Shown in pieces: positions 1 through 64,000 of a DNA stretch of 64,000 nt. The DNA is from Mesodorylaimus sp. YZB2_4 (Eukaryota > Nematoda > Enoplea > Dorylaimida > Dorylaimidae): assembly GCA_030248295.1 (NCBI GenBank), contig JASANH010001343.1, forward strand, positions 1 through 64,000. The letters are read 5' to 3'. Within the stretch, counting starts at the first letter, position 1. The number at the start of each line of letters is the position of its first letter. A program made the translations under genes and the position numbers. The notes under the pieces were generated by a model. That model had not been told where the DNA came from, did not search any database, and was given only the letters and a program-made list of their open reading frames with translations.

Positions 1-23
1 TGATTAGGAGTGTATAATCAATA

Positions 24-115
24 CTTTCGTGTGCAGAAAGTTTGTGTTGTTAAGGTGCATTGTAATGTAATAATTAGAAGGCACCTTAACAACACAAACT
101 TTCTGTACACGAAAG
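24..115. repeat. Near-perfect 35-bp inverted repeat (hairpin)
   Basis: Bases 24-58 are the reverse complement of 81-115 with one mismatch (GTGTGCAG against GTGTACAG), separated by a 22-nt loop at 59-80. The size and near-perfect stem resemble a small-RNA precursor or a short foldback element. No gene context shows which. Seen directly in the sequence; function unknown. Confidence 0.8.
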
Positions 116-3100
116 GTTATCGTCGGATTTGCGAATTGTGGTGTTATTGCCGTTGCCATCGCCTTATCTCGACAATACATATTGCTGATGGTGAGTTCAT
201 CGATAAAAGTCCTTATGTACTGACTCTCTGCGTTTTAGGGCTGCAGGATGCGCAACAAACAGCACCTGTGCTGTAGTAAAACGGATTCCAGTTCACCTGG
301 ACGGTTTTCAGCCATCAAGACCAGACCTTCAAGCGAGAAGAGCTTAATCTTAATCATCATTTGGCCTATTACCATATCGACTCTGTCCTCAATCGATGAA
401 AATATGCCCGCTAATGTCTTCGATCAATGCAAAACGAACTTTCGGTTAAATTTGATCTCTGGGTTTTAATGTCTTTGTTGAACCGCGCTATTATTTATTC
501 AATGTATTGGATTAATGTCATTTCTTGTGTCATCTCACGTTCAATCATCTGAAAGACGAAACAATACAAATAGAATACTGGGCTGGCACGACACGAAATT
601 TACAATAGCGATATGCTATGACGCCTGACAAAGTCTAGCATATCATACCATAGATAATTCTACTGCTACCATCAAAAGCCCCATGAACCCTACAGCAAGA
701 TGTCTTAGAACGCAGAACAAAATAATGAAAATGGTAATCACTAATTTGGCACACGGCTACCACTTTGCTGTGAGTAGATGAGAGAACATATTCGGCATTG
801 CTGGGGAAACACATTCTTGTCAATAATAAAATGGCCGCCAAATTAATCCGTATGCTGGAATGAAATTCAAAAGACCGTTCCAATATGACTCGGCAGCTCC
901 ATGGAACAAAAAAAATTTCTTTGTCTTGAACTTCGAACCCATCTAGCAAATTTTGTCCATAAGCCGAGGATCGATGCATGAAATAAACAATTACCTTCCG
1001 AAATCTGCATTTTTGTGGAAATTTTAGTATGATGTAGACAATGTGGGAGGAGCAAATATTTTCAACAAACGAAAATATCGAAAAGCACACATAATTAATC
1101 CGAATAAAACTATTGCATTTTTTTAGCAAGGATATTTGAGGAGCGGCCGCCGGCGCTCACAGCAGACAGCCGAACAAAAAGTGCGGGAAGGTTGAATTTT
1201 GCGCGCCGATTAGGTGGTTTTTGTGTTCGGGCGGGTCGTGACAATGTCCGATCCACTTATTTTTGACGCGGATGGTCTCATTTGAAAGCCTATCTCTTTT
1301 TACATGTAATGTATGAAAATAAAGTGCTTTTTCGCTCAAATGCATGAATGAGATGAATTTTAGTGAAATCTCTTGCATGAACTTTTGTGTTTGAGATAAT
1401 TTTGTCAATTATAGAAAGAGGCTGTTTCATGCAAGATATCATGGGTTTGTAGAGAAAAAGGTGCTCTTTTCCATGAGCTGCGCCCGAATTTTTTTTAACT
1501 GCATATTAGTCGAGCTATAAGGGTTTTTTCGAAACCCACATTTTTTAAACACCAAAAATTTTTGAACGGGTCCTGTTCCATGAATAGTGACCTTGCCGTG
1601 CAATGATTATCGTTTTCGTGGTCCCCATGGCATCTACTTTCGAGATATGTAATAATATAGAGAGGTCATTTTTCAAGGTTGGCCATTTTTGGGTCGAATT
1701 AGTCGATTCTTACAGACAGTGCCTCTTAATGCGCCTTGATGGCAGGCAGGTCCAGGCTGACAGAAAGTGATCGAGAAACATTCCGCCTCGAGGTTTTAGA
1801 GTTGACCATTACAACTAGCCTCATTTATGTCCAAGCCACGCCAGGTGCTATTCATTAGACCCTGCGTGATGCTGATTCATAATGGTGTGATTGTAGAAGA
1901 AACAGCAAATCCTGCATATCTTTTATCACAAAAGCTTTAAACAGAAAGAGGAGAAAAGGGGAGAACAAGGAGGGGAAGAGAACAAAAGAAAAATGAAATG
2001 CAGCACTTTTTTCCTCTGAAGAAGGCTCCGGACATCATGGAATGCGCAATTTATAGGTCCAGAGCCGTCATTTTTGCGTGCTATATTAAATACAAGTCAA
2101 TAGGTTGTCCAAGATATCCATGAATCCATGAATACTGGCTGACAAAAAAATTTTCCTGGGGTTTGCACCATTCGAGCATGTTACTACTAGACCCCTTGAC
2201 CTATATGGCTTAAACAGACTGCTGTGTAATTTGAGGATATGCGAAGACCATCTTCACTGAAGGCTATTAAAACCCAGGTCCAACATTGGGTCACAAAACC
2301 CAACCCATTTTTTTAAGTTTTTATGTTGAGTTGGGCCGGATTTTTAGACAGGGTGGTTTTAGGTTATGGAGGTTGACCTTTTTCGAACCAATCCTGAAAA
2401 CCTTTTTTCCAATCGGGGCCAGCCTCATTAGTCAGCTATCGGCACAGCATTTCGAAGCCACTGCGATATTATTTCCGTTGGTTTCGAATCGACAGATCCT
2501 GGTGTTTCAAAAAACGTACCCATTGCCCTCGGCTAGTCTACTCCGACACGTCAGTCTGACTGTGATGGAACTGAGAGATCGTCTGTCAGCAGATGATATC
2601 GAGCTCTGACCTGATCTCTTGTCGACTCGCAGTCAGAGATCAGGTCAGTCAGGTCCTTAATGTGAAAGTTTGATTGCTTGGTCAGTCAGAATCCACGAAG
2701 ATACCTCTTGCTTCTCGGCAGGGTGTGGAATCGACTTCTTGGCTAGGTTTAGAGAGTGAATTCCTGCCTAGACACAGGTATCTCCCGCAAATTCATTCAT
2801 AGAATAGTGAGAAATTATGTCCGCGAGAGGCGAATTTCGCGAAGCATTGCTTCCGCACCCCACCTACCTACTCGCGCGGTTTGCACTCATCCTCATCCAA
2901 CTCATCCAACTGTAAGGGCGAATTTATAGTCGACAAAGTTTGTCGAAGATATATGCGCCCTATACGTATATATAACGTCTTTTGATGTTATAATTTTTTC
3001 TGAAATTTCGAAAAAGAACTGCAGTTTCATGATTCATATGAATTTTTATATAAATCAAAACCTAATTCAACCCAGCCCAACCAGCCCTTTTTCCATACAG

Positions 3101-3790
3101 GTTCAACATGGTGGAGAAGTAGAAAGCGAATGGTTTTTTTCAGAACAGGCTCACTTTTTCGCTTCATCCAATGCTAACGCCCCGCAAGGAGTAGCAGCTT
3201 CATCAATAATAAAAATATCAAAGCGCCCATTGTTGAAAAAAGGACCGAAACTGCTCCGTGAATTTGGTATCGTTTAGTATTTCCCCACAGATCATCGTCA
3301 CTCGGGCCAACAGCAGTAACTGCCCAGTAGCACCAAATCTTCTAAAAAATGTTTCTTTCTTTCTCCACATATGGCTCGAAAACACGAGTGGTGGCTCAGA
3401 GTTTTTCATCATTAATTCAAGATATACATTTTGTAATCCTGGCTTCGACGGAGCTTTGGCCCGAGGCATTGATTTATGCCAAATACCACGTATCCGCAAT
3501 ATCGTAACGCTGTGTCCATTCGTTGTCAATGATTCTGCGAAAGGGTATATGCTATCTATGTGGCTGGAGTCGTCAAACAGGGGAAAAACAGTATGTTCGC
3601 CGTTCGGGCATTCTCTATGACAAAATCCAAGAGGAGGAATGAGAGAAACAATCCTCCAGTGATACAGCGATGCTGAGTTTCCATACCATCATTCGATAGT
3701 TGGCCTAAGCTGAAATCACCCTGACCTGAAGTTCAAGTTATCAATCCGCAGGTTTTGGACTGTGTTTTCTTTGGGAATGAACATACACGC
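116..3790. other. No recognisable gene
   Basis: Short open frames on both strands resemble no family I know, and none has a convincing start or splice signal. A perfect 13-bp stem lies at 2,606-2,618 and 2,636-2,648 (CTGACCTGATCTC). A short block near 2,272-2,330 (ATTGGGTC..AAAACCCAA) recurs in direct orientation near 8,087-8,155. The interval is probably old repeat and intergenic DNA. Confidence 0.5.
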
Positions 3791-3794
3791 GGCC

Positions 3795-4088
3795 TATGCC
3801 GTAACGTGGGGGCGTGTTTATTCTGCAAGAAAACGGGTTATACTCAGGTGCTTCAGCGAATACTGTACTGTCCTTTCGCTATTCTGCACCCCTAACGCCT
3901 CTAGAAACAGTGAAACACGTTGTGAACTGTCGCTGTTACCCATCCCACGTTTCCCTGCGCTACAGGATTTTCTGAATAATGTACAGTACACTCCCAAAAC
4001 TATGGAAGGCAAGTTTTTTAAGTTCACGAAGGATGACGTTACAAAATACTCATTAAGCATGCTTGGTGGCCATTCTCAGCTTTGTTAG
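3795..4088 (+). pseudogene. Possible LINE ORF2 tail (zinc-knuckle region), degraded
   Basis: Shifting among plus-strand frames gives a CLFCKK pair of cysteines, then LETVKHVVNCRCY. This is the C-x2-C...H-x4-C pattern of the zinc-binding region after the reverse transcriptase of many non-LTR retrotransposons. A further open stretch continues to a stop at about 4,086. At least two frame changes are needed, so it would be a dead 5'-truncated copy. The match is short and could be chance. Confidence 0.25.
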
Positions 4089-4474
4089 AGTGCCGTATTT
4101 CCTCGAAATTTTCCCCGGGGAAGAAATTTTTTCGAATTGGTCCCAGACGTGAAAGAATTACCAGAGAAGGGGGGAATAAAGCTCAAATCTTTTCAGATGT
4201 TATAATAGAAAGATAGACAGCCCGAAGCTCAGCAACAAGTGCTGCTAACTTCGTTTATTTCAATACTTTCCTCCCCTTATTTATGCTACTCATAACCGAA
4301 TTCAACCAGTATGCACGATATCTTCGTCGTCAACCTTATCTTCATCATGTGAGCTAATCTGAGCTAGCTAACTCGAAAATGATACATAACTTATTCCATA
4401 TGCTTATAAAACTAATTATTTTACTATTCATATAAGACAGTACCTATATTTATTCACCTTGCGGCCAGAAACAA

Positions 4475-5118
4475 TCAATATAAAATACACGAACTTCTAA
4501 GTGATTCGATCAATCCTGACCGCAACAGATTTCGATTAATCGTAATTTTGCCCCTTGCTCGCCTGCTTTGCGTAAGTATCCCGCCTGCACCAGCAGACAT
4601 CTGATGTGCAGTTGCAAAATTGACATTAATTAATTTCGCTCTCGCTTCCACATTCTCAAACCAATAGCGAAAACCGAAAGCGAAATTCGGATGGGGAGAT
4701 TTCTCGCCATGTTGGAAGAAAAAGTCAAAAACCAAATTTCGTACGTTAAGTTTTATTCTGATTTTGAGTGTTTTGACCAATGATACCACTGGCTGTGTAA
4801 GCGTTGCTTATTCACAGCCAGAAATTGCGTGATTTTACTTCCTGGCAACCAACGCTTCTCGCGTAAGTGCTCCGCAACTCGCTCGCCACGTAGTGACCTA
4901 ATAGCGCAATCTGCTGCTGGGCCAAGAAGCCAGAATTCGCCGTTTAGTCGCTCTAAAGGTTGATTGTTTCGCCAGCTTTCGAGCATGTCTGAAGCATGGG
5001 CATATTTCGACAAGCTTTCTACTAAGCCATCGAGTACGCGATACATATCTTGCCAAAAAGTCTTCAGTGTTGGAAAGGGGGGATCTATGAAAGAACTTCG
5101 GGAATCATTTACATTCAC
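4475..5118 (-). other. Two overlapping open frames, unrecognised
   Basis: The minus strand carries an open frame at 4,753-5,118 ending in WYHWSKHSKSE and another at 4,475-4,789 in a different frame. The composition is protein-like (TFWQDMYRVLDGLVESLSKY suggests a helix), but I recognise no domain. Both frames depend on non-ATG starts near their 5' ends. They could be decayed exons of one protein or non-coding sequence. Confidence 0.15.
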
Positions 5119-5389
5119 ATTTAATTGCTATTTCTGCGGGAATCGGTGACATTTCAACGGCTGAGAGTGTTCTGCACATGCACTAGTGCAATTGCACTTG
5201 AAAATTGTAACCCAATTACCACCCCTCACCCTGACAGGGGCCGAAGTAGCCCTGACCATATGAGATGGAACTGTGCTGGAATGTCTGTATCTGTATTTGT
5301 ATCTGTATATTTCTGCAGCCAAAGACAAGCTGTCCATACTAGGGCGCAGCACACAAAAATAGAAATGAATATAAGTCTAAAGGCCACTG

Positions 5390-5650
5390 TCAATTAAAAC
5401 AAAGATTGGAAACGAATCGCTTAAAAGTATCATACGGACTATTTGCTATATCAAACGGTAAATCATTCCACAGTTTTATGGCTGACACTTCGAAAGCCTG
5501 CGAGTATGTTGCAGTTCTCCCAGCAGGGGTTTCAAGATGGTGAGGAGCCGTTGTGCGTTCACTCTGCGATGTTAGCGTGCGTCTGCGTGCATGATCGCGG
5601 GTGATAGTGTAATGCTGCATACTTCTGAGAAGGCGTGTGCGTGCTTTCAT
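5390..5650 (-). pseudogene. Non-LTR retrotransposon C-terminal tail (CR1/RTE/jockey-like)
   Basis: The frame ends with RTATYSQAFEVSAIKLWNDL, then PFDIANSPYDTFKRFVSNL and a stop. This is the characteristic extreme C-terminus of many APE-type LINE polyproteins: an R-T..Y..SF..S..LWN.LP..I....S...FK pattern. Only about 86 residues remain. Upstream in the same frame there is a TGA and no reverse transcriptase, so the copy is 5' truncated, the usual outcome of target-primed reverse transcription. The clade cannot be settled from the tail alone. Confidence 0.55.
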
Positions 5651-8600
5651 GCTAGTGAGAACGTTAGTTGACTGTCACCGAGAGTAGTTGTGTACGTGCG
5701 TATTTGGAATATTTGTGTGGTCAATGACCGAGTATGGCTTAACGTAGTCTATGCACAGTCGGTTAGTTCGGTTCCAGGTGGTGAGTCCTGTAAGAAAATT
5801 CGACGACGTTTTAGCATGTACATTCTCAAAGGAACGGGCGCAAAATAACCCAAAATCCTAATAACGATGAAGGTGACTAAATACAGCCATCAATAGGCAG
5901 TTCCGCAGCCGCAAATTACTGTAGTCTACGTTCTTACTAGACTCTCTACGTGACTCCAAATCTCGCAACCTTCCCACAATGATTACACTTCACCGCAACC
6001 ATATACAGCGGAGTTAACGTGCAGCGACTTGACTAATAACCGTGAGAGTGCCATCGTACAATTCACGCGGCACAGGCGAAAGTGCAAGGTCATATACATA
6101 GTGATAATGCGCTGTGTCACGAATTTTCACGTGGTTACGATCTATACATCAGCCGTGGTATGGGGCGAGAGGCTCTCAAACCCAGCCTTCTCCGAGGCAC
6201 GGTTGAAAGGTTAGCCCATGGGGTCAACCAACATCGTGGAGTAACAACTAACACGCACCTTTGCCAGGCATGCATCCTGGACGGACCCTAGTCGGATGGA
6301 CATGTAAGCAATCGACAAAAAGTGGATCAGGTTGTCAGTGATGAAACAACTGCATGCTCAATGGGTTTTAAAAGCTCTCGATAGCTTCTGGTGGCCGCAG
6401 ATTGAGAAAAGACTGATATCTTCAGTGGAGTCAAAGATGCTGATCCAGCGCATTACTACAATGATGAGGTGACTAATGTCCGCATTCTTTAATAAGGTGG
6501 TTCGATACGTTTATGGAAACTGATGTGGGTTGAAGTTCAAATCAAAGTTATGAGGGTGGCTAGAAATAAGGTAAAACCATGAACCTGTGTTCTACCTGAA
6601 AATCCATGTTTTCTACATAAAAATTTTGCGAAAGGAAATTTTCGCGGTCCAAGCCGCCCGCGAAAACCGCGATATTAAAGTTACCGCGAAATCAAAGTGA
6701 TTTACAGTTCGTTTCTACCTTGGGTCACAAAACAGCGCTTTGCCAGTAAGGCGCCAGCGAGTCGCGGGCGTAGTGCGATCCCCTGACCGAAAGGAGAGCC
6801 ACTCTGCAATATGCAGAGTGGCGCCAGGTAAGCTAGAAGTAGTCTAGAATGACGCTGATTCTGATCGTGAGAGACAAAAGGAAAGAGCTCTCTAATCGAC
6901 TTCGGATGAAATAATGTGCATAGACTGGAAAGCCAGTTAAAGAAATGCAGGAACGTGCGGTGAAGCAAACAGGGTGGGCGCGCAGCCCCGTAAGTAACAC
7001 GCAAATCCTATTCTGCCCATTCAAACTAGGCCATCAAACAATTCTGTGCCATAATTTCTATCCCCCTCCTTATGACCGTGGGTGTTCTCGATTTGCTTCT
7101 CTGAATTTTGTAACATGATTGCAAATTTGATTGTGTTATGAAATTTCGTTTTGAGGAGCGTTGAGGCAATGACTGGATTCTTCGATCTGCCTGCCGGATA
7201 ATGGCAGACTGCTATTTGACTGTCAGAGAAGGTAAGCACCTGCCTGTCTTTAAAATTTTTGCATTCACACAGAGTTTATGCTCATTCGTCGGTTTGTTTT
7301 TCTTACGCATGAGGCCCTCAGAGTTTTATCTTGTGGAATCCTGTTCGCTAGCCAATTTTTCACGTTTTCTCTTCCTCCTGCTGATCAAGATAAAAGCAAG
7401 GGCCTTGTGCAAAATTATTCCCTAGCCCCTACCACAAGAGGAGGATAGTTGAAAAGTATTCTTGCTTTTTTGCTGCGATAAATGAGGCCAGTCGTCTTTG
7501 AGTTAGGAACCAAGAAAGTGATAACGCAAAATAAGGATATCACTAATGGGCGAGCAAAGTCAATGGCGGCAAACTTATCTTCCCTTGGAGATTTGGACTT
7601 AAAATGGCTCGTTTTATCAAAGCTATTGTACAGTCGTCTACATCGAGTCGCGATAACGAGGTATAACGTCACAGTCTCAATGGTCGCCATTTTCGAGTCA
7701 CTCTCCGCCATATCTAGGCCATTTCGGAAAAGCACCAGCCAGTCACTTAGGGTTTTTCACATTTGGCGGATCGGCTCAGTTTGTCCGTTAAACTAGGAGA
7801 AAAATACGAGGCCTTTCTATGTTTATTTGATTGTTCAATTCTCGCTCAAGCTCCGGCCCATTAGGATTCGATTGCCTAATGTAGTTGGCATCGTCGCCAA
7901 TTTGATAGGTAAGAAAAGTTTACAAGAAATGAGTGGGTGCCATTGGATTTTACTTTTCGTGACCTTGCCACAGATAAGAAAAACTGATTTCTTGATTAAT
8001 TGGAATGCACACTCAAACAGTCTCCCGCGTGATAGTGATAGGCGAACTTGTCTCAACTTAAACTAATTCTGGTCCATAGGCCTGCTCCAGGTCCGAGATT
8101 GGGTCCCAAAACCCAATCCTTTTTTGGGGTTTTTGGGTATAGCAGGTTCAGTTGTTTGGAGAGGCTGTTTAGCGAAGAATGATAACTTACAAATCGTTTG
8201 CCACTTGAGGTCGCTAGGGGTACTGCAGAATGGTTTCGTTCTCAGACTGGTTTGATCGACTTTATTGACTTTGTTTACTTTGTATGTTTCTTAACCCATA
8301 AGTGCGCTCCCACCGTTTGGTTAAGAATAAAACATGATGATGATGATGATGATTTTGTGGAAATCCCTAGGAAGCTCCAGTGCTGGGGTCAAGAAGCTGA
8401 CGAGATCAAGAACGCTACAGTGCGGCTGTGGCTTCCGACGCACTCTTTTGAAAGGACAATTGCGTTCAAGTGCCACATCATCCATGTGGCACTTGTGCAC
8501 ACTTGTGGTCCAAAATGTGCACATGGACCAATTTTTTGGAGAAGGTTGGGTCATTCTGATGTTTACTGCACGGGGAAGGTGGGGGTGAATTGTGAGTCGA

Positions 8601-8677
8601 AAGGGAGGGGAAGGCGCTGTCATAGTTGGTTTCCAAAGGATTACGTAACGTTGATTTCTCAATTGCTTCTTGTAATT
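5651..8677. other. No recognisable gene; GAT/ATG microsatellite at 8,333-8,352
   Basis: I see no supported gene here. A GC-rich foldback with TTTCGCGG..CCGCGAAA symmetry lies around 6,640-6,700. A minus-strand frame at 7,415-7,735 has an ATG followed by AESDSKMATIETVTLYLV but no recognisable domain. The (ATG/GAT) microsatellite creates an artificial Asp run in the open frame that crosses it. Confidence 0.4.
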
Positions 8678-8680
8678 TTG

Positions 8681-9185
8681 ATGTTTTTTTGCGTTAGCAT
8701 GTCTTTTTTGATTTTGCGCGACAAAAATTTGAGACCCAGTGATTACTATGTGCACGAAAATCAAACGAGTTTGTCACGTAGGCACGAAACAATCGAGCTC
8801 GCCCTTAAAGTAATTGACTCAGCTAGTGAAACAACCAAACACGGGCACACCATTCGTTGATTCAGAGGACTGCAACAACACGATGAACCCAGCCAGTTAT
8901 AATAAGTATGTATCAGGCAACTTTTTGGATGATAGGTTGGATTGGATGATAGGGAAAGTCAAGGAACATTTAAGAGCACTGTTGTAAATATCCACCCTTT
9001 CTCCAATCTTCCATCCAAGTACGCATCGCAACATACCTGACCGCCAGGCATACAAGGAATCCTTCAACCACGCCAAGCCAGACATAACCGTATTCATAGC
9101 GCAAAATGGCCTTCGTTGGTCCTATGCGCGTCCATCACAAATAACTGCTGAGTACAAGACTGCCTGCATAAAATACGCTGCATAG
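8681..9185 (+). pseudogene. Unrecognised broken coding stretch with an N-terminal hydrophobic segment
   Basis: An ATG at 8,681 opens a frame starting MFFCVSMSFLIL, a hydrophobic segment that could be a signal anchor. It is followed by polar sequence with one N-x-T and ends at 8,860. From about 8,825 the next frame reads on in protein-like composition (GTPFVDSEDCNNTMNPASY..NFLDDRLDWMIGKVKEHL). It is interrupted by a single TAA at about 8,987, then continues to a TAG at 9,183-9,185. One +1 shift and one stop would explain the breaks. I recognise no family. It may be the remains of a secreted or type II membrane protein. Confidence 0.25.
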
Positions 9186-9840
9186 AACCTGTAAAAAAGG
9201 ACAGGAAAATGCATGACACTGAGAACGGCTAGTCAAACACATTCTTCACCCTTTTCGGAACAAACAAAAACCTACCACAGTCTATGACACGGCCCTCAAT
9301 ATCATGCATAATAATCATAGATCTGTTTCCACTAGGTACTGAACAAGTACGCTGCGTGTTCACTCCTTTTACATCGATTTAATTTCCAGTTCTAATCGGT
9401 TCATTTTCAGCTTCAAATAAGCTATCTGGATTTCAGCCAACTCATTTTGGAGTTTTATGTGATGTTTCCTCTCTTCCTCGGAATCAGTGTCGGCCATTCG
9501 AGAGGCAACTCCAGATGTAGATGGAGAACGTGAAGCAGATCCACTCGTCGATCGGCAACCTCGAGCACTGCTGCTAGAAAATTTTCAAGACTCGGCCGAG
9601 GACGATGGGACTGCAACTTGACTCTGCGGATAAATTGGGCGAACAACCTGTGATTCCAAATCGATGTCATTGCTGCCTGCTGATGCCGATGTTTCGCGAA
9701 TCTCAAATCGCGGCGAGTCTGAGGTCGAAGATGCCGATGGTGAAGCAAAACGGAACGTTTTTGCTGGCGGCGCACCAGTCGATGGTCGATGGACACTGTT
9801 TGGTGATGCTGACGGTATTGGCCACGACTTTCGACGATAA
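9186..9840. other. No gene supported; open minus frame downstream of the Myb/SANT-like gene
   Basis: Downstream of the Myb/SANT-like gene's third exon, the minus strand remains open past that exon's TAA with a Ser/Asp/Glu-rich composition (SSSDNEGEDKELREFSSSD and onward to about 9,610). This suggests an earlier, longer protein or an unspliced extension. Copy B shares the first part, then diverges at about 39,735. Confidence 0.3.
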
Positions 9841-9896
9841 TCCGATGACGAAAATTCACGTAACTCTTTATCCTCGCCCTCATTATCGCTCGAACT

Positions 9897-10764
9897 TTAA
9901 GATAAAGGGCCATGATCCAAATTATCCCATTGTTCTTGAACAGGTAATCCGATCATTCCCAGGGACTCACAGCCGGAAATATCAAATACGGCCAAATCGA
10001 CCTGAAACCCAATATAATTAGTTAACCAATTAATTCTAAATCACTCACTGAAATCTAGTTGACTAAATTTAAATTTATTGACTTTAGAGTGAACTAACTG
10101 TTAAATTAACATGAATTTGGTCAATTTGAAGCTCGCGTTATCAAGTTTAAAATTAATTTATTTTACGATAAAACTGAATAAATTGATACGACTGTGATTT
10201 TATGAAAAGCGAGCCGTAGCCTTACGTCGAAATAAGATTTTTTGACACCGCCTCTTCCCCCCGTCTTGTTATTTCCGTCCAACTTTTCCTTTGCCGTTTT
10301 CGTCCAGTTTTTCCACATCGTATCGCGAAGGTATTTTCCAACCTTATCGGCAGGAACTGCCTCAAAAGCGTAGTGGCGACGGCATTTTTTGATTATTTCC
10401 TTGCATTTCTTGGCTTTAACGTCGTTTGTGACAGTATTGGTGAATTTTAAAAAAAAACCGTCTTCACTTCCTAGAATCATACGTAAAATGATCAGTTTCT
10501 GATCAGTCGAGAAGGGCATTTCCACAATATGAAATTAATCATAATCCCCACTTGCTTCGGTCTCCAATAATCATCCTGAAACTGTTGTTTGGAAGTTTCA
10601 AATTCCTCATTACGATGCCGACGCAAAAAATTTCCAGACAATGTTCTTTCTTCACAAAAAGATTTCTTTCCTCTGTCTGTACTGACAGCGAAATTCTCAG
10701 AAGCTAGAACGCTGTGCACATCTTTTACTTTTTGAATTCTCGATTGACGCGACGCACAGATGCT
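9897..10764 (-). pseudogene. Myb/SANT-like DNA-binding protein gene, copy A (start codon lost)
   Basis: A three-exon model fits. Exon 1 ends at 10,552 (weak donor GTGGGG), exon 2 is 10,226-10,498 (acceptor ATCAG, donor GTAAGG), and exon 3 is 9,897-10,001 (acceptor GGTTTCAG, stop TAA). Exon 2 encodes a basic helical domain with ..KCKEIIKKCRRHYAF.. and ..LRDTMWKNWTKTAKEKLDG.., the pattern of Myb/SANT-like (zeste or NAIF type) domains common in transposon-derived and regulatory proteins. Phase is conserved across both introns. The ATG found in copy B reads ATC here, so this copy lacks the obvious start. The role is inferred: nuclear DNA binding, possibly from a PIF/Harbinger-type element, although no nuclease gene is adjacent. 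Confidence 0.5.
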
Positions 10765-10780
10765 TTCCGACTGCAGCGAA

Positions 10781-10806
10781 ACGGCACAATGGTGCCATTG
10801 TGCCGT
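10781..10806. repeat. 26-bp palindrome with perfect 12-bp arms
   Basis: ACGGCACAATGG and its exact reverse complement flank a 2-nt centre (TG). The same palindrome occurs in copy B at 38,767-38,792 with centre CA. It lies just upstream of the Myb/SANT-like gene in both copies, so it could be a binding site for a dimeric protein. That role is inference. Confidence 0.75.
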
Positions 10807-11249
10807 GCTAGCTCTTATCAGTTTGATCTAGCTGCGTTCCGCTGCCTTTAGAGTATCTTACGAAGAAAAATCGAATGCGCACCATCTATACCCAATCATG
10901 CAATTAAATAACGTGGGGGGAAACCAAAAAAGGCGAATTAATGGATCGCACTCCAAAAACCATGAAACTGCTGAACTGCAGTAGGATATGAAATCAAGCA
11001 AAATTCTTAAACACGCGCAGTGTGTGCAGGACATGACTGCTCACATTAACAGACTGTGGGCTTTCGTGCAAGCAGGGACGACCCCAGCTAGAGAATTACG
11101 AAAAATGCGTGCGGCGTGGGTGTGCTGGGAAACAAAATTATTTAGCTTTATCCATACTATCAGTTCATACTCTCCTGACAAACTCTTCGTACATATTTTA
11201 ATCATTTCCGTTTCTGAATATGACATCATGTAATCCAACATGGTGCATA

Positions 11250-11564
11250 AAGCAAGTGCTTCAAGATTTCTGGCTCGAGAGGTAAGAATAAAACTGTAGG
11301 AAGAATAGAAAGTACGTAATATGTCTTAATTGCCATACTTTAACATCAACCGCATTAAAATCAAACCCCCTTAAAAATCGCAAGTTCGTTGCCCCTAACG
11401 TCTATGTAAAGAAAAGTAGTCTATGCGAGTCATGTTTATCGGGCGAAGAACTGCGTTTAGTGTGAAATACTAAACATCTATGGTAGCTGGACTGTTGTGG
11501 TGAAAAAAATAAGAAAAGAATCGACAAAGTAAATCATTCTCAGGTCGCGTATCCCAGCGCGCAT
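11250..11564 (-). pseudogene. FkbM methyltransferase pseudogene, 3' half (left of the inserted transposon)
   Basis: Reading the minus strand from the transposon edge gives YFTLNAVLRPINMTRIDYFSL. It aligns with YFPINTVLRSLNITRIDYFSL in the better-preserved gene at 20,680-22,925, and the conserved D-V-x-G-x-E-L helix region follows. Two indels break the frame: a 4-nt insertion after FSL and an extra G before the FDFNAVDVKVW stretch. There is also an in-frame TAG before YFTL. Homology fades at about 11,250. The piece belongs with 16,111-16,301, from which it is separated by the transposon. It is non-functional. Confidence 0.7.
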
Positions 11565-11566
11565 TA

Positions 11567-11789
11567 AAGGTATCGTTCATTGTGGATCGACCAGTTTCAG
11601 TTTTTGATGATTTTGGTGGTCATGGGGGAAAGAACCACGGCGAATCTAACAAAATCAATCATTTTATCGATATAAAGCCCCTAATTGACCAGCGGTCATT
11701 CTTTTCACAAATCCGAGTCCCGATTCTTATTGCAATGCGGAATCGAATTGGGCCAGTGTGCGCAGCGAAACGTAGGCAGCTCGACTGTC
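11567..11789 (+). repeat. Left terminal inverted repeat
   Basis: It matches the reverse complement of 15,887-16,108 along its whole length with scattered substitutions and small indels. The match ends sharply after GCAGCTCGACTGTC. The length is unusual for Tc1/mariner-type elements and fits elements with long TIRs. Confidence 0.85.
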
Positions 11790-12002
11790 TTTTTTTGAAG
11801 TGACTGATGGATTGACGTAAGTTACGAGGAGCAATTGGTTTTTGTATTTCACACATATCGATTTTCGCTCCAAATTTCCTTCCAAGTTTTTGAAATACTA
11901 TTGACGCTGTAAAAAAAGGAGGTCGATGCTAACGAAAATTTTGGAAGGGATCAAGATAGCGAACGGCAATCATTATGCGCTGAAAAAGCTTATCGGTTCT
12001 AG

Positions 12003-12918
12003 CCTTCAAATGAAAATAAACGCTTACGGCAACTGTTGGATGAGAGGAAAAGACAGTTGGCTGCGAAGCACAGGTGAATGACTAAGTCTGCTTTTTTGTT
12101 CCCTTCGCCAGGTTCCTCGATTATACATAAAGTTAGTTTTCCTATCATACTGTAGGACGAACAATGTACTCCGTGCAAGAATCGATGACGATCGTCTTGC
12201 AAATCTATCCTGGTGCTCATGCAAGCCCGACGGAGCAGGCGATCATGGTTGCACAGCAGAGCATAGATTTCCAAAATCTTGTTTTTGTTGCAAGGAGGCA
12301 GCCGCTTCTGGTACCCAGTACGGAATGGCATACCATGCTCGAATGGGTCAGAGCAAATGCATCGTCAATGCGGATGGGTTTCACGAACGTGGCTTAGCAC
12401 CGCTGGTAAGAGGCCTCGAAACTTTTACTTATTTTTTATTATTTCTGACCTTCTACATTCCCACCTTGCTCATGTCTTGATAAAATGGCGAACTTCATAA
12501 TTTCAGAAAATTTAAGGGTGGGCTGAAGCACTTTAAGAGCAAAAAGGATTGTCTATGCCTGAAGGAGGATTTGAAAATCGGTGAGCCTATAGCTTTGATT
12601 TATATGTCGAACAGAAGGCACAGTGATTCTTTTTTGCCAGCGAGCTGCGTTATGCTGCATATCGCAGTATCACATTTTGGTTGCACGGCTCGTTAAGACA
12701 TTAACGCCGGGTGCCCCTTTGTTCGTGCATTGTGAAAGCAGTTCTAAAGGTGAGGCCTCGACGAAACCATCTTGCCTAGGCAGCCCCCCTGTTGCTGATG
12801 CTTTTTTCGCTTATGTTATTTCTTGTAGGCTTGGCCGAATCCTTTCAATGCGCTGTACAAGGATTACGAGATCGCTGATGAGGAAGAGCTCATGATCAGT
12901 AGTGATGACGAGGACTGA
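12003..12918 (+). pseudogene. P2X7 intracellular (ballast)-like Cys-rich domain protein, transposon-encoded
   Basis: The exon model is 12,003-12,073, 12,156-12,405, 12,540-12,580 (weak acceptor), 12,641-12,749 and 12,829-12,918, with GT-AG introns of 60-134 bp. Exon 1 is a charged helix (RLRQLLDERKRQLAAKHR). Exon 2 has the SWCSC, CFCCKE and KCIVNADGF cysteine clusters. Later exons give ELRYAAYRSITFWLHGSLRH, then PLCSCIVKAV..WPNPF, and an acidic tail EEELMISSDDED. The order WC-x-C, CC, CI..F, LR..AYR...W..G, P.C.C..K matches the zinc-binding C-terminal domain of P2X7 receptors, which also occurs in many transposon-linked animal proteins. An in-frame TAA at 12,702-12,704 interrupts the AYR region, so this copy looks dead. 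There is no channel domain. A DNA- or protein-binding role in transposition is inference. Confidence 0.65.
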
Positions 12919-13189
12919 CAAAGCGAACTCTGTTTTCCATTGTGATGATATGAGAAGGAAGAATTTTGTAACATTCCAACGGACCCTTTTGCACCAAGCC
13001 GCATCTCTACAATAAACAAATCAATTCACCAAATAAAGTAATAATATTAAAAATATTTCAGCATGTTTTTGAGCTTACTAGAAGTCAGTCTCCACAACCT
13101 CGTCATCAACTCCTCCGCGACGACGGCGATAGTCGCGTTCTAGCATTGTCAGACGGTTTGGACGCTCAAAAGCGGATACCAATGGTTTT

Positions 13190-14872
13190 TCAGGAACGAT
13201 TGAGCGCGTCTGCGACAACCTTTTTCACCCATGATTCGCTAATAGCAAGCGAGAAAGCGAGATCGATTAAGCTTTGAGACCATCGATATGAGTGCGGCGG
13301 GGTCGTCTTTTTCAAGCGCCATTCATTTGCTGAAGGTGGCACAGCAAGGTAGAACAAGCTAGTTCCATCCAAAGTGAGAGGAGGAGCTCGATTATAGTTC
13401 TCTTCCCAGCCAGTTTCGTACGAACGGAGAATGTGCAATCGCTAAAGTGGAGCCTCTTTGGAACATATTTCAACAAGACCGCATGATAAATTTCGAGTGG
13501 CGACGTGACAAGAAAATGACGACAACGTAGATTGCGTCGCTGAAGGTCCTTGTCGTTGACCAATCCTAGAAAAGCTTGATAGGCCGGCGAGCCCCGAAGC
13601 AAGAATGAAGCTAGATTGACAGCGTACTCGGTGAGGTGTTCGCAGCAATGAATCTTGGTGAACGCGGTATCCCTTTCCCATTCATGGACGTCAAAGAAAT
13701 GATAAGCGATACTACGCCATCGTTCGAGCAACCAGTCCCCATCGCCTTTGCATGTCTTCATGGCCGTCCACAAAAAATTGGTTATTGACTTGCTCCAATA
13801 ACCGACTTCACGATTTGCCGCCCAACACGCCAAATCGTTCAGCCTCTTTACCGCTTTCAGAAGGTGCCATGGGTCTCCATCATGGCGAATCGAAAGAATG
13901 GCTTGGCTCATCATCTTTATAACGGCGCGGTTGCCGTCTGTTACGATCGCAGCTGCGCGAATTGGAGGTGGTAAGTTGAAATCGTTGTCAGCTGGTAGAT
14001 GAGCCAATGCAGTGGCAACTTGCTCATCGTCTCCTCCAAACAAAGCTACCATCGCATTCATGTCGAAGCTCCTTGGATCGCAGGGGTGGACGAGCGAGTT
14101 GAGCACTGTCCTCGTTCCTACACTTTGCATGGCGCTACTAGAGGACACATCATTGTCGTGTTTCTTCCTCCAATAGCAGGCAACGATGCGCATTCGGTCC
14201 AGGTCGAGAGCAGTGACTAAGCCATAGGTTGCTGAGAAGCCAGGGCGACTAAAGCGGCCATCCATCGCCAGCCTCAACGATGCATTTGGATCAGCAGTTT
14301 GCTCCAATCTGATCTCTTGAAACAATTTTTCCTCGCGCTCAACGTAAGCCTTATCGATGGCGTCGCACAGATATGTTTTGCAATAGGCGTAAACGGTTCC
14401 TCGGCACATGATTTGGAAATTCATGTCTGCAGAGATTCCAGCGAGGTCCTTATACGTGTTTCCTGCCATCAAAGTCGCTGCCATATCCATAAAATTTCCC
14501 CGATGAATTAATAGTGTTTCTGTTGGTGGAAATGACCGCCACAACTGCGTTTCGCACCGGTGGCAATGCTGCTCAGCGCGTATGTCCACGCCTGACAAGA
14601 AAATCAAAGTTTCAAAATCGCATAGTTCACCACACTTCATGCATCGCTGAAGCAAGACTCGCAGCTGGCTCTCAGTGACCAAGAATATTCGAGATTGATC
14701 TGGCTTCAAACGATTTCTAGCAGTCTGTTTTTCCTAGAAACGTCGGCGCTTGAAAGTCGTTTCGAGCATGAATGATTCATCGCTATCCATAAAGGCCATT
14801 GAGCGAGCGCAGAAACGGACGAAATACTTTCCTGAAGCCCCAAACCAATTGTTATACTTCATAGTCGATAGG
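13190..14872 (-). pseudogene. DDE-type transposase (animal DGR..SPG family), broken
   Basis: The main frame is 13,312-14,709. Counting from 14,709, it shows C-x2-C pairs at residues 23-26 and 49-52, AMDGRFSRPG (candidate catalytic D150), IVTDGNRAV (D258), HDGDPWHLLKAVKRL and LEIYHAVLLKYVPKR (E406). This order of D, D, W-H-x-x-K and E-x-x-H motifs is typical of an RNase H-fold transposase family seen in many invertebrates and fish. Upstream the same frame continues to ATGs at 14,790 or 14,872 but is cut by a TAG at 14,734-14,736. Near 13,405 a 1-nt shift moves the C-terminus (..WRLKKTTPPHSYRWSQSL..) into the frame ending at 13,190; it aligns with the second copy at 44,980-45,499. One nonsense and one frameshift make it inactive as it stands. 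Confidence 0.75.
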
Positions 14873-14911
14873 CAAAACGAGCTCATTAACATGTACTTAC
14901 GATGGAACTGT

Positions 14912-15886
14912 TCAACTGCGATAGTTGTATTGATGCATCTGGAACCAACCCACGATCTGGTATCGATGTTGGAGATCCTTGAGCGTCTGAATCAGATTGC
15001 AATGGTCGAGAAGATTTACCAACGGGAGTTGGTACTGGCACCTATAATATTTTTCTTTGCCCACTGACACATGCATTTTGGACCTACATAGAAGCAGGCA
15101 GTTCAAAGTAGCCCCAGAATCACTCCCCCCTGGGAAGTAGTCCCAGGAGCACTCGTAATCAGATAATCTGCCCACCTCAAAACGGTCATGGCCTTATTAA
15201 AGCCAAGTAACGGCAATGCTGGGGGCACGGACGGAGCCGTTTTCCGAGAATAGCTCCGCTGATGAGGGTCCACTTTTCCCAGGATTTTTGCTTATGGGCC
15301 CCAGAAAATAACTGCCTGCCGCACCAAGCGCGGGCGCACGCATTGTGGGAGTGAAGTACTGTAGAAGAGTGCCGATAAGACTCCATAAGGTACTGTACAG
15401 CAAAGATTGGAAAAGACGATGGTCTGACATAGACCCGCGCCTAGAACCAATATCCTCTCCTCACACTTTCTGTGAATCAAAAACTTACCTTGCATGGAAA
15501 ATTGGGGCCCAATCTGGTCGGAACAGCACCTTTCGTGAGAGTAATAGAGTTCTTGTGCTCGACCAGGTACTGATCTTCGAAATGCAATATGCAAACCACA
15601 GGGTCCTTGCTTAGTTGAACCGCATGCACGCTTCCGCATGCAGATTTCTTAGCCAAGTTTTCCGCCGCTTGTCGTCCTTTGGCAATCAAAATAAAGCTGT
15701 TCAAGGACCTTTATTTTTCCCAACATTGCAGTACCGAACTGAATACCTTTGCAGCATATTGAACGTAAAAAATATACGCAATGTAAACGAAAACAATAAA
15801 TCAAACAATCGTACTTTTTACTTTTAAAAGTTAGTATAATAAACAAACTTGATCAATACCGGTGAAAAAACGTACGCAGGGGGCTG
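14912..15886. other. Interior of the transposon without a supported gene
   Basis: This lies between the transposase 5' end and the right TIR. Short frames on both strands (for example 14,912-15,175 minus and 15,345-15,614 plus) show no recognisable motif. Promoters for the transposase would be expected here, but I see no clear TATA box. Confidence 0.4.
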
Positions 15887-16108
15887 GACAGTCGAGCTGC
15901 CTACCTTCCGCTGCGCACACTGGCCTAATTCGATTTTGCATTGCAATAAGAATCGGGGCTCGGATTTGTAAAAAGAGTAACCGCTGGTCAATTAGGCTCT
16001 ATATCAATCAAAATGATTGATTTTGTTAGATTCGCCGTGGCTCTTTCCCTCAAGACCATCAAAATCATCGAACACTGAAACTGGTCGCTCCACAGTGAAC
16101 GATACCTC
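15887..16108 (-). repeat. Right terminal inverted repeat
   Basis: Reverse complement of 11,567-11,789. The outer end is GAGGTATCG on the minus strand, followed by TA at 16,109-16,110. The element-specific interior begins at 15,886 and inward. Confidence 0.85.
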
Positions 16109-16110
16109 TA

Positions 16111-16301
16111 GGACAGGAGAGGACACTGGGTAGAAACTCAAAAGCGATTCCATGCTTGACCAGAGTGCTGTAAGGCCCATTTAAATGAAGGCCAAGTTTC
16201 CGAGGTCTCTTTTCGCTTGATATGCATACATTTAATAGCCAGGCCTCACGTTTCTTCGTTCGAAGTAATGCAGAGCTGAAAGAATTTGGTTCGACAAACA
16301 A
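16111..16301 (-). pseudogene. FkbM methyltransferase pseudogene, 5' half (right of the inserted transposon)
   Basis: The frame reads VEPNSFSSALLRTKKREAWL then LNVCIS, matching IEPN..RKRRKAWLLNGCIS-type sequence of FkbM methyltransferases, where the E-P-N stretch follows SAM-binding motif I. It runs into the transposon at LPSVLSCPR. A parallel copy is at 38,090-38,290 on the plus strand. With 11,250-11,564 it formed one methyltransferase domain before the insertion. Upstream motif I is not intact here. Confidence 0.7.
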
Positions 16302-16499
16302 CTCACTCCACTAGTAATCCCTCTTCACGGTAAGTTTCCTAGAATCAGTCTCTTTATCAAATGCGCCAGCCTCAACAGACACATCGCAAGGGCCTAGTTC
16401 ACACGGAATCTTGATTTTCGCATTTTGTGACACTGAAAACCTAGAGATGAATGCATAAAAAAAAGAGACAGTGAATCTGAAAAAATTAAAAATTTTAGA

Positions 16500-17600
16500 A
16501 AACTCCCAAAAAAGATTTCGTTTGCACGCGAATCATGATGTACGCACGCGCTCATGATCAGCACGCGGCTCATGATCAGCGAGTCACCGCCTTCATCATA
16601 TTCGTAATTAGCGCACTACATTACTCAGTTTTAATAAAAAAAAAGCCAAATTTTCATAGTCCGAATAAGCCATATTTAAATAATGGAAACGAAATATGGG
16701 CAAGGGAAAATGGGTGTTTGGCAGAAAAGAGGGCGGCTGGCTGGCAGCCATTAGAGCGTGGGCACTTGCCGAATTGAATCTTTGTAACTTCAGACAAATC
16801 CCATAAAAATGAAGCAGTGTTGGTAAAGAGGAGCATTCCTCGTTAAACCTGGCATTTCGCACTCACTGACAAAAAAATTCGCATTTTACATCTGAAGAAG
16901 TTTTTTACACTGCAAATTTTTTTTGTTGGAGCAGCGCAAGAAAATCTCAGCATAATAAATGTGGGAGTTTTTAGAAAATCTGCTTGATATACGTTCGACG
17001 TTTTGTTGAACTCATTTAGCGTGTACATAAATTTTCTATAGTCAAAGACTCGATACCTTTTTTGATTGATGTCCAGTCTGCGAATGTAGGTCGCGCATAT
17101 ACGTACATGAAATTCTTCAAGAGACTGGCGCCACCAAGGATGATGCTGTCGAATCGCCCCCAGGCAAATATTTCCGCATTCCAAGAGCACTGAATTCTTT
17201 TCAGGTGAATCATTTCGCTTAGCGCAGCACTCGTTTAAACTTACTGTATCCGCACTAGAAATGAGAAACCACAACAAAAATTTTTGTTTTTTTTTTGTTA
17301 AAAAAAGTGTCGGAGAATGTGTTTTGTCATCATTTGAATATGAATACACTGGAAGTGTGTCATCTTGCAGCAATTAAGATTAAAAAATGTGATGCAACTT
17401 TGCTTTTTTTTCTAGAACAGAACCTGTAACAAAAATATCCTGTCTAATAGTTTTTAATTGCATTTCGAAAGTAACCTTTATACAGATAGAGTCAGCTGTG
17501 GTCAGCTCTTCAAGTCGCCCACATTCCAAAGTCGCCTGAGCCTGAGCCGACCTTATCACACAATGGACAACGCGTGCATGCAACTGATAACACAATTACC
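16500..17600. repeat. Copy A of inverted duplication, FkbM-linked part (partner 36,905-37,990)
   Basis: This is the reverse complement of 36,905-37,990 with roughly 10-15 percent visible differences. A more diverged third copy occurs at about 61,530-61,850 and 62,360-62,560. The block ends at GGTAATTGTG, exactly where the inverted-repeat element at 17,598 begins. Confidence 0.75.
16843..17373 (-). other. Conserved unrecognised open frame, 176 codons
   Basis: An uninterrupted minus-strand frame includes CLGAIRQHHPWWRQSLEEF, then ICATYIRRLDINQKRYRVFDYR. In copy B (37,225-37,473 plus) the same frame is open over ICLGMIRQHLPW..CATYIRRLDINQNRHRVFDY and then hits a TAA. A TTTCTAG acceptor-like site precedes the conserved part in both. 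I know no family for it. It might be an extra exon of the FkbM gene family or a non-coding segment open by chance. There is no ATG close to the conserved part. Confidence 0.3.
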
Positions 17601-19352
17601 AGTTGCATCCAATATATAGATTCCAGTCCATATCGATAGATATAAAAACAGATAAAAGCTTTAAAAAATTTATAATCAACCTCCCTGATTTATCTCATTC
17701 ACCTCTTTGTTTAAAAAAAACTAAATGGACCTCTCCACATTAATAAATCTTTCAGATGATGGTGAGTTTTTGTGAAAAGTGTGATAAGGTGAGTTCCTAG
17801 GTGCACTAATTTTCGCAGTCAGTGTGAAGCAGACTCGCGAGGTGATGCCTCACTTATGGAGCACTTCATGTTCAGTTTATGTCAGATGCTACAACAGATT
17901 TCCAACAATTTTAACAAACAATCTTAAAAAGATACCTCGTCATTTTTTTGATTTACTTCTTGATAGGTGGTCTACCTTCTAGAGTGAGTATAAAGCGTAC
18001 ACGCGAGAATGTAGTTGCTCAGATGACGATTTTACTTGGTTCCTCACTGATCAATCATCGCATTTTCATTTTAGATCAGATTTTACCTCCAACATCTACT
18101 CATACTTAATTGCTCTCACCTAGGCCATGACAAATTTAAGAAAGGTGCGTTGCAATAGGTGAAAACCCATAGGTTAATAATGCGGCAACTATTTCATAAA
18201 AAGCAGGTGGTCTGTGGCTTCTTGCCTTACTTTTCCAAAAAACTTTGGATGATCCCACATGGATAAAATCCAGTGAATATTCGATGCCAAATAAAATTAA
18301 ATAATTGCTGGAAAATAATAAAGTCGTAGTCAGAAACTTTTATCTTACGCACGCTGTCTTTAAAGACCTTCAACCCGAAGAATCTTTCTCCCTACAGCCA
18401 GATTCCATGCTAGTAGATGCTTTAAAACTCGTTGGAAATAAAACTCTGTTTAGCAATGTTTAGCAGGGGCTGCCAACTAAATTTATCGATAAGGTAGGCC
18501 AGATTACATGGCTCATTCAATTTTTCTGTCTAATCCTTTTATCGGACTGAAATTTCAAAAATTTCCACTTCGAAGTTGCAATGGCATATTGCCGCAGTCA
18601 CTGTTTGAGTCGCTTTACAGCCAACAGTATTGTGTTCAGATCTAAACAGGAGAGGTCCATCAATTTTCAGCTCCTTCAATTATTTGCCCCTGATTAAGTT
18701 GAAGGTGGCCTCATATGTTTTCAAAATAATAAGGCCCCATTAATTTTTGCTTTAAGTCCAGCAATGGAAGATCATACATATGCTGGATGGTCGAATAGAT
18801 ATGATGGATGGACAATTAAAGCAAAGTGAACTTTAATGTTTCGGCTTGACGTTTCTAACCTTTATCTGAGTGACATGTGGTATGCTTTATCTATGTGAAG
18901 CTGCATTGTTGTAATGCTGTATGTAATCCTGGATCTTCCGATGTGCAGCGATAAATCTAAAAATCACAGTACCCGCAAACGTTTTAAAAAGTCCTGAAAA
19001 GTCGATTCTGATATATTCGTTCCCGTGCCTCGCATGATTATTGTAAGCGAGAAAGTTTCCTTGCGTCGTGAAGAATTTGAAACATTTGGGGACAATGAGC
19101 TTTCTTTTTAAAATTGTTTGTTAAAGTTGTTGGGGATCTGTTGTAGCATCTGACATAAACTGGACAAAGAAGTGCTCCATAAGTGAGGCATCCCCTAGCG
19201 AGTCTGCTTTTTAATTCGATTTAACTTTTTTTTCAAACACAGAGGTGAATGAGATAAATCAAGGAAGTTGATGAATAATTTTTTAGCGCTTCTATCTGTT
19301 GGCTTTTATATCCATCGATATAGACTGGAATTTAAGGATTGGATGCAACCTG
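17598..19352. mobile_element. Element with long inverted repeats, no recognisable transposase
   Basis: Bases 17,598 to about 17,960 pair with about 19,090-19,352 in inverted orientation. The ends are CCAGTTGCATCCAAT and, on the other strand, CCAGGTTGCATCCAAT. Divergence grows toward the centre. The 1.1-kb interior shows no supported open frame. I see no target-site duplication at the proposed ends. It is probably a non-autonomous or decayed TIR transposon. Confidence 0.6.
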
Positions 19353-20640
19353 GGACTGAAGTCTATAGACTAGATGGAGAATCTACGGCTAACAAGAACC
19401 GCAGTTCTGCGCCACAAGGATAACAAAAATATTTAGCCTGCTGGTGGTCTTTGTGTGAGAGTTCACTTTTCCAAGCATTTAAAAATTAATAGGCCTGAGC
19501 CTTGCGATTACTCCCTCGAAAGAATAACCCCCGATATGAGAGCTCTCAGAAAAACTACTCTTCATCTGTAGCTTCAGTGGTCATTGCTGTGGACCTGTCT
19601 CCAGTACAGTCTTCCATCATTGTCTTTAGAACAGCGAACCGTCTTTTTTCAATCTTGAGTACGGCGAGGCCTTTCAAGACAGCGAAAATTACGCATGATT
19701 ATTGGCCATAATTAACGTAGCTCATCGCCATAATTTCGCGCATTATCATTATAATTTTATTCGTTGTAAAGTTATGGATGAGCGAAATTGCGCGTCTGTC
19801 TAGCCAAGCCAAAAAAGATACTACCATGCTTGTTAATCGAGGGGGAAATAGCTTGATACTCGTAAGTTTCAAAGGCTAATATGGGAGGTGTATCAGTATG
19901 CCTCTGATTGGCGTAACAATGAAAAAAATTATGGTTGCTGCTGCTTCTAAAATAATTATGCTTTCCTGGCTAACGATAAGGATGAAACAATAGCTACCCT
20001 TGGTTAGCTATGCCATAAGTTTACTGTAACATAACTTCTAATGGTTAAGTTGAGACTCGCAATCAGCAGATCTGTACACATAAAAGCTGAGGCTTGAAAA
20101 CTCAAAATCTCTGGATTCCAATCTGTTAATTTTCTTTTGCCGCCGAATACTTTAGCGCGTGAAAAAATCCTGTCCTGAATCTTACCTTATTAACGCGCTC
20201 AAAAAAAACCTTCCGGTAATACCCTGACTTTGACTGAGCCCAGAAAAAAATTTTTACCTCGACCCTGATTTTTTTGGGTGGTCAGTCAATTCGGGTTTTG
20301 ACAGATTTCTGACCCTGACCTTGAGGTCATTTCTAACACTAGTTCGTGGCTTGAAACGGGCAGACACACTAAGTCTTGGATGTATACACTAGTGTCAAAA
20401 ATACCGCATGCAAGCTATGTTTTGCATATATTCGAATTAGGGTGAACATAAAGAAATTGAAAAAGCGAATCAGCGCAAAAAATTAACAAATATGTGTGCA
20501 AGGATCGAGCACATTTTCTCTGTTCACCTTGACGCACGATCAGTGCTGATGGCTTTTGCTCTGGACTTTGACATTTGCTCATAAACCAGAAAATATGAAT
20601 ACGAAACGTACGAGCACAATGATACAAAAAATATAAAAAC
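19353..20640. other. No gene seen
   Basis: Short frames only. A stretch near 20,200-20,340 is rich in CCCTGAC/GGTCAG words and resembles the low-complexity CAGGTCAG-type sequence near 2,600-2,700 and 46,130-46,280. Confidence 0.4.
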
Positions 20641-20679
20641 TTAAACAGTTAGAAAATGGTTAGCTGGCAAAATTTAAAA

Positions 20680-22925
20680 TCACTCCGGTTTTTTTAAAAA
20701 AACGGAATCATACATTCCAACGTTATACAGAACGCAAAGTGGACATGCACTGCTGAAAAATTTCATATGCTCTTTTAACTGATAAAGAGAAGGAAATATT
20801 TTAAGCATCCTATAAGGGGTATTCTCGACGAATTCAACTTGCCATACTTTTACATCAATGCTCGCCCAATCGAAGCCTTTCAAAACGTCCAGCTCAGCTC
20901 CTTGTACGTCCAGTGAAAAATAGTCAATCCTCGTTATGTTTAGCGATCTCAAGACGGTGTTTATTGGGAAATACCACACTTTGGCCCTGGTCTCGCGTTC
21001 ATACCAGCGCAAGTATGCGTACTCTCTTTCTGCGTAATGTAAGCCTGAAATCGTACTTTGCCCTGTATTAATGGTCAAATCTACTTTCTGGGGCTTCTTC
21101 TTCCCCCCCCCCCCCCCAAAATGCATCCATTCAATAGCCAAGCTTTCCGTCGTTTCCTGCCTGCTATCTTGATGTTGACTGGATTCGGCTCGATCAAAAG
21201 TCCGCCCCATCCAAAATCTTTCTCCAATGCTAAAGTATTGGAGTCAGTCTCACCATCCAACGCCCCAGCCTCCACAAAAACACCATTGCGTTTTCCGCAA
21301 AAAATTCTCTCCAAATTTTTTTGATCTGCAATAAAGCTAAAATCACCTTTATTTGGATTGTCCAGCGCATATGGCTCACAAGGGAACATCGTTAACCGTT
21401 AAGTCGAACTTTGAGAAACCAAAAATTGTAATATGTTCCCAGTTGCAAAAGGAAGCTATGTGCAAAATATTAGAGGCGTCTGGCCAACTGGTCAGCAGTG
21501 GACAGCGTCTGAAGTCCCAAATTTTTGTGTGTTAACGAAGCTGATCTTCGAGAAAAACACGCAAAGTTCTTTCCAAACTAGATTTTTGGGTTTGGAGTTT
21601 CGAGTTTGAGCTTCCAACACTCGGGTTTGGGGTTTTTTGCTGAAATAAGCAAAAATCCAGCAGAATTCGAAAATTTCCCCCTACTCTTCGCGCTGACCAG
21701 AACTGACCAGTTGGCCAGACGCCTCTAATATTTTGCACAGAGCTTTCTTTTGCACTCAGAAACATGTCACAATTTTTGGTTTTTCAAAATTCGACTTAAC
21801 GGTTGGCGATGTTCCCTTGTAAGAAAGCGGAGGCGGCGGAATAAAATAATGTCGAAGAATATGAGCCACGAGACGAGGATCATCATCACACCATTCGCCT
21901 TAAAAAAAAAGTCATGACAAGATGAATCGTCTAGTAGAAGGGAGAGCTTCATTGTCATGAAACCGTTATTTTGCATTGGGGAGTACAAAAGCTTACAAGG
22001 ACTTGTTTTTTTGCACCTAGAAACTAATTGCACTTTTTATGTCGAGTTCAACTTGACTGTTGGCGGAGCTCTTTCGGATCAAGGGGATATAACTTAAGGA
22101 TGCTCTGATGATTGGGATTGAAAGAACTTTCCTTCTTATATTTTTTAAAGTGAATCATAGCAGCTCCTTTTAAACATTGAGCTTTCAGTGAAAACTGTTT
22201 CACCCAACGATAACATAACATAGCAGGAGCTGATAAACCAACGGAATATTGTAAAAAAGTAGCAATGTCTTTCACTGATGAAAAAAGATCTAACGTATCT
22301 TTTTTCATTATATCCGCTTAGAGCTTCATAAGCATGGAAAATATGCCTCTTAATCGCGATCAAAAGGATTCGAACCAGCGATCATCCAACCTGTGTTTCG
22401 TTCTTCTTTAAGCTTCGACATACACGCCAGGAAGAACTGATAAAAAATGTGGCAATTGCAAAACTGATTACCTTGAATTAGATTTTGTTCAAGTGAATTC
22501 AATTTTGACATCAAAGATTTTGTTACAGCATACTGAACAATATGTTTGTTTTCTTTTGAGAACATAACGTTTTCTACAAATAAGTCAGAGCAGAAAGTCA
22601 AATGCAGAGCGATTATAATAAGCACATTTGTGTCAAGGACAGCAAACTATATGTAAGTGAAGGGGTTTCTGTCAGACTCAATACATGTCCAATACCTAGT
22701 GATCCTTTTCTTGAATAAATTTACCGCAGCTTTGAAAAATATCTTACCAATGTATTTATCGTCGAGGCTGTCCTGCTCAGTTGAAACATAAATTGGAAAA
22801 TTAGTGACATACAATTTAAAAAGCAGCAAGCAAACAATACCTACGAAAATTGCTATCACAAACTTGTATTTCGATTTCAAAATACTTGGTAACGAAAACA
22901 TTCTAGGAGCTAGCCGAAAACGCAT
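20680..22925 (-). CDS. FkbM-family methyltransferase, type II membrane protein (frameshift at a G15 run)
   Basis: Exon 1 (22,748-22,925) starts MRFRLAPRMF and holds the signal anchor FVIAIFVGIVCLLLFKLYV, donor GTAAGA. Exon 2 is 22,472-22,573 (acceptor TTTGTAG, donor GTAATC). Exon 3 runs from 22,229 (acceptor TTTATCAG) to about 22,060. The last exon starts at about 21,38x. Phase is kept through the first three. The last exon has SAM motif I (FVEAGALDGETDSNT), LLIEPNP, and then the IDYFSLDVQGAELDVLKGF helix, which define the FkbM domain; the family transfers methyl groups to oxygen on small molecules or sugars. The substrate is unknown. Luminal (Golgi) orientation follows from the anchor. At 21,103-21,117 a run of 15 C (G on the coding strand) puts the two halves in different frames: either a sequencing error or a recent null allele. 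Stop after FLKKPE at 20,680. Confidence 0.75.
21103..21117. repeat. C15 homopolymer in the FkbM coding exon
   Basis: Fifteen consecutive C on the plus strand. The upstream frame enters as ..NGCIL-Gly run and terminates soon after. The downstream frame resumes as Gly run-KKKPQKVDLTIN. A length differing by one base would join them. Such a run is prone to sequencing and replication slippage. Confidence 0.95.
21382..21824. mobile_element. ~440-bp inverted-repeat element (MITE-like) in an FkbM intron
   Basis: Bases 21,384 to about 21,510 are inverted at about 21,690-21,822. Both outer ends read ACAAGGGAACATCG..AACCGTTAAGTCGAA. The two arms share the stretch AGAGGCGTCTGGCCAACTGG. It has no coding capacity. 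It lies at the 3' splice site of the last FkbM exon, whose acceptor (TTGTGAG) overlaps the element edge. Similar words at 22,030-22,075 suggest a second, decayed copy. Confidence 0.7.
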
Positions 22926-24848
22926 TTGAGTGACAGTCAAACTCCTGTGTCGCTCGAAAAGTTATGTCGTAAAATGAATCCAGAAAGTGCTTTTCCAATA
23001 TTTTTGAAGCAGGCGCATCAGATCGAGCGTTTCATACAATACTCCAACAGCGCTCTAAAAAATCGACAGAGTACTCATTTTATACGCCGCCATGGGCTAT
23101 GTTTGGTGCGTTTTGTAGTGTGCTAGCTTTTCCGCAAGGTAAAAGGTCAGTCCATGGCCACTCCCACCCCCATAAGACAGCTGCGCGCAGGTAATCGACG
23201 AATCGTACAGTAAGCGCTGTGACTTGCGAATGTTCGCATTCGCACATTAGGACCCGTCGCTCTTGCGTTTTAGTTAAATGCACAATGGTATCATGAAAAT
23301 GCAGATTGCGAGAAGATTTCGCAGAAAAACAATTCCAATTTATAAATCTAATTATCGGCGCACTTTAGTTTAATATGTGACCTGGAGTGTTTGTGATTGC
23401 ACATCCTTCCTCATTCAGAAAAGCGTATTATATATAGATAGCTTTTTATTTAAAAACTAGTTAATCCCTTTTCAGCAAATCACAGGATGCGTGAACTATC
23501 TAGTTTTCTCGTTTCATCGATCACATTACGCTTTTCCCGCCTCAGAGTTTTTGGATCAAATTCTTTGGCATCAGATTGTTTGGATGTTGCTTCGAAAGAG
23601 CACATAGGGAGGACGCTCAACACGCCTCGAAGTATCTACGTATATATATTGAGTAGATGTATTTCTTACAAAAACAGTGAACTAGAAAAATAAAATTCAA
23701 CTATGTGGAGCGTTATAGCACCCTAATCTATGCATGCAGATTTGATAATGGAATGTCAATATAAATGAATGTTTTATTGGGACGATAGCGCTGCTATTTT
23801 GCTCTTGCGTCCACGCAAAATAAACATAGCTTCAAAGACACGTCAAGTTTTTTTTCTATATAAAGTGGTTCTAAACAAAACCACTCGGATAAATATTCGA
23901 CAGAGATTGCAGCTAGGGAAAATAGTCAGATGTTAGCATTTTGATTTGATAAGTTTTGTCTTTTTGTTTTAAAACCCCCCGTATTTATGTATCTTTCGAA
24001 ATTCTCCCACATAAATCACTCTCATGATTCTCTCACAAAAATCTGCAAAAAATCACGCTTTTTTTCAAGAACCAGTCTAGACAAAACTGCTCGAGTGTAA
24101 TTTGCGAAGTAAGCGCTTTTTAAAGGTGCGATCCTAAGCTATTTCGATTAATGTTCCCAGTCTTCTCTCTTGTCCCTCTAGTACTAACTAAATGAGATTG
24201 TTCTCATCCGAAAGTGAAAACGTGGGGCTACGAGTTACCGCTTGAATGAATCCTACATGCGATGGTTACTTTTTTTTGAACCCTCAGCTTTTCTTGCCCA
24301 TTTGCTTACAAAAAAGCGTTTCAAATCTCAATTAATCGACACAGCGTAAGAGTCGATTTATTATATCACAACGAAAAACTTATCGCCGCCTTGACTCCCT
24401 AATTTTCACCCTGAGTCTAAGCCGTCTTTGGACGGCAAAGACGCGCGGGCTCATGACGTAAAGTCCTGGAACAAAAGTATGAAGGCATGCGGGATAAAGT
24501 TATAGGAAAAAACTGAGCAACAACTGCACGAACACATCTAATTGAGCATCTTGTTTTACAATCGGGGCCCTCAATGCAAAAAGCACGTAAGCCACATTCA
24601 CATGTTCCGGAGAAAACACGAATCAAAAAATTCACAGCTGCCGTGAAATATGATATAAAAAATCTTTCGCAATGCAACTTCTTCCTCGAAGAAGCACCAG
24701 CCTTCAGAGCCATAGCCTGTAAGGATCGACCAAAGCCACCGTGAAGTGAGCCCATTTTTCTGAGCCCCTGCTCTTGACGACAAATCCGCAAAAGTTTTTC
24801 GCGCTGATTCAGAATCCGTCATTAGAAAAATTCTATGTTAAGCCGTTC
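22926..24848. other. No gene; diverged duplicate of 34,930-35,500 and 62,560-62,760
   Basis: Bases 23,760 to about 24,430 match 34,930 to about 35,500 in direct orientation (shared words include CTGCTCGAGTGTAA and AAAAACTTATCGCCGC). The following 24,415-24,570 matches 62,570-62,720 (AGCCGTCT, CTGCACGAA, CTTGTTTTACAAT). No convincing coding sequence. The segment 5' of the FkbM gene would hold its promoter, but I see no clear TATA box. Confidence 0.5.
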
Positions 24849-25168
24849 TTGAGATATTCCAATATAAAGTCGCAGATCGCGTGATTTTTGGTCAAAAATA
24901 GGTGGGATACAGAAAACGATCGTTTTCTCAACAACCATTTTCTGAATTCTCATGACCATTGATAAACATCTCTAAAATACGAAAGATGAATGCGATGAAA
25001 GTAGATTCCGATGTATATGGTCTTGATCAGGTTTTTATGCTCTTTTAGAAAATCTGCTTTAAATTAAGTTTCCCTTGCTTGTTGTTGAGAAAACTATTGT
25101 TTTCTGGACCCCACCCATTTTTGACCAAAATCAGGCGATTTCGATGCGACTTCAGATTGATATACCTC
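24849..25168. mobile_element. Short foldback element, ~87-bp arms
   Basis: Bases 24,849-24,935 and 25,081-25,168 are inverted copies sharing TTGGTCAAAAAT and TTTTCTCAACAA, with about 85 percent visible match. No coding capacity. Probably a MITE or a decayed hairpin element. Confidence 0.6.
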
Positions 25169-26460
25169 ACGAACACATTGACATAAAATTTTTTAAATGA
25201 TAGATTCGAAATCAGCACGGAAAACTAGTCTAGAGCTATCACTGAAATCGAGGGCTCAGAGAAAAAGGGTTTAGGTGTCAGTCGATCCTCACAGACTACG
25301 GCTGTTACAAAACTCTAGCCGTGGTATGAAGGCACTGATCGATGCCCAGAAGAAAAAATCGATTCAGACTTATATTTTAACAAACATGAATCCAATTTAA
25401 AAAAAAAACGAAGGTACAGTGAGGGAACACCATCTGAGCATATGCAGGCTAGAAAGAAGCTTGTTTAATGATATAATGCTACAATAATATCTGCGGGTAT
25501 TCTACGATAACAATATCTACGAAACTAATATTTACATTGAATATTGAATCCACATCTATTCAACAATCTTTTTGTTCATGCTCCAGGATAAATAATCTCT
25601 TCCATCTCCTATTGATTCTTTTAATTTTTGGTGGATGCTTATTCAGGACTCCGAGTTCAGAATCACCAACAAAATGTTTTCTTTCAATTCATCGCACACA
25701 TGTCGAGTCTTCATCATCGCTGGGTACTAAACATTGTATGCGTCGCCCTTACGTCTAGTTTCGACATGTTCAAGCTTTGACGAAATGATACTGTCGCTCC
25801 TTGAATGAAATAAGATGCCCAATAACCAGTTTCTTGCTAGCTCACATTGATCCTCTATTTCCTTAGCCACTCTCCCAACCTTCCGACATCAGCTGCAACT
25901 TTAAATTGTGAGAAAGATTGCGGGCTTGATGACAGCGAAAAATTTTAGCCCTCCAACCTTCACTTACCATTGGCCTCTAGTGGCAATGCCCTTCACTCAT
26001 TATAGGCTTGGTTAGCTCTAGAGGCGAGGGCAATAAAGCGCTCTTCGTCCCAATTATCTGGTGGAAGATTGTGACCCGTCTCTACTTGGCTGCTCATTTT
26101 ACACTTTTTCACAGAATGTTTTATTTTTTATGTTCAAAGTTTTATTTCCCAAGAAAAAAAGTACATTGGCGGCAGGAGTACAGCAAGGTAAAAAAGCTAG
26201 AGATGTGAACCGAACAATCACGAATCGAAGCACTGATGAGCAAAAAGGAACATAAAAAAGGAACCGTCTGCCAAACCCGATTCACAGTCCAATCCCCTTT
26301 CTGAGCGCACCGGTTATCATCTAGGAGAGGATATATCGTGGGTTACAGCCGAAGCGTTGACTGCAAAAGACAGTGCACTTCACTGCTTCCCATGATCGCA
26401 TGCACCCGGGATGTTAGCTCAGATTGGTTCAGATGTCAGATCTTCGAGTTCACCATCAGG
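25169..26460. other. No gene seen
   Basis: Short frames without recognisable motifs lie between the foldback element and the 3' end of the LINE. Confidence 0.4.
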
Positions 26461-26462
26461 CC

Positions 26463-29400
26463 TTACATGTCCATCATGTCAAAAAGTATCCTGAACATAT
26501 TCTCAAAATTTGGATTATCACGTTGTGAAGCTCTAAACAAGAAAAATTCAGATCGTATGAAAGCAAAAAGTGCATGACTTGATGGAATGACACTCTTCAT
26601 GCGGCACTTATAAATAAAGATTGTTGTCCATAACAACATTAAATTCACAGGGATATTTTGATTTGGCGCGCCTAAGAGACAATTTGCTTTCGTCAAAAAA
26701 GAATCTACTCCTACGCTCTGTAACTTATCTTCTGAATCTGCCCACAATGCGCGTGAGAAAACACAGTAGAAGAAATAATGCTCGAAATCATCAGGTGACT
26801 CGTCACACAGAGGACAAGTTTCAGATGGTTTTATTTTCCTTAAGAATAAAAATCGACTTGTGGGAATCAGCCTATGCAAAACTTTCCATTGGAAACTTAT
26901 GTGCAAGAAGGGTAATTTTAGTCGAGGTAATAGCCGAAAGAAGGGCACTATTTCAGAAATGCCAAGATCTCGTATCCATGAGCGTTCAGAGGTTTGAGGA
27001 GAATACACGGAACTAGAGAGTAGGGAATAGAAAATCTTACTACGAGAACCTGATAATGGCTTATAAGAAGAGAAAGTGGGTTGAAAGAAAATAGGAGCAG
27101 GGGGAATCAAGTACTAAATATCCTGGATCTGATCAAAATGATCGTGAAACATAATGCGCCAGTGCGCCGGGATGCAGTCTCTAACCTGAGCCCAGCGAAA
27201 CCAATCAAGGCGGGAACAAAGATTAAAGCGATCCCCAAAAGTATCAAAACATAGAAAAGAACCCTTTGAGTCGAAAAATTGACCAACACAGAAGATACCT
27301 GACTCAGCCCATGACGGAAAAAAAACGTCTTTTGCCAATCAAAAGATCCTTGTTATGCCAAATGATAATTCGAGACAATTTGGATACATTTTGGAAAGGA
27401 CACGGACCTTTGGGAAGGGAAAACCAATTATTTAGGGCAGCTTTATAAAAAATGAGAAAACGAGTTATAGAATATTTCATGTCGAAATTACAGGCCAAGA
27501 AAAAGACGCCTCTGAAGGGTTTAAGACGGTTGTTTAGATGGGCTCGCCAGCCAGGAAGATTTGGATCTGCGCAAAACCGAGCTAACCAGGCAATGCGTAG
27601 ACTGGAAGCATTAAGACGGATATCAATTATTTTGAGGCCGCCCTGAGAAAGAGGAGAGATTGTAGTAACACGTTTAACCTTCGGGGGAGAACGCCAAATA
27701 AAAAATTCTGTAGATTTTTGATATGCTTGCAAAATAGACTCACCAGGAACCAAAAACTGAAAAGGATAGGTAAGCTGTGATAAGCATAAGGTTTTAACTA
27801 CGAGATAACGCCCAATCAGACTGAGACCACGTAGTTTCCACCGATTTAGAAGGCAGTCATAAGTTTCCACTCTTTTTTTGAAATTCAATTTATATTGATT
27901 TTCTTCATCACCACAATTTAGCCAAGCTCCCAAGTACTTCACCGCTCCACGTTCAATGCGGCAACCGAGAGCATCCAAAACAGAGGGGTGGTCCTGCTTT
28001 ATAGGCAAGATTACAGTTTTATTTGGATTAAGAGTCAGTCCAGAAAGTTTGCCGAAGTCTTGGAAAAGTTGAAAACTCCTGAGGATCGATCTGGAGGATC
28101 GATGAGTAGTAACGGCATCATCTGCAAGACACAAAATGGGGATTTTTGAGGAAGCAAGACTCAAGGCCGAAGAAGACAATTTAGTTTTGTAAGAAGAGAC
28201 AAAAACTTGCATACATATAATGAAAAGATAGGCTGATAGAGGATCTACCTGACGACAGCCTCCGCCATACTCGAACGGCTCCGTAAGATCTGAATTGACA
28301 ATTATTGAACAGCAGATATGTGAATTTAGGAGTCGAACCAAATTTATGAAACTAGGGCAACGTATATGAAATCCCATTCGATACTATCAAAGGCTTTCTC
28401 AAAGTCATAAAAAACAATATAACCTTCGCTTCCAGAAATTGAGTGTGAGTCGATTAGATCAGATAAGGTTCTTATATGCTCGCAGATGAATCGTCCCTTC
28501 AAATAGGCCAGTTGCTCAGGTGATAAAAGATCAGATATAACCTGCAACAAACGATTTGTTACAGCCTTCGATATAATTTTGTAATCAATATTGAGGAGCG
28601 CAATGGGCCTACGAGCTTTTTGAAACTTGAATTTGTCTTCCTGGGGAACAGGTTTACGAATCAACCGGATTACTGACCTGCGCTGTTCGGTGGACAACAT
28701 ACCCAGCTCGAACGAATAATCAGAAGACGCACGGAAGACATCTGAAAAATCGAGCCAAAACTTTTTAAAGAATTCTAATGGGAAGCCATTTAACCCAGGA
28801 GATTTATTTCGAGACATTGAGAGCAATGCAGAGAGAAAATCTTGATCAGAAAGAGCAGAGGAAAGCAGTAAACGCTGAGCTTCAGAGAGCCGAGGAAATT
28901 CAGGACCTGTAAAGAAGTTGTGATTTTGTAGAATAATTTGTTCAGTCCTGGATGATGGAAACAGGTTAGAAAAAAAGGTTCGGATTTCTGATTTTATTAT
29001 AGATTGATCCGCAATCAATCGGCCATTTAATTCGATGCACTCGATAACTGTGTTTTTTAATCGAGTCTTTTCTAACTGGAAAAAGTACCGAGTACTACTT
29101 CACCTGACTCCGCCTATCTGACTCTAGATCTAACCATAGCTGCTTTAAGTCTGCACTTATCAAGCGTCTTTAAATCGGAATGACACGCCTCGAAACGATT
29201 CATCCCGGGACCCAGATCCAAATCGAGAAAATTATTGGGAGCTTCGAAAAGAAATTCTGACAAAAAGTTTATTTCGGCTATTAGATCCTCTTGTTCTTGT
29301 TCCTGAACCCGTTTTCGATTCGTACAAAAATTAATTGTAACACCTCGTAATATAGTCAATAGGAGGTCCCATTTCACGTGAGGATTTGGGAAAGTCCCAT

Positions 29401-30251
29401 AGTCGTTTTTAAAGCCCATGATTTCTTGCTTGATCAGATCGATATACTCTCAGACTTCAAGCAAGAGAACATTTCACTTCCAGTAAGGGGACCTTGTTGA
29501 AAAAAAAAGGAGCGGAAAGGGCTCCATTCAAAAGAGTAGGAACAATGATCCGAGAAGGGAGTGGGGATGATTGAAAAAGAAAGAAGAGCCTCGTGAACGT
29601 CTGTGGACGTAAAGATGAAATCTATCCTGGAAAAGACCACCAAGGATCTTTGAAAACGGATGTACCCCTGGTCATTACCTCGGTGAGATCTCCAAGAATC
29701 TTCCAAATCAAAATCGGCACTTAGACGAAGAAGTCTCTGAGCAAAAGCTTTTTCGACAAAGGCGTGATCCCCATAAGAAGATTTATCCAATTTAGAAAGG
29801 AGAGTATTCAAATCACCTCCTAAGAAAATAGGGTCCGAGTCACTCGAAATGAGATCAAGAAAAATTTCCCTGCTTATCATTTCAAAAAACTCAACACGCG
29901 CATTACTTGACAAATCAGGAGCATAAACATTCACAACATGAAAAATCTTGTTCGAAAAAGAGAGACGGGCATGAATGAAACGTCCATGTTCATCTAGTTT
30001 TGAGTTGAGGACAGATATTCTAGAATTACGCTTAAAGAAGATTCCAACGCCGCAACTGTGATTACTGCCATGAGAAAGAAGGCAGTCACCGCCCCATTCT
30101 GACCTCCGGAAACGAGAATCATCTTCCAAACTATGCTTTCTTGCAGAAACCCAATGTCAACTTTACGGTCTCTCGAGAACGAAAAAATTGATTTCCTTTT
30201 GACTCGGTCCCGCATCTCTTTATCATTATTTCCAAAAAAGTCTGTTATCAC
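26463..30251 (-). pseudogene. L1/Tx1-like LINE ORF2: AP endonuclease, reverse transcriptase, zinc knuckle
   Basis: Read from 30,251 downward. The endonuclease shows DIGFLQES, GGDLNT, RIDFIF and SDHCSYSFEW. A linker (29,114-29,419) precedes the RT, with SPGLNGFPLEFFKKFW, RRPIALLNIDYKIISKA, YDFEKAFDSIEWDFI, GGGCRQVDPLSAYLF and the catalytic LADDA (canonical F/Y-A-D-D; the aromatic is Leu here). The C-terminus (26,463-27,110) carries CPLCDESPDDFEHYFFYC, a C-x2-C-x8-H-x4-C knuckle. The frame changes at about 29,430, 28,360, 27,320 and 27,108, so the copy is dead, though motifs remain clear. APE-type endonuclease plus this RT layout points to the L1/Tx1 group. The N-terminus is replaced near 30,226 by inverted-repeat sequence. 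Confidence 0.85.
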
Positions 30252-31006
30252 AGACTCAAAACTTTTAGACCAGCCAATGCACAGAGTGGAACCAGGGCTT
30301 AGGATGGATGGTCTACTCGGCCACTGCTAAGCGCAATCATGGCTTAGAAAAAATGTCAGAGCAAAAGCTGCTTTCTCTGCATGAATGTTCACAGGACGAC
30401 TGATCGTGGCAACGAGCAGAGGATGTACTGTAATCCTCTGCTTGTGGTCCACATAGTGGGCTGGGGGTGTCTAACTCTCGGGCTATGCGTAGAAGCGCTT
30501 GCTCGTATTATTACTAAGGAATGTTCGACCCGCGGCCAAGTAAATCATTTTGTGTCATGTGCCCTTTCATCCTTGAGTTTGTCATTACTGATATGATAAA
30601 CCATGAGCATGAGCACAAAGTTGGAAGAAGGGGAAAGATTTTTCAGTGTTCATCGAGGCTTAGGCATGTAACGATAAGCAATATCACTTCGCTCCCAGCG
30701 CTACAGCTTTAGCATGCAGTATGCAGGTTACTTGTGTGGAACACCACATCTGCCTTTGGGGAGCCTGTCTGAACAGCAGCAGTGCACAGAACACAAGCTT
30801 TGTGGCTTGGATGCTGACATATCAATGCATACATACAGTATGTGTGCGAGCGATTACAAGCTGTGTGTGCAGTGCCTTACATGTTGGGGCACTTCCCCTT
30901 TTTCTTGTGGCCGAGTAGACCAGCCATCCTAAGCCCTGGTTCCACTGTGTGCATTGGCTGGTCTAAAACTTTTGAGTCTGTGATAACAGACTTTTTTGGA
31001 AATAAT
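30226..31006. mobile_element. Inverted-repeat element with ~98-bp termini at the LINE 5' boundary
   Basis: Bases 30,226-30,324 are the reverse complement of 30,908-31,006 (shared words TCTGTTATCACAGACTCAAAA and GGTCTACTCGGCCAC, three visible mismatches). About 580 bp lie between, with no gene. The left repeat runs into the first codons of the LINE ORF2 frame. A further inverted partial copy of 30,762-30,945 lies at 31,325-31,500. Confidence 0.7.
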
Positions 31007-31324
31007 AAAACCGTTTTTCGTTTTTTGCAGAAACTACTTTGGCTCAAAACGCTTGTTCCTACAACTGACGATGAGAGAATTAAGTGACTACCATACACCT
31101 TCTTCGAAACCGCTTAAAAAGAGAAACATAGAACCGAATGTGAAACCGCGCCCATGAAATTACTCGTAAAGACCGCCTATAGATCGACCATTTCATAGTC
31201 AGAAACTCTTACCCGCACTACCGTGCCTGCTCCTGAAATGCGCATTTTTTTGCATATGTACTCAGATATACAGGCGACGGGAAAAACAAAAAAGCTCATT
31301 CGAAAGGATTCCTAATTCGTAATG

Positions 31325-31500
31325 AGACTTAGGATGGCTGGTCTACTCGGCCACAAGAAAAAGGGGAAGTGCCCCAACATGTGAGGCACTGCACACACAG
31401 CTTGTAATCGCTCGCAGACATACACTGTATGTATGCATTAATACGTCAGCATCCAAGCCACAAAGCTTGTGTTCTATGTACTGCTGCTGTTCAGGCATGC
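31325..31500 (-). repeat. Inverted partial copy of 30,762-30,945
   Basis: Reverse complement of the right half of the preceding element, sharing CTTAGGATGGCTGGTCTACT, GGGGAAGTGCCCCAACATGT and CAGCATCCAAGCCACAAAGC with a few substitutions. It makes the 30.8-31.5 kb interval a large imperfect hairpin. Confidence 0.7.
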
Positions 31501-31959
31501 TCGAGTAGTCTTAATTTCTATATCCTCAGAGTATTCCATCAGAAGCTGAAACTGAACACTTAGGATCCGCAAGTTTTATAAGGTTGTTATTAGCTCTAAT
31601 TTTCCTTAGCAATATTACCTCCACATCCAATAGAACATGTCCTGCCCATGGAAACTCTTTCCACATATTTATATTCGTTCACATATTCTCAATTTATTAT
31701 CAGCAAATTTATTGGTGTACACCAAACCCATCTTCGTGAGAGCGCGCTAAATAAGCCTAGCCAATCAATGGCGCTGCACCTCAACCCGTTCAGTTGATGT
31801 TTCTAAGCTCCGCGCCGAAAATGAAACAAAAACACAAAAGCTAGCTGCTTTCGATAGTCGATAACTGAAGAATGAGTGAACCAGAAAAGTTGATTTTTTG
31901 CACGCGTTGCAAAATAGGTCAGATCCGCTGCCAGGTCAATTTTTATCAAAATCTGTTCG

Positions 31960-32420
31960 GTACTCGACGAGTGACGGGTTGAAAAAGCCAAAAAAGTGAT
32001 TATTTTCTTGAATAACTTTTCAGAAACTAAAGCTTTCAAAAAACGAATGCCAAAAGGCAGATTCCAGAGGCTCAAGCTTTCAGAAAAACTAATATTTACA
32101 CCTGTACGACCTCTGGTTGTTGCGTTAGCCTGATGTTTATCCTCCTCCTCCTCCTCCTCCTCCTCCTCGTCTTCTCCCCCCTGAACAAGAAATCGCGTAT
32201 TCTGGAACTCGACGACGGCTGGATGGATTTTGATAAAAATTGGCACGATTCTAGATTCGGCCGATTCTGCTATGTGTGCGAAAAATCAAAAATTTTCGTC
32301 AAACCGTTCTCAAATTATTAGCCGGCAAAAATCGTCCTTTAGCATTAGGCGTCTGGCTGGCTGGTCTAAGCAGGCACTAGCGTGCCTGCTGATTTAAAGT
32401 GGGAATCTTAATCGACATCG
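31960..32420. repeat. Dispersed repeat with CTC microsatellite, copy 1 (copy 2 at 55,860-56,225)
   Basis: It matches 55,860-56,225 in direct orientation through AAGCTTTCA.., the (CTC)n run at about 32,140-32,169, and then AACAAGAAATCGCGTATTCT, ..GACGACGGCT.GATGGATTTT and GTCTAAGCAGGC. The conserved part can be read on the minus strand as KIHPAVVEFQNTRFLVQ followed by an acidic run from the microsatellite. No family recognised. Confidence 0.65.
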
Positions 32421-32758
32421 CAAAAAAAAGAGAAAAATTCTATCCTAGAAACCGCTTTCAAGAACACTTTAACACATTCAGAAAATAACTTGGGGATAAG
32501 TTTTTTGTTATTATCGATAACAAAAAAACTGGACAACGAGAAGGAAAATATGAAAAAGAAGAAAAAAAGAAAAGGCACCATACCCCAAAAATTCTTTCAA
32601 AATCCCTCCGCCATTGAACGCCTACGCTCGAATTATTACGATTGCCCATTTTTTTGCGCAACTGCCGAAAACGAAGTCTTCGATCGACGAAAATTTAACT
32701 TTTTCTCAGGCCAAACTTGGACCTGATTGACGAAAGCAGCAGGAAACGACCATTTTAT

Positions 32759-33400
32759 TTAAACGCGTGGATTTTCTTTTCCTAGCTCTGCTTCCTCGAT
32801 TTTCTTCGTCATATCGTCGCTTTGGCTCAAGATCAATTCTTTTGCAACCCGAAATTTGTAAGCGTCGAAGAAATGCTTGGATTTGTAACAAATTAAACGG
32901 GCTGGTTCAGTGGATGAAAAGGTGACGACTGCGAAGCGACCTTGCTGGGATGTAGCCACGACAACATCGGACGGAGTCGAAATAGTCGAGGAAAGGCCAG
33001 CATCTTTGCATTCCGTTTTAACAATTTCGATAATTTTTCCTTTTGCTTCGAAAAAATCGGCCGGCATAGATTCGAGATTATTAATTCGAAGCTTAAATTT
33101 CGCTGACTGCATTTCGACGAAGTCCAATCGCCTTTTTGATTTCGTATTTTCGTCGGATAAACACTTGACGGTATTTTCGAGGCTCGAAATTTTTTCTTGG
33201 TTTATAGAATTTTGCTTTTGTAATTCACCAATCACTGCCATGAGGGATTCCAGTTGTGACGAAACCATCGAAATCTTTTTATCGGTTTTCTTTGAGCAAT
33301 CTTGAATCGTGGCGTATAACAGATCCATTGTTACACCACCACTACCGTCACCAATTGGGGAATTAGGCGAATCGTGCTTATTTCGTTTGTTTGCCGGCAT
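32759..33400 (-). CDS. LINE ORF1-like protein (coiled coil plus RRM-like domain)
   Basis: A 213-codon frame with an ATG at 33,400. The N-terminus MPANKRNKHDSPNSP is polar. Residues about 30-95 form a heptad-rich coiled coil (..SQLESLMAVIGELQKQNSI..ISSLENTVKCL..). The C-terminal part (FKLRINNLESMP, RFAVVTFSSTEPARL, FRVAKELILSQS) has the alternation of an RRM/L1 ORF1-type domain. ORF1 proteins bind the LINE RNA. It is on the same strand and upstream of the ORF2 remains, 2.5 kb away, with inserted repeats between, so it may be ORF1 of that same LINE. It is intact as a frame; the assignment rests on architecture, not a sequence match. Confidence 0.5.
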   Translation of the reverse strand: MPANKRNKHDSPNSPIGDGSGGVTMDLLYATIQDCSKKTDKKISMVSSQLESLMAVIGELQKQNSINQEKISSLENTVKCLSDENTKSKRRLDFVEMQSAKFKLRINNLESMPADFFEAKGKIIEIVKTECKDAGLSSTISTPSDVVVATSQQGRFAVVTFSSTEPARLICYKSKHFFDAYKFRVAKELILSQSDDMTKKIEEAELGKENPRV

Positions 33401-36400
33401 TTCTAATCAAAACAAATTTTCGTTTAATGACTATTTGGAATCATGGAGGAGTATCCAAGAAAACATCTTTCAGAGATATGCGGTAGGAGTTAAGTAAACA
33501 CCTCACAAATTTTGTTTCGGTTATGACATATTGTATGGCCAGACTAAGAAACCAGAAAGGTGAAAGATGTGCCGAAAGAGGCTGAAAATCAAGGCTCAGT
33601 TAAACGCAACCTTGCTCTTTTAACACAAAACAAAAGTTCTCACGGTAATGTACTGTACTGTTAAATGGTTTTCAGTTACATTTATGAAGTAGCAAAAAGC
33701 TTAACGTATCCATCTAATGCACCATACCTTTCTTGAATCCAACGCGCCCAAGTTGCAGCCGAGATTTGTCAGGAGCAGAAGCTAGAGAAAGAATTCGACA
33801 TCACCTCGACATGCAGTGCTTTGTTACTTCGCCACTAAATGATTTATATTTTTGCGTGTCCGCTTCCACACTGCCTGAAAAGGTGATCTACTTAGAATCT
33901 TACAAAAAACTCATTATAATCTAATACATGTAATCGATGTGAACTAGCTGCTTGAACTAGCTAATTGAAGCCCACCATGAAAAAAGCACGCGAGTCACGT
34001 TTTGTCAAGTTTTAGATGGAGGCTGATCCTCAGGCAGTTCCTCTGCTGTTAGTTTATAGCATATTCCCATTCCTTGCCTATTTCATCACTGTTAGTTTTT
34101 GTGCAAAATGTGCGTGAGTTTTTTGTAGTAAAGTATTGTTTTTTGCAGCATCAGCATGTTAATTTTGCTCCAGATACAGTTTGTTTCCCCTCTTTACATT
34201 AATAAGTTACTGTCAATTCCGTTGACTATAAGTTATTAGGGCTAAAATTTGATGTTCCAATAAGTCCTTCTATCCTCAGGAAATCATGGGCGACGACTCT
34301 AATACCCGCAGATATTATTGTTGCATCATATCATTGAACAAGCTGCTACTGAGGCCACATATATTCAGTGGGTTTTTTTTTCACTGTAACTTCGTTTTTT
34401 CCAAAATCGGATTTCTGTGTGAAAAATAAATGAGCCTGAATCGTTTCTTTCATTTAGGCATTGATCAGTGCACTTGATCGCCTTTATGCTACGGCTAAAG
34501 TTGTTTGAGGCTTGTGGTTCTTCGAACCAGATTTTGCATGGTGGTAGTTTTTTATACCATATTTCACAGCAGCTGTGCATTTCTCGATTCGTTGTTTCTC
34601 CAAAGAATGTAAATGTGACTTACGTGCTTTTTGTATTGAGGGCCCCGATTGTACAACAAGATGAATAATAATTTTTGTGAGAAAACATTTAAAGATAACC
34701 AAATGCTAGAGTTTTTAAAACAAAAACAAAAGCCTATCGAACAAGAATTCTGACTTCCGACTATTTTTTGAAGCCGCAATTCTTGTCGAATATTTATCTA
34801 AGTGGTTCTGGTTAGAACAACTTTATATATAGAAATCCTTGACGAGTCTTTTAGCTATGTTTATTTTGCGTAAACGCTGATAGAACCTGTGCTATTGGTA
34901 TAATAAGATATTTATTGATATCGACACTCCAGATCGGTTCAAGATCAATGAATATTTTATTCTGACAAAAGCACATCTTTTTTGCATTCGCGTCCACACA
35001 AAATGAATATAGCTGGGAGACATGTCAAGTTTCCTCCCCAGCGTTTTGTTTACTTTTAAAATTCTCTCACAAAAATCACCCTTCTCGATCTCATTACAGA
35101 AACCTGTACAAAACCTGGCTTTATTTGAAAGATTCAGTCTAGACAGAACTGCTCGAGTGTAAATTGCAAAGTCAGCGCTCTGAAAAGGTGCAATGTTCAG
35201 CTATTCCGATGGATGTTGCCAGTCTTCTGTCTTACCTCTTCAGTAGTTACTAACTTCGGTGGTTTTTGTCTGAAATTAAAAACGTCGAATTACGACTTAC
35301 CACTGGGATAAATACCAGATGTGATGGTTACTGTTTTTTGCTCCCTTAGCTTTTCTTACTCTCTCGTTCACAAAATGTGTACTCGAAAGCTTAATCAATC
35401 GACGCGAGAAAAAAATCGATTCATTCCATCACAATGAAAAACTTATCGCCGCTTTCGCACCTTAATTTTCACCCAGAGACTAACCTGTCTTGAGACAACA
35501 GTGAGAAAGGACTAGTACTGCAGCGAAGGCAGAATGACACGCTGAATGCAATAACGTGGTAAATATAAATTAACAACTAAACCAAGGTCATTCTCTCTCA
35601 TGACTTGCTTTATAAACAGCGACATGATTTTTTTCACATAGGTATACATATCAAACGAAAATAAGGCTTTTCAGGTTGTGAAGCGAAGTTTTCTCCGTAG
35701 CCATGTCATGTTTCTATTACTTATTCTCACTTTTACATAAAAAGTGCATTTTGCTAAGAATTAATCGACCTGCCCTCAGTGAGACACGACTTGTATCATC
35801 GTGGTTGATAACACACAAGGTCCTCGCTTTAACCAATTTCTTCTCACTAACTAGTTTTCAACTTCCAGTTTGATGTCTGGTTTGAAACATTTTGCACCAG
35901 AGCATAAACAGTTTGACATGCTTATTGAGAGCCGAGAGAAACACGAAACAACAACACTCCCAAGTTTATTGCTCTTTTAATATGTGTCACCGACTACATG
36001 ACAGCGAAAAAGGGTTCGCCCCAAGCTGGAGAGAAGATTTTCGAGCAAACTCCTCTTTTAAATGTTCCAGCGCTGGATTTTTATGCATAAGTTCTCTCAA
36101 GGCAAAACCAGAACGATCACGGATATGATAAAATTGAATGTCCGCTACTTATGCTTTTCCCAGGGATGCGTTCATTTCGCGCTCTCATTCTAGTTTTTGA
36201 GATTTTGTGCTAGACCTTACTTCCTGCCCCACGTTTTGGACACTTCCCATGGGCCTAGAGTACTGATCACTGCTTCTTTTACCTCACTACCTACGCTGAT
36301 TACGTCTGTGATGAGAGCGAATATGCGAGATGTTTGTTCTGTTGTGAACAACATTTAGTTTCGCTTATTTTCAATGTTCCATCATGACCCAGCGCCTGTG

Positions 36401-36904
36401 ATTTAATAAATTTTTTTTCCAAGAGAGAAAACAACGTCGGGTACAGTTTGACAACGAGCTAACCTATACTTTATTAGCTGTTATCGTTCCCCTTTGAATA
36501 CACAAAAATGCCAGCCAGCTGTCACGCCTCAACTTTGCTGATACAAAAATGCTTAGGTGAGTCCTACATTGTAAATAACTTTTTCCATCCAATGTGCGTA
36601 TCCAACGTGTGTATGCCTCGACTCCGGCCCAGGACATTAGGGCTTAGGCTACGCTTTCGGCCAAGCAGCGAAGCAGTCCCAGCTTAAGTCGGGGCTCGGG
36701 CTGCGCCGAATCAATATAATAAAAAGACGAGCGAGAAATTTGCGCTTTGAAGTGCATTTTTTCGACAAATTTGCCGCTAATAACACATTAAAACGCTGAG
36801 CGTTGTTCGGAACAATGACTGGGTAACTGAAAAATGACCACTTCTCCAAGCACTTTGCTGCAATAGTAATCGCGTTTTTAAGCATTGCGATATCTTATTA
36901 GTCG
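33401..36904. other. No gene; duplicated segment 34,930-35,500
   Basis: No supported coding sequence. Bases 34,930-35,500 duplicate 23,760-24,430 in direct orientation. About 34,745-34,880 is an inverted match to 23,820-23,920. At 36,295 lies one unit of the dispersed GCTGATTAC repeat, in a context matching 59,565-59,730 and 63,365-63,540. Confidence 0.5.
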
Positions 36905-38290
36905 GGTAATTGTGTTATCAGTTGCATGCACGCGTTGTCAATTGTGTGATGAGGTTGGCTCGGGCTCAGGCGACTCGGGAATGTTGCGACTTTGAGAGCT
37001 GACTACAGCTGAGTCTTACTGTATCTTAAGGTTACTTTCTAAATGCAACTTAAAACTATTCGACAGGATATTTCTGTTAGAGGTTTCGTTCCTGCGAAGA
37101 AAGCAAATTTGCATCATATTTTTTCAACACAATCGCTGCAAGATGACACACTTCCAGTGTATTCATATTGAAATGATGACAAAACACATTTTCGGACACT
37201 TTATTTAGAAAAGCACAAAAATTTGTGTTGTGGTTTTTCATTTCTAGTGCGGCTACAGTTTGTTTCAACGAGTGGTGCGCTAGACGAAATGATTCACCCA
37301 AAAAGAATTCAGTGCTTTCGGAATGCAAAAATATTTGCCTAGGTATGATTCGACAGCATCTTCCTTGGCGGAGCCAGTCTCTCAAAGAATTTCGCATGCG
37401 TATATGCGCGACCTACATTCGTAGACTAGACATCAATCAAAACAGGCATCGAGTATTTGACTACAGAGAATAACTGTACACGCTGAATAAATTCACTTCG
37501 AAGACACTTCGAACGTATATCGAGCAGATTTTCTGATAATCCTTTATTTATTGTGCTAAGAGTTTTTCCGCTGCTTCAACAAAAAAATTTGTGTGAAAAA
37601 CCTTTTTTGAATGCAGAATGCAAAACTTTTTTAAAGTAAGTAAGTGTGAAACGACAGGTTTAACCAGAAATGCTTCTTTTTACCAACACTGCTTTAGTTT
37701 TATGGGATTTCTGTTAAAAGTTACGGAGATTGAATTAGGCGATTGCCCGCCCTCTCATAACTGCCAGCCAGCTGCCCTCTTCTTTGCCAAACACCCACTC
37801 CCGCTCGCCCATATTTCGTTTATATTATTTAAATTTGGCTTATTCAGACCATTGAAATTTGGCTTATTTTATTGAAACTGAGTAATGTAGTGCGCTGATT
37901 ACGAATATGATGAAGGCGGGGACTCGCTGATCATTATTTGCGTGCAAACGGAATATTTTTCGGGAGTTTTCTGAAAATTTTTATTTTTCCAGATTTACTG
38001 CTTTTTTTATGCATCCATCTCTAGGTTTTCAGTGTCACAAAATGCGAAAATCAAGATTATGTGTGAACTAGGCCCTCGCGATGTGTTTGTTGGGGATGGC
38101 GCATTTGATGGAGAGACTGATTCTTGGACACTTACCTTGAAGAGGGATTACGAGTAGAGTGGAATGCTTGTCGAACCACATCCTTTCAGCTCTGCATTAC
38201 TTCGAACGAAGAAACGTAAGGCCTGGCAATTGAATGGATGTACATCAGGCGGAAAGAGACCTCGAAAACTTGGCCCTCATTCAAATTTAA
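36905..38290. repeat. Copy B of inverted duplication, FkbM-linked part
   Basis: Plus-strand counterpart of 16,170-17,600. It contains the open frame at 37,225-37,473, a GCTGATTAC unit at 37,894 and the FkbM fragment at 38,090-38,290. After about 38,285 the homology stops. About 50 bp of AT-rich imperfect palindrome (TTTAAATTCATTCATTT and so on) joins it to the Myb/SANT part at 38,341. Confidence 0.8.
38090..38290 (+). pseudogene. FkbM methyltransferase fragment, copy B
   Basis: The frame reads DVFVGDGAFDGETDSWTLTL (motif I region), then after a TAG continues VEPHPFSSALLRTKKRKAWQ, LNGCTSGGKRPRKLGP. Gly-Asp replaces the usual Glu-Ala in VEAGA, and a stop precedes the E-P-N block. The C-terminal half of the domain is missing, replaced by the AT-rich junction. 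Non-functional. Confidence 0.7.
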
Positions 38291-38766
38291 ATTCATTCAT
38301 TTTTCTAAATTTATTTATTTGAATTTAAAAATTGTTGGATTACATGATGTCATATCCAGAAACGGAAATGATTAAAATATGTACGAAGAGTTTGTCAGGA
38401 GAGTATGAACTGATAGTATAGATAAAGCTAAATAATTTTGTTTCCCAGCACACCCACGCCGCACGCTTTTCTCGTAAATCTCTAGCTGGGGTCGTCCCTG
38501 CTTGCACGAAAGCCCACAGTCTGTTAATGTGAGCAGTCATGTCCTGCACACACTGCGCGTGTTTAAGAATTTTGCTTGATTTCATATCCTACTGCAGTTC
38601 AGCAGTTTCATGGTTTTTGGAGTGCGATCCATTAATTCGCCTGTTTTGGTTTCCCCCCACGTTATTTAATTGCATGATTGGGTATAGATGGTGCGCATTC
38701 GATTTTTCTTCGTAAGATACTCTAAAGGCAGCGGAACGCAGCTAGATCAAACTGATAAGAGCTAGC

Positions 38767-38792
38767 ACGGCACAATGGCACCATTGTGCCGT
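38767..38792. repeat. 26-bp palindrome, copy B
   Basis: Same 12-bp arms as 10,781-10,806, with the 2-nt centre CA instead of TG (the reverse-complement centre). It is 20 bp upstream of the ATG at 38,812. Confidence 0.75.
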
Positions 38793-38811
38793 TTCGCTGC
38801 AGTCGGAAAGC

Positions 38812-39678
38812 ATGTGTGCGTCGCGTCAATCGAGAATTCAAAAAGTAAAAGATGTGCACAGCCTTCTAGCTTCTGAGAATTTCGCTGTCAGTACAGACAG
38901 AGGAAAGAAATCTTTTTGTGAAGAAAGAACATTGTCTGGAAATTTTTTGCGTCGTCATCGTAATGAGGAATTTAAAACTTCCAAACAACAGTTTCAGGAT
39001 GATTATTGGAGACCGAAGCAAGTGGGGATTATGATTAATTTCATATTGTGGAAATGCCCTTCTCGACTGATCAGAAACTGATCATTTTACGTATGATTCT
39101 AGGAAGTGGAGACGTTTTTTTTTTGGAAAAATTCACCAATACTGTCACAAACGACGTTAAAGCCAAGAAATGCAAGGAAATAATCAAAAAATGCCGTCGC
39201 CACTACGCTTTTGAGGCAGTTCCTGCCGATAAGGTTGGAAAATACCTTCGCGATACGATGTGGAAAAACTGGACGAAAACGGCAAAGGAAAAGTTGGACG
39301 GAAATAACAAGACGGGGGAAGAAGGCGGTGTCAAATAATCTTATTTCGACGTAAGGCTACGGCTCGCTTTTTATAAAATCACAGTCGTATCAATTTATTC
39401 AGTTTTATCGTAAAATAAATTAATTTTAAACTTGATAACGCGAGCTTCAAACTGACCAAATTCATGTTAATTTAACAGTTAGTTCACTCTAAAGTCAATA
39501 AATTTAAATTTAGTCAACTAGATTTTAGTGAGTGATTTAGAATTAATTGGTTAACTAATTATATTGGGTTTCAGGTCGATTTGGCCGTATTTGATATTTC
39601 CGGCTGTGAGTCCCTGGGAATGGTCGGATTACCTGTTCAAGAACAATGGGATAATTTGGATCATGGCCCTTTATCTTA
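38812..39678 (+). pseudogene. Myb/SANT-like DNA-binding protein gene, copy B (start kept, exon 2 shifted)
   Basis: Exon 1 starts with an ATG at 38,812 (MCASRQSRIQKVKDVHSLL) and ends at about 39,021. Exon 2 begins after ATCAG at about 39,075 and carries the same CKEIIKKCRRHYAF..MWKNWTKTAKEKLDG domain. A 1-nt difference at the GGGGGAAGAAGGC stretch (about 39,315) throws the end of exon 2 out of frame, giving KTGEEGGVK and a stop where copy A reads on to the donor. Exon 3 follows a TTTCAG at about 39,575 and ends with the same TAA. Copies A and B are each broken, at different places. Confidence 0.5.
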
Positions 39679-39735
39679 AAGTTCGAGCGATAATGAGGGC
39701 GAGGATAAAGAGTTACGTGAATTTTCGTCATCAGC

Positions 39736-40067
39736 ATCAGCAACAGATAACCTCGGCCGCGAAAGTCAGCACCAAATGCATCTATTTCAACAAGCATCCT
39801 AGCCGTTGCTTTTGTATGCCAATCGCGCATTTAACGAGAGTGCGGGTTCGACGATGGGCCTGGTTACAATGGCATTCAGATTGATTTCTGGGATCGGCGA
39901 CCAGAGTGACTAGGTGATCGCAGTCAGAGTAAGCGGAGTTGCCGAATAAAACGCCCTGCGGAATCGGCCCCCAACCCGCGTCTAATCGTTTTTTCAGGGT
40001 GCTATCACGGACCCTGGACCAACCCGGGCTATCAACTCCACACGTAGTAAAACCTGAAAGTCAAAAT
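39736..40067. other. No gene seen
   Basis: Unique sequence between the inverted duplication and the Ty3/gypsy 5' region. No supported frame. Confidence 0.4.
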
Positions 40068-40385
40068 TTGTAAGTCATGTACAGCACTCGATTAGCTGAC
40101 TGCTAAAGCGAGTCATGATCGAAAAAAGCAAAAAAAGAATCCCATTCACCACCTTGTTGGTCTGTGATGTAAACGCATTGGTAGTTTGCATACTTGCCAA
40201 GTCATAGTCTCACGCCACGCTTACGCACCGCTTATGATTAGGCTACCGCAAAGGTTACTTCTACGAGAATGTTACCAGCTTCTAGCACTAGCGCAGCGCA
40301 CCTACGGCTCACTTGCTCTGCTTGTTACAGACTAGTAAAGTAGTTTTCTCTGCTCGGGTCTTTAACATAACATTGGCGACGTCGG
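40068..40385 (+). promoter_or_regulatory. Probable Ty3/gypsy 5' LTR end and primer-binding site
   Basis: The sequence CTTTAACATAACA followed by TTGGCGACGTCGG at about 40,372 looks like an LTR terminus ending in CA and a tRNA primer-binding site of the type used by gypsy-like elements. An LTR could begin at TGTAAGTC near 40,068. There is no second LTR in the window to confirm the borders. Confidence 0.35.
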
Positions 40386-40442
40386 TTATTCTTTTCATTG
40401 GACCGCACTCCATTGAAATTTCGAATTCGACCATATTTCGCA

Positions 40443-43400
40443 ATGGCGCACGCAGCGCAAGCCGGAGACGATATCCAGCAACGGATTAGTCGTTTCAAAT
40501 TTTCTCAGTTCGACTCTAAAGCGGAGGAATGGAAGTATTACATTCAACGCTTCGAAATGGAGTTGACATTGCAGCAACTCGACGGAGCTGAAGCCACCGT
40601 CCAGGCAGCACGTCGAAACCTATTGCTCAAATGGGTTGGACCAGAGCTTTATCGCCTCGTTCTGGATCATTTCGCACCAACGCCTATAGGAGATGAGACA
40701 TACGCCAGGATCAAAGAGTTCCTGGACGGCTATTACAAGCCAGCCACCAATTACTTATTGGAGCGCGTGAAGTTTGGACAGTGTTTTCGTCAACCAGAAC
40801 AATCCATCGTCCAATTCACAAATCAGTTACGCTCAATAGCGACTGGCTGTCAGTTTGGTAACACATTGGAGGAGCGCCTACGCGACCAATTTCTTCTAGG
40901 TCTTCGCAATCCGAGTATGCAGGAGGAACTGTTTCGTCAGCATTCTCAGGTTACAGCGACGTGGGCGGACATTGGAAGAACAGCACTAACAATCGAGGCA
41001 GCACAATTACAGCGCAAGGTCCTTGAATCGCCAGGAGTGATGTCAAACGCGAGCACTGTCAGTAAAGTTTGCGCAAAGAAACCGTCCAAGGTACTTCCAG
41101 CCAAACACGACACGAAAAAGCCAGCATCTGCATCAACCGGCGCACCGAGAGTGGCGGATCCGAACAAACAGTGCATGCGGTGTGGACGAGACCGTCATGG
41201 GAACGACAGCAAGTGTCCCGCAAAAGACAGCAAATGCAATGCGTGTCATCAGACGGGTCATTGGGAAGTCGTCTGCATCACCAGCGGACGCGCCGTCAAG
41301 CCAAAAGCGGGACGCCCAGCTTCCAGGACGAATGCGGTTTCGTCAGCTCGAACTGAATTCTTCGTTTCAGACATGAATGCAACTGAGCACGGAGATGAAA
41401 AGCGGTACATGATCGAAGTTATCATTAACGGCAACAAGAAATTGTCATTGGAATTCGATACAGCCGCAGTTCGGACAGTCATTAGCAAAGGCACCTGGAC
41501 ACGGCTAGGCTCACCTGAGCTTCGTCCAACGGCAAACTTGGGCGCATACCCAAGGTTTACCATTGAAATGTTGGGAGAAACTACAGTTCCTGTTTCTCCA
41601 GGCAATCGCACCTTGCAGCTTCCGTTAGCAGTAACAAAGCAATACCACGGAATCCCACTTTTCGGGAAGGACTGGATCCAAGCGTTCAATTTGGAACCAC
41701 AGAGCGAGTTTATCAAGCTCCAGTCAATACATCTGGCGAACGTTAATCGGACATCGGCGGCACCTACAGGACAGCAAATCCAAATCGCACAGGACCCTGA
41801 GGTACAACAGCTGATCAAGGATTATGCAGATTTGCTCAGCGACAAACCAGGAGTGGTGCGAGGACACAAGGCAGCAATCCATCTTCGGGACGACGCACGC
41901 CCTGTCGTTTTCAAACCACGGCCTGTACCTTTCGCAATTCGCCCAGCAGCAGACGCGGAAATCGATCGGCTGGTACGTGACGGTATCATCGAGCCGGTGG
42001 ATCCCGCAGTCACAGCAGTTGAATGGGCATCCCCTGTCGTTTACGTTCCAAAGCCAAATGGCCAAGTACGACTTTGTGGCGATTTCAAAGTTTTAATCAA
42101 TCCGTACATGATTGTGGATCCTCATCCCCTGCCACGGTTCGAGGAGGTGGTCTCCAATTTCCAAGGGTTCACGGAATTTTCCGTGATCGACCTAAAGGAC
42201 GCATTCCTACAGTTGGAATTGGATGACAAGTCACAGAGGTATTTGGTAATCGCAACGCATCGCGGATACTACCGTTACAAACGCATGCCATTCGGGATTA
42301 GTTCAGCGCCAGCAATTTTTCAGCACTTCATGGACAAACTTCTCAGGGGCATCGACGGAGTTTCCTGTCTGATGGACGACATCGCAAATGGGGGCTGGAC
42401 CAGAGAAGAGCACCTTCACCGGCTTCGTCTTATTTTTAGCAAATTGCGCCAAGTCGGTTTGCGAACACAGACTTCGAAGCTACGCCTAATGCAAAAGGAA
42501 GTCAGGTATCTGGGTTTCCGCATGGACAAGGACGGCATTCACCCAGTCTCCGAAGGTATTGAGGCTTTACGCAACCTGCCAACACCCACCAACGCGTCAG
42601 AGTTACGCTCTTTTCTTGGATCGATGAACTTTTATTCACGGTTTATTCCGAATTTGCAAAGCACCTGCATCCCTCTTCATCGCCTTACGAAGAAGGGAGT
42701 CGCATGGAAGTGGACGAAAGCAGATGACGCAATCTTTAACGAATTGAAGAAAGCAATTTCATCCAAGGACACCTTAGTTCATTTCGATTCTTCGTTGCCA
42801 GTCATTCTCGCAACAGACGCATCCAAGCGAGGGGTCGGGGCCATCTTGATGCACAAATATCCAGATGGTACAGAGAGGCCAATTGCAGCGGTATCTCGTT
42901 CATTGAAACCAGCTGAGCAACGGTATTTACCAATCGATCGCGAAGCATTGGGAATCATGTTTGGAGTCAGCCAGTTCCACCAGTATCTCTACGGGAGGAA
43001 GTTCGCTTTAAGGACGGATCATAAACCGCTCGAACGAATTTTTGGCGAGCACAAAGAAATTCCAAAATTGGCAGCATCCCGCTTGACACGCTGGGCCATC
43101 ACACTCAGCGCATACGATTACAAAATCGAATATGGTCCAGGCAAGGAGAATTCTGCTGCTGACGCACTCTCTCGATTACCATTGCCATCTACGGAGGCAA
43201 CGGAAATGGAAGATGGCGATGCGAGAGCAATTTGTCAACTACGTCAAGATAAGGAGAATAATTCGTTTTTGGGAAGTCCAGTTGCACAAAACGTGCATTC
43301 GATTTCTCCAGAAGTGGTTTTCATCAATCCGTCGGAATCAACAAGAAAAAGAAAAATTGGAGAGAATCCATGGACTCCATTGTCACCATCAGAACAGACA

Positions 43401-43535
43401 AATGTTGTTGTGGAAAGTCACCTGGATTATAGGCCCAACGGCGAACTAGGTAATTTAGTCACATTTTTGGGGCCGTTTCTTCACTTTCATACTCTGAATT
43501 ATGAACAAAAATGTCTCGCAATTTCATCTTTGTAG
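40443..43535 (+). CDS. Ty3/gypsy Gag-Pol polyprotein, integrase missing
   Basis: One long open frame (first ATG 40,443). Gag includes KAEEWKYYIQRFEMELTLQQ and QCFRQPEQSIVQFTNQLRSI. Two zinc knuckles follow (CMRCGRDRHGNDSKC, CNACHQTGHWEVVC). The protease has LEFDTAAVRTVIS (D-T-A in place of the usual D-T-G). RT has RLCGDFKVLINPY, FSVIDLKDAFLQLEL, MPFGISSAPAIFQHFMDKLL and the catalytic LMDD. RNase H has ILATDASKRGVGAIL and ALRTDHKPLERIF, then ADALSRLPL. The frame then runs about 100 codons with no integrase zinc finger or D-D-E core and ends at 43,535. Homology to pol probably stops near 43,440, where unrelated transposon-like sequence starts. The open frame suggests a fairly recent insertion that was 3' truncated. 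Confidence 0.85.
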   Translation: MAHAAQAGDDIQQRISRFKFSQFDSKAEEWKYYIQRFEMELTLQQLDGAEATVQAARRNLLLKWVGPELYRLVLDHFAPTPIGDETYARIKEFLDGYYKPATNYLLERVKFGQCFRQPEQSIVQFTNQLRSIATGCQFGNTLEERLRDQFLLGLRNPSMQEELFRQHSQVTATWADIGRTALTIEAAQLQRKVLESPGVMSNASTVSKVCAKKPSKVLPAKHDTKKPASASTGAPRVADPNKQCMRCGRDRHGNDSKCPAKDSKCNACHQTGHWEVVCITSGRAVKPKAGRPASRTNAVSSARTEFFVSDMNATEHGDEKRYMIEVIINGNKKLSLEFDTAAVRTVISKGTWTRLGSPELRPTANLGAYPRFTIEMLGETTVPVSPGNRTLQLPLAVTKQYHGIPLFGKDWIQAFNLEPQSEFIKLQSIHLANVNRTSAAPTGQQIQIAQDPEVQQLIKDYADLLSDKPGVVRGHKAAIHLRDDARPVVFKPRPVPFAIRPAADAEIDRLVRDGIIEPVDPAVTAVEWASPVVYVPKPNGQVRLCGDFKVLINPYMIVDPHPLPRFEEVVSNFQGFTEFSVIDLKDAFLQLELDDKSQRYLVIATHRGYYRYKRMPFGISSAPAIFQHFMDKLLRGIDGVSCLMDDIANGGWTREEHLHRLRLIFSKLRQVGLRTQTSKLRLMQKEVRYLGFRMDKDGIHPVSEGIEALRNLPTPTNASELRSFLGSMNFYSRFIPNLQSTCIPLHRLTKKGVAWKWTKADDAIFNELKKAISSKDTLVHFDSSLPVILATDASKRGVGAILMHKYPDGTERPIAAVSRSLKPAEQRYLPIDREALGIMFGVSQFHQYLYGRKFALRTDHKPLERIFGEHKEIPKLAASRLTRWAITLSAYDYKIEYGPGKENSAADALSRLPLPSTEATEMEDGDARAICQLRQDKENNSFLGSPVAQNVHSISPEVVFINPSESTRKRKIGENPWTPLSPSEQTNVVVESHLDYRPNGELGNLVTFLGPFLHFHTLNYEQKCLAISSL

Positions 43536-44702
43536 GCACCAAGAAGTCTCGCAATCGCAGTCAAGGTGAAATTCAGTTTAGCCAAGCGGCCTGCCGGATT
43601 GTGAAGATCACCAGGCTGGTATAAATCGGGTATACATTATTTCAAAGGGTTTTGCTGCAGGTGTTTCAGTCCTCGTTCAAATTTAGGATTTGAGTCCTTG
43701 TCTGGAGAAAATGATCTGCAGTCTTGGAGATCAAATTATGTCCGAGTTGGGGAATATCAACAGACAATTGATGGTTGCGGTAAAGCGTGTTGGAAATTTG
43801 GAAAACCTCATCCTAGATGAAAAGGTACTGTCCTATATCTTTCAGTAGCATTGAATGGTTTGAGTTTTTGCAGTTTTAACTTGAGACCACTTTTAAGGCG
43901 CACAGGTATTTGATAATGTCTGACATTATCTGGAGTCTCTTCTTCTGGAAAACTCAAAAAAGCAGCGTTATCCTCAAGTCTATTGCGAAAGAAAAGTTCA
44001 CTTTTGGAGAGAATTTTTTTAAAGCTGAAGAGGCAAGTGATGGCTCCCATAAATCGCCATGTTCTCATGTTGAGTATGTCTTCTCTTCAGCATACATTTG
44101 TTTGTATGGGCACAAATATTATGCAAGAATTGAATCTGTACGTTGCGTCGTTGGATGTCGATTTGTCAAAAGCGGGCATTACCGTTCGCCATGTCCACGA
44201 ACGCCTACTGGGTGCGCATAATATTCACGCATGTCAAATCACTATATCAGACAAAAACAAGGCCAACGCTCAGGATGATAACAGTTTCAAGGATCCTGTT
44301 AACGATCGATCGATTGTCGACTCGATTGTGTGGCGGTTCGTGTAAGTGCGACTCTTTTTTTAAATGTAATGAGATGGAGTTAAATTAGGCCCTCTAGTTT
44401 AGCCACGTTTGCCCTCTTAACTCAAGCAAAATAGTTGCAGCTCCACTCTCATTAGTCATAAGCCCTAGTTATCAGTCATACAATTATCGACTAGGGTGTA
44501 GGTGTGTCTTTTCAGATATTTTGAACCGGCTCATCGTTTAAATGCGTGTCGCTGTGAAAAAGCTTGAAATTGAGAATGTCGTCGAAGAAGAAGAATTGGA
44601 TCGACGCCTTGAAACGTACAGGTCGATTTGCGATACAGCACCGAACGTTAAGCAATGGGTGATGACACAAGCGAACCAGTCTGGCAATGGTTCAAAAAAA
44701 AG
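43511..44702 (+). other. Exon-like blocks upstream of the second transposase, unrecognised
   Basis: Three blocks read as protein. One is from an ATG at 43,511 (MSRNFIFVGTKKSRNRSQGE..). One is about 43,707-43,797, following ATCTGCAG and ending at a GTACTG donor (IMSELGNINRQLMVAVKRV..NLENLILDEK, a short coiled coil). One is about 44,542-44,702, ending at a GTAAGA donor (KKLEIENVVEEEELDRRLET..). A short coiled coil followed by an E-E-L-x-x-L-E block recalls DUF4806-type proteins of animal transposons, but the match is weak. Blocks between them are unclear. It may be an accessory gene of the second transposon. Confidence 0.25.
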
Positions 44703-44837
44703 GTAAGAACCGCATCGTGGGCACTATTTAATGGATTTTCCTGAGGTGCAAGTATGGGCAAGGTTGGCTGAGTCAAGGGAGTAGCGGGGTAGGAGAAGGG
44801 GGAAGATGGCAAAGATGAACTCTGGCCGCTGCCCACA

Positions 44838-45499
44838 TTGGCGAAGCGGGGCACATCCGCCGCCCCGCCGGCGATATCGAAGCTTTCCACCAGCTGTGCC
44901 TGAAATACTGCTACAAAAGAACGTGAGTGTTTCTTTCACAGCTTCACATCTCTGTGTCGTCAATCAAGCCCCCTTTTAGATACTACGGCTTTTTGGGCAT
45001 GACAATAAGGAAGTTGCTCGCCGCCCTAGACCATAACCATAACGTGCATAGGAAGGTCCTACTGGACAAAAAGGGAAGGCCCCGATTCGGAAAACGGTGG
45101 TCAAAAAGAGGAAGCCGGTGGATTGTCACCTGTCGAAAAGAAAAGAAAACTTATCCCTACCTTCCTTGGATATTGTCCGCCATTTTGCATGAAAGGTCGT
45201 CGACATCCCTCGATTTCGGTGTCCATGAAAAACAAATCCTGGAGCCACTGGTTAACGACCCGGCAGCCATTGCTCCAAATATCGCCTCTTACCAAACGAC
45301 AACCGCACGAGTGATTCGCTCAATGGAATCGCGGTTCGGTACAATATCTCAAATGTACGCATCCGACTCCGGCGGGGAAAAAGACGAAGCTGATGAACTC
45401 GATTTGAGTGTCGACGGAGAGGCAGACTCACAGGAAACCACGTCCGATTCCGATGACTCGGAATCGGCCACTTCCAGCCAAGACGGACAGAGTGATTGA
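44838..45499 (+). pseudogene. C-terminal part of a DDE-type transposase, second family member
   Basis: The first exon ends with GDIEAFHQLCLKYCYKR at 44,922. A 57-bp GT-AG intron (44,923-44,979, acceptor CCCTTTTAG) follows in phase. The second exon then reads YYGFLGMTIRKLLAALDHNH, then NVHR, RWSKRGSRWIVTCRKEKKTY and a long acidic Ser/Asp/Glu tail, with a stop at 45,499. It corresponds to LEIYHAVLLKYVPKR and the frame-shifted C-terminus of the transposase at 13,190-14,872. The catalytic D-D half and N-terminus are not seen upstream; a stop lies about 20 codons before. So it is a truncated copy of the same transposon family with an intact C-terminus. Confidence 0.65.
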
Positions 45500-46405
45500 G
45501 ATTATGACGATAACTAGCATATTTAGCTTTCTATTGAGTCTATCTAAAGGAAATGTATCCACTATATAGAACGAATGATATGGGCTTCTAAAAATAATAG
45601 ATATCTAAACAATCTTCTGTCTTGCATTTTGGCTCTTGCCTGATGTTTTTAGTGCCCCGCTAACAGCAGACATTTCCAAGCGCTGTCTGCTGCGTAGCGC
45701 AAAACCTTCGCGGCCTGTGCGCAAATTTTCAAAACGCACTGGCGTCATTGGTAAATATTGGTTTGGGCCGAATTTAGGCTTTCGATTGAGAGGGTGTGCC
45801 TGGGCCAAAACGTTTAGAAATTACTGGTTTTTAATGCCCCTTCCGCGTATTTTCCTGTTATGGAAGCTATGCTTTGAAATTTCACATCCTCCAGTGTTTC
45901 CTTGACTTGAATGCCCTTCTTGGAAGTGTTTGACTGATTCTGAGAATAGAAAGGGACCTTGCTTGATATGTATAGAAAACATAACAAGCAGGACTTGGCT
46001 GCTGGCTGTCCGGTTAGCTCAGGCTAGGAACTTGGTGAGTCAAGCTTGTGAGTATATACTTACTGGGAAGAAAAAAGCGGGACTAGCCCAGGCCAGGCTA
46101 GGCTAGCTTTCCTGTGCTATGACAAAGGCAAGCCTGATCTGATTGCGTGTGAGACAGGTCAGGTTCAGGTCAGTCGAGTTGAGTGAGTTGTATGACTGTT
46201 GACAGTACTCCAGGCTGGCTTAATAATTGGCCTGTGCTTGGAGGTCAGGGCTTGGTCAGTCGGGTCGGGTCTCGGTCCAGCTCAGATATAATTTGATCGC
46301 TTTTCTTTCTTCCTGCTGGACATGAGGTGGGGGAGGGGGTTCTACGGAAAGGCTTCGAGGTCCTTGCCGGCTCAACAGGGGGGCTTACTTATTCTACCTC
46401 CCTCT
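45500..46405. other. No gene seen
   Basis: No supported coding frame. From about 46,130 the sequence is rich in GGTCAG/CAGGTC words like those near 2,640. Confidence 0.4.
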
Positions 46406-46645
46406 TGTCGCGAACGCGAGCTAAGATCAAGGGCTTCACAGCCCAGGCATGTTGGGAATGGGAAGTGATAATGTAAAGGTGGTGATAGAAGATACAAGTG
46501 ATCATTGCATAGCGTCGTTTTATGTGAAGCGAGTGTACGGTCGTTTATCAAGTACTCTATTGAAATATACCTATATAAATCAAATCAACGTGTGATTCTG
46601 CCGTCCTGCTATATCAACTTCCACTGCGCGACCAGGCGACGACAG
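46406..46645 (+). repeat. 5' LTR of the BEL/Pao element
   Basis: It begins TGTCGCG and ends at about 46,645, just before the TGGTAGCAG primer-binding site. A TATA-like TATATAAA lies at about 46,573-46,580. The right border is inferred because the 3' LTR is truncated. Confidence 0.7.
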
Positions 46646-46696
46646 AATTATTTGGTAGCAGAACGTGGTTGATTGCGGCTATCAACGATATCAACG

Positions 46697-49600
46697 ATGG
46701 CGGTCGTTGCGGCGAGGCTTCGAAAACAGCTCGCCCCTCGACGCCTAGCCCTTCGCCACCTACTCGACGCAAAACCTAATTTGGCAGTTATCAACGAAGA
46801 AACTACTCATGAAATCGACAAGTACAAGGCCCGCTTGCGAGCGCTTTTCGAGGGCTATAAGAACAAGTACGACGACTACGCGAACGCTGTGGACGATGCC
46901 GAGTCGGCTGAGTTCGTTACTGAAAGTGAGCAATACGCCCAAATGGAGATCGAATACGATATGGCGATCGCTGATATTAGCTGCTTTGAGAATCGGATGA
47001 TCGAGAAAGAGGAACGCCAGCTCAAGGCTAGGCTGGAGGCGGCAAAGGTGAACGCGGAGATCGAGCGAATTCAGTTGCAGATACGACTGCAAGAAGAGGA
47101 ACAAAGAATGAGGTGGGATATGGGGCGAGTCGAACAGCAAGCTCGAATAGAACGTGAGCGCGTCGAACAAGAAGGTCGTAGCAACCAAGCCGTAGGCAAC
47201 CAAGTTGGTATTAATCAAGGACGGCGTGGCATCGGTCAAATTCACGCCAAGTTACCCAAACTCGAGTTACCGAAGTTCAGTGGCGATCGGCTGCAATTCA
47301 AGCCATTCTGGGACACGTTCAACGCCTCGGTTCACGCGAATGATGCCGTCGCGCCTGTCACGAAAATGGCATATCTGGTGGCTCAACTAACGGGCGATGC
47401 GAAATCAGTGGTCGATGGCTTAGCTGTTACAAGCGAGAACTACGACACGGCGGTTCAGCTCCTCAAAGAGCGCTTTCGCAACGACCAAGAAATCATTCGA
47501 ATGCACCAACGAGCCATTGTTAATCTCGAGACCGCTCGGAACATGGAAAGCCTGCGCCAGCTGCAAACCAATCTCGAAAAGCATCTACGCTCGATCGAAT
47601 CAATGGGTGGCGCGGTCGATGAATCTTGGACGACAAGTTTGATTTGGCCAAAATTGCCAGCGTTTGTCCTCGAGAAGATCTACGAGAAGAAGCCTGCCGA
47701 GCAATGGACGCTCAAGGAGCTGCGAGCCGAATTGACCAAGATGGTATCAATCCATGATGCTGTTGCCCGCGAGCGTATCATGCAATACGAGAAACAAAAG
47801 ACGAGCCATGATCAGCTTAGCCATCAAAGCAGCGAAACGAGGGGAAAACCAAGCGTACCCAAGACGAGCCATGCGTTCCTGATCAACAGCAAGAGTAAGG
47901 CAAAGCATCCCTCAAAAGCTGTCACCAATCATGAGCCAGTCAAGAACAAACCTCGCTCTCCATGCACCTACTGCAAGGGCGACCACTGGGCCGATGAATG
48001 CGAACAGGTGCCTACAGTTGAGGAACGAAAGAGGAAACTCAAGGACAATTGTTGGCGATGTCTCAAACCAGGCCACCAAGCTGACCAATGCTGGGCGAAA
48101 ACGAAGTGCTATCATTGTCGAGACAACAGCCATCATTTAAGCCTCTGCGACAAGCGATCAAAAGCACCGCATATCGACACTGGGGCAACCACAACGACGC
48201 TCGCTTCAGATGTAAGCACCAGTCTGTTCACATCGAATCAAGCAATCCTTTTACAGACAGCGGTGGGTGATATCCAATCTTTGGGCCAAGCTCCCCGATC
48301 GATCAAGGGACGAATTCTTCTTGATAGCGGTAGCCAGCGAACCTATGTGACTGAAGAGCTAATCAAGCGGCTCGCAATTAAACCAACGTCGTTTGAAGAA
48401 ATCATGCTATACACGTTCGGTGCCAAGGAACCAAAGCGAATAAAGTCTGCAATTGTTGAGCCCCAATTAAAGGGCAAACATGGACAACGAATCAAAATCG
48501 AAGCGAATGTCGTCCCGCAGATCGCTCAATCACTTTGGCGGAGCGCCGCGATGCTCGCGGATCTGAAGGACATCCTCGACAACTATGAGCTAGCAGATCC
48601 AATCCTAAACGAATCAGAAACGATCAAGATAGATGTCCTCATCGGCATCAATGAATATGAGCGCATCATGCCAGCCAACAGCAAAGAAATCGGACCAAGC
48701 CTGTATCTCCGCAACTCTATCTTCGGGTGGATCGTTTTTGGCCAAACCAAGAACCAAATCAAAATCGCTGAGCCAGCCTCTACATTCAACTGCTTCGTCT
48801 CGTCAGTTGCAATCAACAGTCAAGAGCTGAATCACCTCGAGCCACACATCAAGGATCAAGCTCAAATCAACGACCTGTGGGAACTCGAGAAGATTGGCAT
48901 CACTGATCAAATCAATGAACGTGATGACGAGAAAGCCATGCAGATATTTAATGAAACTATCAAATTCGAGGACAATCGGTATCAAGTTCAATGGCCGCGA
49001 AAAGGTGAACATCTTGATCTGCCAGACAACTATGGCCTATCCATGGGGCGACTCAAGTCAGTTATCCGTCGCCTACAATACGACCCTGAGCTGATGATTA
49101 AGTACGATGCTATAATTCAAGATCAACTACAAAAGGACATCATCGAGAAGATTGATAAAGACGAGATAGATGGCCATGTTCACTATCTGCCGCACCATCC
49201 TGTGATTACGCCTGACCGAGCCACGACAAAAGTATGGATCGTCTACGATGGCTCTGCCAAGACAAGCAATCAACAGCGCAGCCTGAACGAATGCCTGTAT
49301 AGGGGACCAGTCATTCTAGACGACTTGGCCCAACTGCTGCTGCGCTTCCGAATGAACGAGGTGGCCTTGATCGCGGATATCGAGAAGGCGTTCTTGCAAG
49401 TCGAACTTCAACCCGTATCAAGGGACGTCACGCGATTTCTATGGCTCAAGGATCCCAACAATCCAAGGGTCGATGGCAACTTGCAAATCTATCGCTTCAA
49501 ACGGGTACCTTTCGGCGTCATTTCAAGCCCGTTCCTGCTCGGAGCAACTATCAAGCACCACCTGCAACTCAGTAGCGATCCAGTAGCCAAGAAAATACAG

Positions 49601-50816
49601 GACAACATGTATGTAGACAACATGATCACAGGCGTGCAATCAACGGCTGATGCAATCGATTTCTATCAAATCGCAAAGAAACTGTTCAATGAAGCATCAA
49701 TGAATCTGCGAGAGTGGAACTCAAATGATCAAGAATTCCTTAAAGCGATTCCAGAGGTAGACTGAGCGAGGGCGGCTCAAACAAAAGTCCTAGGCACCAA
49801 GTGGGACACATGTTCAGACACCATCTCAATCAACCATAGGGAGCCTGGCATCGAAGGCAAGCCGACAAAAAGGTCAGTACTCAGCTTCATTCACAGGGCC
49901 TTTGAATCTCTTGGCCTCATGTGCACGGTCATGGTCAATATCTGCCACTTCTTTCAAAGTCTATGGACGACAGACCTCGAATGGGATGATCAATTAGCGA
50001 AATCCAACAAAGACAAATGGGATCAGATTCGAACAGAAATCAATGACCTCAATCAAATCAAGTTACCGAGGTACCTGGGCAGCGGCCAGGGGCCACATCA
50101 ACTGCATGTCTTTTGCGATGCATCAGAAAAGGCGTATGGAGTACGCCAGTCGACTCAAAATCAAATGGAACTTCATCACCGAACGATCGCCATGGAAAGG
50201 TGGCTTCTATGAGCGGCTGATTCGATTGGTCAAACAGGCGTTTCGGGAATCGATACAATCGATCATGTTATCACTGAGCCAAATGACTACGGTGCTGGCT
50301 GAAATCGAATCAATCATCAATCAAAGGCCAATCACCTACGTCGACAACGACCTACGCGGTGGCACGATCCTTTCCCCCGCCTGTTTCATCACGCCGCCAA
50401 CAATCAATGGATCAATTGAATCAGAGCCCATCCTTCCCAAATCAATCGAATCAATGGGTACGCGCAGGGCGCTAATAGAATGGTGGAAGAAGCGAATTCA
50501 ATATCTGAACCAATTCTGGGCTGTTTGGTCTGAGCAGTACCTCCTGGCCCTACGAGAGAGGCATCAATCGACTGTCAAGCATCCGCGCTCAAGCCTCAAG
50601 GCGACACCACAGGTCGGCGATGTGGTCCACGTGCGAGAGGAGAATCATACACGAGGCAAGTGGCAACTGGGACGAATAGAAGCAGTCAAGGGCCAATCTG
50701 ATCGCTCAGTCCTAACTGCAACAGTGCGCCTGCCAAGTGGGCAATCAATCAATCGATCAATCATCCACCTGTACCCGATCGAAATCCCTGAAGACGAAGA
50801 TGGATCTTTCAAATAA
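46697..50816 (+). pseudogene. BEL/Pao Gag-Pol polyprotein, nonsense and internal deletion
   Basis: First ATG at 46,697. The N-terminus is a long charged helix (ERQLKARLEAAKVNAEIERI). The DUF1759-type Gag region has LPKLELPKFSGDRLQFKPFW. Three knuckles follow (CTYCKGDHWADEC, CWRCLKPGHQADQC, CYHCRDNSHHLSLC). The peptidase has ILLDSGSQRTYV. RT has ALIADIEKAFLQVEL, RFKRVPFGVISSPFLLG and MYVDNM; YVDN is a known variant in this clade. An in-frame TGA at 49,762-49,764 interrupts RT, and the frame then continues to the RNase H start (HVFCDASEKAYG). At about 50,145 a deletion removes the rest of RNase H and the N-terminal and catalytic parts of integrase. The frame resumes shifted at the integrase C-terminal region (PWKGGFYERLIRLVKQAF, ..GDVVHVREENHTRGKW..), with a stop at 50,816. 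It cannot encode integrase. Confidence 0.85.
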
Positions 50817-50825
50817 GCGGCGGAG

Positions 50826-50948
50826 TGTCGCGAACGCGAGCTAAGATCAAGGGCTTCACAGCCCAGGCATGTTGGGAATGGGAAGTGATAATGTAAAGGT
50901 GGTGATAGAAGATACAAGTGATCATTGCATAGTGTCGTTTTATGTGAA
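50826..50948 (+). repeat. Truncated 3' LTR of the BEL/Pao element
   Basis: Only the first 123 bp of the LTR remain, 122 of 123 identical to the 5' copy. The adjoining 50,949-51,100 has GACTTG/CTTGTCAAG words, including a foldback at about 51,055-51,087 (CTTGACAAGA..TCTTGTCAAG). Confidence 0.85.
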
Positions 50949-51104
50949 TGTTTCATGACTTGTTGTTTTCTTGGTAAGACTTGCCCAGATCCTTGTTTGC
51001 CATGGCAAGTTCTTGATATCTGCTTATCAAGTTCCACTTACGATCTCATCATGACTTGACAAGAAGATTCTCACAGATCTTGTCAAGAAACAGAAAATCA
51101 GGAT

Positions 51105-51904
51105 ATGTGGGGAGTGATTTTGATGTCGATCGATAAATTGGGCTTCGTCATCCTTCAGCGCTATGATGTTGCAGTAGCTGCCGTCTATGTATCCGAATAC
51201 GCAAGGAAGGCCTTGATGTCCAGGAACTTATTGGCTATTTCATTCAATTATTGTTGTCCCCCCGGCCAGTCGACGATTGTTGGAAAAATATGCTGGTTCA
51301 CGGCATTGACGAATCGATGGATGGTCCTTGACAAAGTCGCTTTACTGACACCTTGAGCATCGCTGACCGATTGATATCCATCGCCTGAAGCAAAATATCT
51401 AGAAAAAAGCATGAGCAAGATGACTCTTTTGTTCCATTCCAAAAAACGATAACGCAGAGGGAGTGTAAAGTTGGCACTGCAGTGTAAAATGTTCAGTACA
51501 AAAAAGATTTTTTATTGTTTTTGACTAAAATTTAAAAAAAGTTTTTCAGTTATTCATAACTTGAAAAACAAAGGACAAGCTTCACAAAACCAATATCACT
51601 TACCGTAAAGTCAGCAAAATTTGTTGCAATTCTTCTCAGTGTTACGCGTGATAACTCCACCCATTCGACCCACAATAATTTCACGTGATTATATGACAAG
51701 TCGAAACCGTTTTCTCGTGTCAATATTAACGAGACTGCAATGATTCCGAGGACAGAAAATTCGAGGTCTTTTCGTTGGTCGTTCGCCGTCATAATCTTCA
51801 TCCAACTCAAAGAAATTTTGTTGATGATACAAACCGATATTCATTTTCCACAAGTAGTCGACACTTTTGAATAAAATTAAGATTTTCCTGCCAATTTCCA
51901 GCAA
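51105..51904 (-). pseudogene. PIF/Harbinger transposase remnant
   Basis: The minus strand gives an N-terminal block at 51,689-51,904 (FFELDEDYDGERPTKRPRIF..). The helix-turn-helix block at 51,248-51,442 (FSRYFASGDGYQSVSDAQGV, then SKATLSRTIHRFVNAVNQH) is the hallmark of HARBI1-like transposases (L.FFATG...VG...GISKSTVSR). After a shift, VFGYIDGSYCNIIALKDDEA and IDRHQNHSP cover the first catalytic D region (usually G.IDGTHI.I). Further catalytic residues are missing because the copy ends at about 51,105. At least one intron or frameshift separates each block. Inactive. Confidence 0.7.
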
Positions 51905-52709
51905 ATTTTAACGATAGATACAGTCGAGTCCACTTATAGTCACACCGAATAATGTCACAGCCCGGTTATCGTAGGCGCGGTAGCGTTCATCTTAGGAATA
52001 GAGAGGAAAAGTATAGACGAGGGATAGGGTGCGTATGTTTTGCGTGTGCGGCCTGTGGAAAGTACAGATCAGCATTGTTGGCACCGCCCGCGCGCATGTG
52101 GTATATTATGGGGGTATGCATGGTCACGTGTTAAAGGCGTGGCGGCGGGTGGCAGCAGGGTGATGTTATGATCAGTGTTTTCTCGAAATATTTAGTGATG
52201 ACCTGGGTATTTTATGGATGAAATGTGTGGAGAAATTCGCGCTGGACAAGATATAAGTAATTTCGAGGTTTTTCCAAGTGGGTTGAGGTAAAAAAGTGAG
52301 AGGAAGGGGGGGGGGTTCGTGGCGAGACGCGATGTAGGTAGCCGTGCATGTTTGTTATAGGCAGCCGCGTTGGGGTGCGTTGTGCAATTCACTTCACGTT
52401 GAGTGATCTGTTCACTGAGCTATAATGTCTGCGCGGTGTGTTAAAAAATTCATAGTGTTTCATCGTCGGAACCACCGGCGCTTACGATGACCAAAACAGC
52501 GTGTTGTGCAGTTTAGCGAAAGAAGGTACATCAGCTCAAAATATATTTTATGTGTTGTACAATAAGCAAATTGTAGACAGACTTCTGAGAAAGGGGGCTT
52601 TGTGGTGCTACGTGATATGCTTAGCCGTGCTGGTTTTTGCAAGGCAGTTGCGGCGTGTTGTGCAATGTATCGTAAGCGCAATACTTATCTTATCGTTAGA
52701 CTCATTTTT
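51905..52709. other. No gene seen
   Basis: GT-rich sequence with short frames and no recognisable motif. Confidence 0.35.
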
Positions 52710-53320
52710 GGGCATACTTAGCTGCTTGTGGAGCAAGTTTCCGAGAGAATAGATTATATTGCGGATTATTATTCTATTTCGTGGAATATTTTTTTAAATA
52801 AGCGCATTCTTTGCAGTAGTTCATTGAGGAATACGCGGAAAATTTGATATTTTTTTGCCTAGTCACCTGCTTGTGAAGCAAGTTTTTGAAGCAATAGAAA
52901 ATGTTGACGGTTATTTAATTATTTTGACAAATTTTTTAAAATTTACGTAGATTTCACTGCAGTTTTCTGTAAGGTATTGCGTAATCTAAGAAATTGTCGA
53001 ATTTTGTGTGGAATGCGTATGGATGGGGTACGTTTCATATAGCAATTTTTGATAGAATGAAATGTATCGAAAAGTGTTGAATTATTCTGAGGAATGCTTC
53101 GAAATTTAGGCATATTTCGGCAGTTTTCCTTACTGGAAAATATGAGAAAGTGTTCAGATTTTTTTTAGCTCGGTTCTTGGGTGTGTAGGGCAATTTTTCT
53201 AGGCAATAGAATAAATTTAGGGCATGCGAAATTATTTTGGGGTTTACAGTAGGAGTGGATAAATTTTTTACTTCGGATTTTTGCAGCCATTGATCAGCAG
53301 GGGAAATCGGCGAATATTTG
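52710..53320. repeat. Degenerate ~150-bp tandem repeat, about four units
   Basis: Units start near 52,715, 52,865, 53,020 and 53,178. Each begins with a variant of GCTTGTGGAGCAAGTTT..GAATAGA, has a T-rich middle, and ends with a TTTGCAGTTTT..-like block about 100 bp later. Identity between units is low. It could be an old satellite or a decayed duplicated segment. Confidence 0.4.
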
Positions 53321-53630
53321 TCCAGATTGTATGATTGTATGAATAGAGACTACGTCCACAGGCGGGGGGGGGCGTATGTTTTTCGTGGGAGCCCTATGGA
53401 AAACAGAGGGAGGGGAAGTTGCACCGAGTTGGGGACAGAATTGGGCTATAACACGCGTGAATATATGCCGACTTGTTTTAGACGAGGTGACTGGTTCATT
53501 CTAGCAGCCATTATATTGGAATTACTGGAAAATTATCACGGCTGCCTTTTCAGGGCCAATAAACCGTGTGTTGAATGCGTAGCTCCAAATAGATTTCGGC
53601 ATCACATGAGCTTGGCAATCGGATTTCTTG
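53321..53630. other. No gene supported
   Basis: An open plus-strand frame (53,318-53,644) begins MSRLYDCMNRDYVHRRGGAY, but no domain is recognised and a G-run lies within it. Possibly chance. Confidence 0.2.
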
Positions 53631-55740
53631 TTCAAAGTTACTGAGATTGAATCGGGCAATTGCTAGCCCTTTTAGAGCTGCCAGCCTGATGCCCTCTCCT
53701 CTGTCAAACATACATCCTCGCTCAAACATATTTCGTTTCTTAAACTATTTAAAATTAGGGTTATATTATTATAACGGGGTAAAGCAGTGCGCTTGAATAC
53801 GAATATGAAGAAGGCGAGGACCCACTGATCAAGATTTCTTGTTCTTCTTATTTTGAATGAAGCGTCCATCTGTAGGGTTTTGGGGCTTAAAAATTCACGA
53901 ATCAATATTATATGTGAACTAGGCGCTTGCAATCAACTATTCTCTTCTTGAGGCACTTTTTCTGTGCTTATAGCCAGCTAGCGTTACAGTATATCTTACT
54001 TGCCATCGGATGTTTCTCGCCTAGCCATATTTTCTAGTTCTAAAGAATACAAATCAGTGAATCAATTCGATTCCAGGATAATGATGTGCGCTGATAACGA
54101 ATATGCAACAAGCCAAAATGCGCGATCGACAGTTCCTATTTATATACAAAGGAGCTTTAATCAGCCATTTTTCGATTTTTCAGAATTTTTCCCACGTCCC
54201 TCTATCTTCATTAATTCACCCATACTCTTGGCGAGTCTTTTTCGAATAATTAGTTTTCCAGAGAAGCAAAAAACGCTGATTACAAATATGATAAACGCGG
54301 GAACTCGCTAATCATAGTGAGCGCGCAAACAGAATTATTAGGAAACATTTCTTGAAATCTTTTATTTTTACCATTTTTAGTGCCCGTCATTTGCAGAAAA
54401 GGACCTACCTTATTCTCAAAGTAAGTTTTCTTTTAAACTGCGTTTTTTCATGATGCTTATTTAAACGCGCTCCCATATATTATTTGAATAACTCTTCTTA
54501 TAGCTTTTTGCTTCCGCGTTGCTGCCAGCCAGCTCGACTACCAATCGCCAGACCCATTTTTTCTCTCATTCATATCTCGCTTTTTTGACTTTAAAAATTC
54601 GTAATTCATATGGTTAAGAGGTAATCGACTATGCTGATTACGAGAACGATAACATCAAGTGTTCGCTCCCCATGGTTCTTTCTCAAACGCGCTAATTGCA
54701 CGTTTTTTTACGGTGTTCTAGACTTTTATCAGGAAAGCAAACAACGGCGATTGCATTTTTGACAAGATTAAAAGACCACGAGCAAACCTGTTTTTATTAT
54801 TACTTATCATCGCTTTAATTCGACTACACACAATTGCTATCCAGTTGCCGTGTACCTTACTTTTTTGGATTCTCCCGGTATTTCTCAATCAAGATTTCAT
54901 AAAATTTTTTTGCTTCTCTTTCTCTTGTTCCGAATTTTTTCAAAAATAAATTGCATTAGATGCTGGTTTTTGAATGTAAAATTCATGCTTATTTTGTGTC
55001 TCACTTCTCGCGCATTGCTATGCTCATGCTGATGTGTGTGTATGGTTTTCGTCATGTTTTACTTGCTGCTAGATAGTTATGAATTCAATTTATGATGGCG
55101 AACTATCTGCTTGTATATTCCCGCGCATTCAAGTAAAAATCTCGATATAATGCAATTTGCTCTTGAGTGAAATTATCTAGTCCTCATTTACTTCGTATAA
55201 AACATTCTGTGGAAAAGTGAAAAATGAGCTGCCCAGTAGAGTTGGGTGACTATCTGCCACCGGATGGTGTTAACGAAAACCGCTTCTTCCCTCCCTCTTG
55301 AGCTAGCGAAGACTATAATAAGTAGAGGACATCGCCACTAGAGGCAAATGGTTAGTAGACGCTAGAGGCTAAAAACTCTGGCCTCCATCAAGCCCCCATT
55401 CTTCCCCACAATTCTCCCCACACGCTTAGCTGGCTTTGGAGATTTAGCAGCATTTTGTTTTCAGGTCAAAGGGCGAACCTAAAAGGTCACCTAGAAGTCT
55501 GTAGGGAAGCTACAGCGTGCTACGAAAATGAAAACCGCTGACTAGGAGACGTAGCAGCAACCAAGGTTGAAAGGCCAGAAGGATGGCAAGGGGAATAAAG
55601 GACTTTTCAGAATATCGAGAGAGATCAGAGGTGAGAATGGAGGACTTCTGAAATTCCATGAAGAGCCAATGCTGCATAAGCGCTAGAAAAGTGAGAACGA
55701 GTGGCTAATACATGTAGCAGCTAAGGTCGGAAGATCGAAA
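53630..55740. repeat. Direct repeat unit 1 of 3 (non-coding, FkbM-flank-like)
   Basis: It aligns in order with 58,300-60,560 and 63,080-64,000. Shared blocks include AATAACTCTTCTTATAGC.TT, CCGCGTTGCTGCCAGCCAGC, ATGGCGAACTATCTGCTTGT and GAGCTGCCCAGTAGAG, plus several GCTGATTAC units (53,791; 54,090; 54,275; 54,633). No gene is recognised. Confidence 0.6.
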
Positions 55741-55859
55741 TAGAATATAAAAGCCCCACTGTGAGCTAGTTAAAAAATAGTCAATGGGCATTATATTTCA
55801 CTTAAGAAACGACAGCGTCATTTCGTCGAAGCTTAAAAAAAAATTTGATTAACGGGACC

Positions 55860-56225
55860 AGAAGAAAGCTTCGATGCTTCCAAAAATAAATATTGAAACT
55901 CTGTTCCGAAGAGTCAAGCTTTTGAAAAAACTGAAATTTACAATTGTACGAACTCTGGTTGTTTCTTTAGGGCTGAGGCTGATGGTTATCCCCCTCCTCC
56001 TTCTCCTTCTCCTCCTCGTCTTCTTTCCTCTGAACAAGAAATCGCGTATTCTGGAACTCGACGACGGCTAGATGGATTTTGATAAAAATTAGCTTGATTG
56101 CAGGCCGGGCCTATTCTACTGCGTGTGCAGAAAATCAAAAAATTTTTGTCAAACCGTTCTCGATTTATGAGCTGGCTGAAATAGTCCTTCAGCACTGTGC
56201 GTCCAGTTGGCTCGTCTAAGCAGGC
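55860..56225. repeat. Dispersed repeat with CTC microsatellite, copy 2
   Basis: Direct copy of 31,960-32,420 (see there). The CTC/CTT run is at about 55,991-56,020, followed by AACAAGAAATCGCGTATTCT. Divergence is mild, with small indels. Confidence 0.65.
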
Positions 56226-58300
56226 AACCAAGGTGACCAATGAAGGTTTGAAAAGTTTTAAGTTGCATTCAAAAAGTGATCCAAAAATTGGAGTATAATA
56301 TCGAGAGGGAGCTGATATCAAAGCAGAATTTAAAGTACAAGATTAAAAAAAAATTCGACGTGAACTAAAAATGCAGCGATTAGTAACTGAGTGAATGAGT
56401 TTTTTATATTGTTTCGTGTCAACTACACACAGACTGCAGAAGAGGGCCCACCTAGAAAATCACAAAAAACTTTTAATAATCCAATACATGTACTGATGTA
56501 AAGCAATCCATGTTTCTCTTAGTGAAACAGGGTGCTAAAGCTAATGCATTGGTGCGGTTGGTGTTTAATCCATTTTCTGCACTTCACCCAACATGGCATG
56601 ATACTTTTGCTTAGTAGTATACATCTAGCAGCCAACGCGTCTTCGCAGTCTACAAACGGGTTGGTTTCGGACAGTTCATAATTTTTTGAATAATTATTTG
56701 TTTTTTCCAAAGTCTAGCATCGGAGTGAAGAACTGAATGAAGATTGCTGTGTTTGATGCTAGTCAGAAGCGGCTGAATTTTGTAAGTAAATGCAGCGAAC
56801 AATATAGGCAGCAGATCATGTGCACTCGGAGCAGCGAAATCATGACCAAATTGGTCAAGCGCTTTCAGGAGTCACGTTGTGAACTTTTGTGGCTGTACAG
56901 TCCATTATGAATGTTATATATGAATAGGATTATGAATGTAGTAAAATCAGACTAAATGATATAGTCTTTGAATTAAGAAAAATAATAATTATTTTAAAAG
57001 TGATATGAGTTACTGCTGGTTGAAGGGCTTGCTGGCTGGTAATCCATATACTGTAAGTTCAAAGATGTCGGCAGCAAAAAGTTGTTGCTAAGGCTGACTG
57101 TTTCCAGCTTCTCCGACATCCTATAGTAATATCATTATACTGTATTCGGAAGCGAAAAAAAATAAGTTCGGTTTTGTAACACCCATTCACAATCAGGATT
57201 GTGACATTTGAGTTTTGTCTCTTCCTGGTTTATTCTATAAACCGAGCCTAATTACAAAAAATTTCCTGGGATTCACTGCCGAACGAACAATGGCTGTGGT
57301 GATTTTAAATTCAGGCAAAGTAAGTCAAAGTATAGGCAAAGTAAAAAAAAACAAAGTAAAAAAATTTGGGCAAAGTATTCAGGCCGTAAGGTGTTAGAGT
57401 ACAGTACACATCAACTTGCATTATTTAAAGCCATAGAGACCTGAAACGTAAAGCAGCAATCTCGCGGGGTTTCGTCGTAGGTTCCGTCAAGTTGACACGA
57501 CTTGAAAGAAAGAAAGATTGTGTTTCAGATATTCACCGTTTCTGCTTTGAGAAAATCACTTTGAGTTTTTTTTGACTTTTTTAAAAATTTTCATTTTTTC
57601 ACACAAGTATGAATTCCTATGCATTGCTCATTGATATATTTTGTTATATTTTTTCCCTAATAATTTCAAAAATCACAGTTTTACTTTTCCCACTGAGTTC
57701 CTCGTTGTGAAGACATGAAGACGTGCAGTCTGTATTCGTGCATATAGTTTTAAACTAGAAAAATCTTGACGATAAATCAAGGAAAATTAATAAAAACGAA
57801 ATTATTATAAATGAAACTGGCAATCGCCCTGTGTAAAACAGTTTTTTTACTTTTGGCACTGTTCAGGTAAGCGCTAACAGTAACCCTAGCACGCGCCATT
57901 CCTGTTCACCATTTGACTCTTTCGCCATTTGTGATAAGTGGCTAAAAACGACCCTACCTGAGGTAATTTCAAGCACCTAAAATTCCCCGACGCTTGTTTT
58001 TAGTTTTTAATGCGCGCATCGAATCCCTCAATACCTCTCACTGTCAATGCGGTTATACCTAGTATTTTTGGAGAAGGACGCTAATTACAAATATTTTCAC
58101 AGCGGGTACCAGCCGATCACATTTTTTTCAACTTTAACGAGATGATGCTGTCTTTTTCTTGGGAATATTCGCCTAGGGGCGATTCTACGGCATCGTCCTC
58201 AGCGGCGCCAGTCTCTCCAACAGTTTTTCCGTGGTTTCAAAATGCGCTTAATATGATTCCTTGTAAACTTGACACATGCGATCAATTATTTTTTTGTCCA
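56226..58300. other. No gene seen
   Basis: AT-rich with short frames only. Around 57,320-57,380 the word GGCAAAGTA recurs four times in loose tandem. Confidence 0.4.
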
Positions 58301-60560
58301 AAACCATTTTCTCCTCTCCTGTGCCACTAGTTAACTGGCGCTACAGTACACGAAGGCTGCTATAGATCCTTTCGCCCAGCCATATTATTGATGGAGACCC
58401 TAGTTGCGGAATGTTGTTTCAGTTTTCAGATTTTTTTCTGGTTTTCTATTCAGGCATCAATATTTTTAAGTGCCTAATCACTACTTACTAGTATTCGGGA
58501 TAACGAAGTAGGCTGATTACGGATAAGCTTATAGAGGAGAACCGCTAATCGTGGTTCGCGTGCAAACGAAGTTTTTCTCGGCCATTTTCAAAATTTTTTT
58601 TTTGTTTAGATTTCTTCCTGTTGTTTTTTTGAATGGAGCGTCCTTTTTTCTTTTTTAAGCGTTAGAGGTTTTCAAAATGCACAAATGAATATTCTGTGTG
58701 AACTAGGCGCTTGAGATCTTTTTTTCTTTGGGTGCACTTTTCTCCTCTTTTGTGCCACTAGCAAGCTGGCGTTACAGTATATCTACAATTTCATCGAATG
58801 TTTCACGCCTAGCTATATCATCGAGTTTTTGAGAGTTCAAAAAAGTGAATTTTTTGATTTTAGAGTAATAAAGTGCGCTGATTACAAATATGCTAAAAGC
58901 GAGAATGCGCAATCAGCAGTTCCCATTTACAAAAAAGCTTCAATAAGCCATTGTTTGATTTTTCTGAATTTTTCCACCTTCTGCTATATGCATTAATTTA
59001 CCCAGAATCTTAGCGTGTCTTTTCACGAATAATTTATTTTTCAGGGGAGCAAAGTACGCTGATACGAATATAATAAACGCGAGGACCCGCTGATCATAGT
59101 GAGCGCGCTAACAGAGTTATTCCCATATTTATGAGTTATCCCCACATTCCCTGTAATCTTTCTTTTTTACCATTTTTAGTGCCTCCCATTTACGAATAAG
59201 GATCTTTCCCTATTCTCATTGTAGTTTTCTTAAAGACAGCGTTTTTTATGATGTTTTCTGAAGCACGCGCCCATATATCTTCCAAATAATTCTTCTTATC
59301 GCTTTTTCTCCCGCGTTGCTGCAAGCCAGCTCGACTCTCAATCGCCACACCCTCTTTTTTATCATCCATATCTCGCTTTTTTGTCTTTTGAAAATTTTTG
59401 ATTCTTACGGGTAAGGGGGAATCGACCATGCTGATTACAAAAACGATAACATTAATTTTCCGCTTTCTATGGTTCTTCCAGAAACGCGCTAATTGCAAGC
59501 TCTTTTTTCTGGTTTTTCGGACTTTGTGCTAAACCTTTTTTTTGTTCATGTTTCAGATATTTATCAAGGGCCTATGGGTCCGACTGCTTTTTTTAAGTGA
59601 TTACCGACTCTGATTACGACCATAATGAGAGCGAGTATGCGGAATGTTCTTTCGGTTAGAAACACCATTCATTTTCGCTCATTTGTCAAATCACATTATG
59701 GACCTAAGCTTGTTATTTATTCGTGCAACGCGCCCGTTATTTATTTAATTCACACAATTGCTAGCTAGTTGTCGTGAAACTCATTGTTTTTGATTCTTTA
59801 GGTATTTTTGAATGAAATGTCCTTAGAATTTTATTCTGCCCCTGTAGTTAAGTACTCTAAATTTTATTCCAATAATGTGCAGTAGATGCTGGTTTCTGAA
59901 TGTGAAATTCATGCCTTTTTCCAGTGTCTTAGTTTTCGCGCATGCTATGCTCATGCTGTCGTGTGTCCATGGTTGTTGTCCTGTTTCACTCTCTGCTAGA
60001 AGGTGGTAAATGTAACTTGTGATGGCGAACTATCTGCTTGTTTATTTCCGCGAATTCGAGTAAAAATCAATGATATCATGCCATTTGCTCTAGAGTAAAA
60101 GTGTCTAGTGCTTGTTTACTTCCCATGAAACATTTTATGATCAAGTGAAAAAATAAGCTGCCCAGTGACGATGGGTCACGATTTTCCACCGTATGGTGAT
60201 GAGCGCTTTTTCGCCCTCGCTTCTGGAGCGAGCGAAGCTAGGGAGGTCAATGGTCAGTGAAGGCTGGTGGTCGAAAATTTTTTGCTTCTATCGAGCCCGC
60301 AACCTTTCCTACAATTTTTCATACACGCTTGGCTGGCTGTAAAGATGTCGCAGCATTTTCTAGGAAATAAAGGACTTCTAGAATATCGACAGGAAGCAAG
60401 TGATAAATAAAACCGCTTGGAAAGTCAGAGTGCCTAACAAGCAAATCATTAGCAGAAGTCAGAGTTCCGAAAAGTGGCAAAAAGAATGGAGGACTTCTAT
60501 AATTTTATAAAAAGACAATGCTGGATGAGCGCTAGAAAAATAAGAGAGAAAAAGGGAAAA
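58300..60560. repeat. Direct repeat unit 2 of 3
   Basis: Second copy of the 53,630-55,740 unit, carrying GCTGATTAC units at 58,512, 58,877, 59,058, 59,430 and about 59,610, and the ATGGCGAACTATCTG block at 60,022. Its end turns at about 60,570 into an inverted copy of its own interior. Confidence 0.6.
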
Positions 60561-60569
60561 AAAGAGAGA

Positions 60570-61300
60570 AAAATTACAATGAGAATAGGGAAAGGTCCTT
60601 TTTTCGTGAATGCCGAGCACTAGGAATGGTAATAATTGAAGATTTTAGGAAATGTTCAACGATAGTTATGTTTGCGCGCCTACCATGATTAGCGGGTCCC
60701 CACTTTATCATATTCGTAAAAACTCAAGATTCTAGGAAAATTCTGGAAAATCAAAACAAAGCTGATTAAAGCTCCTTCGTACATAAGGACTGCTAATCGC
60801 GTGTACTTGCTTCTAGCATATTCGTAATCACCGCACTTTGTCATCCTAGATTAGGCACTTTGAGATATTGATACCTAAATGGAAAACTAGAAAAAATTCT
60901 CAAAACTGAAAAAATCCCCAATAAGAGTTCTATCAATAAAGAGCTGCCATTCGCGAGTTCCCGCTTTCAGCATTTCTGTTATGAGCGCACTCGATACGTC
61001 GAAATATAATTCAATTTATAAATTTGGACTCCCCGAAACTAGAAGATATGGCTAGGCAAAAGAATCAAAAGCAGCCTCGATGTACTGTAGCGCTAGCTGG
61101 CTGGTGGCACTGAAGAGAAGAAACTGGTCTTTGACAGATCGTATAATTGATCGCATGTGCTGAGTTCAACAAAAACCATATTAGGCGCATTGTATTTGTA
61201 AATAATCGCCTTATGATAGGCATGAAAAATCAAAAAACTGAAAAATTTCAAAAAATGGCGAAGAAAGATTTGCAGGCAAACCACAATAAAAAAGAAAAAT
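60570..61300 (-). repeat. Inverted segment of repeat unit 2
   Basis: The reverse complement of 60,570-61,300 matches about 58,350-59,230 in order: CCTATTCTCATTGTA near 60,580, GCTGATTAC units near 60,720, 60,831 and 60,990, and CTAGC.ATATC.TCGAG near 61,040. With unit 2 it forms a large diverged palindrome. Confidence 0.5.
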
Positions 61301-61529
61301 GATTGACGGAGGAAAATGATAAACCAAAAAAATTGCCCCCTAAATAGACGCCTTTTTTGGTGACCTTAATTGAAGCGCGAACAATAGGCCTTCGGCGAAA
61401 CAGAGAGCTCCGATCAAAACAAGAGGCTGCATGATCGAAACAACATGGTCGTATATGTTGGTTGTGTGCTGCCTTTCCTGTGCTGTTATGCGAATAGTCC
61501 AAGTAACGAAATATGAGCGAGCGAAAATA

Positions 61530-61850
61530 GGTGTTTGACAAAGAAGAAAGCGGCTGTCTGGAAGCTCTGGGAGCGTGAGCAACTGCCCAATTAATCTCTG
61601 AAAATTCAAACAGAAATCTATGGAACTGAAGCTGTATTGGTCAAGAGCAGCATCCTCGTTAAACCTGGCATTTTGCGCTCACTGACTTTTAAAAAGAGTC
61701 TTGCATTCCTCATTCGAAGAAATGCTTTTGCACTGTAAATTTCTTGTTAAACCAGCGCTAAAAAATCTTAGCACAATAAATGTTTTTTGTTTTTTTTAAA
61801 ATCTGCTCGATATACGTTCGATGTGTCCTTGAACTCATTCAGCGTGTACA
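61530..61850 (+). repeat. Third copy of the FkbM-linked block, left part
   Basis: Matches 16,720-17,030 in direct orientation (CCTCGTTAAACCTGGCATTT, ..GCTTGATATACGTTCG..-like, ..GAACTCATT.AGCGTGTAC). The continuation is at 62,362 after an inserted inverted-repeat element. Confidence 0.65.
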
Positions 61851-61854
61851 GAGG

Positions 61855-62362
61855 GGCGACGTTACAATTCATGATTAAAATTTTACGTGAATTTTTCATA
61901 CTTCACGTAAACTTTTTTTTAGGCCCACGGAAACTTTACGCTGGGCCGACGTAAACTGCCTGGTCGTGGTTACTCAAACTTCACGTTGTTTATGTTCAGG
62001 GAGGGGAAAGGAGCATTCATGTGGCCGATGTTCAGTTAGCAGCCCGGCTGGCCTTGAACTGAATGGTCAGCAGCGGGTGGGCTTTGGCGATGCCACTCAT
62101 CGTGCTGTACATTCCACGAGCCACCCGCAACATAAGATCACCAGACGCCCAGCCCCCTTTTGTCTTCCTCGCTTTTTCCTCCCTTTGTCGCGTGAACTGT
62201 AAGACGCGATAGCAAGCGTAAACCTGAGCGATGAGGAGTCGTAAACCTTAGAATCTAACAGCGTAAAGTTTACGCTCAGGCGCAAGAAAATGAGGAGGCA
62301 GTTAACGTAAAGTTTACGCTAAATTTACATGAAATTTTAACCATGAATTTTGACGTTGCCCT
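61855..62362. mobile_element. ~505-bp inverted-repeat element inserted in the FkbM-linked block
   Basis: The ends are GGGCGACGTTACAATTCATG and, inverted, GGGCAACGTCAAAATTCATG, continuing as TTAAAATTTTACGTG-like sequence. The arms contain repeated CGTAAAGTTTACG-type words. It interrupts the homology between this block and 16,500-17,600 (GCGTGTAC on the left, GTGTGTCATCTTGCAGCAATT on the right). It has no supported coding sequence. No clear target duplication. Confidence 0.65.
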
Positions 62363-63079
62363 TAAAGTGTGTCATCTTGCAGCAATTGTGATCAAAATGT
62401 GATGCAAAAAAATTCTTTCTCCGCAAGAACAAAACCTAAAACAGAAATATCCTGTCGAATAGTTTTGAGTTGCATCTATGATTTTGAGGTGACCTTGAGA
62501 TGAGAGTGTGATATCGAGATAGGCTGATATCGAATCAGAAATCATACTCGAGTTTTCTTTCTGAAACTAAGCCGTCTCTAGACAGCGAAGTCGTGTAGGC
62601 TGTAAGATGTAGAACAGGAAAACAAAGGAAAGAAGGCATGCTGGATGAGGGTGAAAAAAATCTAGCAAAAACTGCACGAATGCATTTAATTCAGCACCTT
62701 GTTTTACAATTAGCAACATATATCTGATAACGTTAAAACTTGTATTAGATTATCATGAGTTTTTTATCGGTCTTTTTTTTGTGTGAACTTGATTCTGCAG
62801 TCAGTGTGTGAGCGGACATCAAAGTTTAAAAATGAGTTGGTAAAACATTCATTCATACATATTGACATTTCATTATTTATTTAGCATGCATCGATCAAAA
62901 TACTATAACCCTTCACATAATTAAGAAGAGCTTCAAAAAAGAATTGACTTTTCAGTCAAGTTCATTCTCTACTGACAGAAAAAGCCAATCGATAAACTAT
63001 GAAAAAGCTACAATCAAGCCACAAAAAAATGATCGTTTGTACGCAATTATTATTTCTCGAACTGGGTACTACGAGTCGT
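62363..63079. repeat. Third copy of the FkbM-linked block, right part, and duplicate of 24,415-24,570
   Basis: Bases 62,363-62,480 match 17,350-17,470 (TGTCATCTTGCAGCAATT, CCTGTCGAATAGTTTT). Bases 62,560-62,720 match 24,415-24,570. The remainder shows no gene. Confidence 0.55.
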
Positions 63080-64000
63080 GCAGTAATATTGTTCTTCTAA
63101 ATAATTCTTCTTATCGCTTTTTCTCCCGCGTTGCTGCCATCTCGCTCGAATTTTCAACGCCGGAACCCTTTTTTGCGCATCTATTTCTCGCTTTTTCAAC
63201 TTTCAAAATTTTGCTATCCATATAAGTAAGGCGGGACGGGTATGCTAATTACAGAAACCATATCATTGAGTGTCCGCAAACCATAATTCTCAAAGAAACG
63301 CGCTAATTGCTTGCTTTCTCTCCTTTTTTTTAGACTTTGTGCGACGCGTTTTTTTTCGCGCATGTTATGGATATTCATCAGGGGCCCATGGGTCTGATCA
63401 CTGCTCTATAGAGTGATTACCGACGCTGATTACGGTCATGATGAAAGCAAGTCTGCGAGTTGTTTTTTTTTTGCTGGAAACAGCATTCATTTTTTTCATC
63501 TTATCTTATCATGGACCTGCGCCTGTTATTTATTTAATTTAAGCCTCCGTTATTTGTTTAATTCACACAATTGCTAGCTAGTTGTCGAGCAACTCACTTT
63601 TTTGATTCTCTGGGTATTTCTCGATCGAGATTTTAAAGAGTTCCCGGCTTCTGTTCAAGTTAGGTTTTTTCAAATTATATCCAAAAAAAGTGCGGTAGAT
63701 GCTGGTTTTTTTAAAGTGAAATTTATTTATTCTTTCCAGATGTCTTAGTTTTCGCGCATTGCTATGCTAATGCTGTAATGTGTTCATGGTTGTTGTCCCC
63801 TTTTACTCGCTGCTAGAAGGCGGTGAATGCAATTTGTGATGGCGAACTATCTGCTTGTAGATTTCCGCACATTTCAGTAAAAATCATGATATTAAACCAT
63901 TAGCTCTAGGGTTGAATTATCTAGTCCTGGTTAACCTTGTGTGAGATATTTTGTTAAAAAAATGAAAATGAGCTGCCTGGTAGAGATGGGTCACAATCTT
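63080..64000. repeat. Direct repeat unit 3 of 3 (runs off the window)
   Basis: Third copy of the unit, with GCTGATTAC units at 63,244 and 63,425 and the ATGGCGAACTATCTG block at 63,839. No gene. Confidence 0.6.

Follow-up and report, generated by a model that had tools for sequence, protein, structure and literature searches.

Among the Kolobok elements, the Kol0 group (Kolobok-1_XT type) offers the closest described system. Its members share, in the passages on this group in Kojima and Bao 2022 (PMC9587614), a TTAA duplication, 5′-RR...YY-3′ ends, a DDE transposase with a C/DxxH motif and a second gene, KolX, carrying a ballast domain. These passages report similarity of Kol0 KolX to residues 476-595 of P2X7, ascribe to KolX the fold of the P2X7 ballast domain and regard it as the likely source of the P2X7 tail; they also place a zinc finger between C/DxxH and the catalytic E in almost all Kolobok elements except Kolobok1. 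KolobokP, KolobokE, KolobokD and KolobokH likewise combine a Kolobok transposase with an accessory gene, as listed in the same passages, where these genes are nucleases or a helicase, unlike the KolX described here. The link between KolX and P2X7 has been in print since 2022 (PMC9587614); in the accessible portion of a further article (PMC9319628), 'P2X7' and 'Kolobok' are mentioned once each.

The window, by which we mean the whole stretch of 64,000 nucleotides analysed here, carries at 11568-16107 a 4.5-kb transposon in which two genes lie between inverted ends of ~222 bp (Table 1). Placed by its features and not by a tree, it is very probably a decayed member of the Kolobok superfamily, a cut-and-paste DNA transposon of Kol0 type with two genes. 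The Kolobok features observed among the genome copies are TTAA sites, AG...CT ends, a THAP exon, a DxWH motif and a stretch rich in zinc ligands before the catalytic E. By sequence, its second gene matches KolX, which the Kol0 lineage encodes as an accessory protein. With respect to published Kol0, the elements described here reside in another host genome and form several diverged families; KolX has five exons here and is convergent with the transposase, and the comparison with published Kol0 extends to features other than the structure of its KolX gene. Two traits of KolobokP were absent. A repeat search of window positions 11000-16700 found no direct repeats of at least 20 bp and no direct-repeat family corresponding to its long terminal direct repeats, and a Pfam search of the second gene of the genome copy L009 returned P2RX7_C alone and no His-Me finger nuclease. 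What this genome adds is further examples together with a possible DNA-binding variant. Its diverged families also confirm independently, within a single genome, that Kolobok elements carry the P2X7-like gene as a regular component and not as a chance neighbour, which supports an origin of the human receptor domain from a transposon.

Table 1. Coordinates of the element and its parts in the window
Feature	Position	Strand	Remarks
TTAA, left target-site copy	11564..11567	.	right flank is CTAG at 16108-16111
Left terminal inverted repeat	11568..11789	+	starts AGGTATCG
KolX exon 1	11916..12073	+	no ATG in window copy; one in-frame stop
KolX exon 2	12156..12405	+	cysteines WC-x-C ... CFCC ... C
KolX exon 3	12507..12580	+	two in-frame stops in window copy
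KolX exon 4	12641..12749	+	ELRYAAYRSITFWLHG ... PLCSC, P2RX7_C core; one in-frame stop; family match from L009 product
KolX exon 5	12829..12918	+	acidic tail, then stop
Transposase-profile match	13081..14733	-	ORF 13312-14709 holds the DDE core (D150/D258/DPWH/E406); the C-terminal portion lies in other frames (13193-13441, 13081-13224)
THAP-domain exon, degenerate, upstream of transposase core	15477..15704	-	19.1 bits (cut-off 23.9); L009 counterpart 49.5
Right terminal inverted repeat	15887..16107	-	

The ends align as two pairs of inverted-repeat arms, 11565-11665 with 16010-16110 (91% identity) and 11672-11789 with 15887-16004 (90% identity). In the window copy TTAA is kept at the left only, CTAG replacing it at the right. 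Nine other copies have two ends displayed: five of them (L009, L010, L013, L014 and L018) show TTAA followed by AGGTATCG at both ends, while TTAA is missing at one end at least in the remaining four. L013 and L014 share flanks, so that the TTAA-bordered set represents four independent insertions; L011, L012, L013 and L014, with flanks in common, were counted as a single insertion. Termini reading AG...CT, which match the 5′-RR / YY-3′ rule, occur in the window copy and in the same five copies.

The element has 39 DNA matches in the 145-Mb genome, in which several diverged families of it were found, and the KolX exons have 92 matches; the second gene is therefore not a chance reading. A search of the host for SL1 RNA, aimed at its position within the nematodes, gave no match, and the controls gave none either. 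Among the copies of the window family that were seen, none has both genes intact: in L009 KolX reads through, but the transposase match holds two stops. Three copies (L015, L018 and L019) have one end or both still in place and retain the second gene only in pieces, and no match to either transposase query was obtained at these places. The first-pass annotation had named copies of the element lacking the P2X7-like gene as the observation that would speak against its reading, and only these deleted copies are of that kind.

GT/AG was present at every internal edge of the KolX exons in the window copy and in the relatives L009, L010, L011 and L014, whose sequences were read by script. The other aligned relatives lie outside this reading, L013 being without the stretch around the exon-2 acceptor and the similarity of L016 and L017 ending after exon 2. 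Residues of the window KolX follow the order WC-x-C, CC, LR.AAYR..W..G and PLCSC, and the gene is a pseudogene with no ATG and four in-frame stops. The uninterrupted KolX reading of L009, 226 aa long, is suitable for testing. The ~222-bp inverted repeats enclosing a minus-strand transposase and a convergent plus-strand gene, as initially proposed, are borne out by the repeat arms, the ORF and the exons; the proposed multi-exon P2X7-like gene stands as to its five exons and its cysteine order, and the window copy of it is a pseudogene. This copy can no longer yield a complete form of either protein.

The KolX product of L009 matched P2RX7_C (PF20478) and no other Pfam family, with a score of 23.9 bits that is only just above the cut-off of 23.5; scores of KolX relatives reached 52.7 bits for a single ORF. 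The window family is absent from the 12 places found by a genome search with P2RX7_C. Against the PDB, the exon of locus C392 matched P2X7 at E 4.8e-9 and a KolX profile of eight rows aligned end to end with P2X7 476-579 at E 3.4e-4. P2X7 was reached through this exon and this profile because the whole L009 KolX did not find it in the PDB; the latter query returned only two beta-glucosidase hits (E 0.22-0.23). Judged on these alignments, the second gene and the P2X7 ballast domain are related.

All eight KolX rows share with this domain (PF20478; PDB 6u9v, 9e3m and others) the WC-x-C (476-479) and CC motifs as well as R546, Y550, C572 and R578, and A549 is kept in seven of them. H547 is found in five rows and P570 in four, both being absent from the window family; R574 is replaced by V in all eight, and K583 is beyond the reach of the profile. 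Six cysteines (2, 4, 26, 27, 50 and 119 in A3 numbering) are invariant in the eight rows, and the P2X7 domain has seven zinc-ligand cysteines. C50 aligns with no P2X7 cysteine, and the third cysteine of WCxCxxC has a different spacing in the window family. Unlike the P2X7 receptor, KolX is a small stand-alone protein without the channel part.

By analogy with the families concerned, the THAP domain would serve to bind the long inverted ends, with the DDE core cutting them and rejoining them at TTAA. KolX is tentatively viewed as a zinc-stabilised accessory protein that would assist the transposase during transposition by acting with it on DNA or chromatin, for instance by binding the ends or the target; nucleotides might exert control through two arginines common to KolX and the guanosine site of P2X7. 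The only clue found to KolX function is a nine-cysteine CXC-like motif located upstream of KolX, on the same strand, at four loci of a second type (C392, C450, C768 and C337) and absent from all other loci scanned. The first three have the best P2RX7_C scores of the genome search and C337 the weakest of the 12; in C768 the motif and the WC-x-C stretch fall within one ORF. The name CXC is based on weak scores in Pfam together with the nine cysteines, since PDB searches with the motif gave no CXC structure.

The motif upstream of KolX suggests DNA binding. This favours a DNA-bound role, yet would fit a repressor too, and KolX might regulate the element or the host response (for example as a transposition repressor or an anti-silencing factor) and not be a transposition cofactor. 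Some transposon accessory genes have regulatory functions, which counts for such a role, and the sole Pfam match of KolX, the ballast domain, names no enzyme; we consider this alternative possible but doubtful. A further proposal is that KolX is a DNA-bound transposition factor, joined at the second locus type to a CXC-type Zn3Cys9 DNA-binding domain. We hold this to be unlikely; if true, the cytoplasmic tail of P2X7 would descend from a nuclear, DNA-working transposon protein. The association of CXC with KolX may be new: the main text of PMC9587614, supplements apart, contains neither 'CXC' nor 'tesmin' nor 'THAP', and the two articles whose accessible text contains both 'Kolobok' and 'CXC' (PMC11673608 and PMC11133395) have zebrafish ovary and immune-cell isoforms as their subjects.

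Of 29 KolX clusters with a transposase no more than 5 kb away, 27 have the two genes in convergent orientation. All but one of the 26 transposase clusters checked, each at least 1 kb long, showed a KolX match (duplicated loci included), and KolX accompanies transposases of 29-57% identity to that of L051, the lowest group being at 29-34%. Comparison of exon 2 between L009 and C278 gave dN 0.27 and dS 1.39; with dN/dS near 0.2, this exon is, on such an estimate, evolving under purifying selection between lineages. Because of the linkage in 25 of 26 clusters and of this ratio, we regard KolX as part of the element and not as cargo. Capture of a host ballast-domain gene by one transposon family could draw on the 20 of 49 KolX clusters without a transposase match within 5 kb and on the ballast-domain genes unassociated with P2X that passages of PMC7016195 record across animals. 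It is nevertheless highly unlikely in view of transposases just 29-57% identical to L051, the convergent gene order, the purifying selection and the KolX reported for the Kol0 lineage in the cited passages of PMC9587614. Accordingly, the early view of the P2X7-like domain as the transposon's own gains support from the convergent clusters and the near-constant presence of KolX. That first reading did not recognise the gene as the published KolX of Kolobok Kol0. Of the two roles it offered, a partner (there proposed to bind DNA or the target) or captured cargo, that of a partner fits, whereas cargo fails with KolX common to transposases only 29-34% identical to L051 and exon 2 under purifying selection.

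The transposase ORF of the window, 465 aa on the minus strand, carries D150, D258, WHLLK and E406 exactly at the positions given in the first-pass annotation. It is frameshifted after residue ~433 and separated from its own degenerate THAP exon. The ORF matched no Pfam family, three small ORFs of the window returned no useful Pfam match, and a lone weak PDB hit (9j09, E 0.1) was not used. PF20700 ('Mutator') was matched by the relatives L048 (63.3 bits) and L051 (40.8 bits), and L010, a near relative of the window copy, scored 21.1 bits, under the cut-off of 26.5. A transposase from another superfamily, Mutator-like or piggyBac, is most improbable: PF20700 is the sole Pfam family over cut-off for the DDE part and TTAA is used by piggyBac too, but MuDR and Kolobok have the C/DxxH motif in common, so that a Mutator-profile match is unsurprising, and AG...CT with TTAA, DxWH and KolX with its cysteines jointly fit the Kolobok description (both points from the cited passages of PMC9587614).

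The THAP exon, missed in the first reading of the window, has counterparts in which the domain scored 49.5 bits (L009) and 48.2 bits (L052). In the stretch from DxWH to the catalytic E, C334, H351, H356, C370, H372 and C410, candidates for the four published ligands, are invariant in all eight aligned transposases, as are D164, D271, D292-x-W-H295 and E420.

The inverted repeats of about 222 bp that the first-pass annotation had placed around two genes were recovered as two arms (see the table), and they enclose a minus-strand transposase ORF (13312-14709) with D150, D258, WHLLK and E406 at the positions claimed. Convergent with it on the plus strand, KolX, the gene related to the P2X7 ballast, was found as well; it has five exons and matches Pfam P2RX7_C through the product of L009, a near relative of the window copy in the same genome. 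That interpretation was right in substance; the kind of element is already in print, since PMC9587614 describes Kol0 elements as coding for a transposase together with KolX. Judged by its features and not by phylogeny, the window element is another example of this Kol0-type kind.

We compared the ends of nine other copies retaining both, five further places having one end only. TTAA followed by AGGTATCG was observed at both ends in 5 of the 9 (L009, L010, L013, L014 and L018), which represent four independent insertions. It is missing at one or both ends of L011, L012, L015 and L019, in L012 because the right side is cut off. The window copy is flanked by TTAA on the left and by CTAG on the right (16108-16111). 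CTAG also replaces TTAA at the right end of L015, which may reflect chance or an end effect. PMC9587614 gives Kolobok a TTAA target with 5′-RR and YY-3′ ends, and the window family has both in common with it.

A DNA search with the left 534 bases of the element gave 39 matches in the 145-Mb genome, and 17 places were taken for comparison. Of these, L009, L011, L013 and L014 are almost complete, L010 retains about 2.9 kb, L012, L015, L018 and L019 are shorter, and the remaining eight places align over part of the element only. L011, L012, L013 and L014 (four copies on three contigs) have flanking sequence in common and were thus counted as duplicates of one insertion; they may have arisen by duplication or be a single locus assembled in alternative versions. 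Identity across the aligned part is 93.6% between the window copy and L009 and 98.2% between L009 and L010. Divergence between the arms is about 10% in the window copy, 10-11% in L011, L013 and L014, and 2% in L009 (L010, whose value was out of register, is omitted). Compared with the window copy, L009 hence seems the younger, although the arms may already have differed at insertion. L015, L018 and L019, derivatives of about 0.9, 2.6 and 2.8 kb retaining end sequences and pieces of KolX exon 1, are probably non-autonomous.

The five KolX exons were read by script, on the basis of aligned copies, in the window copy, L009, L010, L011 and L014. Their lengths are 158, 250, 74, 109 and 90 bases in the first three and slightly changed in the other two, and AG/GT borders all internal exon edges in 5/5 copies. 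L009 gives a stop-free reading of 226 aa; L010 carries one stop, L011 one stop and no ATG, L014 stops, a frameshift and no ATG, and the window copy four in-frame stops and no ATG.

Against P2RX7_C the L009 product scored 23.9 bits (cut-off 23.5), and relatives in the same genome scored higher (38.5 bits for an ORF on contig C229, 52.7 for one on C392). A six-frame genome search gave 12 places above the cut-off; the window family, whose gene is split into exons, is absent from these. In PDB the C392 exon matched P2X7 chains (E 4.8e-9). A KolX profile of eight rows, of which seven join an exon-2 to an exon-4 piece end to end, aligned to P2X7 residues 476-579 (E 3.4e-4). Columns kept in 8/8 rows include W1, C2, C4, C26, C27, C50, R93, Y97, W103, G106, C119, V121 and R125. 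In this alignment WC-x-C, CC, R546, Y550, C572 and R578 of P2X7 are present in KolX, while C50 has no P2X7 cysteine aligned to it. Among the guanosine-site residues listed in PMC7016195 (R546, H547, R574, R578 and K583), KolX retains R546 and R578, has H547 in 5/8 rows and has V in place of R574 in 8/8. As for earlier accounts, PMC9587614 likens KolX, in which seven cysteines are conserved, to P2X7 476-595 and derives P2X7 from a P2X4-like gene fused with KolX. PMC7016195 reports ballast-type domains across animals, two nematodes included; its main text holds no word beginning with 'transpos'.

The window transposase ORF matched no Pfam family and L010 stayed below the cut-off of PF20700, 'Mutator-like transposase' (21.1 bits), which was matched by relatives on C229 (L048, 63.3 bits) and at the start of C533 (L051, 40.8 bits). 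These two, from families other than that of the window copy, have open frames of 619 and 560 aa, respectively; the L009 match has two stops and the C-terminal part of the window transposase falls in other frames. Eight transposases, 29-57% identical to L051 except its near-copy L052, keep D164, D271, D292-x-W-H295 and E420, the stretch before E420 containing invariant C334, H351, H356, C370, H372 and C410. Upstream of the core, a same-strand exon encodes a THAP domain, which scores 49.5 bits in L009 and 48.2 bits in L052 and is degenerate in the window copy (19.1 bits). Judging from their families, the THAP domain would bind the element ends and the DDE core would cut and paste the element at TTAA. 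Outside the element, the 64-kb window gave no convincing KolX or CXC match. A plus-strand fragment at 44819-45496, between two long retroelement-like ORFs, matches the transposase profile over its C-terminal part (44927-45496, E 8.7e-8) and on inspection by eye is similar to the C450-type transposase.

Genome matches, merged with extra rows at the same places omitted, formed 71 transposase and 49 KolX clusters, counted as loci and not as independent insertions (a single insertion accounts for C485, C287 and C377, and the two C405 places appear to be mutual copies). A transposase cluster lies within 5 kb of 29/49 KolX clusters, about 0.5% being expected by chance, and 27 of these 29 pairs are convergent, the exceptions being C450 and C768, both of the CXC type described below. 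In a first count, 15/28 transposase clusters of at least 1 kb had KolX within 5 kb. In 10 of the remaining 13 (C512, C595, C490, C456, C221, two on C405, C70, C222 at 133 kb and C872), profiles of KolX exons taken from three and four other loci also detected convergent KolX in the DNA downstream. The match is partial or weak at two of these: C872 gave exon 4 alone, and the C405 place at 57 kb gave exon 2 at E 0.0025 and exon 4 at 6.3e-8. A KolX match was present at 25/26 clusters checked (at least 1 kb; C24 and C854 outside the count); on C113 none was found in the 2.3 kb searched. The 20/49 KolX clusters with no transposase match within 5 kb include deletion copies (on C12, C79, C180 and, at 33 kb, C287), a fragment where C210 begins, and the CXC-type loci C392 and C337.

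Six exon-2 sequences gave 15 pairs for dN/dS, 12 of them between lineages. dS was finite in four of the 12. Three of them pair C278 with L009 (dN 0.27, dS 1.39), C485 and the window copy, at ratios between 0.17 and 0.20; the fourth pairs C534 with C19 (0.19 over 3.06). The other eight are saturated at synonymous sites, third positions holding most changes. The three close-copy pairs (window, L009, C485) gave ratios of 0.5 to 1.2 from few changes, as expected for decay of copies after insertion.

Structure, target site, gene order and conservation of the element are shown by sequence. As to what KolX does, we tentatively favour a zinc-stabilised cofactor that would act on DNA or chromatin alongside the transposase; a regulatory role, its main rival, is a possibility we place a close second. 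A lead on its function comes from a nine-cysteine, CXC-like motif upstream of KolX, and this lead, together with the within-genome confirmation of KolX as a Kolobok component, is the main value of the analysis.

Coordinates of the terminal repeats and of the CXC-like motifs
Feature	Position	Strand	Remark
Terminal inverted repeats	window 11568-11789 and 15887-16107		two arms, 101 bp (91% identity) and 118 bp (90%)
CXC-like motif, C392	L036:976-1074 = L066:1708-1806	KolX strand	nine cysteines
CXC-like motif, C450	L037:899-994 = L065:3920-4015	KolX strand	nine cysteines
CXC-like motif, C768	L038:2216-2311 = L067:5064-5159	KolX strand	nine cysteines
CXC-like motif, C337	L047:656-754	KolX strand	nine cysteines

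A pattern search of 71 loci, several overlapping, found the motif at these four places only, and none was found in the 64-kb window. Among the 12 places of the genome search, C392, C450 and C768 had the three highest P2RX7_C scores and C337 the lowest. All nine cysteines are invariant in the four motifs. Pfam TCR and preSET_CXC were each matched by 3/4 members (best E 0.0011 and 0.0025); one member scored 19.7 bits, under the cut-off of 23.5, and longer ORFs lower still. PDB searches with the motif matched no CXC structure. CXC domains, according to PMC3447885, have nine invariant cysteines and three zinc ions and contribute to DNA binding. On C768 a single ORF (L067:4563-5252) spans both motif and WC-x-C stretch; on C392 and C450 their joining is putative, and downstream of the C337 motif no WC-x-C stretch was seen. 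The three loci viewed more widely (C450, C392 and C768) have a further ORF in common, and C450 and C768 also a distant Kolobok-like transposase, divergent in the former and on the same strand in the latter. Inverted ends were not found in 6 kb at these loci. About 1 kb past the C392 KolX, a plus-strand open frame of 662 aa (L066:3712-5697) resembles, on inspection by eye, a retroelement ORF of the surface-glycoprotein type.

The window also holds long ORFs at 40398-43535, 46673-50816 and 26463-30129, two of which resemble, by eye, LTR-retrotransposon gag-pol and one a non-LTR retrotransposon.
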